The translations under genes and the position numbers were made by a program. A DNA stretch of 64,000 bases from Tetrahymena thermophila SB210. Its lineage: Eukaryota > Ciliophora > Oligohymenophorea > Hymenostomatida > Tetrahymenidae. The stretch lies in NCBI RefSeq assembly GCF_000189635.1, contig NW_002476209.1:124001-188000 (forward strand), given 5' to 3'. Below the pieces are notes generated by a model. The model ran no database searches, was not told the origin of the DNA, and was given only the letters and a program-made list of their open reading frames with translations. This document shows, piece by piece, positions 1 to 64,000 of this stretch; position 1 is the first letter of the stretch, and each line of letters starts with the position of its first letter.

Positions 1-2
1 TA

Positions 3-1973
3 ATGAGTAGAGCATCCCTACCTAACAGCCCTCCTAAAGAAAAAATAATATCTTAGCAATAATACCATATTAGATCTTAAAAGGTATATAAATATTCTAA
101 AATATTTTATAATATTGAGCATTCTTTAATACAAATATGTACTATTTAAATAATAATAGAAAGTAAAAAATGAAAATCTTAGAGAAGACTCTGTTAAATA
201 GCTTCAATACGATGAAAATGATTAGTTGTGCAAAGAGATTAAAAAGGTTAATTTAAATATAATGCCATTCACAAGTAAAGTATCTAACAACATTAATGTC
301 TCTGCCAATTCCTTAACAAGCAGCAATAATAGTAGCTCATTCAATTTATGCTAGCAATAATCCAAGTTAGTTTTTTCTTTTTTAATTATATTCAAAATTT
401 TATCTTATTTATATTTTATTATCATTTTTATTAATTTTTGCTAAAATTCAGTTGAAAAAAAATATTTTAAAAGGCTTTTGTGTAATAATTTTATTTAAGA
501 TAAAAAAAAGAGTTAGATGAAAATTTAAAAAAGTCCTTGCCAACAGTAAATGAAAGTGCTCCTCGTATGAAAAGTGATAGAGATTATTGTTTAAAATAGG
601 AATCTATAAAAGATATTTAAATTAGATAATAAGAAACTTTTCCAGTTGCAGACTGCAATTTAAATAGATACAGCGAATAAGATGATAATTAGAATTTGTA
701 AGACTTAAATAAATTTCAAAGCTACAAATGCATTGAAGGTGATAAATAATAAACTTAACCTCTTAGTCTCTCAGTAAAATATCCAATTCAGTAGGGGTTT
801 ATTAATTTGTTTGAACTAAAAAAACCTGAAGAATAACAATAATAACTTTTACAAAAACCTCTTAGTAAAAGCTTGATAGGAAGTTAGAAAAATGGATAAA
901 ATCCTATCTAATCTTTAGAAAAGATAAAATAAGATCCTCATTAAATTGAAATCGAAAGTGATAAAAATAATAGCTTTTATTCAAAGCAACAGCAAAATGT
1001 CTTTTAAACAAATAACGATTAAACTGTTAAGTAGATTCATCTTTTTTAGATAAAGTCTACTAATTAAATTTAATCAAAAAATGCTCCAGAATTCTTTTAA
1101 AATAAAGAAGTTTTAACCAAAAATAATGCTGTTTAAGTTAATTCATTATTTAATCACAAAAATCCTATATAAAATCAACAGAAAATATAGCCTTAAAGTA
1201 TATAGCTGAGTGATGTAAATTCATCCTTTCAAGAAGATGAGTTGACTACACAAAATAATGGAGGTGGATTTTATGGCGAATCTTCTCCGATTTCTCCATA
1301 GCCTGTTGAAATTCCTATTTTTGATTTAAAAGCATCAGCTGTTATTAATGGTAAATAAAGCCAAAAAGATCTTCATTAAAGAAAGAATTATTCATAGTAA
1401 AGAAAAATGTAAACTCCTTTAAATATTCATTAAAATGCAAAGAATAAAAATGAAAACACTAAGAGAGAAAGCAAAAAATAAAATATAGGTATACTAAATG
1501 GAGCAAAGGAATAGAGAATTGTTGTAATATGTGAAAGTAGTAGTTAGACTAGAGAGTGGGTAAATCGTTTTCTAGGAATGAGAAATATTTAGGATTTTGA
1601 AACTTTTACGTTGCCAGGAGGGCCAGGTAAAAATCTAAAAATTAGAGTAAAAATATAGTCAATTTTTTTTTAATTATTAGGGTGCCTTTGTGTAGAAGAT
1701 AATTAAGAGAGAATTTGCTGGTAAAATTCTTTGAAGTAGTTTACTTAAAGCATTTCTAAGTTATATTAGCTGCAAGAAATACAAGTCTATTAAAACAGCA
1801 ATTCGATTTTTAATTAAATATACAATTAAGATAGTCTTTAAGGTCGAGGTTCTTAATTACAACAAATGCAAGAAAATTTAAAATAGGCCTGTTAAATTGT
1901 AAAAGAGCAACTATAGCTCCCAGTAAAAGGGTTTTTCATAAACAACAAAGGTATTGTTGAGAAAATATTGTGA
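3..1973 (+). CDS. Gln/Asn-rich protein with a C-terminal domain faintly like beta-carbonic anhydrase
   Basis: Four exons (3-83, 160-365, 500-1626, 1681-1973) join in frame into 568 residues ending at TGA. The start at base 3 is the first ATG in frame, but the gene could begin upstream of the window. Residues 1 to about 430 are low complexity, rich in Gln, Asn, Ser and Lys. The last 130 or so are better structured: IVVICES, then TLPGGPGCLC, a helix-like stretch, and VKGFFINNKGIVEKIL at the end. This order (hydrophobic strand with Cys, PGG, strand, late strand) recalls divergent bacterial beta-carbonic-anhydrase-like proteins. However, the Cys-x-Asp-x-Arg motif and the His/Cys zinc ligands are not visible, so catalysis is unlikely. 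The family assignment is tentative; the exon structure is fairly secure. Confidence 0.6.
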
Positions 1974-2312
1974 AAAGAAAAATTATATTATAAAAATGTA
2001 TATTAAAAAAAATAAAATAGATTTAATTTAATTTAATAATAATTTGTTTAAAAAATTTAATAATAAAAAAAATAATCTTAAAGTTTCCTCCAAATAAAAC
2101 CATTAATTAATTAATTTAGATTATTTATTTCAGTAAATTAAATAATTAGTTTTATAAGTAAAAAATTTGAGTTGTAATATTCTATTTATCATACAACTAA
2201 TATAATTAATATTTGATTTTATTATTATCTCAATTCAAGTGTTTCACAAAATACAAATTCATACTATCCAAATAGCAAATATTGATTTTAAAATTGGAGT
2301 TAGGCAGACATT
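1974..2312. other. AT-rich spacer
   Basis: Spacer between two co-oriented genes. It is very AT-rich with poly-A/T runs and TGA in all frames. No gene or clear signal was seen. Confidence 0.6.
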
Positions 2313-2960
2313 ATGTTTTAAGGAATTAGTTCAAGCGATTTTTAAAATAAAGGCAAAAAGACGGCTGAAATGTCTTAACTTATGATTAAGCACAATTACA
2401 ATATTGGAATTAAAGAATGGGAAAGACCTCTAGGAAGTGTTTATAAATATTAGTTTATTAATAGAAAACCAGATCCTAATCTTTTTAAACCAAATCATCC
2501 TTCACACTCTTAAGTTGTCATTCCTCACGAACATTAAACAAATTAAAACAAATTATAATAGCATTTCACTAGCGAAACTAATAAATCTTTTGTAAAATAT
2601 ATTAATCCTGAGAAAAGAAAACCACTTTTAGGAACATAAGATTTAACTTAATCAAAATTTGTAGAGGCCTCTCTAAAACATGGATTTAATTACAATAGAA
2701 GTACTAAATCAATGAGTCATTAATTACATGATTTTAAAGATCCTGCAACAGTTCCAGATGTAAAATGGAAACCCTAAAGATAAAGATTTAATCCTATAAC
2801 AAATGAAGTATATGAAAGTGATAAACTAGTTAAAGCTTCTCAATTTGATTTCTACAATGACCTAAAATCCAAGAATAGATTAACTCATAATTACTCTCAT
2901 ATACCTTAACCTAAGGAAAGAATTGATATAATAACAGGAAGAAAGCTTCCACCTTTTTGA
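2313..2960 (+). CDS. Uncharacterised basic 215-residue protein
   Basis: A single uninterrupted frame of 215 codons begins at the first ATG after an in-frame TGA at 2283 and ends at TGA 2958-2960. The protein is basic and rich in Pro, Asn, Lys and aromatic residues, with short related phrases spaced along it: YINPEKRKPLLG, FNPITNEVYES and IITGRKLPPF. The amino-acid mix and codon use are those of a real ciliate gene (many Asn, Gln, Lys; no TGA). The protein shows no signal peptide, membrane span or catalytic motif. Short repeated Asn-Pro phrases of this kind occur in some structural ciliary proteins, but I do not recognise the family. An extra 5-prime exon cannot be excluded. Confidence 0.6.
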
Positions 2961-3234
2961 AATGTTAATATTTTTGTTTACATATAAGAAATCCTGTTTT
3001 TAATATTCTATAAAAAATCTAAGTTTTAGTTATAAAATTAATCATTCATTATAAATTCATTTTCTAAAGTATATAAATTAATTTGTATTATCCTTCAATT
3101 TAATTAGTGATATCATCAAGAGAGTTTCATTTAAACAAAAAAAAGAATAATTTTTTAACGGTTTGAAATAAAATAAATTTATTTATTTTTTAATATTAAT
3201 TAATATAAAAGTTTTTTTAATGAAATTTCTTTTT

Positions 3235-3790
3235 ATTATTTTATTAAAATGAATCCAAAATATAGGATACTTATGAATTTATGATGTCATAATTTTATTT
3301 TTGTTTTATCTAAAAATAAAATAAATTTATAGATAATATTTCAATCTCTCAATTTAGGGTTATTTTATAAATATTAATATTTTAATAAATTTAAAACAAA
3401 TTTAATTTAATAAAGAGATTTTTTAGCTGAAAATAAACTATTTGGAAATTAAAAAAGAAATTCAATAAATATTGAATATTTATGATGTTTATGCAATCAT
3501 ATTTTACTTAATGAAGCTAATAGTAAAAGCAAAATTTAATAAATAGTATTTCATTATTTAAATTAAGTTTTTTATAAATATTAAAATTTTGTTAAAATTA
3601 GTAATAAATTTATTTTATTAATGAGGTTTCTTCAAAATTCCTGAATTTAGAGCTAATAATATAGATTTCACTATGTTAGTATATGTAAGTTTATGATATC
3701 ATATTTTATTATTTCCTGCTAATAGAAAAGCTAAATTATTTAGTTAATATTTAATCATTTAATTTAGGAAATAAAAAATAATAATAAATT
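3235..3790. repeat. Three diverged tandem repeat units of about 205 bp
   Basis: Three segments carry the same succession of words. Each opens with TTTATGAT followed by a TCAT-containing run (near 3276, 3478 and 3690). A CTAATAG-type word follows in the second and third, then ATTTAATT or AATTTAGG, then TTTATAAATATTAA-like sequence. Spacing between units is about 200 and 212 bp. Identity is modest and the base composition is extreme, so some similarity could be compositional. A weaker related stretch lies near 5650-5700. No coding frame runs through the units. Confidence 0.4.
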
Positions 3791-3984
3791 TATTTTGTTA
3801 GAAATAAAAAAATAAACTACAAAATATCATTTAAGAAATTATTTTTTTTATAAATTGTTTTTAAATTATATTTCTTATTTAACATTAATATATAGGATTT
3901 TTGTTAAAGATCTTTCTTTAGCTTTTAATCAATTAAATTTGAAATTTATCTTTATAATTAATTTTTAATTAGAAAAATAGCTCC

Positions 3985-5000
3985 CAATAAAACTTATTGA
4001 TTAAATTCGATAGAGCTATTCCGTTAGGCAAAAAGGTGATAATGGTAGTTCATTATTCGGTTATAATAAATGATTTACTCTGTACTCTGTGTATGCTTCA
4101 GAGAAGGAGATACCATTAAATACCCTTTCGATCCCTCCAGTTTTTAATGAGATACTTTGAGGCTTATTAAAAATAAGACCAAAATTTTTTAAATAATTAG
4201 GTATCAAGTATCTCACCGAATAATACACTTTAAACCAGCTGAATTACAGTCTTCAAAAACCTTCTTTTTTGATACGGTTTTGAGTAATCATTGAGATCGT
4301 TAGTTTTTAACATATCTTAATAGTTTTTTAGTTGCCAGGCCTACAAGTTTTTAAAAGACATATCATTTTAAAGTTTTTTCATCCAAAAAAAATATAAAAA
4401 GAAGCCATGCCTCTTTTCCTCAACCAAATGATATGTACAATCCTCCTACCAGTCCTAAAAACGATCAAAAGAATACATAAAGTCATGATAGATTTAAGGG
4501 TTAAAACCCTACTTTTTCAAAATTAAACCCGAAGACTTGTAAAAGAAGCACCAATTGTTTTTTTCCCCTCATATATAAAAAGTATTGTTTAAAATTAGGT
4601 ATTAGGTAATTAACTGAAGACAGAAGCGAAAATAAAAGCAAAAAAGTTTTTAAAATCAGAAACAGAAAATGTCTACTAAATGCAATCCCTTGCCCATAGA
4701 GCAATATAAACAAATCATACATTTGCTGCTAAAAAAAATATATAAAATAAAATAAAAAAAACAAAAAAATAAAAAATCATATATAAATAAATAATAAAAT
4801 CAAATAAAAAAAATCAAATAATTAAAAACAAACAAATAAAAAAACATAAAAATTAAAATATAAAATTTAAAAATCTAAACAATCAAATAAATTCCTAACT
4901 GAAAAAAAAACAAATAAATAAGTAAAATAAAAATAATACAACGAAATAAATAAAATCTAAAAAAAATAGAAAATGAGTACACAACGCCGCCCATTTTCTA
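3985..5000. other. Unresolved higher-GC patch: possible structured RNA or gene remnant
   Basis: From about 3985 to 4720 the DNA is clearly richer in G+C than the flanks, then passes into an A-rich tract of AAATAAA words (4735-4965). Perfect inverted pairs are visible: 4052-4061 with 4215-4224, 4148-4157 with 4206-4215, and the small hairpin arms 4085-4089 and 4099-4103. A 9-bp-stem hairpin closes the A-rich tract (arms 4967-4975 and 4992-5000). Long frames without TGA exist on both strands (minus about 4560 to 4098, plus about 4318 to 5000). Neither has a recognisable domain, and they cannot both be coding. I see no family. Confidence 0.35.
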
Positions 5001-5781
5001 GTTTATTTTCATTTTTTGGCATTCTTTAATTAAATATTTATAATTTATAATTTTTAATTTTTATTAATTAATAATTCTAAATATACTTTTATGATTTTTT
5101 TAGGAGGATTAAGCTAATATAAATTTATTATTGAGGAAGATAATATTCTCCTAATAGTACTAAATTATAACTATAAATTAAATAAATTAATAATTTAAGC
5201 AATATTTTAGTTATATCTAGAATTTTTAATTTTAATTTGGATGTTTGGTAGATTTTTATACAAAGCATTTTTAAAAATATTTTAATTTTTTTTACTAAAT
5301 ATTTCAAAATAAACTAAAAAATTTTAAAACAATCAAAACAATAGGAATGTCTAATCCTTTAAAGCATGGAGTTTTAATAATTTTTTAAAAATAATTTTTT
5401 TCATAAAATTTATAGTTTTTAATTTTTGTTCTCTATTTAAAATTTAAAACTTTAAACTCTTCAACAATTTTTTTTTTTTAATTTTTAAAAATTTAATGTT
5501 TACAAAAAAATAAGGATTTTATGCTGTTATAACAATTTTAACCATCATTTTTTTATGATTTACATAATAATATGAATGGCCAAAAATGGAATTTATTTGT
5601 ATTTATTCTATTTAAATATATAAAAAAAAAGAAACAAGCAAATATTAAATATGTTTGTTTTTGATATCATATTAAAAATTTGTTAATTAATGAATGAAGC
5701 ATAATATTTGATATTATTAAACTAATCACTAATTAAAATAAATTACTTTTATTTAATTTGTAATTAGAAAATCAAATCATA
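5001..5781. other. AT-rich spacer upstream of the PP2C gene
   Basis: Almost pure A/T with homopolymer runs and frequent TGA in all frames. No gene was seen; it presumably holds the promoter of the gene starting at 5782. Confidence 0.55.
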
Positions 5782-8700
5782 ATGTATAGAAAATATTACA
5801 ACTCTAGTTATTATATTGCAAAAACACAAGAAAACTCACCAGTGCGCCAAGAAAATGGAAATTATATAAACTAGCCCCTGATAGATTAAACAAATTTATA
5901 ATAAAGTATATTGTTTGAATTAAAGCTTCATCATTTAATTAATCCTTAAATCTTTCAATTCTTAAATAATAATTTTTTTTACAGATTAATAATTAAACAG
6001 CAATAATATAAAGGTTAGTAGGCAAGGCAGCTCGAACTAACAAATTAATCTAAAATCTTTGGTACAAAATCAAATTGCTCTATTGTAATAGTAGAATATT
6101 GGAAATATTACTGAATATGGAGTAGGAGATAAACAAAACTCTTTTATAAAAAGATATAATAGCAGTTAAAAGAGAGTAAAGACTTAAAATAACACTCCTG
6201 AAAAGTTCATTTAAATTAGAGCTCAAAGAAACAATTAAAATAATAGCCAAGAATAAAGGCAAGAGTCAAATTAACTAATTAATAATTCTTTAACTTAATC
6301 TAATTAGAGAGGATTTGATGAAAAGGAGATTAAGTAGGGTAATTTTAGTGGATTTTATCCATAGCATTTAAGAGCTAGATCTAATAACAGCATGCAAATA
6401 TAAAAAATGAGTATATAAAAGCTAAATGATACATTAAAAATTCATAGAGGAGCCTAAGTTTCTTAAAATACTTAATAAACAGCTCAGGAGTAGTATTAAA
6501 ATTTGAATAAATTAATCCTGAAGGATAACTAATCATTTAACTTTAACAATCATTTATTAACCGAATAAAACCAGCCTATTGCTGTTATCAATAATTAAAA
6601 TATCTACATAAAAAGGAAAGAATAATAAGAATAAAAGTAGGGAGACTAAATAAGATCTTAGCACCAAAAAATTAATAGTTCTAATAAAACTATAAATTCA
6701 TAAGCAAATGAATAAGAAACTGTAAACCAATAAAATACTTCTAATTAATTTGAAGAATAAATAAAGTCAACGATAGAAAAGGAGGCTAAATATTATTTAT
6801 AAGATAGATTTAATGAGAATAGTAGAAAAAATACACCCTCAATTAATGAAAAATTAAGGCACCTACATCCTGATGAATCTTCACAGTATAATTTAGATAA
6901 AATAAATAAAAGAGAAGAAACTTAATAAAACAAAAGATAGAAGAGTGGTCTAAAACCACCTTAAGGTTAGGAGAGAGTTAGCAGGGTTAGTGAAAAATAA
7001 TTTAATATGATAAAAAATAAAATACCAATTTATTCAAAAAATCTAGACAATATATTAAATACTAGATAAACTAATTCTTCATTATCTACCTACACACCTC
7101 ATGATGGATCAACTGAAGATAAAACTATAGATATCACTAATTATAAATCAAATATGCCATAAAAAACAGAAAGTGCTTAACTTAATAATTACTTCGATAT
7201 TCCTTTTAACTAATCAAGTAAAGAAAAATAAAAATAAAATGGGTTTAATAATAATAATAACTCTTCTAATCTAGAGGAGCTCTAAAATTAATTATTTGGA
7301 AATAACTATAAAATGTAAGATTAACTCAGAAGAAAATCGATTTCTCCTTTTGAAAGGAGAATCGTTAAAAAGTAGGCTGAAAATTCTATCAATAAGGTGT
7401 CTCTAAATAATAGTATAAGTTAGTTGGAAAAAAGTTGTTAAGAAGACTTTTCTGGAAACCCCATTTTATTTACAACTATTCAAAATGATTATTAATTTTA
7501 TTAGAACTATAAATCTTAAGAAAACATTAATCAAGGCTAAAATATCAGCAAAGAAAAGCTGAAAAAAATGTAGCTTAGTTTTTTGAATAGCAATAACAGC
7601 AGCAACAACAATACTGATAACCCAATTAACAATATTTGTAATTTGTTAAAAAAAAATAAATAGTTAATAGCAAGGAATAATAAAAATGCAGACCCTTCAG
7701 ATATATAAAATAAAAGCAACTTGCTCAAAGTTAGCAACATAAATTAGTAGCATGTTAATAATCTTATGCATAGAATTTCTAAACGTAGTCAATCATATGC
7801 TAATGCTATCCCAAATAAAATAGTAGGAACTAATAATAGGAATAATATTACTCCTGAACAAAGGAGGGCATCTCAAAACGAATTACCAACAAATAATTCC
7901 TTTAAAATGTCACTTGATTGTGCATAAGATGTGCCATCAAAAGAAGAACCTATAAAAATAAGATAAGCCATAAATGTAGTTAAACTTAAAAAAATTGATA
8001 TCATTCATTCATTTAGAACAAAAAAAGGTGTTATGGCATCCAATCCTAAAAAATAAAATTAAGATTCATTTTTTATGAGCGAAAAAATGTCAAATAAGGA
8101 TTATGATCAAATTTACTTCTTAGGTGTAATGGATGGACATGGAACAAATGGGCACTTGGTTAGTCAATTCATTAAGAATAATATCATTGAGGAGTATAAA
8201 CAATAAGGAGATGAAATAAACTATGCATAGAAGCTAATTAATCTAACAGACTCACTGAATACAAAACTTGCTAATTCTAGTATAGATTGTATGTTTAGCG
8301 GTACAACAATGATATCACTCTTGCTCTTGATGAATTAAAATAGTCTAAAAATATTTTCTTGTAATTGTGGTGACTCTCGTGCCATTATGGGTCTTCTAAA
8401 ATCTTAAACTGTTACTTAATAAACTAAAGGCAAATAAAATTCAAGTATCAACAGTTACTTTTTTGAAGTTTTAGAGCTTTCAAGAGATCATAAGCCAGAA
8501 CTACCAGATGAGAAGGAAAGAATACTCTAATAAAATGGTAGAATTGATAGCTATCGAGATGAGTATGGTAATTAGCTAGGTCCTATGAGAGTTTGGCTAA
8601 AAAATGAAAATATTCCAGGACTCGCTATGAGCAGGTCTATTGGAGATGATGTAGCAACATCTGTAGGCGTTACATGGGAACCAGAAATAAAAGAGTTTGA

Positions 8701-9136
8701 CATTCAATTTATTTCTATAAATTCTTAATCCAAATAAAATGAAAAAATAACAGAAAATTAAGATATAAGTTAAAATTAAAAAAAAGAAAACTTTGATTCT
8801 TAAGATACTAGCTCTTAAGATTGTAATTCACTTGAAAACAATCATAGATAGAATATAACAGCCGATAGTGGGTTTTTAATTATAGGTAGTGATGGAGTTT
8901 GGGAATTTTTACCTAATGAAGAAATAATTAAAGAAATTGGGAAATACTATATTTTAAAAGATATAGAAGGTGCATGCAGCTGGTTACTAAATGAAGCCTA
9001 TCATAAATGGACATGTGAAGATGACTCCGTTGTAGACGATATTACTTTTATAATTATATTTTTTTAGCCTAAAGAAATAATTCAAAAAACAATTTCAACT
9101 AAATAAGCATCATAATCATTAGACTTCGATAAATGA
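5782..9136 (+). CDS. PP2C-type protein phosphatase with a very long Gln/Asn-rich N-terminus
   Basis: Two exons (5782-5905, 5985-9136) give 1091 residues. The C-terminal 370 or so form a complete PPM/PP2C Ser/Thr phosphatase domain, seen in order: NQDSFF, GVMDGHG, SGTTMI, CGDSRA, LSRDHKPE, AMSRSIGD, GSDGVWEFL and DDITFII. The aspartates that bind the two metal ions (in MDGHG, SDGVW and DDIT) are all present, so activity is expected. The first 700 or so residues are low complexity (Gln, Asn, Lys, Ser) with no recognisable domain and probably serve in targeting or assembly. An additional acidic Gln-rich insert sits between the WEPEIKEFD and GSDGVW parts. No signal peptide or membrane span is visible, which suggests a cytosolic or nuclear enzyme. 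The substrate is unknown. Confidence 0.9.
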
Positions 9137-9840
9137 AGATAGATAAATAAATAAACAAATAATTAAAAATAAATAAATATAAAAATAGCTTTTGCTATAA
9201 ATTATAAATTAAAATTAATAAATAAAATATTTTTCTTAAGATTGTGTTTTAAACAAACAACTAAAAAACAAACTAAAAGTTATAAATAAATTAATATAAA
9301 TTTTCATATAACAAAATATAAAGTATATAATTGTATAAATAAAATACTCATTTTTAAGTCTTCACTTTTATTTAATTATAAACTAAATTAAATTATTTGG
9401 CTAATCTATTATTAAACATGTATATATGGTTGAGTTTATCAGTCAAATTATCATTTTAACATATAAATAAAACAAAAAAACTCAAATATTTTAACAAAAC
9501 AACAGTGTTGTTTATGATACAAAAAAGCATACAAAAATTTTATTTTGAGAAATAATTTTTTTATTATTTGATAGAAGAAAGATTAAGCATAGATTTAATA
9601 AAATAAAATAATTTTTAATTTCAGAGAGAGTTATTAATCAATAACTTTCTTTTAAATTAAGGTCTTTTTTGCTTTTTATAAATATTTTAAAGAGTTAAAT
9701 TTTACTTTAAACAAAACTAGTTAAATTTTTTTTCTAAGTTAAATTTTTTAATATTAAATTAGTATAGCAAAAAATTATATTGAAAAGGTTTACTTTTTAA
9801 AGATTTTTTAAGATAAGATATAGAATTATATTATAGCAAA
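9137..9840. other. AT-rich spacer
   Basis: Between two + strand genes. A/T homopolymers and AAATAAA words, without coding texture or a clear repeat. The presumed promoter of the next gene lies at its right end. Confidence 0.6.
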
Positions 9841-10266
9841 ATGCCTCTTTACGAATTAATTGTTCTCGCAAGAGCTAATACTGCTAAGGCTACTACCAGT
9901 TTAGTTTCTAGTGTAGCTTAGAGCATTTTAGAAAAGGGTGGTAATGTAAGAAATACCACTATATTAGGTGATAGAATATTAAATAGAACAGTTAAGGGTA
10001 ATGATGATAAGAAGCATCTAGTAGGTCGTTATGTCTAAATTCTTTATGATGGTAATCCTTAAATGATGGGTTAAATCGAAAAGGCTGCTCGTGAATCTAA
10101 TGAAGGTATTAGAGCAAAAACCTTTAAAATCAAGGACTTTTACAGCGATGCTTAATTATTTAGAAGAGCTCTTAAACAAACTTCTCCTGTTTATCCTTCT
10201 TATCTTAATGACAAGAGTTATCTTCACTAGCTTAAATAGATTGCAAAGAAAACTAACAAGTAATGA
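9841..10266 (+). CDS. MRPS6: Mitochondrial small-subunit ribosomal protein bS6m
   Basis: Intronless frame of 141 codons. The start MPLYELIVLARANT matches the first beta strand of the bacterial/mitochondrial bS6 family, followed by VSSVAQSILEKGGNV, GDRILNRTVKGN and GRYVQILYDGNPQMMGQIEK in the usual strand-helix-strand-strand-helix order. The protein is somewhat longer than bacterial S6 (about 95-135 residues), with a basic C-terminal tail ending in KQIAKKTNKQ, as in many mitochondrial versions. bS6 sits on the platform of the small subunit next to bS18. The gene uses more C/G than its surroundings, as expected for a well-expressed ribosomal protein gene. No separate targeting peptide is obvious, which is also true of S6 homologues that begin directly at the first strand. 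Confidence 0.9.
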
Positions 10267-10871
10267 AAGACATAGTCTACAAGATAAATATTTAAATTAG
10301 CTTGAAATTAAAAGAAAAGGAGTCTTATTAATATTTTGCGCATATAAAAAATATTTTTAGAAATTTCTGAAAATGAAAAAATTGATGATTTATTATTAGA
10401 AAGATTAAAGAAATATATATATCTAATTATAATAAAAAGAAGACTCTTTTATTTGTAAGAGAATGAGTGTTATTTAAATTGAATGAAAATATATTTATTT
10501 TAGTTAGATATAAATTAATATTGATATATTCAAGTAATTAAATATTCATTCAAAAATATTTTCATAAATAAAATTATTTTTTATAATAACAATAATAATT
10601 AATATATTTATTTATTTATTTACTTACTAAATTGCTTAATGCCAATCCTATCAAATATTATTATCTAATTTGTTTTATAATTAATTAATTAACTAACTAT
10701 TCAATTACAACTTCAAAGCAAAATCTTTAATTTTTGAGATATTAATTATTACAAAAAATAAATAGAAGTAGATTATAGCTAATTTTAATACAACCAACAT
10801 TTTTTATTTAAATAGAATCCATAATATTTTGGCTATTATTGTGAATATTTTCATAGCAATATTTAAGAGCA
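10267..10871. other. AT-rich spacer
   Basis: A/T-rich 3-prime and 5-prime flank with no frame of coding texture. TATT and AATT runs dominate around 10590-10690. Confidence 0.6.
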
Positions 10872-13430
10872 ATGAATAGAGGCTAAAGAGACTAATAAGA
10901 AAAAAAATAAGAAGATACTGTTGCTTAATTTATACAAGAAAGGTTTGAAAACGATATACCAGCAAGTAATTTTAAAGTTAAAAAATCAACGTGCTTCTTT
11001 TATATTAATTCGACCTAAAAATATAGGGTCTTTAACTGATGGAGTCACTGATTATGTTTTTAGATGTATTTAAGGGCCGTTTGCAGGTAATTTTATCTAC
11101 CTAAATCTCACTGAAGAAGGAGAGTTGATTGGCAGTGATCCATAAGCTGATTACACTTTGTTAATAGAAAACGCTGGTCTTTCTGCTCAGCACACGAAAA
11201 TAAATTACACTATGGATGATAATTAATATGGTTATTTTATTAAGGATTTGAATTCTGAAAAAGGTAGCTATTTAATTTTACAGAGCTATGTATTTTTTAT
11301 AATTAAATTATATTTAAATTAACTCTAAACGGTATTTTTAATAAAGAGATTTTTTATTTTTTGTAAAATAAAATAGGCACATGGATTAAAACGAAACCAG
11401 GACATTTAATACAGATAGAAGATGAATAAATTTTTAGAATCGAAGACTAGGTGTTTTAGTTTAGATTGATAGGTAAAATATTTATATATTAAAAGTATCT
11501 ATGATTTAAAAATAATTAAAAATATAAATAGAGGATGAAAATTTTGATGTAGTTGTTGAATGGTTAGCAAGAATAGAGTTAAAGAAAGTTATTATTAAAT
11601 TAAAATCCTATAACATTAAAACATTAAAAGACATTAAATAATTGCAACCTAATATAATTGATGAAATAATCGATGATGAAGATGAAAAAATTCGTTTTAA
11701 ATAAGCATTTGACACAATTGATTAAGATTTTCCAGGTAAATCAAATACATTTTTTGAAAACAGAAGCAAAATACTTTTTAAAAATAGTTGATGGCAAATA
11801 AAAAACTTTACTGATTTATAGTATCACATAAGATGTAATAAAATTAACTTGAGTAAAACTAAAATTAAAAATAAATTAAAAAATGATTTTAAGGAAGTCC
11901 TTGCAAAGGTTAAATGGTCAGGAGCTGCAATAACTCGAAGCAGCGAAATGGGAGAGATTAGTGGAATTGATAAATATGGAGTTGACTGCAATCAGAAATT
12001 TGAGATGATAATTTAGTTTTACTTTAATAGATATTATTTTCATGTAACCCCAAAAGCACCTGGATAGATATATTTAAAGTTATATGGCAATTATAAGCTA
12101 AGTCCGGACGATATAGTTAACATAGGAAATTTAGATTTTCAAGTTTAAAGGTTTCATTTATTCTACTCAAAATACAATTTCATAAAATTTTATTCATTAA
12201 GATTTAATACTGGTTTGTGGAGTGATAAAGGAACAAGAATGACTATGGAAGATAGATCTGTAATTTCACAATCGATTCCTATTTCTAGATACTTTTCAGT
12301 TTCTTACTTTGCAGTATTTGATGGGTAATAAATTAAATTACTAATTCTCTATAAAAGAAACGAAATAATTATATTATAGACATGGTGGTGATTAGTGTGC
12401 TTAATTTTTATATGAAACTCTTGGCGAAAAACTAAAAGAAGAATTTATGAATTCTGAAGAATATTTAGATGATACAGAATTTTTTTACTAATATATATAC
12501 GAAAAGTTAGTTTATGTAATTTTAGCATTCTTTGACTATTTCTAATTAAATAAAAAAACTTTTTATGTATTTTAGATTATAAACGATATAGACTAATAGT
12601 TCTGGTAGTATCGTATGAATGATTAAGATAATAATTCAGATAGTGGAAGTGCTGGAGTTATTATCCTTATATTTGGTACTAAACTTATATCAGTTAATGT
12701 AGGTGACTGTAGAGCAGTCTTAAGTAGATAAGGCAAACCTGTTGCTCTAACAGTCGATCACAAGCCTGTATTAACTTTTTTAATTTAAATAAAATATATA
12801 ATTTTTTTAAAAATATTTACAAAATGATCAATTAAATTTTTAAAAAATCATTTTTTATTTTATGAATAGAATGAAGAAAAGGAAAGATAAAGAATTATGA
12901 AAGCAGGTGGAACAGTAGATGGAAATAGAGTAAACAAAAAACTAGCAGTAAGCAGAGCTTTTGGTGACTTTTCATTTAAAAAAGAAACAACTGGTAATAT
13001 GGATATAGTTACAGTTAATCCAGATGTAAAATTTAGAAAAAATTAAATAAGATGATTTAAGTAGAAGAATTTATAAAAATTAGATTAGAGTTTGGGACAT
13101 TGATTTCATGGTTGACGAATTTATAGTACTAGGATGTGATGGGTTATTTGACATGTTTAATAATTAGCAAGTAGTAGAATATGTAAGAGAAAGACTTATA
13201 GAGAATTAAATTACAGAACAGGTAAATAAATATAAAAAAAATCAAAATATTCATTATTTTCAATTTTAATCATTTTAATTAATTAGGATCCATAAAAAGT
13301 TGCAAGATAAATTTGTCTGGATGCTGTAGAAATAAGTAAATAGTAAAAAAGAGGAAGTGATAATTGCAGTGTTATCATAATACTTTTGACAAGAGGAATT
13401 ATAAATACAGATAAAATTTTTTTATAATGA
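10872..13430 (+). CDS. FHA / SAM-like / FHA-like / PP2C multidomain phosphatase
   Basis: Eleven exons (10872-10965, 11027-11263, 11377-11472, 11532-11735, 11788-11834, 11894-12324, 12380-12515, 12576-12767, 12870-13025, 13084-13221, 13287-13430) give 624 residues. A forkhead-associated domain comes first: GELIGSDPQAD, GLSAQHTKI, KDLNSEKGTW, the classic phosphothreonine-binding layout. Next is a SAM-like helical segment (VVVEWLARIELKK ... IRFKQAF). A second, degenerate FHA-like segment follows (IYLKLYGNYKLSPDDIVNIG). The C-terminal half is a full PP2C domain: GTRMTMEDRS, FAVFDGHGGDQ, GSAGVII, VNVGDCRAVL, DHKP, AVSRAFGD, VLGCDGLFD, GSDNCSVI, with metal-binding Asp residues intact. The order suggests a phosphatase brought to phosphorylated partners by its FHA domain, as plant KAPP is. 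Two of the exon joins (at 11735/11788 and 13025/13084) rest mainly on frame. Confidence 0.85.
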
Positions 13431-13920
13431 TTTTTTATTTAAAATTAACTAAAATTATTTTTATTATTTTCAATTGTAAAATTTTCATGAAATAAATTTT
13501 ATGAAGAATCTATTTATTTGTTGTATAATTATACAGTGACATTTTATATTTGTTAAAGTAGATTGTTGCATAAAAACAGTTCAGATACATATAAAAGAAG
13601 AGGATCTTTCATAAAAATAATTTAATTTGAGTAATTAACTCCTCTAAAATAAAATATTAATTTTGGTATGATGGATTTATTGATAGATTTGTTAATATTT
13701 TTTAATGGAATTTAAAATGAACATCGTTTGATATTATCTATGTTTGTATTTATTTATATTTCAAGAAACTTCAAGAAAAAAGATATAAAATTAAAAGAAA
13801 ACTTTTATATTCACAAAGATTAAAGAAAAACTGATTTGATCAGTTTAGGAAAGGAGAAAAAGTAGAATTAATATAAAATTATAAAAGGGTAGAGAAAATA
13901 TTTAAAATTGGAATATTTAA
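13431..13920. other. AT-rich spacer
   Basis: Between co-oriented genes. A purine-rich stretch (13760-13915) precedes the next ATG and is probably 5-prime leader. Nothing else was recognised. Confidence 0.55.
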
Positions 13921-16900
13921 ATGTCAACTGTCGAAGAAAGTAAGATAATTTAAGCTAACAAAGAAGAGGTATATAAGAAAATTTTAGAGCTCAGAGCCAA
14001 GCAATTGAAAGAAGATAAATAAATTTTTGAAAATTATGAACCAGGTTGGTTTGAAAATTTATTAGATTTCGATATAACTTGTTTAAAAGAGTTAGAAAAA
14101 TGGATGGATAATGTAATTGAGAAAGAAAATTCTCCCGAACTTACATAGCTTTGGGTTTTTTAAAGAGATTTGATAAGATTTTCATATTATTTCTTAACAT
14201 TTAGATGGGTTAAGTTAGTTAAAGAAAACTATTTTGCAATTAAAGTCGAGCATTTATATTCAGACTACATAAATTATTTAAAGGAAGATTTTTAAAAAGT
14301 AATTAACATACTTTCATTTTATTTATTAGTTTTTAGATTTAGTTAAACTTTTTTTTCAAAATTCTTAAAAATTTTAAACTTATATTTTTAAATATTTAGA
14401 ACAATTTGAAATGGCTTGATGATTCATTTTCCTACTTAACTTTGAAAATATAATAAGCTTATTAGGGAGAGACATGGGATCTTGTTGAAGTAATATATTT
14501 AGTTTATATTTTATTTTAAGCTAGACTTTACTTTTAATAAAATGAAAATAGTCAACTTGTAAAGTAGCTAGAGCATTTAAAGATGCAACTATTGAATGGT
14601 ATGAATACTATGTTGAATATAACAAAAAGGTTGCTCCTTAAATTAAATAATTTGCTTGTAATCATAAAAATGAAGTGAAGGATTACATTTGGAATCGCTT
14701 CTAGGGAGTTTTAAGAACTTGGATAAATTAGTTAAAAGTTACTCCCCAAGAATCTCTTGATTATTCATTTACTGTGTTAGAAAATTACTTTTTAGTAAAC
14801 AAATTAGTTAGAGCTTCTTTCTTTGAAGATAGTAAGCGTTTAGTTCCACTTTAAGCTAAATAAATATCTCTTCAAACTCAACTTGGATGGAAACACATAT
14901 CAAATAAATTTGGAAATATTAAGAATAGTTTATCTAATAGTATTAATTCTAGTTTGGTTTCATACTTATCTGTTGAAGAAAGTGAAGTGTTTTCTTTGCG
15001 TTAGGAAGGAATATGCTCACTTTTGAAATAAGAGTATCCTTTAAGACTTTAAAAGGGTTTAAATCTATTCACATTGGCCTTTTTCCGTATAATTGATGAA
15101 GAAAAAGAGTATGAGTCTCGTAGTAATAAATTTATAAAATTAAATTAAGATATTGAGAAGAAACTTGATGAAGTCTTCAAAAGAAAAGAATAACGTTTAG
15201 CTAGAATTAATGCTTTACAAAGTGTTGAAAAGAAATCAGATGAAACTGTAGAAAACCGTAAAAAGAAATTAGAAGTAGATTTTGAATCCAATTAAAAAAC
15301 TACATAACAATAATACGAAAAAGATGTCAAGCTTTTAGAGAGTCAGATAGCAGAAGTTAGTTGGAAAAAATACTAAGTAGAAAAAGATGTTTAAGAATCT
15401 AAAAGAATTTAAAACGAAGAGTATAGACGTTAACAAGAGTAAGTAAAAGCAGACAAGCAATATAAAATTCAAAGAGAGAAAGAATTAAAACAATTAGCTT
15501 CTTAAAAAAAAGAAAGATTCGACTATTTGAAAGAATTCATAAAGAAGTTTGACAAATAGACTGAAGAAAAGTTCCAAGAAAAAATAAAAACAATTGAATA
15601 ATAAAATCAAGCTCGTTTAGCAAAAGAAAAAAGAGATAATCGCAAATAGGAATTAGAAAAATTTGAAAAGGCTTACTTTGACGAATAAGAACAAATTAAA
15701 TAGCTATAGTTAAAAAAAAAAAGAATTCCTAAGAAGAAACCTGAATAATTGGCTTTAGAAAAGCAAAATTTAGATGAATTAGAACAAATTCGCTAAGCTG
15801 AGGAATAAGAAAAATTGTAAGAAGAATAACATAAATTAGATTTAAAAAAAGCTGAAGAAGAAAAATAATGGCAAAATGTTATGGAAAAGAAATTTTAATC
15901 AAAGCTTGATGGAATTTAACAGTGGGTTGATAAAAAAGGTCAAAGCATTAATAATTTTGACCCCTCTAAGAAATTGAGAAATTTTTATGACAGAATCTAC
16001 AATAGTTTTAGTGAATGCTTATTATGGTTTACTCCTGTTTTTAATACTGTTATTTATGGTCCTTTGGATAACTTTAAGATTACAAAATAACTTGGTGAAA
16101 AAGCAAGCTATCTTTATAAAGCTGCTCTTAGCCAAAGAGCATTCCCTTAACGCGAAACTGTATAAATTCCAAGTATACCAGAGGAAATTGATTTTCAACA
16201 AATTAAAACAAAAGTAAAAGATATGTTTAATCTTTAAAAAATAGAAGTTGATCCTATGAAAAAGGGTAACTTAATTCGTGTTTTAAAGCACAACATCATA
16301 GGATCTGATCTTATGTCAATTGCTTTCTTCAAAATTGTATAGGACAAATTAATGTAATATACATCTGGTACATACTAAAATTATAATAATATCGCTGCAG
16401 GTGCTCTTTCTGGTGCAATGATGGCCTTTTTAATGAATCCAATTGATTGTTTCAAAACTCTTTATGTTGCCACTGACTTGAAGGTCTAATTATCTATATC
16501 CAACGTTCACTATAGATTTACTAATGGCCTTAATGCAAGCATAATATCAAATTCCGTCTACAGGGGTATATAGTTCCCTCTTTACGAATATTTCAAGAGA
16601 GCTACCTACATGAAGTAATATAATATTAAAGAGAAAGATTACGAATAATAGACAGGCTACTTCAATCATAGTTATTACAATAACTTCCTTTCTTTGAAGT
16701 AAAAATATTTAGCTGCTGTCTCAGCATCTTTAATTAGCAGTGTATTCGCCTATCCTTTGGACACTGCAAGAAAAGTAATATACACTAATACTTATATCTA
16801 AGATTAATCTTAACATATCCATACTATACGTTAAGCCCTTGCAATTAATACTACAATCTATGGAGGATTTAAATATAATTGCATTAAACAAATATTCTAA

Positions 16901-16978
16901 CCTCTTTCTCTAATTGTTTTCGATCATGCTACTTCTAAAATTAGTAATAAATCTTAAATAAACTAATATATCCATTGA
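13921..16978 (+). CDS. Coiled-coil protein with a C-terminal mitochondrial-carrier (MCF/SLC25) domain
   Basis: Three exons (13921-14298, 14400-14489, 14552-16978) encode 964 residues. Residues about 160-390 are mixed helical, and about 395-615 are a long charged Glu/Lys/Gln coiled coil. From about residue 630 the protein changes to a mitochondrial-carrier domain with three Pro-x-Asp-x-x-Lys/Arg signatures at regular spacing: GPLDNFK (about 655), NPIDCFK (about 784) and YPLDTARK (about 889). Six membrane-length segments lie between them (for example AAGALSGAMMAFLMNPID and YLAAVSASLISSVFAYPLD). SLC25 carriers span the inner mitochondrial membrane and are normally about 300 residues, so the 600-residue N-terminal extension is very unusual. 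Several carrier-fold proteins in ciliates are structural subunits of respiratory complexes, so transport should not be assumed. The substrate is unknown. Confidence 0.8.
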
Positions 16979-17130
16979 AAGGAATGAACAAAAAATTTTT
17001 ATTTAGAGCCAATATATCATCAAAATTTCGCAAACCATATTTGATATTCAAACAAAAATATTATTTAAATCAATCTAGAAAGAAAGAGATCTCTAATAAA
17101 AAATTTTTTATTTAAAAATAAGTTAGGGTT

Positions 17131-17161
<31 letters not shown>

Positions 17162-17499
17162 AAAAATAAATAGCTATTCATGTTTTTATTTTAGTTTATA
17201 AATTTGATAAAATATTCATTTTTTTTTTAAACATTGAACATACATAATGTATAGTAATTCACTTTATTTTTTGATGAAAACTCCTTTATTAATAAATCTA
17301 ATTTAATATTCTTAATTTATAAGTTTTTTAATTAAAAATATACAAAATAACTATTACTTTATTTAATAATAAATTTGGATTTATTAAAACAAACAATGAT
17401 AAAACATTAGATTATTTATAAGTAAAAATAATTAGATAAGTTTATAAAATATGAGAGTTAAGAAATTTATAATATTTTTAGCATAATTTAGCAAATATT
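16979..17499. other. Convergent spacer with a tetranucleotide run
   Basis: Lies between a + gene and a - gene, both ending here. AT-rich, with the TAAC microsatellite listed separately and no coding frame. Confidence 0.6.
17131..17160. repeat. (TAAC)n microsatellite
   Basis: About seven and a half perfect TAAC units in the convergent spacer. Confidence 0.95.
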
Positions 17500-18897
17500 T
17501 CAAATTGATGTTCCTACAATTATTGAAGAGATAAATGAGAGATAGAGAAAATTTACTCCAAGAAATATTTTATATTCAGTTTTGTTTCCATAATAATAGG
17601 ATATTAATCCAGAAACTAAACAGCCAGCTGTTGCAATATTCAAAGTGCTTTATTATCTAAACTATTATCTCGGTACATTAATTTACTGTACTATTTAAGG
17701 TTTTCCATGATAAGAATTAATAGTATTCTAAATTTTTAATATTATTGCGCTGGACATTCTTAATAAACTTTTATTTTATAAAATTATTACAATTTAATCA
17801 AGCGTGTTAAAAAATACTATAAAAAAATAAATTTAAATGATGGAAATATATTAATAAAATTATTTTTACGATAAACCTGCAGTGTAAGCTAAAAAGAAAG
17901 AAGAGATACAAAAGGCATAATAAGTACCGAATCTGAATCCAACTCCAACACATTTGAAAGGATACAATAGGAAATCATACCATTTTTCACATTTTTTGAT
18001 TGGATTGTAATTTTTTAAAAGCTTCAAGAATTAGAACTTTTTATAAAAGTATATCACAGGAGTATATAAAAGTAAGCATTTTGCTGCTTATTTAATACCA
18101 CACGAGGCAGGGTGCTTACCATGAGGATTCAAACATAGCCAGCAAAAACCTGTTTAACATTTCCTACATGTCATATTGTTACATCCTCCATTTTTTTAAA
18201 TATGTGCATTGCATGTTGGGCAATTTTTTGTGAAAAAGTATTTGTATAAGTTGCTTTTAAGCTCTTTCAAATTTTTAAAACTATTTTATGAATGCTCACT
18301 CCATTAATGCTAGCATAAACTGCATTGAAAAGGCTCAGTGCATTTTTAATTATTAACTATTCCTCTATAGCTGCAAGTGGAATTTGGACAACTAACAATA
18401 TCATATTATTATCTACAGTAATGGTTTAAAAGTTATTGAGTAGTTATGGGAAATATTTTCATATTAAAAACTTATTTGAAAAGATTAAATAAAAACAATT
18501 AATTGCATGTATTAATAGGACATTTTATTTTAAGTGCATTATAATTAAGAGAGCCTTAATCTTATATTTGCTAAGACATCCACTAATCTAAACAATTAGG
18601 GCATATTTTTTTTCTAAAATGGAAACATATTTAATTTTAATAATTGCTATTTAAATCATCAAGATTGTGTTTGTATGATGAAGAACAAATCAAACATTCG
18701 AAAGCAATAGGTTCTCTTTTTTATATTTTACCTTTAATTTTTCCTTGCTTTTTCATTAATTTAATCTGATAAGATGATTAATTGTTTAAACTTATAGAGT
18801 GAAATTTGATTTTCGTTTGATTCTTCTTCAAGATTTTCTTACGAATACTCTTTTTAATTTCTACTTTGTTTGCTTTTCTATTTTGTTGTTGATGCAT
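17500..18897 (-). CDS. RBR (RING-IBR-RING) E3 ubiquitin ligase with C-terminal hydrophobic segments
   Basis: Read on the minus strand as one frame of 465 codons. RING1 begins FECLICSSS; an IBR-like Cys cluster follows (SCPNSTC ... KCTEPFQCSLC); then a very clear RING2: NCPTCNAHIQKNGGCNNM, TCRKCQTGFCWLCL. Cys239, in GGCNNM, is at the position of the catalytic cysteine that accepts ubiquitin from E2 in RBR ligases such as parkin and ariadne. After RING2 come hydrophobic stretches (YYAFCISSFFLAYT and IATAGCLVSGLISYYYG), which suggest membrane anchoring. A 60-nt stretch at 17815-17874 has GT...TAG ends and a multiple-of-three length, so it may be an intron, which would remove 20 residues. The frame is also open upstream to an ATG at 18981. 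The chosen ATG starts the hydrophilic part. Confidence 0.85.
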
Positions 18898-20445
18898 AAT
18901 AATTTTTAAATTAATAAAGTTTCTTAATAATAACAATTTTTTGTAATAATTTAGTAGGATAACAGAGAGTATATAACACATTTTTTTATTATTAATTCCT
19001 CATTGATTGAATTTTACTTTCTGACAAGGATATTATTCTATATTAATTATCAATTTGATTAAAAATGATATCCTTTAATTTAAAATTATGATTTAGATTA
19101 TTCTAATAGATGCTTCATCTTTCTATAAGAAACCTTCAAAAACTTAGTCTATTTAAAGTATGTTTCTTATCTTTTCTTATGAAATATATACAAATTTTAG
19201 TCTACCATAGACAAATTAACTATTATTTTTTCGATTATATAATTTAACCTTTTAACATTTATTAAGCTTTTCTTAAATATTTATTTTACGGTATATTTAA
19301 AATAATTCAGATGAATCAATTTTAGAATATTAACATTTAAGAAATCGATTTCTAATTTAAATATTCTAAAATATGTATTAAAGATTTATCTGAATTATTT
19401 TTAATTTGCTCATCTTATTATTTTTAATATTTAACTGTAATAAATCAATATTGCTTTTTTTTATATAATTATTTCTCTAGTAGGAAATAACATTTAAGTA
19501 GAATAATAAAAAAAGGTATCTATCGAAATAGGTCTCGGACCTGAACAAACAAAAAAATAAAAAATATTTAATCAAATATTTAGTTTTTTAATGAAGAAAT
19601 CTAAATTTTTAATCAAACATTTAATTTTTAGAGTAATATTTTTTTCATTCATTTAATATGTAAAAAAAAAAAATTAATTCAAGATTAAATGTTTGATAAA
19701 AAATTAAAAATTTCTTCATCAAAAAATTAAATCTTTGATTAAACATTTTTTTTATTTTTTTTTTTTCAGATTCGAAACCTATTTCGATACCTTTTTTATT
19801 ATTTTAAATTTAATTTATATTTTTAAATAATATTTATTATTCTACTTAATATTTATTTCCTATCCGAGAATAGCTATATTTTTAAATAAAATAGATTTTA
19901 ATTTAAAATTATAAAATAAATAAAATTGGCACTCAAAATTAAAAGATTGTTTAGAAAATAATTTTTCATAAAACCTGCAAAAGCTTGAAAATTATTTTTT
20001 TAATTAGAAATGAGATGATAAATAAATTAATTTAACATTTTGATTTGAAACTGATAAGTTGTAATCTATAAACAAATTTATTAATAAAAATCATTAAAAT
20101 AGGGTTTAAAAAATGATAAACTATTTTTATAGCTTGTTTTCTTCATTAAAATATATAATTAGAAAGTTGTGGAAATAAATTCTTTTATAAGAAATTTGTA
20201 ATTAATTTCAACACTTTAGTCTTAATATATATTTATATTTCAAATATGTAATTATAATTTTCTATTAAGTGGCAAATTTCAAACTAAATTACATATTCTT
20301 TTTCTGATAAATCTAAAAATAAATTCCACTTCAATTTGATTTTTTAATCTAATTACCTTCAAGTATAATAATACCAGCCTCATCAAATAAATATTTATAA
20401 TTTTAAATTTGTTGTTAAAATTATTAAATACTGAAATTTAAAAAT
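18898..20445. other. Divergent intergenic region
   Basis: Separates the minus-strand RBR gene and the + strand acyloxyacyl hydrolase gene, so it should hold both promoters. AT-rich with no coding frame; the large inverted repeat at 19481-19863 is its main feature. Confidence 0.6.
19481..19863. repeat. Large imperfect inverted repeat (fold-back element)
   Basis: The left arm (19481 to about 19630) and right arm (about 19680 to 19863) are reverse complements over most of their length. Shared blocks in order include TAGGAAATAA, AAGTAGAATAATA, AAAGGTATC, CGAAATAGGT, AATGAAGAAAT-like and ATCAAACATTTAAT. The right arm carries an extra run of about 40 A/T bases near 19800-19840. The loop of about 50 bp is A/T only and no coding frame is present. 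The layout suggests a degenerate fold-back or MITE-like element that was retained in the expressed genome. Confidence 0.75.
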
Positions 20446-23400
20446 ATGAAAAAATTAACATTTTTCATTACTTTGTTGGCATTTGCATGCTTGTGTCATT
20501 CATTTGCTCAATCAGAAAATGATCAAAATTGTGAGACTGCTTATTAAAGCTTACAAAACCAAGCTAAAAAATACCTTGATAATATTAAATTCTAACCTAG
20601 AGTAGCATATTAATCTATTATTAATATGAGCTACATTGTTCCTAAATTAGTTGAAATTTGTGATTCTCCTGTTAGTGAATAATAATTACTTGATTCAAAC
20701 TAAGATTGCCAATCTCATCTCGAATTGATAAATTCAGCTTCTTAATTAATCTTAGAAAACGATTATTCTATTGCTAAGAAGCATGCAGCTGAATTTTAAC
20801 AAATTCTCCTCAATACAATTGCTAATTGTGATTCCTCAAAAATAAGTAAATAATTTAGTTAATACATCTACATGCATAGCTTTTACATAAATTGCTGAAT
20901 ACACTAATTTTAAGAAAGATACTAAAAATTTCTTCATTAGAAAATTTGATCAAAAAAATTATCAAATAGTACAAGAAATTTTTACAAAATTAAATATTAA
21001 TTTGAAATAAATTTTTTCATGATTGAAAATTGAATGTTTAAGTTATTAATTCATCATAAAAAAATGTAAATTAGGTTCAGAACTTGAATAAAATGGAGAT
21101 GGATCTATTAATTGTGTTGTTTGCGATATTTTAGTTACTTTGGCTACTAATGATGCTGTCTACAAAAAATAAAACATCAGTGATTATTTATCCAATCATT
21201 TTTGTAAGATTTTCCCAAATTCACTATCATCTACATGCAACTCTTTGGTAAAAGTACTTGGACCTTATATTATTGAAGGTTTTTCTAAGAAGGATAACTC
21301 TGATGTTATTTGCAGGTATTGATTGATTAATTAGTCTATATTAATATAAATCAATTTCTTTTTGTTTGTTTTACCCAAAAGCTTAGATTAGCTGCTGCCA
21401 CAATTTTTAATTAATTTTTTACCACATAATAGCAGTGATTAAAATGATGATTTTTTTGTTTAACTTTTGAAATCAAAAATAAATCTATTGTGTCACATTC
21501 ATCTACAAAAAATTTAACTTAACTATATATAGAAAAGCTGGAGCATGCACTGGAAAATTCTCATAATGCAACATTCACTCTTAATCTTTCCCTTAAGATT
21601 CACAAGAAACATAAGAATCAACTCCTCAGTTTGTGTAAACAATTTTAAGACAGATAAAAACAAAATTAATTGGGGAAAAATCACCTTAAGAAAATTAGTT
21701 TACTTCTTTTAATCCCATTCAATGGATAAAAGATTTAATCAATAGATTTGCTGATGCTCACTAACCCGTTGTAGATTTTGATAATGATGGATTTAGTACT
21801 ATAGGTCCTTTGAGAGGTTACAATTGGAGAGGAAAGGATTGTGATGACTTTTAAAACACTATATATCCAGGTAGAAAGATATGGGAAGGTAGTAACCCTT
21901 CAATTGATTATGATTGTAACGGTATTTGGGGTGTAAATACAGTGACAGGCAAAAATTACGAAGACGAGCTTGTAATAAAAGATTTATTTTGATTATTACT
22001 TTAATTAATTTTTAAATCCTGGGAGTATCTTTTTCTCCTTTTTTCTAAATGCTCTTATAATAAAACAATTATAAACTGTAAATTTAACTCTTATTTATAT
22101 TTAATTATGTTAGTGCGGTTAATCAGAGAGACTAGGTACTATTGTGATTGGAGATTCTGCTGGTGCTCACTTTTAAGTCCCTCCTAAATATTTTAATGTT
22201 ACTATGTGGCAAAGTAAATAAAAATACATTTTTTTGTATTGATATTTTGAATTTTAATAATTTGTGTCATTTGAACTTAAATTACGCAATAAAAATAAAA
22301 ACGAATGTTTTAGCTTTTTTAGATTCCAAATACTATTTAAAATTGGAATTATCTCTGACTTTAAGAATATTTCTATTCTATTCAATATCTTTTTTGAGGT
22401 ATATGATGATTTTTGTTAATATAATCTTAATCCTTACTTTTAAATATCATGAAATAAATATTTTTCTCTTTCAATAAAACTTTAATCAATTACCATAAAA
22501 TTCTTCTTATTAGATTAAATTGAATCTCTATATATTTAATAAAAGAAAATACTTTTGATGATATACTTGAAAGAGCTTCCATGGAATTTGATTTACCAAA
22601 TTTCAGTGCTTCTTCAGGTTTTGAAAATACACCTTTAGTACACTCATTCTATGAAAGATTAGTAGAAATAAACAGATGTAACAGAGGTGATTACCAAAAT
22701 ATTGGTGTCAATGGTAAGAATACTATTTTTATTTTATTTAGTTTAAAATTTTTTTTTTAATTTTATAGGGGCTAGATCAGGTCATTTATCAGATTTCTAA
22801 GCAATTAGAAGAAATTAAACTCATGATCATCCTATGCTAGTGATTTTTGAATTAATCGGAAATGATGTTTGCAGTGGCCATAAAACTACTGATTCATTTA
22901 CTACACCAGAAGAATTCAAAGTAAATATTATGAAAGCTTGGGAATATCTTGATACTGTTCTTCCTAAAGGATCTCACATAGTTGTTTGGGGTAATAAATT
23001 ATTTATATATATTAGTTTATTAAATGGTAGATTAGTAAATTAATATTTTAACTTTAAATAAATAACAATAGGTGTTGCTGATGGATAAATTCTTTACAAT
23101 CTTTTGGCTGAAAGAGAGCATCCTTTATTTGTTAAATATAAATACTTCTATGACTACTTGAATTGTTTAGAAATGAGCCCTTGCTGGGGTTGGATGAATT
23201 CTGATCCTGAAATCAGAGCTGCTACTTCAAAAAGAGCTGCAGAATTAAATTAGGTCTATAAAGATATTATAGAAACTGTTACTTTTAATAACTTTGACGT
23301 AGTTTATTATGATGTTCCTATTTAAGAAGCTATTAACAGAGCTACTGCTGATGGCTATTAAGCATACGAAATTATCGAACCTGTCGATGGGTTCCATCCA

Positions 23401-23550
23401 AGTTAATTAGCCAACTATTACTTCAGTGATATTATCTGGAATAAAATTAAATAAGATAGACCTGATTGGATACCTGTAAAAAACCCTAATAATAAAATCA
23501 TAGATTAATTATTCGGAAACTCAACTATTATTGCTTTAGAAAGATTTTGA
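20446..23550 (+). CDS. AOAH: Acyloxyacyl hydrolase (saposin domain + SGNH/GDSL lipase)
   Basis: Seven exons (20446-20845, 21075-21315, 21533-21971, 22114-22213, 22546-22713, 22769-22990, 23072-23550) give 682 residues. A cleavable signal peptide opens it (MKKLTFFITLLAFACLCHS). A saposin-B-like Cys-rich domain follows (INCVVCDILVTLA ... VICR, about 140-215), then the catalytic part. PLRGYNWRGKDCDD, YPGRKIWEGS and DYDCNGIWGV match the calcium-site region of animal AOAH. The SGNH blocks are GDSAGAHF (Ser375), NGARSG, IGNDVCSG and VDGFHPS (Asp629, His632). AOAH removes secondary acyl chains from bacterial lipopolysaccharide, so a secreted or phagosomal role in digesting bacteria is likely. Length and domain order match the animal enzyme. 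The first introns (229, 217, 142 and 332 nt) are long for this region. Confidence 0.95.
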
Positions 23551-24144
23551 AGTATGAAAAAAATAAAAATGAAAAACAAAATTTATATTTAAAAGTTAAC
23601 AATGTATTTTTTATAGAATATTACAAAATAAATTAAATAAATTCTGCTTTAATTAAAAAATTCTTTTATGAATAATTCATATTCAATTAATTACTTTTTT
23701 AATCATAAAAACTCAATAATTTTATTATATTTATGGAATTCACTAAGATTATTTTTTATGAAAAAAATATTTATTTAAACCATTTAGATTCTAATTTTAA
23801 TAAATATAAAAAATTAATAATTTCCTAAGAATTGTAACCTTACACATGAATATCCTAGATAGTTTATGCAGAATTTTATTTTTAATTAAAAAGAAATTTA
23901 CATAAACTTCTAGAGATTATTTATTTATTTATTTAGTAAAAGCACATAAAAATAAGATTTTTGTTTTAAGAAAGAAACATCATAGTTAGTTAGTATGTAA
24001 CTTTCTTATAAATTGGTGTAAAATTGATACTTAAATAAAACAAACAATTAGATAACAATATATTAATTTGGCAACATTTTAAATTTATATTAGAACATAA
24101 AAATATTCTTACTTTTATTAAATTATTTGATCAATAAATCTAAA
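23551..24144. other. Convergent AT-rich spacer
   Basis: Both neighbours end here. Only A/T-rich sequence with short direct repeats; no gene seen. Confidence 0.6.
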
Positions 24145-26079
24145 TCAAATCTCTAAATCATCAATTTATTCTAATTTTGAATAATTTTTTGGCATGAAAG
24201 AGTCTGTTGTTTGAGGATGGAATTTTTCTTTATCATCGAATTCCTCGTTTTCATTTTCGCTCTCTGACTCTTACTGATTTTAATTAATTTCCATTTATAG
24301 AAGCGTAATCTTAGGTGTAAAGCTAGTTTCGCTTATATCTATCTACTAGGTTGAGCTTGAATTAGCATCTTCACTCAGCACAGATTCTCTCTTTTCATCT
24401 GTGATTGATTCCCCATTTTACATATTATCTTTAAATAGCTCAGAATTTTTCAAAATTCTGTTTTTGCCATTATTTCTTTTAGAAATATCAAAACTTTCAT
24501 TTGATTACTAATCAGATTAATCTTGTTCATTTTTTTCAAATTACTATTTTGAAGTTACTTTACTTGAATGTCTTTTTTGCTTATGAAGGATATTTTGCTC
24601 ATTGAATTGAACTTACTTTGGAGATTTAGCATTTAGAAGCTAGTAACTAATAGAATTAGCTTTCTTTTTTTCATAAATAACTTCTTCATTTTTAGATGTA
24701 TACTAGGAAAGAATTTTATTTTAAGTTTAGTCATTAGTTTAATCTTAATAAAATTATTATTAGCTCAAAAGCCTTTTCCTTCTGTATGAAGGAGTAGCTG
24801 CTGATATTTTAGGCGTTTCTGTTTTATTATTTTTTTTTCTTTATTATGTATTAGATTGGGTTGGGAATGTTTAATTATCTACAACATTCATTCTTAAATA
24901 GTTTGGATTCATTATTGAAAGAAACTCTACATTTTATAAAAAATATTTTTTTAATTTAATTTATTTTAAATTAAATATTTACATAGATGATTTAAATACT
25001 ATTCTGAAGGACTCACAGGAGGGATTGCTAGATTTAAATATCCTTACAGCATTCCTCTGTGATATCCAACAAAACTTTCATTGTTCTTTGGCTTTAGAAT
25101 TTATTTATCAAAAATCGTAGGTATAGACCTTTTTAAAATATTTAAAAAAAAGTATTTTGCTTTATATGAATATAATTTTGCTTATAAAATTACTTCTATC
25201 TATCAACATTATCTATTAAATCAAAATAAAACTTCTCTTTTTCATCAAAAGCCTTAATTCCCTAATGATTTTATAATTTAAGATGTCCATTTAATCAGAT
25301 AAAAATATAATAGTATAGAATTATAAATTACCTGCGATATCAATTTATTCTTCACTGATATTACACTTTCTTAATTTTCAAGTGAAATGATAAATGTAGT
25401 TTCTGTCTTTGTAATTTTTTTAATTTCTTTCTTTAATACAAATAAAAATATTATTCAAATATAACTAAGCAAATTATAAATACTAACATGATGATCTTTT
25501 AAGCTAATTATTGATTTCTCTTAATCAACCAACTGTTTTTGAGGAATAAATAGCTCATTTTTGTTAAATGAATAATTTAGCGCTATCACTTTTCTTTCAC
25601 TTTGAAATATTATAGAAGGAACTTTGTTTAAACTCTATTTTATATTTTTATATAATCATTATACCATCATAAGATTTTTCTAATAAAATTAAAAGAATTC
25701 AGCATTTTTATTTATAAAATTTAAACTCTTTTTATATAATGCTTATTGCTTTTAACATTCTTATAAATAATTATAAATTTATTACTTCATTTATTATATT
25801 CTTATTCTAAGTTAATTTTATTATCGAAGGATCTTTGTAAACAGCATCTAGAGGAATCTCCAAAAACTTATTCATCCTATATGCATAGTATTTCGACTTT
25901 TCTATTTCAACTTTCGAAAAAATTCTAGTAAGCTATCATTTATTTTAATAATCTATGAGAATTTAATATTATTGGTATTTATGCTTGTTAAATATTACTT
26001 CTATTTTTAGAAAATCTGAAGTAATGGCTTCTCTTTTCTTAGATTAAAATGACTAAATGTCTTTTGTACTTTCTGTCAT
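24145..26079 (-). CDS. Uncharacterised Ser/Gln/Asn-rich protein
   Basis: Seven exons on the minus strand (26079-25999, 25932-25786, 25634-25488, 25430-25332, 25261-25194, 25128-24983, 24926-24145) join in frame into 489 residues. The first half is moderately structured (NKFLEIPLDAVYKDP, GYHRGMLQGYLNLAIPPVSP). The second half is low complexity, acidic and Ser/Gln/Asn-rich, ending near the acidic run SESENENEEFDD. No signal peptide, membrane span or known catalytic motif is seen. The phrase FLEIPLDAVY, together with the aliphatic first half, does not place it in a family I know. Exon choices for the first three exons depend on frame only and could shift slightly. Confidence 0.6.
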
Positions 26080-28585
26080 TTTCAATTTCTAAAATTAAAC
26101 TAGAATTCCTTTTTAAAAAATTGAAAATTTATTTAGGTAACACTAATTTGTTGAATTAATTATTACAAATAATTTTTTATGAAAAGGATTATGAATCAAT
26201 AATATAACCATTTAAAATTATAATTTAGACAATTCCTTTTAAATAAAAGTAAATAATTATTTAATTTATTAAGTGAATAAAAAATTATTATTTGCTTATT
26301 AATTTACTTATTTATTGTTGTTTAATTTTAAAATTATTTTAAATTTTCATATTTTTTTTTAAATTGATTAATCTAAGAAAAATTGTGATTTTTTATTTTT
26401 ATTAATTGATTAACTTTAATAACTAACAAAAAATTTTTTCTTCTCAAAAGAAATTAATAAATCAATTTGATTATAATTAATTAAATTAACAAGAATTTTT
26501 AAAATAAAGAAAAAATAAGGAAAATGCAATTTTTTGAATTTTTTTAAGGTAGAGCAAAATATCTAATTTATTAAATAAGTTTTTAAATTTCAATAAATTT
26601 CCATACTTTTATTGCGAATATGATGATGATGATGATAATAATTTCGCTACCACGCTTAAGTTTTTTAACACTCCATAAGTTTTTTATAGGCATAAGTTTT
26701 TAATTTAAAGAAGCAATTTACCCGCTCGAATAATAAATTAGATATTTGTTCCCAAGACCTTATCTCTGGTTATGCTTCCAGAGTAAAATAATCGAAAGCA
26801 TGCGATAATCAAAAAGTTAGGTCTCTTTTTAATAATCTCATTCATTTATAACAATGATGAGATGCAATTCTATATTAACGATATATAAAAAGTATTTTTT
26901 AAATCAATTAGGAACTTCTTTGAAGAATCTTGCTCGCTGCTTTAAAATCTCCAAAAATAAAAGAATAAATTTTGAAATTAAATTAAATAAAAATAAAAAT
27001 TAATAAACAAAATATTAAAAATATGAAATAAAATTAATTAAAATAAATAAAAAGTAAATTAAAAACAATAAAGAAATAAAATATCAATTAAAACAAAATA
27101 AATAAAAAATTAATTAAGAATAAATAGAAAATATTTTGTATGTCATAAGCATCATTTTTTAATTTTCAAATATTCATAATTAATATTGCTTATCAAATAA
27201 ATTCAGATTCCTTACCCAAATACCACAAATATTTGTATAATTACTTAAAATTAAGATAAAAATAAATTAAAATATTAATAATAGAAAAGTATATTTTTAT
27301 TTTAACCAACTAAATTTATTATAAACATACAAAAGCATCAAAATCATTCATAAATTAGTATTATTAAAGTAATTATTCATTATTAGGTATTTAAATTATA
27401 ACCAATTAAATAGCACTTTTTATATAATTTATGTATTTAATAATGCTTAAAATTAAATTTTATTATAAAATAATTTATTCTATTCATAATAAAGTCCAGA
27501 AAAATAATAAAATTTTTGTATTTTTGTAAAAATAGTAATCATAATATTTTATTTACTTCCTAATATAAAAATATCGATTTATTTACTTATTTTTATTTTT
27601 GGAGGGAATTAAAATTTATGGCTTAACTAAAGTAAATTTTCTCAATATATTAAATACATTAATATAATTAATTATCAATAAATTGGATAACACTTTAAGT
27701 TCGAGTTAACAAATTTAGATTCAAAACAGTAAATAATTCTATGCTGTTTTGATCATTGCAAATATATATTTTTAAAACAAAATTATGATTGATTGAGCTT
27801 TAAAAGTGAAAATAAAATTTGTTTTTTAGTTATATTTATATAAAATAGTAATAAAATATATAGTTTTTATTCAAAATCAAAAAAATTATTTTAAATGATG
27901 TGAGCAAATCAACATAATTACTAAAAGTATACCTGAAATTTTTTATGATATTCAACCACTGATTGAACAATAGAAAATACTAATCAAATATCTTATTTTA
28001 AGGTAATAAACTACTGCTCAAAAATTTAATATAGCTTTTAATGAGATATTTTTGTCTTTTTAGATAAAAAAATATTATTTATAAATGATAAAAATAAATA
28101 TTTGTTTTTCTTATTAAAAATTAGCTTTTGTTTTGTGAAAATATTTTAATTTAAAATTTATCTTTCAATTAAAGTCTATTTTTAAAAAACCAAATTTATT
28201 TTTTCTCTTGAAAATTTAAGTTGAAAATTACATTCACCATTAGATAATATTTGTGTATTTCCTGTGTGAAGCAGGTAAAAAGATTTATGTCAAAGAAAAA
28301 TTAATGAACATTAAACACGACCTAAGAAAAATAGCAAGTAATACTTATTTAATAATATTAATATCTTTTCAAATTTATTTTGATTAAAATAAACCCACCC
28401 TGACTTATTTATTAAAAAGCAATTTTAATTTTTGTTCATAAGAAAAGTTCGCACTATTTCTTCAGCACTCTAGTTATTTATTTATTTATATCCAAAGGTT
28501 GGTGATTTCGCTTATTTTAAAAGTATAATTAATTAAATTTTGGCATTTTCATTAATAATAGGAGTTAATAAAAAACGTATAAAAA
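26080..28585. other. 2.5-kb divergent intergenic region
   Basis: Between a minus-strand gene start and a + strand gene start. Mostly A/T. A higher-GC island with paired stems lies at about 26615-26935 (listed separately in part), followed by an A-rich AAATAAA tract to about 27125. A short ATG-repeat run sits near 26620. A long minus frame across the island lacks coding texture. Confidence 0.55.
26755..26830 (+). other. Candidate small structured RNA (three-way junction, T-run end)
   Basis: AGACCT at 26755-26760 pairs with AGGTCT at 26819-26824. Inside are two hairpins, CTCTGG/CCAGAG (26764-26769 with 26778-26783) and ATCG/CGAT. The outer stem is followed at once by CTTTTT, as at an RNA polymerase III stop. 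A further hairpin (ATCTCAT with ATGAGAT) lies just downstream. The G+C content is above the surroundings. It is not a canonical tRNA: the arm order and T-loop are wrong. Transcription is unproven. Confidence 0.3.
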
Positions 28586-30289
28586 ATGTCTAAGAAAGAA
28601 AAATCAGGATTTCTTCCTCTTGAAGAAGAAAAATCTATGGATAAGAAATCTGTTTCTAAAAGCAAGGATGTTACACCAAGAAATGTTGGTTAGACTCCAA
28701 AAAGCCAAGGAATGTTTGGTGGATTTAAAAACTCTATATCTTCATATATCAAAAAGAAGATCGAAACCAAAATCATGCAATTCTTGAGAGATTAAAAGCC
28801 CAAGGTTCAAGATAAAATAAGGGATAAAGCTATGCCTTAGTGTGTTTAGAATTTTATGGATGACATTGTTGAAGAAAACTGGCCTATTCTTGAGGAAGAG
28901 GTTTAGTATTAGCTAAGAATTAGAACCGATGTACCCTTTGTAGAAGTTAAAAAACCTGACGTTTCATGCTTTTGTTGGCCTTGCTGGAAAATCAGATCTC
29001 TGTAAATTATTTTGATATATTGCAAGAATTTAGAATTTTAAATTTATTTTAGTTTACAGACTTTACATTTATTTCTATTTTAAGTTTTTCTACATTTTTA
29101 TTTAAGATATTTATCATTTAATATCAAGTAGAGATTTAAAATAACTTATATTTTTATTTCCTGACTCATAAAATTTAAATTTTTTCTTAATTAGATAAAA
29201 ATCTCCTCGCAAATTACAATTTGATTATAAATCTTTTTTAAATTATCAAATAGATTTTAGTATAGCTTGATGCCATATGATAAGTCTTTAGGATAAAAGA
29301 TTAGAAATCCTATCTTTTTGCTTGGATTTTTAGCTATGTTATGTCCTATATACGGTGTTAGTAGCTTTTATTTTATTCTCCTTTTCTTAATAATTGATAA
29401 GAGCGATGAGTACTAATTGATTAACTTCATTTTAGAGTTTAAACGTTTACAATTCTTTTCTATCGGTGTTATTGGAGGTACTATTGGCTTTTATATGTAT
29501 TTTAAATGTGTAGAAGAAAATACCCATTTAAGTCTTTCGATTTAATAAAATTGCTATTAATATGGACCTAGTATGTTGATCCATCCTCGTATAGACCTTA
29601 TTGCTTTTGGTATAAATATTCTGTTAGTGTGGATAACTTTGATATTCCTTCCATTCTCAGAGCAAAAAGGTAAACTTCGTTTTAAGAATGCCGAAATAGA
29701 AGAGTAAAAAGAAAGTGAAAGAAAGGAAAAGGAAAGACAAAAAAGATTGAAAAAAAGAGAAAAACTTTAGAAAAAAATAGAAACTGAATTAGAAAAGCTT
29801 GAAAAAGAAGGTAAAGTAGCCAAATTTGAAGACTTAGCAGAGAAATATAAAATGAAACAGTTCGATGATTTGGACGAAGAAGCTAAAAAATAACAAGGAT
29901 GCTGCTCATTCTAAAGAGGTGGTGGAATGAAGTGTTTAATTATTTGGGATATCTTAGCATTTGGTCTTGCGTTTTTATTTTTTTATAATGGCTTCAGGTT
30001 AGAAAACAAATAGACTTTCGAGGATGCTAAAGGTCATATCTACTTTACTAAGTGGATATATGCAATGTTGAGTTTTCCTTTCCTTTTATTCTCAGTTCCT
30101 TTAGTAAGCAGCTTACTAAGCAGAGCTCGTCCAACAGCCTATGATATGTATGGAAACACTGTTCCTGTTATCGGTTAAGTTGAGTACGATGATGATTTAA
30201 TGGATGATATTGATGATGATTTAGAGGAAGAAGGAGTATTAAATGATAATGATACTCAACCTGGAACTAATACTAATAGAAATAATTGA
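28586..30289 (+). CDS. Multi-pass membrane protein of unknown function
   Basis: Two exons (28586-29001, 29254-30289) encode 483 residues. The cytosolic-looking N-terminus (about 140 residues) has amphipathic helices and a Cys/Trp cluster, CFCWPCWKI. About five hydrophobic spans follow: IFLLGFLAMLCPIYGVSSFY, FSIGVIGGTIGFYMYF, DLIAFGINILLVWITLIFL, LIIWDILAFGLAFLFF and YAMLSFPFLLFSVPLVSSLL. Between spans three and four is a charged coiled-coil-like loop of about 80 residues (Glu/Lys-rich). The C-terminus is acidic, with Asp runs. The sequence MPYDKSLGQK before the first span, and the acidic tail, give no catalytic clue. I do not recognise the family. The 252-nt intron is long enough to hide a small exon. 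Confidence 0.75.
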
Positions 30290-30700
30290 TACAAACATAT
30301 TTTAATTATATATTGATAAGTTAATGATTCTTATATGTTAAAAAAAAATTTTATTAAAAAATTTACTGTTTAATTTTTAAAATTTATATGACTATTATAA
30401 TAAAATATTTTTTATATTAAATAAGAAAAAATGTTTGTTAAAGTTACTTTTTAATTATTCAAAGCTAATACCAAGCAATGAACTCAAATTTATATTTTAT
30501 GCATAAAATTAGCGAACAAAAAAATAACATATAATCTATGCAATTTATTTGTGAATTTGGAAGACTCAAAAAATAGAATCAATCTATTTTATATTAAATT
30601 AAAATTCTATTTACTTTTCTATAAACTTTATTAATTATTTTTTCTGCAACAAATATTAAAATTATTAGAGAATAATAAGAAATTGTTTTGTTTGTTGAAA
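30290..30700. other. AT-rich spacer
   Basis: Between two + strand genes; A/T runs only. Confidence 0.6.
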
Positions 30701-31467
30701 ATGGATAGTAAATAACAAAATTTAGAAGACAACTTTAACGAGCAAATAAATAAAATGCTCGAAGAAAATCACCCTACTTAACTGTTAGAGGCATTTAATC
30801 TTCTATATAAACTTTTTGATAAGTATAATTGATATTTTATTTAATTATATTTAAGAATTATATTTTTTTCAATAGTATAGCTAAGAATCCTACGGAATAA
30901 AAGTTCAGGTCAATAAAAACTACTAATGCTAAACTGAAATAAAGTTTATTTAGTTAGTAGCATATTGAAGAAGTTCTAAAGGCAGCTGGATTTACTTATG
31001 TACTTTTATTTATTAATTTGAATTGAATACTGTATAAAAATATTAATAATTTTATATTTAGGATGCTATTAATGAATGTTGGGTGTTACCTGACCAAAAT
31101 TTATTTAACTTACTCCCATTGATTGGAGAGCTTAAAATGGCAATAGATTTATTGCAAGCAAATTTAGAATCACCAGAAAGTTATGAAAAATAATTAGAGC
31201 TACAAAAAAGATAGAGAGAACTTAAGAAAAGTTAACATGAAAAATAAGAAAAAGAAGATAATCTGAAAAAGTAATTTGATTATGATAAATAAGAAAGAAA
31301 GCATATGGAAAAAGCTAAAGATTCTGTAGCACAAGTAATATTTTATTGAAATATTTTATTTAATTTTATGATTAAAAATATATATTTATAAAAAGTAACG
31401 TTAATATGGATGCAACTCTAAAACGTTTAAGGATATTGGAGTTGATTTGAATGCTAAAAGAGGGTGA
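30701..31467 (+). CDS. PUB-domain protein
   Basis: Four exons (30701-30822, 30876-30999, 31062-31334, 31396-31467) give 196 residues. A PUB/PUG domain is clear at about residues 25-110: LLEAFNLLYKLFDNIAKNP, KFRSIKTTNAKLKQSL, EVLKAAGFTYDAIN and CWVLP match the helices and the Arg-x-Ile-x-x-x-Asn block of that family. PUB domains bind the C-terminal tail of the AAA ATPase p97/Cdc48, which links the protein to ubiquitin-dependent extraction and degradation. A charged helix (Glu/Lys/Gln) follows, and the end reads GCNSKTFKDIGVDLNAKRG. No peptide:N-glycanase catalytic core or UBX domain is present, so it looks like a small p97 adaptor rather than an enzyme. Confidence 0.8.
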
Positions 31468-32700
31468 CGTTGAGCGAGCTGGGAGCAAGTAACTAAATAA
31501 ATGTCATTTATAATTTATATATGAATAAGTCTATTCAAAAAAAATAAATTGGAAATGATAATTTATTATGCTTATTTGCTTTTCCAGCTCTTTTAGTTCT
31601 ATATATAAATGATGCTAAGAGATATGAGTTTCTCAAAAGACTCATTCTGAAGGATATAAGTTTAACTAAATCTAAATTTTGTTAAACTATGATTCTAAAA
31701 CATTTAATTTATAAATATTTTAGGATCTTAACATGATTTGCTTCTATTAAATTTCTGATGAAAGATAGCAGCATTGAATTTTAATATCTTGTAAGAGTAG
31801 TTTCTTAGAATATTTTATTATAGATACTAAAAATAGTAGGAAGAGTTCTAAGTTTAATACAAATATTTTTTTGTATATGTATTAATTAATGTTTTTGTTT
31901 TTTAAGATCAAAATTTTTGCTTAAAAATTAGTTTATTGAAATACTTTTAAATATTTATATCATTTTTTATTTTAATTAATTAACTAATAAAAAATAATGA
32001 AAAAAATTAACAATTTAACTTCTAAAATAGTAAATTTAAAAATAGAATTTAATATAGTTTGAATAAAACTTAAAAAGATTTATTTCTATAAGAATTTTCA
32101 TGCCAGTAAATTAAATAAAAATAAGTATTTAATACATTATTTATTAGCAACTTATTAAAGAATTCATTTTTTTTAAAAAACTTCAAAAGTCTTCGTTGTT
32201 ATAAAATTTTTTTATTATTATTTGCATGAAAAGCATTCCACATAAATTTAGGCAATAAAATGATATTTATAAAATAAACTCATTAATTTTATTTTAAAAT
32301 TTTAAAAATTGATTTGAAAAAAATTATTTTATATAAAATTGAATTATTTATAAAGATAAATAATTTAGATATATTTAAATTTTTTATTTGAAATTTTACA
32401 GAAATTATAAAAATGAAAAAATGCTATTAAAATAATTCAATAGTAAAATTATAGTAAAATATTAAATAATTAATTTTCTGAAAGAAACTTAAAAAATCTT
32501 CAAAGTTATAAAACTTTTTATTTATTATTTACATGTAAAACATTCAAATTCAATTTATTATTTTTTAAATATAATTTAATTATTTTTAAAAGATAGTTTT
32601 GCTTCTATAGAAATTTATAGGTTTTAATTTTACAGAAATAAATAAAAATGAGAACATATTATTTAAATTATAATTAGAATAATGAAAATTTTTAAAACTT
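31468..32700. other. Convergent AT-rich region with a possible short frame
   Basis: Mostly A/T spacer between genes that both end here. A short + frame starting with ATG at 31521 reads MNKSIQKKQIGNDNLL, FAFPALLVLYIND and FLKRLILKDI and could be a small gene of 57-71 codons. No homologue is apparent and the frame may be chance. Confidence 0.45.
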
Positions 32701-34146
32701 TCAAATTGAACGTTTAAGCCAATCTTCAAGTTGTTCTGTGAATTTTACTAAATCAGGATTTGTGTAGAACTCTAATTTGACAAGATGACATAACTATTAC
32801 ATTCCTGACTAATCATAGGTAAATTAATATTCGTTAAATAATTAATTTATTCTTGTAATATAGTCTGCATATAAACAGTCACTCCAAACCTTGCAAGCTT
32901 TGATAACATCTATTTTTAAAAATAAACAATAAGATAATTGTAAGTAAATATATTTATTTTTACTGTTATTAACTTAGAAGTTTACATCAACTATACCCCA
33001 ATCAAATCTTGTTTCAATGGTATTTGTAAATTAAGGAGTATGTCCATAAATCTATTTTTATAACATATATATGATGTTTTGTTTTTTTTGATTAATTTTT
33101 ACCCAATCCCATGATTTAAGTTCTGTGTATATTTCTTTTATTTTAGGTTAGTTCTAGAGTGATTCATATTTTAAATTATCTCTAATAACCTCATATCCTT
33201 GATAATGGTTTATAAATTCTTGTTCTATCAAATCACAAAGCATCTTATGGTCTAGATCAGGCTTAACTTCTTGTAAATTAATTATTCTAGAAATAACACT
33301 ATCAACTCCTTTGCTTTTAAGCTTTTCTTTGTTTGGGTTTAAATATTGTTTCACATTTTGAGTATCTACATTTAAAAGCATTGTGCCATGATGAAGTGCT
33401 TTTTTACCTGTCCCATCTGTTTTTCCAAGATTTATTTGGTATGCAGATCCTGATATCTTTTTTGGATTTAATAAAAATATTTTTTTTTAGCCCATAAAAA
33501 TTAGTATTTATACCTTTCTTCCTTAAAATAGTAAATCATTTCTTCCAGAAAACTCTGCTTCTATCCCAACATTTTTCAAGGCTTATAAAAGAATCTTATT
33601 GTTTACTTTTTTGGAATCAAGAGGTAAAGATTCATCAAAAATAGGAGTCAAAAATGAAAAACAAGAATTTCCTAATAATTTATTTAATACATAAGTTTTG
33701 TTTAATGTTAAATAAATAATTTACCTAAATCTTAATAAACTGCTCCACCACCTGTTCTTCTTCTAGCTAAATTAATATTGTCTTTCTCCATATTTTATAT
33801 AAAGCATTCTTTCCAAGGATTTTAATGTCTCCCTTTATTTAAACAAGAAAATACTTTTAGGAACAGATGAGTTTATTTTAACTTTTATTTTACCGATGAC
33901 TATTGTTTTATCATTTCTCCATAAAAATAGAGTAGGGTGTTTCAAATCAGAGTGCTCATAAAGATATTCTTCAGTAGCTAAATTGAAATGAATATTATTA
34001 TAATCACTGTACAAAATGTGAACTTTTTTTTCATGAGGAATAACAGAAAACCAGTAATTGATGCTATTTAAAAATTACTTCTTTTGTAAAAAGTTAGCCT
34101 TATTTTTTAATAAAGAATTTGAGATTCCCTTAGTAAGATTTATCAT
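32701..34146 (-). CDS. lplA: Lipoate-protein ligase A family enzyme, mitochondrial type
   Basis: Six exons on the minus strand (34146-33894, 33832-33725, 33671-33514, 33456-33103, 33051-32964, 32909-32701) give 389 residues. The LplA signature is complete: NIHFNLATEEYLYE, PTLFLWRNDKTIVIGRHQNP, then the lipoyl-adenylate loop RRRTGGGAVYQDLGN, GRNDLLF, KISGSAYQ and LHHGTMLLNVD. It transfers lipoic acid, activated as lipoyl-AMP, onto lipoyl domains of mitochondrial dehydrogenase complexes and glycine cleavage H protein. The C-terminal accessory part is present (KSWDWIYGHTPQFT, VNNNVIKACKVWSD), so the arrangement is that of a full bacterial-type ligase. The first 30 residues are basic with few acids (MINLTKGISNSLLKNKANFL), consistent with a mitochondrial targeting peptide. 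Confidence 0.9.
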
Positions 34147-34619
34147 TTTTTGTTTGAATTTCTTAACAATCAAAATAGTTTAAGAATACTCTATTTATTT
34201 TATTTAATTAATAATAAAAAATATGTAGGCTTATTAAGTTTGATATAAAAAAATAATTAGAAGATACTAATTTGATATCAATTTATATTCAATAATTTTT
34301 TGAGTAAAAGAATGCATATATTTATTTATAAATATGTGTACAAATAAATATCTTTATATCTTTTATCTAATTTCAAAATTTAAGTAAATGATAAATAAAT
34401 AGATATTCTAGAATTATTTTAATATCTGAATTTATTAATTGATGAAAAATATCAATTTTAAATGATGAAATGATTTTTTAACATTTTTCAATATTTATTT
34501 AATAAATTTACTTTACTAAAAAATTTATTACATATAAGAATGAATGAACTATAAGATAATTATTTTTAATAAAATATATCATTCAAAACGAAGAAGTCAA
34601 TAATGAAGATATTTTTTCT
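34147..34619. other. AT-rich spacer
   Basis: Between two minus-strand genes. A/T runs; the right end presumably carries the 3-prime end of the alpha-glucosidase transcript and the left end the promoter of the ligase gene. Confidence 0.6.
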
Positions 34620-37600
34620 TCAAAATTACTCAGCAGTTTTTAGAGGAATTGAACTTTCAATTATTCCACTTTATTTTATTTCAAAGACACTTGTGGAAGA
34701 ATCAAACTTAAGATCAATAGCATAAGGAATAATCTTAGTAACTAATATAGATTCAAAGTTAGTTTTGTTAGTTTAACCTTCAATTTATATTGATAATTAT
34801 AAATTATTGTTTTCAACAATACCAGTTATTTTTATACCAAAACCACAGTTATTATCTCCAATACATTTATTAATTAAACTATCATCTGAGTAGTCTTGGA
34901 GGGCTACAAATTTACCTTGTGCAAAGTATACATTATCTTATTACTTCTCAAAAGCAACATGAATTTCAAAATTGCTATTTAACAATCTAGCTCTATTTGG
35001 GGTATTAGTTAATTGAGTGAATACAATGTAACCTTCTCTTATGTAAAGAGGCATTATATCATCGAACTTAACAGTTTTGATATTGCCATTGTCACCACTT
35101 GTGTATCTTTAAGTATCTGGATTAGAAAGGTCACTGATGAAATCATAGAAAGCTCCTCCTTTAGGGAAGTAATATTCGATAGTAGTAGTTTTTTGATCAG
35201 GGTTTTAAGATTAGGCTAAAACAGGTTATCCCTATTAATTAAAATTATTTATCAATAAAATATTTTTTAATAAGAAATTATAATACCAAAAGAGAGTCAG
35301 CTATCATAAACTACTAATCATTGGTTAAGAGGTTTTCATCATCAGGGAAATTAAAGAATGAAGGACGGAAGATAGATCCAACACCGTTAGAAAGAATGAA
35401 ATAAGCATAATATTATTTTAATAATGCATATCTTAACTTGAGAGATTTTTTGCTTGATGTGAGAACGTAATCTTCCTAGAATGCATAGGGCTCTTGAGAG
35501 ATAGTGTCGTTAGCATTGTGATTTCTACTGAAGGGGTAGAAAGCACCTACTTACATCCAACGAGCACAAAGTTCAGCAGTTGTATTCATAGCAAATCCAC
35601 AAATATCAACACCTGTCATTGGAATACCATATAAATTGTAATTGAAAATTTCACTTAAAGAGTATTTTAAGAAGTCCCAATTAGCACCATTATCACCTGT
35701 CCAGTGTTAGACAAATTAACCAGAACCAGCTATTTGAGATCTTGATATGATGAAAGGTAATTTATTGCCCATTTTTTTTAAGGCATAGTTAGTGGCAATA
35801 CCTTCACTGAAACCATTTAAGTTATGGAAGTCGAACTCCCTTAAGTTATAGTTAGGGAAATAAACAGTTTAAGCATCAGGGGAGTTATATTTGGGAGCAT
35901 CGTAACTCATAGTCTTTTCTTATAAGGGATGGTCACTACCTCCAACTAATAAATTGGTTATTAATTAAAAAATTTAATTTACAAAATCAAAAAAGAATAA
36001 AATAAATGAATGCTTACCGAAAAATGGAATTTTTGTATAGGAATCTTCAACTCTAATACCAAGGTAAATTTCATGAATAGGAGCATTAGGATCATTAGGC
36101 ATAATGCAAACTTCATCATCAGAAATTTCACCATTAATGAAATTTGAAAACTCATTCATGTCAATCCAAAAACCACTAGGAGTAATACCATAATTTTTAG
36201 TTAAATTCATTAAGCCTTCAGCCCAAAATTCGTAAGATTTAGGATGGTTGAAGTCAGGATAATTAACTTTACCTGGCCAAACACAACCAATTAAATCTTC
36301 ACCAGTCTTATTAGACTTTTGATAAACACCTAATTCTTTACCTCTTTCGTTAGATACATCACCAATAGCAATACCAGCATCAATAATAGGAACCCAATGC
36401 AAACCTTCTGGAACTTCTCTGTTTACTATTTTTTAAATTTAAGGGAGACATACATAATTGAAGTTTTAGATGCAAAAAAATATTTACACATTTTGTTCAT
36501 TTCAGTAATGTCGTAACGGGAAGTATCAATAGTGAAGTCAGTTAATTCGTTCATGTAATCGATATCTGACCAAATAGTGTCAATAGGTAAATCCAATTAA
36601 TTGAATTTATTCCAAACATCAATCATTTTTTCACTTGTGTTATATCCCCATCTGCATTAGTGGTAGCCGTGAGACCAGAAAGGATGTAGTGAAAAACCAT
36701 TGATATATTCATGATATTGAAGTAATGAAGTTTCAGGATTTTTGTCTCCCAAAAAGATTTTAAATTCTAAGAGACCACCAACAACCTATGATTAAAAATT
36801 TTTAGAAATATTAAAATTTGAAAAGAAATTTTCATTCAAAAATCTAAGCTAATGCTGTATTGCTTTTTTTATATCCTTATGAATTTTTTTTACGTATAAA
36901 AAAATAATTCTTTTATTAAATGTGATTTAATTAGAGATTAATGCGAAATTATTAACAGCAATATCGAGTAATTAATTATTTCAAATAACTATAAATGAAA
37001 TCTTAACATCACTATATTCAATCTTAATATTATGTTTTTCATATTATATCAGATAGTCAAATTATTTCTATTAACTTATTTACTTCCTTTTTAAAAAAAT
37101 TTAATTTTTGTATTAAATTTAATTCAGCTCTATTTATAAATGCCAAGCAAGTTTACATTTATAATTTGATACTTTTTGCTTCATTGTTTAAGCTTTTTTA
37201 ATTTACACATTTTTTGTTGTGATTGGCCATGATTTTTTTTTGAGGTAATTGTGACTCATAAATTTATAAATTTTATTGATAAATGATGAGTAAATTATTT
37301 GATCAGGATATTTACAATTATTTTTTGATTATCTTATCTGTAAATCTAAAATAAAAAAACAAAACTAGCTTATTGATGTAGAGCTTTAAAATTCATGAGT
37401 AATTTATACACAAATCAGATTTTCATCAAGCAAAAGAAATTTTGATGAATTGTTTTAATTTTTCATAATAAAAACAATAGATTTTTAAAAGTTATATATT
37501 ACCATGAAAGCCAACTCTTGATTCTTTGTGTATTAAGCTTAGATAGAATTATAGTTTCGCAAGAAAACAATATGGAAGTTTCCACTTTGTTCTCTACGAA

Positions 37601-38528
37601 GATACATAGGATGAGTACCATATGTTTGTTAATCAGGTTATCCATCAGATATTTCCATATACTAGTCCTTATTTAAAAAGGTGTATTTTCCACTAGTATA
37701 TACGAATTATTTGTTTCTTCTTTCACCTAAACCATAGATATATTCGTCCTTCATATCGATTGAAATGTAATGATAAAGATCAGAAAAAACGAAGAACTTG
37801 TTAGTTGTATCAAATACTACTTCACCAGTATCTTTGCGCTTAATTGTCAAAGAGAATTTTTCACCAGATTTAGGGATAGAAATATCAAAGTTGTTATCTG
37901 CAGGGAAGTTGAAAACTTTATCGTGAGGGTATAAGTTGTTATAAGGAACTTCAAAACGACGATAAACTCTATCAGAAATTTTAATACCTAGCTAGTTTTT
38001 ATCATTGATGACAATTTAGACTAACAAGTTTGTAATTAATTTATTTTTGCCCATTGCATAATAAGCTTCGCTGCCATAATAATTAACGTAAATATTGTAA
38101 TGAGTAGCATTTAGTTGTTCAAAAGTGGAAACATAATAATTTCCACTTAAAGGTATAGGACCATTCTATAAGGGAGGAATGAATCCTTACAAGCTCTCGT
38201 CATCATTTTCAATCTTTAGGTTACGGGAACTAGAATTATTTAAAATAAAATGATGAAATTGGTTTTTAAATATTTGGTCATATTCTTAATTAATGATCAA
38301 TCAATCAGTTTTATGATAAATTCAACTTTCAAATAAAAAAAATTTCATTGTTTTAACAATACTAAATAAGATAAAACATTTGTTAAGTTTATAAGAGAAA
38401 TCATTAAAATAAAAGCTAATTTTTTTAGAAATGTAAAAAAGTTTGACTTACTTGTTACTGTAAATTCCAGTGCCAACAGCAATCAGAGCTGCTACTAGTA
38501 TTAATGGTATGAAAATATAGCTCTTCAT
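34620..38528 (-). CDS. GH31 alpha-glucosidase (acid maltase type)
   Basis: Six exons on the minus strand (38528-38452, 38229-37503, 36785-36488, 36425-36018, 35945-35287, 35231-34620) encode 926 residues. The N-terminal hydrophobic segment (YIFIPLILVAALIAVG) is a signal peptide or signal anchor. GH31 blocks are all present: YIYGLGERR, SLHPFWSHGYHQCRWGY, TIWSDIDYMNE, GFWIDMNEFSNF with nucleophile Asp456, HWTGDN with acid/base Asp588, GVDICGF, MQVGAFYPFSRNHN and the C-terminal beta domain. Such enzymes release glucose from maltose and glycogen or starch, and in ciliates are lysosomal or secreted. One intron, 36786-37502, is 717 nt, far longer than the others here, and I see no exon hidden in it. 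Length matches animal and plant family members. Confidence 0.93.
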
Positions 38529-39696
38529 CATTATTTTTACTAAAATTTTATTAGTTAAGAATTTTAATTTAATTTAATTATAAACAGTGATTTTGGTCTC
38601 TAAGATTTCAAGATTTGATATCAATTAAGCTGTATGTTATACGATATGATCAAATTGGGGAGAAATTTGATCAATTAAAATTAATATATCATCTTAATAA
38701 ATGTTAAGAGCTTTTGATTCCTATTTTAAGAAGATAATATTACATCACCCATCAAATTAAATATAATATTTATCAACAAATAATCTAAATTTTTAGCCAA
38801 TAATTTTCTTACTTTTAATTTTTTCGAAAAATCAAAGGAAAATTGTCTTTGATTTTGTTAATATTAATAAAAGGAATAATTAATTTGACTTAATTTTTAA
38901 GATTTTTAGTTACAAATTAATTTTCGACTCTTACTATTATCTTTGGTAGAAAACATTCTTTTTATACAATTAGAAGAAAAACAAATATATTAAGAATAAA
39001 CACTCATATAGTTACTCATTTAAATTTTATCATTAAAAATTTAGTACAAAAAATATGTTTTAAATATTTTAGTATTAGTATGCAAGAACAATAATTTCTT
39101 ATTTTAAAAACATACCTAAGAAGAAATTCTTCAAGTTAAACGCAAACTAGAACTAATTATATCAAATATATTACCTAATAATAAAAAGGAATACTGGTTT
39201 TGGTTTCTCCATTATTTTCACTGATTAATGTTCTTAATTTTATACACCTCTTTATTCTATACAATGCAACGTTAATTTTAGTTTTTATATTTAATCTACC
39301 CTTAATGCTCATATAAATTACAATTTTTACTATTTTATTTACCATTTTATTTTAGTAGAAAATTAATACGACTTATTTATTTTATTCAAGCATGATGTAT
39401 GTCTTTTATTATGATTAAATTCTTCGTTGACATTAAAATTAAATATTATTCTTGATTTCATGACGAATTATTTAGTATAAAATTAATCAAATTAATACTT
39501 CCTTTATTTTAAATTTGAAAAATAATATATTACAAGTAACATATTATATAAAATATAATAAGGTAAACATTTAAAGGATTAATTATTGAGTTATAATTAC
39601 TCTTAAAATATTTAAATTAATAGTTTTATTTAGATATTTATATAATTAATGCAAAAAATTATATTTTGTTAATTAAATTTCAGCATTTTATTTATT
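38529..39696. other. AT-rich spacer
   Basis: About 1.2 kb between two minus-strand genes, without coding texture. Presumed promoter of the glucosidase gene next to 38528. Confidence 0.6.
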
Positions 39697-42101
39697 TCAT
39701 TGATTATCTATTAATATTTTTATATTAGGATTATTTAAGTTAACTTTAACAGCTTATGAAAGCTCATGTTTTAAAACCATCGAGATCTCTTCCCAACTAA
39801 TTATTTAATTATTTTACAAATTATTTTAATTTAATAGTTAAATAAATTTAAATACTCCTAAATATTTAAATAGAGTTTCTACAAATGCTTCCAATTCATC
39901 ATGCTTTTAAAGAACTGTCTTATATCTGTATCTAACATTTTTGTATTTTTATTTGCCCAACTAATTTATAAAAAAAAGCATATTTATTTAAAGCATTTTT
40001 AAATTATTTCTATTTACTAATTTAAATTCAGACTTAAATCTTTTACAAAGTAAAGAGAATCTATCATATCACTTAGATATTTTAATGACTTTGAAGTCAC
40101 AGATGGATTTTTTTCACCCCAACTAGTATAAACAGAAAAATAAATTTAATATTTCTTTAACATATAATTTTATCTATACCAACCGAGATCTAATTCTATA
40201 CATTAAGCATTATGTAATTCTCTAATATTTTAAGCAAGTTCTTTTACTGCTCTATCTGATATTTATTCAGGTTTTTATTCACCCCATCTATTTAAAAAAA
40301 AAATTACTTGTCATATTAATCATCAAAAACACAATTAACTACCCAAATAGATTTAAATAGAGTTTGGCTAAGTTTGCTAGTTGACCTATTCCTTCTACTA
40401 ATGTTTTGACTCCTTTATCTGTCAAAGCAATATTTGATAATCCCCAACTAAATTATAATATTTTAAACTGCTTTAAATAAAACTACAACTAAAATATTTA
40501 CCAATAAAGATTCAAATTCAAAACCCAAAGAGAATCCTAAAACGAAGAGATTGAATTAGCTAAAAATATCATTGACTTATCTGTTAAAACAGAAATAGCT
40601 AAAGAAGAACTTTTATATAAAAATTTAAAGCTAAAAAAAACTCAAATAAAATAAACAATACTTTCCAAAATCTAAATCTAAAATTTTCAAATAGGGAAAT
40701 TTTGAGTGGTTTATATTCTAAAAGAGGACTAAAATATCTTCATCAAGCAAGTCTTTATCCCTAATATTAATCTAAACTCATTTATTTTTACTTTTATTTC
40801 AAATTTACCATGCTAATGAGATTGATAGTTTTTCAATAGATTGAGGTAGTCTATCTATAATTTATGATATTCTATGTATTGTATCTGAGTTTTAAAATTA
40901 CCTAATATTTATTTATCATTTTTTATTAAAGTTATCATTTTTTTTCTGTCTTTAAATGACAAAATTTACTTTTATATATCTGCTATACTAAATGAGATGA
41001 GTTATTTATATTTTTGTAATTCAAACACAAAGACATCAGATACGTAATCTTTAATCAAAACCTTTGTTGTTATTGGCTCTAAATGGAGTATGTCTGACTC
41101 TCTTGATAATATAATTGTGTCAGCCTTATCTTCTAATAAATATTCATGTTCTTCAGAGTAAAAAGTCATTATATTATAATTTGTAGCCTAACTAGTTTTT
41201 TTAATTGTTTGGCTCAACTATTCTATTTCTTTCATAAGTCGTCCTTGAAATAACATAGTTTGTTTTTCTATGGATTAAATATTAAAATTTTGAGACTCCT
41301 TTTCAATCATAAAAGAATCTTTTGTGGGTTTTACATACTTAAACAAGTTATGTAAGCACTCATTAACACTTGTTTAATTATTTGAACCTTTAGAAATTTG
41401 CTTTATTAAACTTTCAACTATAGATCTCTCTCTATTTATGGGATCAATATAATCCCTCTAAAACTTAATTTCGCTATCCTTGATTTTTTATTCTAAAATT
41501 AGTAATTATTCTTTTATTTCCTTGATGCAATCTATCATGTGCTTAAACTACTTATGGATATCATCATTCATAACATTTTTTGTTTCATCATCATATAAAT
41601 ATTTTATTAATTCATTTAGCATATATTTTATAGATCTAACATCATGATTTTTATGCATCGTATCTCTGCAATAAGCACATATTAACTTATACTAATCAGA
41701 GCATCCTTACTCTAAGCAAACTAATTCTAACTAACTAAGCTACATTTAAATAATTTATAATAAACATTACAAATGTTAATAAATATTTTAGAATGTAATT
41801 AAATCATTTGAAATTTATATATAAGATCTTATTTTTATAAGTAATCTTACTTTGTGGAGTTCACCTCTTGTGCAAAGTGGCATTTTAACGCTTGCTATTG
41901 ATTCTAATTTGATCATTTGTGGAGTAAAACTTGATGTTTTACTTACTCTACCTCCTAAATCATATACATTCTTTGAAAAAATAAGTTTAGGCTAAATTGT
42001 GTTTTACCTCCAGCTGAATACCTCATCAAGTTTCTTTCTCCACTACTTGATCTCTTTCTTTAGCTAGTTTCTTTAAATGTATTTAAATGACTATTTTTCA
42101 T
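39697..42101 (-). CDS. B-box zinc finger / leucine-rich repeat protein
   Basis: Ten exons on the minus strand (42101-42008, 41954-41851, 41739-40809, 40752-40662, 40609-40502, 40447-40343, 40287-40180, 40122-40018, 39960-39856, 39796-39697) give 616 residues. A B-box-like zinc finger lies at about 55-100 (LCTRGELH, VCLEQGC, ICAYC, MHKNHD). About 300 residues of coiled-coil-forming helix follow (FKHMIDCIKEIKEQLLILEQ and onward). The C-terminus is a run of leucine-rich repeats of the type LYLNLFGW ... SDKGVK LVEGIGQLANL. Each repeat is one exon of 105-108 nt, always entering with one base and leaving with two of a codon, and usually beginning with Trp. The zinc-finger/coiled-coil/repeat order resembles TRIM-like scaffolds. 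The partners are unknown. Confidence 0.8.
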
Positions 42102-42393
42102 TTACTGATACTATGTTTTTGATTTTATAACAATGCTGTAATTGAGTTTATAAAAAATATCCAAAAATAATTACAATACTTTAATAATATTAAAAAGAAT
42201 TTTTGATATTTTACAATTAAAATTTGAGAAATTAAAATTTTAGATCTGTTATGATTTAATTGAAATACATTTTTGATTAAATAAAAACAGATTATTTTAA
42301 TGGTAACAAAAAACTTTCTAAATTCAATAATTTTTGTTAAGAAAGTTTAATAAAAATACTTTCAAAAAAAATATATATTTGCACTTATTAATT

Positions 42394-45300
42394 TCATAAA
42401 GTTATTGTGTTAAAGTATTCACATAAGTAGAGAGGATAAGCTAAAGTATTATCAAATAGAATGTAAGCATCACTTTTCTCAATAAAAACAGATGTATAAC
42501 CTTGCCTTTTTTTATAAATAATAATATTATTTAATATGGTTTTTATAAATTTAAAAAAATTTTTTGAAAAATATATATTTATTTTAAATTAATAATTTCA
42601 TTTTAAGAAATTTACTCTATGGCATATTCTAATAAGTTATCCATATCAAAGGTGTCTATTGTGTTGCTAGAATCTATTAAACATTTGCCCAAATATACCT
42701 TGCTTACAATAATTCTCCATTTAGATCTTTGTCCTTCGATGTCAGAAATATTTAATTATGTTTAGTTTTGAGTTGAAATATTAAATTTCTTCTTCTTAAA
42801 ATATCTATTTAATTTTTAAAAAGGTTAAAAATTATTTTTATATGTTTATTTTACTTTTCCTGTTCTTGTATTGCAATATTTTTTTTAAGAGAAAATATTG
42901 TTGGGCTTTCTCCGTAATACTTTAAAAATGAGGTTTCTAAGATTTTTCCTAATTGAGTTAACTCTGTAGAATGGAAGAGGATTATATAATCATAAAATTA
43001 TAAGGTATAATTATTTATATATGATGCAATAAATTTATTATTCTAGTCGAAATTCTAAATATTTTTAGTCATTTTTTATTTTTTGGCTTATTAAACCTGC
43101 AAAGCCTGTTAATTAACAGATTTTACCATTCTATAAATTTAAAACTTTAATTAATTTAGCAATATTTCTACAGATTTAAATTCATCAGAATTCTATTATA
43201 TTTATTTTATAGAATTTTATGTATGAGGACTTGGGGACCTGTTCGAAATAGGAGAATTTTATACTCTTAAAGACTTTATTGAAGACAATTCAAGTATGTA
43301 ATTAACTTAAGGGGAAATATGAGAATAAAAATCTTCATAGCTAAGGTTTATTTAATTAATTTTTGGGATATTAGAATTCTATGTTTTAGGGGTAGCTTGC
43401 TAGCTGTAGCATTTTTTCTTTTGCAAAAATAATTCAAAAGAGGTATTAGTCCTTTCATTGTTTATTAGAGTATTCATTTAGTTATTAGAAGAAAGGAAAG
43501 AGCAATCTCCATAATTAATAGCCTAATTACTAATAGGAACACATAAGCTCTGATCTTAGAATTATCTAAAAATATTGCTATTATCTTTGTTATTAGATAT
43601 TGGTGATAAATCTCTTAATCTTTGAATTTTTTATTGCTCTTAAATATAATCTAAATATTGCTCTTAATCTTATTCTTGAGTTTACAGTTTTTGCTGAGTA
43701 CTTCTCTAAGATTTCAAATTCCAATTAGTTGATAGATTTTAAGAAGAAAGCTACTGGTTATTGCTTTAGAGAGTATTACTTCTTTTCTTTTCACAGCTAC
43801 TTTCTCTTAATTTACCTCAAAAATATGAAATTGGGTATGCCGACCCAATTTCATATTTTTTACCTCTAAATGTTATTATTTATGGAGGAGTTTTTATTCT
43901 ATCTTCTAGTTTTTCCTATTATGATTAAAGCTATGAATTTATTCTTTCTTATTAAGTATCACATACATATCCAGATTCATGCTAGCTTTTAGTAATACAC
44001 TCAGTGTTGTTATATGCAAATTAATCAGAGTAAGACTATAAATTTTTATTAAATATATTGTAAAGTTAATCAAATCTTACATTTTCTACATTTTCAACAA
44101 ATGGCATAATATTTTAAATTATTTGCTCTATTGTTGAAGTACTGTAGTAAACATCACAGTTACTTAATACTTCCCTTATTATTAATTTTATGAATTTTTT
44201 TCTAACTGTTAATGATTGTTTATTGTTGGAAAAACATTTATTGTTCAGGTCATCAGCAATTAAATATTCCTAGAAAACTTTGAAAAACTCTTCTTCAGAT
44301 ATAAATATGTTAAAGTTAGAATCTTAATTTTGAGTATAAAAAGAATTAACTTAGTTTTAATTATTGTTATTTTTATAAATTTAGTTAGTCTTATTTCTCT
44401 CATTTGAAAATAATCTACAAGTTTAATTTTGCTGTTATTAAATGTATGTAAGTTTGTTTTATTACTCTACTTCATAAGAAGGTAGTCTCGAGCTTTAACT
44501 ATATAGTTTTTTGTTTATGTTATTAATAAAAGGAGAATTATTTGTTATTACAGGAATTTAAGAAGAATCTGAAAATAAAGGTTAGGAGCATAAGTAATCA
44601 TTTTAGATATTACTACTTTCAAACAAACTTTATTCTTTGTAATTATTAGTGCTATTGCTGTTACTATTGTTACGAGAATGTTAATAATAACTTTGATCTG
44701 TTTGCTTTTTATGGGCATTTCTGTTTTAATTACAATTATTATTTAAGAAAAGACTGCTAGCTTATTCTTAAGTGCTCATTAGAGAACTGCTTTATATACC
44801 AGTATTGCTAACAAAATGTTGATTTTACTAAATTCCTTGATTTTAACAACTTTCATCTTAAAATAGAATTTTATTATTACCATAATGTTGTACTTAGTTT
44901 TCTGGAAGTGTATTTTGTGCTTTAACATATTACATCTGATTATTGATTTATTCGTTTTAATTTAAATTCATTTATTGTCTTTCAGTTCGTATAGATGTAT
45001 TTCTAGATGAATGTTTATGTTCTAAATTAACAGTTTAGTTGTTTTTTATATCTTGAGGAAATTAGTCATTTTAAAAATAGTTCTCCATATCTTGTTAAAA
45101 TTTTGGAGAGCAAATAAAATCCGTTTTTGATGTAGCATTAGTTTGATCATTGGCTGAACGAGCTTATTATTTTTTATGAATAGATTTATTTTAAATTTAC
45201 TCGTTTTTAGAGTTAAATTTGCTTTTATTTTTATCTAACGAAGGCTCAAAAGTTTGAAAATTCTATTCTAATAGCTATTTACATTTGATGTAGTAAGGAT

Positions 45301-48033
45301 TTTGCAATAAATTTGGATCATCTCCCAACTTATGAATAATTTTTTGCATTAAAGTTTAATTCATTAACAACAAGGTTTCACCATCTTCTTTCCTCAAACT
45401 TTTTTTGGATTTTCTATCTTTGTAGTATTCTTTCAGCTAATTTAAATTTTTTCTATATTCCCTATTCATTTCATTAGTAATTTCACTTAATAAGCTACCA
45501 TCTGTAAGACTGCTTTCCATGGTTTCTATAGCAAGCTTTAACTATCTATCTTCTTCATCAATTTCATTAAAAGTTCTATTAGAATAATTTAAATTATTTT
45601 CTTTTTAAGATTGATCAAATTATTGATTTTAATTGACTGATTTATGGAAAATTTTATCTTTCAACAACTCAGTGCTTTAACAATTATTTGAATATTTTTT
45701 AAATTAATTGTTGTCATTAGTATTGTCTAGTTCACTCCTATTAGTATCAATCTAAGAAAACTTATTAGTAGAATATTTTTTTCTAAATGTTTAATTTGTT
45801 TAGTTTTAATTATCAATTTCTATTTAAGAAAAGTTCTCTCCTCTTTTACTCTTTAAGTTTTTATAGGAAAATTCTTCTTCATCAATTATTGAAAAATTCA
45901 GTTTATCATTCAATATTTTTGCCTCACTCTCATATTATTATTAGTCTTGGCTTTAATTTATTTTTTTTTTAAATAAATTTGACTCAAAAGCTTGCTCATA
46001 AAATAATTTTTGTTGGAAAATGTCATTTTGTTTTTAATTACCATCCCTTAAGTTAGCTTCTTCCTCTTCTTCATTAATGCATTAAATTTCTTTTTTTTCT
46101 TTTTTAAAATGATTTGAATTTTATAAATTTTTAGTATCTTAGTCAATATTTTAGCTACTATTTTAATTTTAGCTAACACTCTCTTCCATATTCTTTTTGC
46201 TGTTCAGGTATGTACTTTAGTCCAGACTCTATTATATATCACTTTTTTGAGTAATATATTACTAGTCTATTGACTTAAATATATCAGGTGAAAGTTAACA
46301 ATTTAATAAATTACTATTATTATCTTGTGAGTTGTATTAAAATTATATTTTTCTATTAGATACACTTGTAAAATGAGAGTTAAGTATTTTACTCTCTTCT
46401 TTGTTTGTTTCAAAAGGAGATAAACTTATTTTAGGTTTTTAATATTGATCTTAGTCATTAACTTCTTGATATATCTATTGAATATCATTGCTTTTATAGT
46501 AATTCCTTTCCTTTTGTTCAAGGGACTTTTAAATTAATTTAGCTTCCTAGTCGAATGGATTTCCTTCCATATTTAACTTCATTAAATTTTTTAGCTTAGA
46601 AATATTGTCAAAAAAATGATTATGATCATCTATATTATTATAGCTTATATCCAAATCCTCTAGAGCTTATAAATGTTAAGAAATAAATGAAATTTTTACT
46701 ATCCTATTACTAGAAATAAAAAGTTATTTCATTTTTAAGTAAATCTCATTTTCTTTAAATTTAATGTTGCTTAATTAATTCCTATTTAAATCAATTTTTT
46801 TAATTTTTAAATTATTTGATAAGTCTAAGTCAAGAAGAGAATTGTCAGACGATAGTAAATCTCTAAGAGAAATTAAATATTTTGCATCAAAATATTACAA
46901 ACCATTATGAGAAATATCAATTTTCTAAATAAAAATTTTTGGTTAAGTCTCTTTCCATTTGTTAGTTAAATTGTTTATTACTTTGAAACTTTCTATTTTA
47001 TTTTGCTGCAAATAAAGCTTTTTAATATAACAATTCTATTAAATAACAATATCCTCTAAGTCGTTTTATGAAATATCGAGAGTTTTTAAACTCTTATTTT
47101 CATGAAAATGGTCAACTATTGATTCGTCTTTTAAATGATTGTGCCTCATCAGTAATGTTTCTAAATTTTTCAACTCTTTTAAGTCTTCCAGTTAATCATC
47201 ACTGAGGAAGTTATTAGAGACATCTAAATATCTTAAATTTTAACATACTTTAATCCCTTAAACACTTATTAATCTATTATTTTTTAGTTCAATTAGAGTT
47301 AACGAGCTTCCTTATATATTTGTCAAAAAAGCAAATCTATTATCGTTTAGAATCAATTGATTAACTCCATTTGGGATATTTTTATTCATTCTGCTTAATT
47401 CGTTCTTACTTAAATCTAGCCTTTAGTATTATCCTTCTAATATACTTGCATCAGGAAATGTTTCAATCCCTAATGATTAATAAATACATTTATTAAAATT
47501 TAAAAATAAAATAAAAACAAAAAAATACTTTGATTAGATAAGTCTTTAGTGGTAATATGGTGATGAAAATTATAATCAGATTCATCATCAGAAATTATTT
47601 TTGAATTAGATTATGATATCGTTGTGTCACTTATTAAATTGCTTTGATTTTCAATAAATTGACAATTTAAATTTTATTAATTGAATGAATTTAATTTTTA
47701 TTATCTAAAATCAGGAAGATCTTATAGCTTCTAATATTTTATTTGCTAGGACTCAGTAATTAATCCTTATTTATTTGTTGCTTACTGTGTTAGTGTATCT
47801 GCACTGTACTGCAAGTAATCTATGCTTTCAAAATTCTCAGTAATCTTGATAGGATTATTATTATTAATGTCTACTGTTTAAGTATCAAAAGTATTATATG
47901 CCTGATTAATGCTCTTAAGATTCTACTAATTATAAGGGTGAATGACTATACTACTACTATCGTATTAAGAAGTAGAATTAAATACTGAACTAGAAGATGG
48001 GTCTGTTAATTAATCGTTAAGTATTTCACTCAT
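42394..48033 (-). CDS. Leucine-rich-repeat protein with a C-terminal PARP-like domain
   Basis: Five exons on the minus strand (48033-47529, 47469-43864, 43815-42855, 42804-42616, 42505-42394) join into 1790 residues. Residues about 170-470 are leucine-rich repeats of the SDS22 kind (RLDLSKNELSRM, LRYLDVSNNFLSDD, LKTLDISQNDLEDI, LEDLDISYNNIDDH). About 1100 residues of Gln/Asn/Ser-rich linker follow. The last 190 resemble a PARP ADP-ribosyltransferase core: QIYRMVKSVNQQAL, ILFHST (His1652), RIIVSKVYLGKCLIDS and AYILFDNTLAYPLYLCEY. The acidic residue expected just before the Tyr (Glu in active PARPs) is Ala1767, so it may be inactive. I checked the long second and third exons for in-frame TGA: the only one falls in the 48-nt intron. 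An ATG at 43072 is internal, not a separate gene start. Confidence 0.75.
43816..43863 (-). repeat. Palindromic 48-nt intron
   Basis: Intron of the LRR/PARP-like gene, GT...AG, phase 1. Perfect 18-bp arms (43819-43836 and 43843-43860) flank a 6-nt loop and fill almost the whole intron. The 8-bp word GAGGTAAA (minus strand) occurs at both ends, once across each splice site. Left unspliced, the stretch adds an in-frame TGA; removing it restores FRGKLRES. Confidence 0.85.
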
Positions 48034-48551
48034 ATTAATATATGTACTTATTTTGTTTGTGAATTATTAATAAAATAAGATTTTGGATATCACTAATTAA
48101 TTAATTAATCAATCAATTTATTAATTTATGTTTGATAGTGTTAAAAAGTTTTTTTAGTTAAAAAATAATTAAAATTTCAAATTAATTCAGTCAATAATCA
48201 TTCAAATTTGATTTTAACAACGAGCTAAATAATTGCTAATAATTAATAATTGCAAATTAATTAGTTAAATATTAAATTGAAATAAATAAATAGTTGTTAA
48301 AATTAAACAAACAAAAAATTTGCTATTTCAAAAAAGAATATTGATTTTCATTAACTATTACAAAATACATACAATATAAAAACTGCAAAATGTTTTCAAA
48401 ATTTTTCTATTTATTATTAATTTAATTTCTAATTTTTATAATTATGTTTCTCCTTATTATTATTAGTGATTTTATATATAAGATAATCATATTTTTGCAT
48501 TAAAATTTTAATTACTTGTAAACTTGTTACCAAATTATATACATTGAAAAT
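48034..48551. other. AT-rich spacer
   Basis: Between two minus-strand genes; includes AATTAATT runs near 48095. Nothing else recognised. Confidence 0.6.
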
Positions 48552-50490
48552 TCAAATTTCGAGATCATAGTTTTCAACAGCCCAAGCTGCTATTTTTTAG
48601 CATTCAGACCATCTAATATCCATACTCTATGCACTCAAAATTACTATTATTAAATATCTATTTATTTCATTAATTGGATCCTTAAACTTTATGCAGCTCG
48701 CTAAGCAAGGTCCAGCTGCATCAGTAATACCTGTTTTTATTCCTGACCATCCTTTATCAAGTAATTTATTTGTATTTTCCCATGTCCATGATACATTTTC
48801 ATATAAACCCTACTAATTTTTTACTTTTACTTAAGCTGTATGAATTTTTGTTGTAACAATTTTTTTAAAAGACTCGAGTTTCATAGCATTGCATGATATT
48901 TTAGCAACATCATAAGCTGAAGATTTATTCAATGGATTTTTTAATCCATGGGGATTGCTATAGTTAGTATTAATCAGCTCAAAATTTACAGCATTAATGT
49001 TCATTTGAACCAAAAATCTTTACATTCCTGTATTAGGAGTCGAATCAAGTTCTAACTTTTTATGCAATAGCTACTCATCGTAAATGAATTCATCTTACAA
49101 TATTTCATTATCTTATTTAACATAATAGAGGTACATTAAGCTGCCGACATTCTCAGCTAAACAAACTGCACTATCATTGCCACTTGGTAACATTAATCCA
49201 TATAATAGATCCCATATACTTATAATCATATTGTATTTTAACCTGGCAGAAGTACCTATATTTTATTATATATAAGTAATTCTTATTAAATTTATTCTTA
49301 AAATACCATTTGTTTGAGATGCACGACTAGAGACTCTTACAAAAACTCTCTTCATGTCTTTTTACAAAATTTGCTCAAAAAATTCTATTACAGTGTAGCA
49401 AGTCATTATTTTAGTTAAACTTGCAACTTCTCTTTGATTGTGAACACATTTTCCATCTATAAATTTACCACTACTTCCATCAAATAATGCCCAAGCTTTA
49501 GCAGTGACTTATGGAGGAAAAGCTGTAATCTACTTTTTTACTGTTTTGATATTTAAAATATAGCTTTTATAACAAATAACATTGCTTTTGTTTATTAATA
49601 AATTTGTAAAGATTTATCTATCATAAATTAAAATCTAAATTTAATACATGTATTTATTTCTATTTGATTAATCAAATATATAACCCATTATATTTTTAAC
49701 TTCAAAATAATATTAAAAATATAAATTTATTACGTATAGGCAGACAGCTAGAAGTTTCAATTAAAGGGTGTGCATTTTCGAGTAAGGTTATATCTGGGTT
49801 TTGAGATCTTTTTACGCTTAGAACCCTAGGTTTTTTTGAAAATTATGCAGATAATGGCTTTTATTCTTTGCACTTATTATTGATCTAATTTTAACTAACA
49901 GTTGATTTTCTTGGTTTGTTAATATAGTCTTCGAAAGAATTTAGACTGCATTAACTAGAGGATTATTCAGTATTTAGAGTATTTGTTTATCTTTATATTG
50001 AACAGCTGCTGCCTTACTTAAATAGGTAAGGAGATTTTTAGTTAGCATTTGGTTGTAAGTTGTTTATATTTTTGGTGCTAATGCTGCCATTTTAAATTGA
50101 AGATGAAGAAGAAGCGGTTGATTAGGTGCTTGTATTACCTTTGTTATTACTTATATAGTTAGAAGAGCTTCTTTTCTTGTTAATTAAATTAGATATGGAA
50201 TCTGATTTGACAGGAAGTAAGGGTCTATTTTGAAAATTAATATTTTCTTTATTTCTCTCATTTGATGAGCAGCGTGATGCTGAGGCTAATCGAGAGTTTA
50301 ATTACAATTGTATCGATTCAATAGGAGGAAGAAGTTTTTCTTTTTTATTGTTTATGAAATTACGCCCATCTCTACCTAAAGCAATATTAACCAATTTCAA
50401 AGGAGGTTTACTTGTTAATGGTCTATATTTCTTGTTTATGTTAAAATTTTGTTAGTTTTAATATTCAAGAAAATTCATTTGATCATTCAT
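48552..50490 (-). CDS. Serine D-Ala-D-Ala carboxypeptidase-like protein (peptidase S11 / penicillin-binding fold)
   Basis: Three exons on the minus strand (50490-49734, 49540-49307, 49255-48552) give 564 residues. Residues 1-250 are low complexity, Ser/Asn-rich, with no signal peptide. The rest is a penicillin-binding-protein/beta-lactamase fold of the S11 type. SxxK is in EVASLTKIMT (Ser293, Lys296), SxN in LLPSGNDSA and KTG in WSGIKTGITDAAG, and the family phrase NTNYSNPHGL is present. The three active-site motifs are intact and correctly ordered, so activity is plausible. In bacteria such enzymes trim D-Ala from peptidoglycan. A ciliate makes no peptidoglycan, so the likely roles are digesting bacterial wall fragments or a re-purposed amidase/esterase. 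The gene has spliceosomal introns and ciliate codons, so any transfer is old. Confidence 0.85.
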
Positions 50491-51035
50491 TTTTTAATTG
50501 CTTATAACTAATTAACTAGCTAAATATTTATTGAGCTTTATTACTTTCTTAGTATGGTAGATATTTTGTTTTTGCTTTCTTATTATTTGAAGCTTAATTT
50601 AAAAGAAAATTTCTGATTTTCTTTTTAGTTTTTTAAAGGTTTATCTTTTTTTTGAAGAAATCAATTGCTATTTAAATTACCATTAGAAATTAAATAGAGT
50701 AGAATCTAACAGCTATTTAAAAATTAGCATGTCATTTGTGAAATTAAAATCATTACCTTTTTTCTTTGTTAATTTGCAATATCATTTATCTCAAAACTAT
50801 CTATTAATTTTTAAATAATTTGAAATGAGAGTGTTTATAAAAGGTATCAATGGATATTATTTTTTTCTCTCAAAAAAAACTTTATAAAAAATATGAACAA
50901 AAAAAACTCTAAATAAAAGTAAAAAATGTTTTTTAAAATGAACAAAAAAATTTAAGATTTTTTAAATTTAAACAAAATAACTCAGTTTATAAACAAAGTT
51001 TACTAAAATAAAAAAAATATTAATAATCAGTTTTT
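50491..51035. other. AT-rich spacer
   Basis: Between two minus-strand genes; A/T runs with no coding frame. Confidence 0.6.
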
Positions 51036-54000
51036 TCAACTTAGATAAAATCCTTATCCTGATTTTAAAGCAAGTAAAAGTTTCTCTTTTAAAATTTTTG
51101 TAGAGGAGTACTTTGGTAAAATAAATTTATTAAAGCATGTTTGTGCTGAAGGTAGCTTAGTGTCACCTTCACTAGAAACTTTAACAACTGTGAATGAAGG
51201 TTCAAGATTTTGAAAACCTAATAAAGGAGGTCTTTCGCATGAAGTAACAAATTTAATAAGTAAGATCTTTTCCTCTTCAGTTAAGGAAGCAACTAATTTC
51301 CAAAAGTCCCTAATATAAAAGTCCCATGATCCATACCCACCTTCATATTTTGTATTTGATTTTAAATTTTCAATGTCTATCCCCTTTTCTTAACCTGAAA
51401 TAAGCATCTACACTTCATTTTCATTAAACATCTAAAGCCAATTTTTAGGAATGACTTTAGTTAAACCATTCATAAATGCTTTTGTTTGATTTTCAATACA
51501 TTTATTCATCTTATAGTCAGCCACCAAATAAATGTATCTTATTATAACAATTAAAAAATTAATTTTATGTGTTACAAATAAAATAAAAATACCTTAAAAT
51601 ATTTGAGTTGTCAACTGGAATATTTTTACCATTTGGTACTAAAGATATTTCTTTTTAATTTTAATCACCTATAGAAAAAGTAAGGCATAAGTCTTTAGTG
51701 TCTCCTTTATATTCTTTTAGGAATTTCAAATTTTTATAAAGTTCTTTGTCAAAATTCTCAAGCTCTACTAAATTATTTTATTTTCCAATCATTTATCTTA
51801 AAAAGAAAACACTGAATATAGGTTGAATTTGTATTTAATCGTAAATTGCTCTTCCTACAACAGAGCCTAAAAAGTGGAAAATTTCAAGATGCTCTGGACC
51901 TAAAAATTCAAGACTATCTTAATTTGGACACAACTTTTAGTTATTTTCAACAAGTCTAAACATGCCATAGTTAGGATCAAACACAATTTTGCTTAAATCA
52001 TTAATAAATTCTTTAAAAATACCACCAGCATCAATACCCTTTTCCTCATTACCAAACTCGTCTATGTAGTAAACTCTAAGTTTAGCTTATAAATCAATTT
52101 CTCTTATCTTAATTTAAAATATATTTAATAAAAGAAAAATTAAAATTTTATAAAACCTGTCTAAAGGCTTCAAATCCATCTCCAAAAATATTATTTCTTC
52201 TGATCAATACTCTAAAAGCAACATCATTGTGGAATTTTTGTTTCTCAATTAATTTTTTTAAAATAAATATTCTAGTTTCAAATGGAATAGAAAAAGGCAT
52301 TGCTCTTATGATAGAGGTTTATGAAAAATTAAATTTCTCAATTTCCATGATGATGCCTGATATTTATGAATCTCTAAGAAGCCACTAATTATCAGGCATT
52401 ATTTATTTTTTAGTGTGAAACTCATGTAAAAGCTTGATATTTTAAAAATATTAAATAAGGTAAAATTATTTATTTATTAAAACAATATTTACTCTCAAGA
52501 GCTTTGAAGACTAAAATGAAAGGTAAATAAGAGAAGATTAAGACATGCTTTAAGAAAGAATTTTGTAGTTTAATTTAACCAATGCTTTGATTAATTCTGG
52601 CAATTAATCTAAAGGTATTGATGTCTTGCTTTAAAAGAAATCCTAAAAGTCTGTTATAGAAAGCTAGTTATAGTAACTCACTATAAAGATAGTGTAAACA
52701 TGTGTGTATGAATTAAAAGTTTCTTGAGATAGATCACCTAGAAAATAAAAATAAAGTTAATTATTATAAAATTAAATTCAAATAAATTCATAATACCATC
52801 TGTTAAGCTATCTATTCCTTAAAAATTTGTCTTAAGATGTGTATAGAGTCTCTTGATAAGTCTTTCATTTGAAGCAAATGAACTTACAATTTTAAAAGTT
52901 AGTTTTTAAGATTGCTCACTTTTTGAAGCTATAGAAAGTATTTTTGAATATATTTCACAAATTATGTTCGAGACTTCAGGGTTATAAACGTCATATTTCA
53001 TGTTTCTCTCCTTGTTGGTGATATTTAAATCTTCATTAACCAAGAAATTTTAATCAAAAGCAAGTGAAAATATTTTCAAAGCGAATTTCTTGTCAAAAAG
53101 TATATTTATATATTCGCTTAGAGCAATCACATCTTTATCGTCTAAACTATAGTTTACTAGAATATTACTAAACCACTAGGGTGTGAGGAAGTTCAAGCAA
53201 TAGCTCATTAATTTTAAGAAGAAATAGTAATCATGAAAATGAAAATTTATTTATTATTTAACTTTAGACTGCTAAGAATTCAAATCCATTTATTGTTGAT
53301 TTTGCTATTCTTAGTTTTGATTAAGTTCCTTATTTAGAATTGATTCTAAAATTTTAACTTAATTACCAAACATGTAAATTAGTTATGATTGCTAGTTTTA
53401 AAAGTGGCGTACAAATTCTTTTTCACCACTTTAAGAGAGAGGATCTTAGACATTCGTAAATAAAAAGCTCTAAAATAAATTCTTCCAATTTAAATGTGGA
53501 ATAGTTTTACTTGTTCTTTATTCAACATTAATTACAAAAGGAGCTATCTTTGAAATCGAAACAATTTTGGTGATAAATTCACTTTAAAATTTAACATAGG
53601 TGTTAAAATTTTTCTCTTTTTATTCTCTATTGATTATTTTGGAAAAAGATAAGCTCTGATAAATCTAAATTGGAAATAATCCTATTTCTACCATATCTTC
53701 AATATTAGCCTTTAAATTTTTAAATTAAATGAAAAATTATATTTTTAAGTGAATTTAAAAATTAATTGATTATTTGTTGGATGTATGTGTTTTATGTTTA
53801 CTTTTATTATTATAACCAATATTCTGATCTCTAAATTCGCTAATAAACTAGCAAAAGCAAAGTAAAAATGTTATAAAAAAAAAAAATAAAACTAAATAAA
53901 GAAGGGAATAAGTAAAATCTAAAAAATAAATTTACTGATGGAGAGTTTCTATTCACCATTTGAGTGATTTAGAAATTTAAAAGCTAATACAAGTTAAAAT

Positions 54001-54757
54001 TAATGAATATATCATCATAAAAGGATAGGACATGGACTACATTAGGATCACTTTTGCAATTTAGTTCATTTTCGATAATTTGAATGTTAAAGAATTACTT
54101 TAAAAATGTTTGCAAATTGTCTTTCCATGTGTAATGTGAGGATGCTGAAAAAAACCTAAAAACATAATATAGTATCTTGGCAATATTAATCCAGCTTCTA
54201 TTCTGAATCTAGTTCTACTCACTATTTTTTTGTTTAATTGACATAAGGCTATTTTTGACACTTTCATCTTTTAAATTTCTTCTAACTTAAGACATATGCA
54301 GTTGAGAATTAAAAAAGGCCTAGTAGATATTTTCTTTCTACTTTTTAGTAATTAGGGATTTGCTAATCCAATAAGCCATTTTCTCTAGTATTGTTTAATA
54401 GCTATTAAATTTTTCTAAATTCTTATCACAATATTTATTTTTCATTACAAAACGGAAACAAAGATAATTGAAATCTCTCATAAAATCATTCATAATAGTA
54501 ATAGGTAGAACAAACTCTTAATCTTTCATAGCCTTCTCAACTTAAACGAGATCACTAAGCCTTTTTTAAAGCCTATCCTATATAATATTCTTCATTTTTT
54601 TTGTAGCTAAGAATGATCTAAATAAACTTTAAATAGTAGTAGCATGCTTATCATTCACTTTATTTTATGATTTTTCTTTTCTTTATGATTATAAGTTTTT
54701 TATCAATTATTTTTTTCCATCTTTTTTAAGAGTTGGGGCTATAAATTTGTCATCCAT
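51036..54757 (-). CDS. IQ-motif HECT E3 ubiquitin ligase (UBE3B/UBE3C-like)
   Basis: Six exons on the minus strand (54757-53957, 53847-52797, 52737-52493, 52432-52157, 52107-51593, 51537-51036) give 1129 residues. Near the N-terminus an IQ motif is visible (TTIQSLFRSFLATKKMKN, about 30-50), as in UBE3B/UBE3C and yeast Hul5. A long helical region follows. The C-terminal 380 or so residues are a full HECT domain: IPFETRIFILKKLIEKQK, VYYIDEFGNEEKGIDAGGIF, EFLGPEHLEIFHFLGSVVGR, YGSWDFYIRDFWK, CERPPLLGFQ and LPSAQTCFNKF. Cys1097 in that last motif is the catalytic thioester cysteine. UBE3C-type ligases extend chains on proteasome-bound substrates. The first intron uses a GTGAAT donor, chosen because it keeps the frame into exon 2. 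Confidence 0.9.
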
Positions 54758-55396
54758 TCCTAACCTATTTTTTTTTTTTTTGAGAAATGAAATTTTTAAA
54801 TTTTATCTTGATTTGCTAATTAACGCTGGATTTAAATTGTATCAAAATTTTATCAGGAATTTTATTATTTAAAATGAAGAAATTATTATAATTATTATAA
54901 AAAAATAAATAAAGCAATTTATAATGATAGTATTTAGAAATCCATAATTAAATTAAATTTATTTTTATCATTTGTATTTTTCTGTAAAAATCTTTATTAT
55001 GAAAATTAGCATAAAAAGGTTGTAATAATATTTTTATAATAATTTATTTATTTTATTGGCAATATTTCTAATTAGAGTAAATGTGCTTAATGCATGAGTA
55101 TGAGTGAGGGTGATGACAAGTTAAATTATCAAATGTGAATAAAATATGTTAATTTTATTTTTTAAACTTTTATATTTAGAAAATTTCGCTCTTTTAATAT
55201 TTTGTTGTTATTAATCAAATTAACCTTTTAACTTCCAAAAATTTTATTTAATTATAATAATTTAAACGATTAAAATTTGTAGAAATTGCTTTGTTGGTTT
55301 TAAACAAAAATTTATTTCATACTTCATTTTACTGAAACAAATTATTACAATAAGTCAATTAGCATATTAACATACAGGCTAGGTAATTGAAAGGAA
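54758..55396. other. Divergent AT-rich intergenic region
   Basis: Promoter-side flank of both the HECT gene (-) and the next + strand gene. A 17-T run near 54768; otherwise A/T spacer. Confidence 0.6.
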
Positions 55397-58300
55397 ATGG
55401 CTGATAAAGATAAAAAAACGTTTTAGGATTTAATCAAAAAAATATTATAGCCATCTTAAATTTGGCAAACAAGAAAATTAGAACATAAAGAAGTTATAGC
55501 ATTTTGGGGTTAGCTTTAGGAAAACAAGATCAATGTTTTGTAGTACGTATAAGACCTAATTAAGAGCATTTCAGAACTTGAAAAATATAAAAAAATAAGT
55601 TCTTCTAAATCTGTAACTCTTGAGAATTTGCTATGCACTCTTTTCGCTGTTTCAGTTTTTAGAGAATTAGATTAAAAAAATCAAGTTGTTCAACTTAAAG
55701 AAAAAGAATGCTCAGCTTTATTGAGGCCTAATAGCGCTTCATTAATATGCCCTCATACAGCTAGTATGTTGGAAACTTTCTTCCAAATTTTTGGAGAAAA
55801 AAATGAAACGAATTACTTGTAAAATTTTGTAGGACAAATGTGCTTTTTCCCTGATTTACCAATATCAAACTTAGATACACAAGATTCCTAGATTAGCTCT
55901 CACCTTTCTAGTAATATAATTGATTTTATTCAACTAATTATGAAAGCTTTTAAGAGAAGATGATAACATTTAAAATACTATTTTTAAAATTAGATTACTT
56001 TAAATAGTTAGAGAAATATAATAGTATGTTATAGGATGAAAGTCCTTCTCACTTTTCAGTGCTCTTATTGCAAGAAAATTAATTGTAAGAGACAGGTGAA
56101 TTTTCTTTTGCTTATGAATTCTTTTGGAATAAGATGAAACAAAAAAAGAGCATAATTCATAAAATCATATTCGATGCTATTGGAAGATATTTTAAAGTAA
56201 AAATTTTTAAATTACTGTTTTTTAATTGTTAAGCTTTTTAAATATTTGTAAAGGTTCTACCTCAAATAGCAAAAGAATACCCTGATTAAGCAGAAAAAAG
56301 TATACTGTCTTTGTTGCATCTTACTAAATAAATCATCACTTTTTTTGGTGTGAGAGATAATGAGTATATCAAGACAGTGCTTACTTAGGTTTAAATTTTT
56401 AGAAGATGGCCTTATCCTGTGGGTAATATGGCTTAGGAGCTTGTTTCTCTTTTATTCTAAGAATATAAGTCTAATGGAAATGCCTTCAGAAATAAAGTAA
56501 TAAATATTAATTGGTTAATTTAAAATGTATTTATTTTTAAAATTTGTAAAGGTGAGAGAAGAAATACCATCAGTAGATATATTTACAGAATAAGAAATGC
56601 CTAAACATAACTAGCTTAACACTAACTAGTCAAATCAATAATCTGGTCAAAAGAGCAAAGATCATACTATAATTAACATTCCTCCTACAGGATTGCTTGG
56701 TTAGTAAAATAAAATATATCATAATCATTTTTAAATGTATGTTTATTTATTAATGAAAAGGTAAAATAGCTAAATAAACTAAAGCCAAGAAAAGTTGGCA
56801 TATAAAGCTTACATCGTTGCAGATAAAGACTAAACAGAAATTAATTGTCTAGTTTTGTTAAGCAAGTAGCATGAAAATAGAATATAAAGTGACCATGTCT
56901 TAAGAGCTGCTTTAGTTACTAACATGCTTAGCTTAAGGAAAGAAAATAATGCTGATATTGAAGTAGCATAGCTCATCTCTAAGAAGAAAAAGAAGGATAT
57001 ATTCGCAATTTATTGTTAACTTTTGCATATAATTGATAAAAATAGTGAATTCGATGATTGGGATTATATCCGTAAATTACAAGATACATAATTTTCTAAA
57101 ATTATTCTAGCTATATAGGAGGCTAAAAACGATGACTCTGTTTCAGATGAGTTTATACATAGTGTTCTTACTGAAAATACACAAACTTATATTCCTGAAT
57201 TCCCTAATTGTGAATTAGAGCTTATAGTACCTCATATCAAGTAAGCGTACTAAAAACAAGCCACTTCTAGAATTAATCATACATAAAACTAAGTTTAGGA
57301 AGAGAATCCCCTTGCACAAACATATTATCCTTTATTAAATGAAAAGTAAATTTATTGTTTTTATTTAAGAAATAAAAGGAAGTTATTAATTAATTACTTT
57401 GATATATATTAAGTGAAATAAAGCAATTTTAATCGAATCAAATTGGAGATTAGTAGAAGTTTTCTTAATAGTTTTTTGATAAATATTTTGATACCTCAAT
57501 AAATCCTCAATACTAGCAGCCTCATAGATTTGTAGTTATGGGAGGAGATGCTGAACTTCATGGCTTAGTTTAAGTATTAGGTATGGAACTTAAATATGTT
57601 AAATAAATTAATAAATTTAAATTTTATTATTATTATTATAGGAGAATATTTTGATAAATATGATAATAAACGCATGAATTAGTTGGATTTGAGAGTTTTC
57701 ATTGTACCAACAAAAAAGAATACCCTCGCTCACTACTTAGCAAGCAAAGATGTTTGGTATCAACGTTACCTTTATCTTCCATTTAGAGAGGAATTGATCA
57801 TTCCAAAATTTGAAAAAAGTGAAGATGGTGTAGAAAAAGATCCTTTCTAATATTTGGATTAAAACCAAAGTGATTTTAAAGTTATGAACACTTTATTACC
57901 ATAGGAATTAAAATTAATGGTACTAAACACATATATTAGAGAGGCAAGTCGTGCATTCAATGTTAGAGTGTATAGAATAAATTGTAGATTTTTAAATAAG
58001 GATACTAGTGTAATTTATTTTTGCTAATATCTTGAAATCGGTGAATCAGTTAAGGCAGAACTAATTCAGTAACATATTTCATCATTAATCAAATCAATAT
58101 TAATTAAATAATTAATTAATAACATATTTTAGGAGATAAAAGAATCTTAAGAGAGGTGAAAGTCATCTTAGTCTGTATGAAATGAAAGAAAAAGGATAGA
58201 TTAAGTTTGGTGGAGTTGACTTAAAAATAACCTTTTAGAGTGTTGACTATTTAGGTAATAAATGGGACAAAGAAACTTATGAAGAATGCTTCAGCAGTGT

Positions 58301-58784
58301 AAAAGTTAATAACGTTTATAAAGAATATTTTGAAGGAAATACTCCTTTCCCCAACTCTCATTGGTTAGAAATGACTTGCATTACATAAGAAAACGCTAAG
58401 TTATTTGATAATAATCTGAAAAACAAGCATCTGTTTAGGGTTAATCAAAGTAAATACCTTATTTATCCAATTCATATTTTTAAAATATTAACTTTAAAAA
58501 AAAAAGAGGATTCATAACAAGGAGCTGATTAAGTTTAAGCTGCTTTCAAAGCTCTTTTCACTTCTGTTCCTGTAGAATCAGTAGACATATCTATTGATCC
58601 AAAAGACAATAGACTAGAATCTTCTTTCTAAATTTTAGTTGATGGAAAAATATTCTCTGGCTTAACTTCAATTAGTGTTGAGCCTGTCACTCTCAAAACT
58701 AGAGAACCTAACAATGAAGTTAAAAATAATCCTCATATTTTCTTAAGCCTTCCAGTAATGACTTTCCTGCCACTAAAGCTTTGA
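55397..58784 (+). CDS. Large protein of unknown function, possibly related to PI3K regulatory subunits
   Basis: Nine exons (55397-55910, 55994-56196, 56254-56496, 56552-56703, 56761-57345, 57414-57580, 57642-58068, 58133-58449, 58507-58784) give 961 residues with every junction in phase. The N-terminal 300 residues are helical (WQTRKLEHKEVIAFWGQL, RRWPYPVGNMAQELVSLL). A Gln/Asn-rich linker follows, then an alpha/beta part with RFVVMGGDAELHGLVQVLG, LRVFIVPTKKNTLAHYLAS, DVWYQRYLYLPF and later GGVDLKITFQSVDY. The VxxMGGD ... LRVFIVPT ... LAHYLxxxDxWY layout resembles what I recall of the p101/p84 regulatory subunits of class IB phosphoinositide 3-kinase. That is only a suggestion; I know of no motif that proves it. 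There is no signal peptide or membrane span. Confidence 0.7.
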
Positions 58785-59106
58785 AGGCAAAATTTAACAA
58801 GACGGTTAGATAAATAATTAAATGTCTTAAACAAAAAATATATTTACTTAAATATTCTATGAATAATATATAAAATATAAAAAAATTAAAACTAATATAT
58901 GTTATGAAATTAGTATAAAATTAATACTATCTATATTCATTAAATTATTACTTATTTACTTACTTACTTATTTACGTATTTCATGCGCGCATGATTAAAA
59001 GATTATTGAAAAATGAATCACAATTTACATATATAAACATAAAATTATGCTTCCAATCAAATAATAATTAAAATATTTTTCTAATTTTTTTTATAGACAA
59101 TTAAAA
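58785..59106. other. Convergent spacer with a GC-rich palindrome
   Basis: Both neighbours end here. A TTAC-type run lies at about 58953-58975, and a perfect 12-bp palindrome CATGCGCGCATG at 58982-58993 stands out in otherwise A/T-rich DNA. Confidence 0.7.
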
Positions 59107-60684
59107 TCATTTCCAATAATAGAAACCTTATTCTCTTTCAGAGACACAAGCTAATTTACCAGCTTCAAATAAAGCTCTAGTAACAGACTTTTTATCTTTA
59201 ATGTAAGCAGGACCGAGAATTTATTTAAGGTAGATATTAGCTTCTCTTGCATTATAGTGAGGCATTTCATGGAAAATATGGTGAATGACGTGAGTGCTAC
59301 CAATATCAAAATGTAAAGCGTTAATGTATTCAGGATAGTTTCTGTCAATAGTGCATAAAGCTCCTCTTAACCAGCTCCAGGCTGACTTGTCATAGTGAGG
59401 AACAGTATCTTCAGTCTATCATTATCATAAATAAAATACATTTTAAGACATTATAATCTTTAATGTTTAATTTAATAATTAAGCTCCTTATAATAAGGAA
59501 TTTTATAAAATAATTTACATGTTGAAGGAATGTGATACCAGTTAACCAGGCATTAACGACTAAGTAGGGTCCAAAGTAGATAGCAAAAACATAGGTGAAA
59601 GAAGTTTATCTAGCCCAAAGATAGAGTAAATATCCTACAATAACTAAACCAAGGTTTGATAAGTGAACCTTTAAGAGCTTATCCTTTGTGAATAATTTAT
59701 TAGGAACAATGAAATGGCTACTGAAACCTCTTGCTATAATTTTAAAAATAGTAAAATAAATATTGCAAAAATTAAAAAAAAATTTAAAATTCTAACAAGC
59801 AAACTAATTAACTAAGGAATATCGCTATTTGCTTGATTTAAAATATCAAATTTTATTCCCTTAATATATAAATTATTTATTTACCAGGACCACCAGTAGC
59901 ACCAAAAATAAGATAGGCAGGCCATCCGATAACTAAGATGTTAAGAACTTACCAGATGGAGAAAGATTCAACTCCAATAATATCTCTAAGCTTGATATAC
60001 ATAGAAGCTTTAGGGTCAGTATCTACTCTAGGGACGTGAGTTTCACCTTCAGTCAAGTGGTTACACTTAGAATGATGAACATGATGAGACCATTACCAAG
60101 AGAAGTAAGGTACTAATAAAGCAGTATGGAGGATATAACCTAAACTGTCATTAGCAACATCGCTATTAGAGAAAGCTTTGTGACCACATTCGTGACCTAA
60201 AACCTAAATTTTAAGAAAACATTGTTAATTTATTAATAAAAATAAATAACTTTCAAAATTTATGTAAAAGAGCTAATTTTATTTCAATTAATATTTTTTA
60301 AATTTTGAAGAAAGATATTTATTCTATCTAATTTTGTAAATTTATTATCTACTTACTACTATGTTTAATACTAAAAATAACAATAGCAAATTAAAAAATA
60401 ATTTAAATTACCCAAAGACCAGTAGCAATAGTTCCATTGATAACAGCATAAGCTATCCAGAGAGGTAAATAGGCCCATTCTAAACGGAGATATCTATCAG
60501 CTAAGAAAGCTGTGAAAAGGGTTAAGCTTAAAGAATATAAAACACTAATCAAGAATCTGGATTCTCTCTTAACGAAATATTCTGCAGGAATAAACTTTCT
60601 GATATCACCAACAGAAATTTCTTTTTCTCCGTTAAAAACTGTATCGTTTTCAATGGAGCTTTTTTTAGTCTATGCGCTTGTCAT
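59107..60684 (-). CDS. Membrane fatty-acid desaturase (delta-12 / omega-3 type)
   Basis: Four exons on the minus strand (60684-60412, 60203-59885, 59733-59519, 59415-59107) give 371 residues, close to plant FAD2. The three histidine boxes that hold the di-iron centre are intact: HECGH (95-99), HHVHH (131-135) and HVIHH (311-315). Membrane spans are visible (VLYSLSLTLFTAFLA, LPLWIAYAVINGTIATG, IWQVLNILVIGWPAYLIFG, GLVIVGYLLYLW). The block PRVDTDPKASMY ... GVESFSIWQ and the end EQGFYYWK are typical of the delta-12/omega-3 branch rather than front-end desaturases, since there is no cytochrome b5 domain. The enzyme should act in the endoplasmic reticulum on phospholipid-linked oleate, feeding the linoleate made in quantity by these ciliates. 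Regiospecificity is inferred. Confidence 0.9.
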
Positions 60685-61589
60685 GCTTAAAAATTTTGGA
60701 AATTGATTAATATTTATGAAAATTGTTTATATCAAATTATGTGTGTATTTATAAATTGATGATTTAAATCAGTTTTTTTCAATCTTATTAGCCTTAAAAG
60801 TAGGCTATAAAAAAAAACAAATTAAAAATTAAGTAACTCATTTTAATACGTAGTTATCAAAATTAATTAAATCAAAAAATCTAACAAATACATATTTTTG
60901 ACGTATATATCGTCATAAATAATTTTTGTACTTAAGAGAAATATCTCTACTTATGATATTCTACACATTTTTTTTAAATTTATTACTCCAAAATTCAATT
61001 ACGTATTTACAATTACATAAATTAAAATTATTAAATGTGCTTAAGTATGATAATATTTTCCTTATTTTGTAGTACCATTTTTATAAAATACTAATTGGAG
61101 CAATATATTTGAGTGTCCTTCATCTATTTTTAAAATATGTAAGCTTTCAATAGTTCAGATTAAATATATCAAAGAGCATTTGGTATTTTAATATTATTAA
61201 TTTTTAGATTCTTTACTCTTAAATTTCTAGAAGAAACTTAAAAATAACTAATGTGTTAAATTAATACAGATCTTACGAAATGCTTTGATTTGGTTTACGT
61301 ATTTAAATAATTGCTTCTTTACTCAAATTTTTAAATTTTAGAAAGTACTAAAAATACTTAGAATAACTTTAAAAAATTAATTTAACATCCCCCACTAGTA
61401 AATGTTGAAATAAAAAAAGTTAAAAACAAATAATTTTTTTAATCTATCTTTTGTCTTTGTATAAATTAATTATAATAAATGGCAAATCAACAAGCAATAC
61501 TTTCACAAATAAATTAAATCTAAATTTAAGAATTACAATATGAAAGCTTTATGAAAGACTTTAACTAAACATTTTTAAATATTATTAAT
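60685..61589. other. AT-rich spacer
   Basis: Between two minus-strand genes. A 40-codon + frame starting at 61480 (MANQQAILSQINQIQ) overlaps the last bases of the next gene and was not accepted. Otherwise A/T spacer. Confidence 0.55.
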
Positions 61590-62923
61590 TCATTTAAAGT
61601 AAATTTTTTCTCTTTCAATTAAAATTGGATCTATATATTGATAAACCATGTGAGATTATCCTTATATTTTAATAAAAAAATTTTTTTGAGTTTAATAAAC
61701 AAATAATTTGTAATCAAAATAATAAAATGGATTAAATTTATAATTTTATTTATTATTAGTGGTATAATTAAACAAAATTTACCTTAATCTAACATCCACT
61801 TAGGAGTAAAATGGAAGCCTTTTTTGGCAATATTTTAGTATGAATCTTCCCTTACTTAAAATTCTCTTAAAATGTAATTTTTTCCAAATTCGTGATAAAA
61901 TCTTGTATCGAATATCCTAATTATAACATCATCTACTCTTAAGTAGTGACGAAGTAGAGCAAACCAGCAATCACCCATAACTCTGAATCTGACTTCGCTA
62001 GTTGTGCTTCCTGAATCACCTATTATGAATTTAAATTTTAATAAGTTTTAAAATTAATTAATTATTAAACTAATTCTATAAAATATCTTTGCTAAAATCT
62101 AATTATTTTTTTTGTCTTAAATTTTTTATCTTAATTTATTAAGAATTTTCTATATATATAATTGAAACAAAACTTTTATTTTTAAATTTTCAATATTTAT
62201 TTTAGCATTCATTCAATTGATAAAGACTCTTAAATTACCTAACTCATCCTCCCAAAGATCTGCCATATTTGCCCATTTAATTGGATTTTATTCTGTAAGG
62301 TTGTGTATAGGGATTTCTTCGCTTGTTCTTTCTGCATAAGGGAATTCGATGTTTTGCAATTCTTAAAACTAAGATTTTTCAGAGAGCTAATCTTTCAAAA
62401 AAGTATGATTTTTTTAAGGCTCTGCAAGTAAGGACAATTTTTTAACAGTTCCCTTGTATGGAGTGCTAAAGAATACATCTGAGATTTATTATATTACCTT
62501 AATTTCTGCAGTTGTATCTTCAGGTTTTTTATTTTTCCAATGCTCAGCATATTTAACTTTTACTTCTGTAGGAACATAAGTAACATTGTTTACTTCCTTA
62601 TATTTTTTAAGATTTGGATGCTATTTTAAATCTAAGAGGGCGTTTGAACGAGCCTAAAAATTTGTGAGCAAAAGACTGTCTTTAGGAAGGAATTCTAAAC
62701 AGAAGTTTTATTATTCAAATGAAAAGCGTGCATAATTTTCTCCATAAACTACATCAGGAATTGCATTCAAAACTAAATAATCGCACAACTAATCTAACTA
62801 ATCAGATGGCATAATACCACCCTTCGAAAACTCAAATTTCCATCCATTCTATTCATAAGATTCTTTTGTAGCTTTGGGAAGCTTTTCTTTAATTTCTGCT
62901 AGGTTTGAATTAGCTGGTTTCAT
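61590..62923 (-). CDS. TIP41: TIP41/TIPRL-family protein phosphatase regulator
   Basis: Three exons on the minus strand (62923-62239, 62019-61783, 61630-61590) give 320 residues. The TIP41 core is clear: GWKFEFSKGGIMPSDQL, NAIPDVVYGENY, FFSTPYKGTV, IPIHNLTEQNPIKWANMADLWEDEL, then the signature FRVMGDCWFALLRHYLRVDDVIIRIFDTRFYHEFG (quoted as blocks: FALLRHYLRVDD, RIFDTRFYHEFG, NYILREFQ). In yeast and animals TIP41/TIPRL binds catalytic subunits of PP2A-like phosphatases and modulates TOR signalling. The last exon is only 41 nt and was chosen on frame; the true C-terminus could differ. Introns of 219 and 152 nt are longer than average here. The protein is hydrophilic and probably cytosolic. Confidence 0.88.
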
Positions 62924-64000
62924 TTTTTACCTTTTAATTTATATATTTATTGAAGTGCTGATAAATTCCAATTTTAAAAATATTTATAATGAGTTTTTAA
63001 CTTTTAAAAATATATAATTTATTTATTAATTAAAATTTTCTTCTTCTTCTAAATTTTCATCAAATATTTTTAAAAGGTAAAAATTTATAAATTTTGCATT
63101 GATTATTCTGCACTAATTGATAGTGATATTTAAAGGTATTGCTGAAAAAAAAATACTAAAAGACAAATTATTTTTTTAAAATATTTACTGAAAAAATGGT
63201 CAGTATAAAGATGAATAAATTTTTTTATTTTTTTATTTTTTCTATTTTTTTTTTTAATAAATAATTTTTAAAAAATATTTTCTATTTTTAAAACTAAAAT
63301 AGTACTTATGACTTAATTTTAGATTTTTTTTCTATATTAACTTTTTACATTTTTATTTACTTTAGAAATAAATATTTTTACTATTAATTTATTTCAAGCA
63401 ACTGCTTAATTTAAAAAGCATTTCAAAACAAAAATGGTACAATTTTTTAAATAACTTAATTTTATATTTAAAATTTAATTCAATTTTCTATATCTCTAAG
63501 AGTTTTAGCTATCTGCTAGTGATAGGAGCCAGTATTTTTAATTAATATTTTTATTAAACCTGTACTTAAAGTTTGTTTTAAAAATAGCAGATAGTCTGCA
63601 AAAGAAATTGTAAAATTGGGATATTCATCCTTTTTAAAATGATTATGTATTCTTAAAAGTAGAATAAAATATTTTTTATTTTTATAAGTACTGAAGCATA
63701 ATTTAAGACATGAATGAAAGAAAGAATGATAGTTGTTTAAATAGCTGTTTTGAAATTAGAGTAAATGATAATGTGAAATGTTTTTTAATAAAAAGATGTA
63801 CGCATATAAAAACAACATTTAAGCAATAATAATAATGACATGAAAATAAAAATAATTGCAAATAAATAAGGAAAGAAATAATTAACAAATAGAGATGAAT
63901 GTAATGCTTTCTTTTAAAATTTCCAAGCAAATTAAAGGGCTTAAAATTTTATGAAAAAATTTTTTGTAAATTTTGGCATTTATTTCCCAGTTAATATTAA
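62924..64000. other. AT-rich intergenic region to the window end
   Basis: Very A/T-rich. A perfect 10-bp inverted pair, CTATCTGCTA at 63509-63518 and TAGCAGATAG at 63585-63594, lies in a slightly more complex patch. No gene was recognised; the next gene must start beyond the window. Confidence 0.6.

Follow-up and report, generated by a model that had tools for sequence, protein, structure and literature searches.

In the somatic nucleus of Tetrahymena thermophila most transposon DNA is eliminated. Passages of Hamilton et al. 2016 (PMC5182062) report that transposon termini sometimes remain in the somatic genome after incomplete elimination; almost all of the high-confidence eliminated sequences described there lie between genes or in introns, the six cases in coding regions carry TTAA ends and are excised precisely, and 28% of elimination junctions lack a terminal repeat, another 47% having one of 1-4 bp. 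Inverted repeats at elimination boundaries are retained at a fixed distance from the junction, ~62 bp for one motif, according to part of Lin et al. 2019 (PMC6547420). That mobile DNA and somatic elimination shape Tetrahymena introns is described in sections of Xiong et al. 2019 (PMC6564038), where retrotransposons enlarge existing introns in LRR genes with 90-bp exons and the background intron size is given as ~50-56 bp. DNA-transposon introners, as portrayed in portions of Gozashti et al. 2022 (PMC9860276), are non-autonomous inverted-repeat elements that enter the coding sequence of many genes, duplicate a target of 3-9 bp and leave the message unchanged; the word start 'ciliat' is absent from the main text of that paper.

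Here, we describe a 42-bp palindrome in the macronuclear genome of T. thermophila SB210, inside the minus-strand gene listed as TTHERM_00535650, which is best explained, as far as sequence can tell, as transposon tips that lie in an exon and are probably removed as a newly gained intron. All positions refer to the window, the whole stretch of 64 kb that was analysed. Like introners, the element is a non-autonomous inverted-repeat sequence within coding sequence, its target duplication falls in the same size range, and its predicted splicing would leave the message unchanged, as judged from the reading frame and the orthologous protein. Unlike introner families, it is represented by one exon insertion; 13 of the 17 solid loci of its family are single ends, two copies lie in predicted introns, and the window element consists of tips only. 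It is introner-like in mechanism, and the many similar intron copies in different genes that mark introners were not found among the loci read in this assembly. As with the macronuclear termini of PMC5182062, the family's somatic ends mostly lack partners, whereas the residue described here lies in an exon, is flanked by a TACCTC duplication and looks spliced. In contrast to the intron-length cycle of PMC6564038, in which existing introns grow, a new intron would arise. The junction distance in PMC6547420 is similar to the 59-83 bp ends of the family, whose tip holds TACCCA in place of the TACCNT motif given there. Among the titles and abstract beginnings listed from the open-licence literature we found no description of such a case.

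The palindrome, its flanking repeat and the host gene

The arms of the palindrome (43819-43836 and 43843-43860) are 18 nt each and 100% complementary around a loop of 6 nt, as the original prediction of a 48-nt intron had stated; the splice ends just outside are GT...AG on the minus strand. Among perfect arms with loops of 3-24 nt they rank first in the window, six base pairs ahead of the runners-up, two of 12 bp made up entirely of A/T. Their length was attained in 0 of 60 first-order random sequences of the window's length and composition, the maxima of which included one of 17 and one of 15. The predicted RNA hairpin of 18 bp has a free energy of -22.1 kcal/mol (z -5.75).

An 8-bp word had been proposed to stand at both ends. 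It does so on the plus strand as TTTACCTC (43811-43818 and 43859-43866; minus-strand form GAGGTAAA), but only the six letters TACCTC lie wholly outside the palindrome, where they directly abut both ends of the element. The minus-strand frame 47389-43817 belongs to TTHERM_00535650, and the listed T. thermophila protein of 1385 aa ends in FRGKKYEIGSAYPISYF, having continued through the palindrome to a stop at its end. Excision of 43863-43816 rejoins the frame to give ...ITFRGKLRESSCEKKRSNTLQ..., in line with the expected read-through of the exon; with two ordinary downstream introns also taken out, the frame extends to 1790 aa and a stop at 42394.

Library construction can produce perfect palindromes, and an assembly artefact would account for the arms in that way. 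We regard it as extremely improbable, since an insertion would be expected to show just the duplication, frame and family identity that the palindrome has. The residues encoded by the hairpin also close the public T. thermophila protein, although this protein probably derives from the same assembly and is hence not independent.

Table 1. Features of the insertion site, its host gene and the solid loci of the transposon family. Positions without a contig label are those of the window.
Feature	Position	Strand	Details
42-bp perfect palindrome	43819..43860	-	18-bp arms, 6-nt loop; left terminal-repeat tip of 30 nt (+ strand AAAAATATGAAATTGGGTATGCCGACCCAA) joined to right tip (TTTCATATTTTT)
Target-site duplication, copy 1	43813..43818	+	TACCTC (gene strand GAGGTA); extends to TTTACCTC, 43811-43818
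Target-site duplication, copy 2	43861..43866	+	TACCTC; extends to 43859-43866 counting 2 T of the element end
Predicted intron, 48 nt, phase 1	43816..43863	-	GT (43863-43862) to AG (43817-43816), splicing predicted; GTA (one target copy), 42-bp palindrome, GAG (other target copy)
Further 5' exon of TTHERM_00535650	~48033-47530	-	edges of the intervening intron approximate
Exon upstream of the insertion	43864..47467	-	LRR-containing protein TTHERM_00535650
Insertion point in the protein			between ITFRG and KLRES; an uninterrupted form would read AGAGGTAAATTAAG
Exon downstream of the insertion	42855..43815	-	missing from listed T. thermophila protein; matched by T. utriculariae ABPG72_008437
Neighbouring predicted intron, 50 nt	42805..42854	-	GTAAAATAAA...AAATAG; edges fitted to T. 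utriculariae protein
Exon YFKKKKFNIS to LEY.IE	42616..42804	-	matches T. utriculariae
Last predicted intron, 110 nt	42506..42615	-	GTAAAT...AAAAAAAG; edges fitted to T. utriculariae protein
Last exon and TGA stop	42394..42505	-	end coincides with T. utriculariae protein (NTITL vs NTISI)
Two-ended copy, 42 bp	window copy		repeat TACCTC
Two-ended copy, 146 bp	C199:655877-656022		6-bp repeat CCAACC (one extra A)
Two-ended copy, 498 bp	C193:80516-81013		repeat AACTTT
Two-ended copy, 136 bp	C288		no clean repeat
Single ends	C31, C57, C30, C75, C94, C97, C110, C112, C162, C262, C317, C436, C4

The transposon family behind the arms

The proposed genome search for arm copies, carried out on the 101-Mb somatic assembly, showed that the arm is the inverted-repeat terminus of a transposon family with dispersed copies. 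Its tip, AAAAATATGANNNTGGGTAYRC, has exact matches at 17 places in 15 loci (0.012 expected from base composition); within two mismatches it is found at 40 places versus 7 for a reversed-pattern control, and a looser tip pattern within three mismatches at 76 versus 32. A 16-base stretch of the arm, with up to two mismatches, gave 422 places (6 exact) versus 340 for the reversed control, so that most arm matches at this looseness are due to chance. Nineteen loci were read, comprising 4 two-ended copies, 13 single ends and two doubtful members (C131 and C302), which were left out of the 17 solid loci; the search for a second tip spanned 3-kb loci, i.e., ~1.5 kb inward from the tip.

Three of the four two-ended copies have a 6-bp target-site duplication, extendable in each case by 1-2 bases into the T-run of the end; none was seen at C288, an element that matched itself alone when used as query. 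The family thus has the dispersed, shared inverted-repeat ends and the fixed-length target-site duplication that characterize DNA transposons and MITEs. The TTAA flanks and CACTTT inverted repeat of eliminated sequences in coding regions are not those of the window copy, which has TACCTC as its flank and AAAAATATG as its end. Insertion of a transposon with target duplication is almost certain, and the original idea of a short palindromic element that duplicated its target and supplied splice sites is well supported, with the dispersed inverted-repeat family as its source. Template switching or hairpin replication within a long-established intron, with no transposon involved, might instead have produced the palindrome; the tip itself holds a small palindrome, TTGGGT-ATGCCG-ACCCAA, from which fold-back copying could build full arms. 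This origin is disfavoured and very unlikely, because the arm is a family tip present at many places, the flanking repeat abuts the element exactly, and two two-ended relatives share the habit of a 6-bp repeat.

Likeness to the family is retained from the tip for ~59-69 bases at nine of the single ends and for 83 bases at three, followed by divergence; these lengths are bounded by the consensus lengths used (69 and 83). The 83-bp likeness characterizes a second subfamily with GGCGT after the tip (C97, C110 and C4; extracts L042, L043 and L057), versus 59-69 bp in the main subfamily. That these lengths are nearly constant points to elimination at a fixed boundary within the transposon end. The remaining single end, C31, leaves the family near base 31.

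The fold-back form itself is confined to the window. Across the assembly, the palindrome core with loops allowed from 2 to 12 was found in the window copy alone. The same holds for the full form in a search of the 101-Mb assembly within three mismatches, in which six other places (5 loci) proved to be ordinary longer family ends. A numerous mini-element system is rejected for the AAAAATATGANNNTGGGTAYRC family on the strength of this single fold-back copy, and the suggestion of a live intron-generating system of many units is not supported by the search of this assembly. Intron creation by a second copy was shown for none of the other 18 loci read, the contexts of C199 and C31 being examined and the remaining copies judged by flank G+C.

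The C199 copy (L050 1501-1646) is nearly palindromic and probably sits in an intron, and the gene around it is kinesin-like, with coding stretches upstream that match KIF18/19-type kinesins (22 matches, none from Tetrahymena); no solved-structure relative of the gene piece was found. When its empty site is rejoined, the frame reaches a stop ~10 codons past the target word, and this element has therefore most likely landed in an intron that was already there. The C31 copy (C31:597458-597488, L034), read by eye, also lies in a predicted intron, in a gene that we take to be potassium-channel-like (pore TTIGYGDYTP, next exon EEKIFISIVALIATNV). It is identical to the window copy in 31/31 bases, loop included, and is the sole other copy with the window loop and arm haplotype, its right arm being replaced by unrelated sequence. 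In both copies the likeness to the family breaks off right after ACCCAA, which points to a mini-form common to the two or to a junction that is favoured. In C193 the interior (L048 1501-1998) contains a 100-N run and a stretch that repeats the 3' portion of 5S rRNA; a complete match to 5S rRNA (Rfam 96 bits, L048 1868-1984) runs into the right tip.

Predicted splicing and the orthologous protein

Among the 7988 candidates scored, those sharing most words, one other close relative of the host protein was returned, T. utriculariae ABPG72_008437 (1786 aa); five more matches were weak. The proposed comparison of the orthologous site was made at the protein level: the T. utriculariae protein reads straight through the insertion site (ITFRGKLRESSYEKKRSNTLQ), its PPQIITFRGKLRESSYEKKRSN corresponding to PPQIITFRGKLRESSCEKKRSN in the spliced T. 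thermophila model, and an intron at the same place in T. utriculariae is compatible with this. With full lengths of 1786 and 1790 aa, ortholog and spliced model are collinear to the stop. Upstream of the site identity is 0.885, 0.854, 0.778 and 0.870 in four blocks (354/400, 339/397, 231/297 and 235/270; summed 1159/1364, 0.850), and downstream it is 0.793 and 0.853 in two (119/150 and 145/170; summed 264/320, 0.825).

Taken from the letters, the restored frame and this conservation argue for splicing, and a spliced intron gained in the T. thermophila lineage is probable. The predicted 5' end GTAAAAAAT resembles the neighbouring intron's GTAAAATAA, and the size of 48 nt is close both to the 50 nt of that neighbour and to the Tetrahymena background. 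The element might alternatively be real and unspliced, a recent insertion that truncates the protein at 1385 aa and leaves the downstream exons as a fresh relic. The listed protein, which enters the palindrome and stops there, agrees with such a truncation, and the perfect arms and the full match to C31 point to youth; a very young insertion would leave downstream exons intact-looking even in a broken gene. Base pairing in the hairpin takes in the nucleotides immediately within the two splice sites and might interfere with splicing, and the predicted acceptor GAG is unlike the TAG, TAG and AAG of the three other acceptors read in the gene. Identity is also slightly lower after the site overall, and over the first 150 residues past it conservation falls somewhat below that of three of the four blocks upstream. 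Against truncation, however, both downstream blocks fall inside the upstream range of 0.778-0.885, the ~420 downstream codons, two introns and stop are intact, and splice dinucleotides, frame and length all suit an intron. T. thermophila splice predictions have moreover often been wrong: according to a passage of PMC3274533, 48.3% of the splice sites seen by RNA-seq agreed with the 2008 release, and the listed protein may come from that release or another. On balance we consider an unspliced insertion unlikely and a spliced intron the better account.

Relative to the spliced model, the listed T. thermophila protein lacks ~420 C-terminal residues, encoded with two introns (window 42394-43815), and the gene model of TTHERM_00535650 probably needs revision. 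Two protein searches with the gene, one of which scored the 7988 candidates sharing most words, returned no T. thermophila protein in spliced form. A downstream protein with a listing of its own was likewise absent at E <= 0.001 among 2459 candidates, for a query that was out of frame past 42854 and a length window that left out the 1786-aa ortholog. No paper naming TTHERM_00535650 was found in the open-licence literature.

From transposon tips to a candidate intron

Full family members have the tip ...TGGGTATGCCGACCCAAGCC... and, at the opposite end, ...CATACCCA...TCATATTTTT. The window copy consists of bases 1-30 of the left end and the last 12 bases of the right end, with the word ACCCAA common to both. 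A simple internal deletion between two ACCCAA words would yield this sequence, and so would fold-back copying at the tip's own small palindrome. The birth of the intron could have proceeded as follows. Briefly, in the lineage of T. thermophila a DNA transposon with terminal inverted repeats would have entered a TTHERM_00535650 exon, duplicating a target that holds AG/GT. The somatic genome would now keep the two tips back to back, fused at ACCCAA, so that a 42-bp palindrome stands between two copies of GAGGTA. In gene direction, the first copy (43861-43866) would provide GTA as the 5' splice site, which the A-run of the tip extends to GTAAAAAAT, and the second (43813-43818) would provide GAG as the 3' splice site, with TATTTTT of the tip before it. 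Excision of 48 nt from the RNA would restore the uninterrupted message. Either orientation of the insertion would offer nearly the same signals, because the ends are inverted repeats. The sequence shows the palindrome, the duplication, membership in the family, the restored frame, the continuous orthologous protein and intact exons downstream; from it we infer that the spliceosome removes the element, in which order it inserted and lost its interior, and that the change was a gain in T. thermophila.

Where the interior was lost bears on this model. The 42 bp could be what the soma retains of a transposon that is far longer in the germline and whose interior is eliminated during macronuclear development, the tips then being spliced; this is compatible with the preferred explanation and does not exclude it. 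The 13 single ends of the somatic assembly fit the residues of incomplete elimination reported in parts of PMC5182062, so that the window copy could be such a residue. Twelve of these 13 are alike over ~59-69 or 83 bp inward from the tip, and C31 departs from the family at the window copy's own base. In the window copy, however, 30 bases of one end and 12 of the other survive, where 59-83 are usual, and the junction ACCCAA(T), of 6-7 bp, is longer than is usual in the junction figures of PMC5182062. A fixed internal deletion in the germline explains the same sequence and is somewhat more likely, since tips so short and a GC-containing junction of that length would be unusual for a residue. We therefore view the somatic leftover as possible but doubtful. 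More doubtful still is a two-stage relay, in which a germline transposon sits in an exon, its interior is lost by imprecise DNA elimination, and the variable tips are spliced from the RNA.

It is rare to see the birth of an intron together with the donor family, the target duplication, a relative that lacks the interruption, and the reading frame. The would-be intron consists of transposon tips and target word only, and each splicing signal can thus be traced to the duplicated exon or to the tip. The order of events is directly testable, because T. thermophila is genetically tractable and keeps separate germline and somatic genomes. If our inference is right, the listed TTHERM_00535650 protein is short by ~420 residues. 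If the relay holds, it would explain how imprecise DNA elimination is tolerated inside exons, and transposon insertion would be a route to new introns in ciliates. If the palindrome is spliced, an intron birth would have been caught in the act, from a 42-base scrap of a transposon's two ends.
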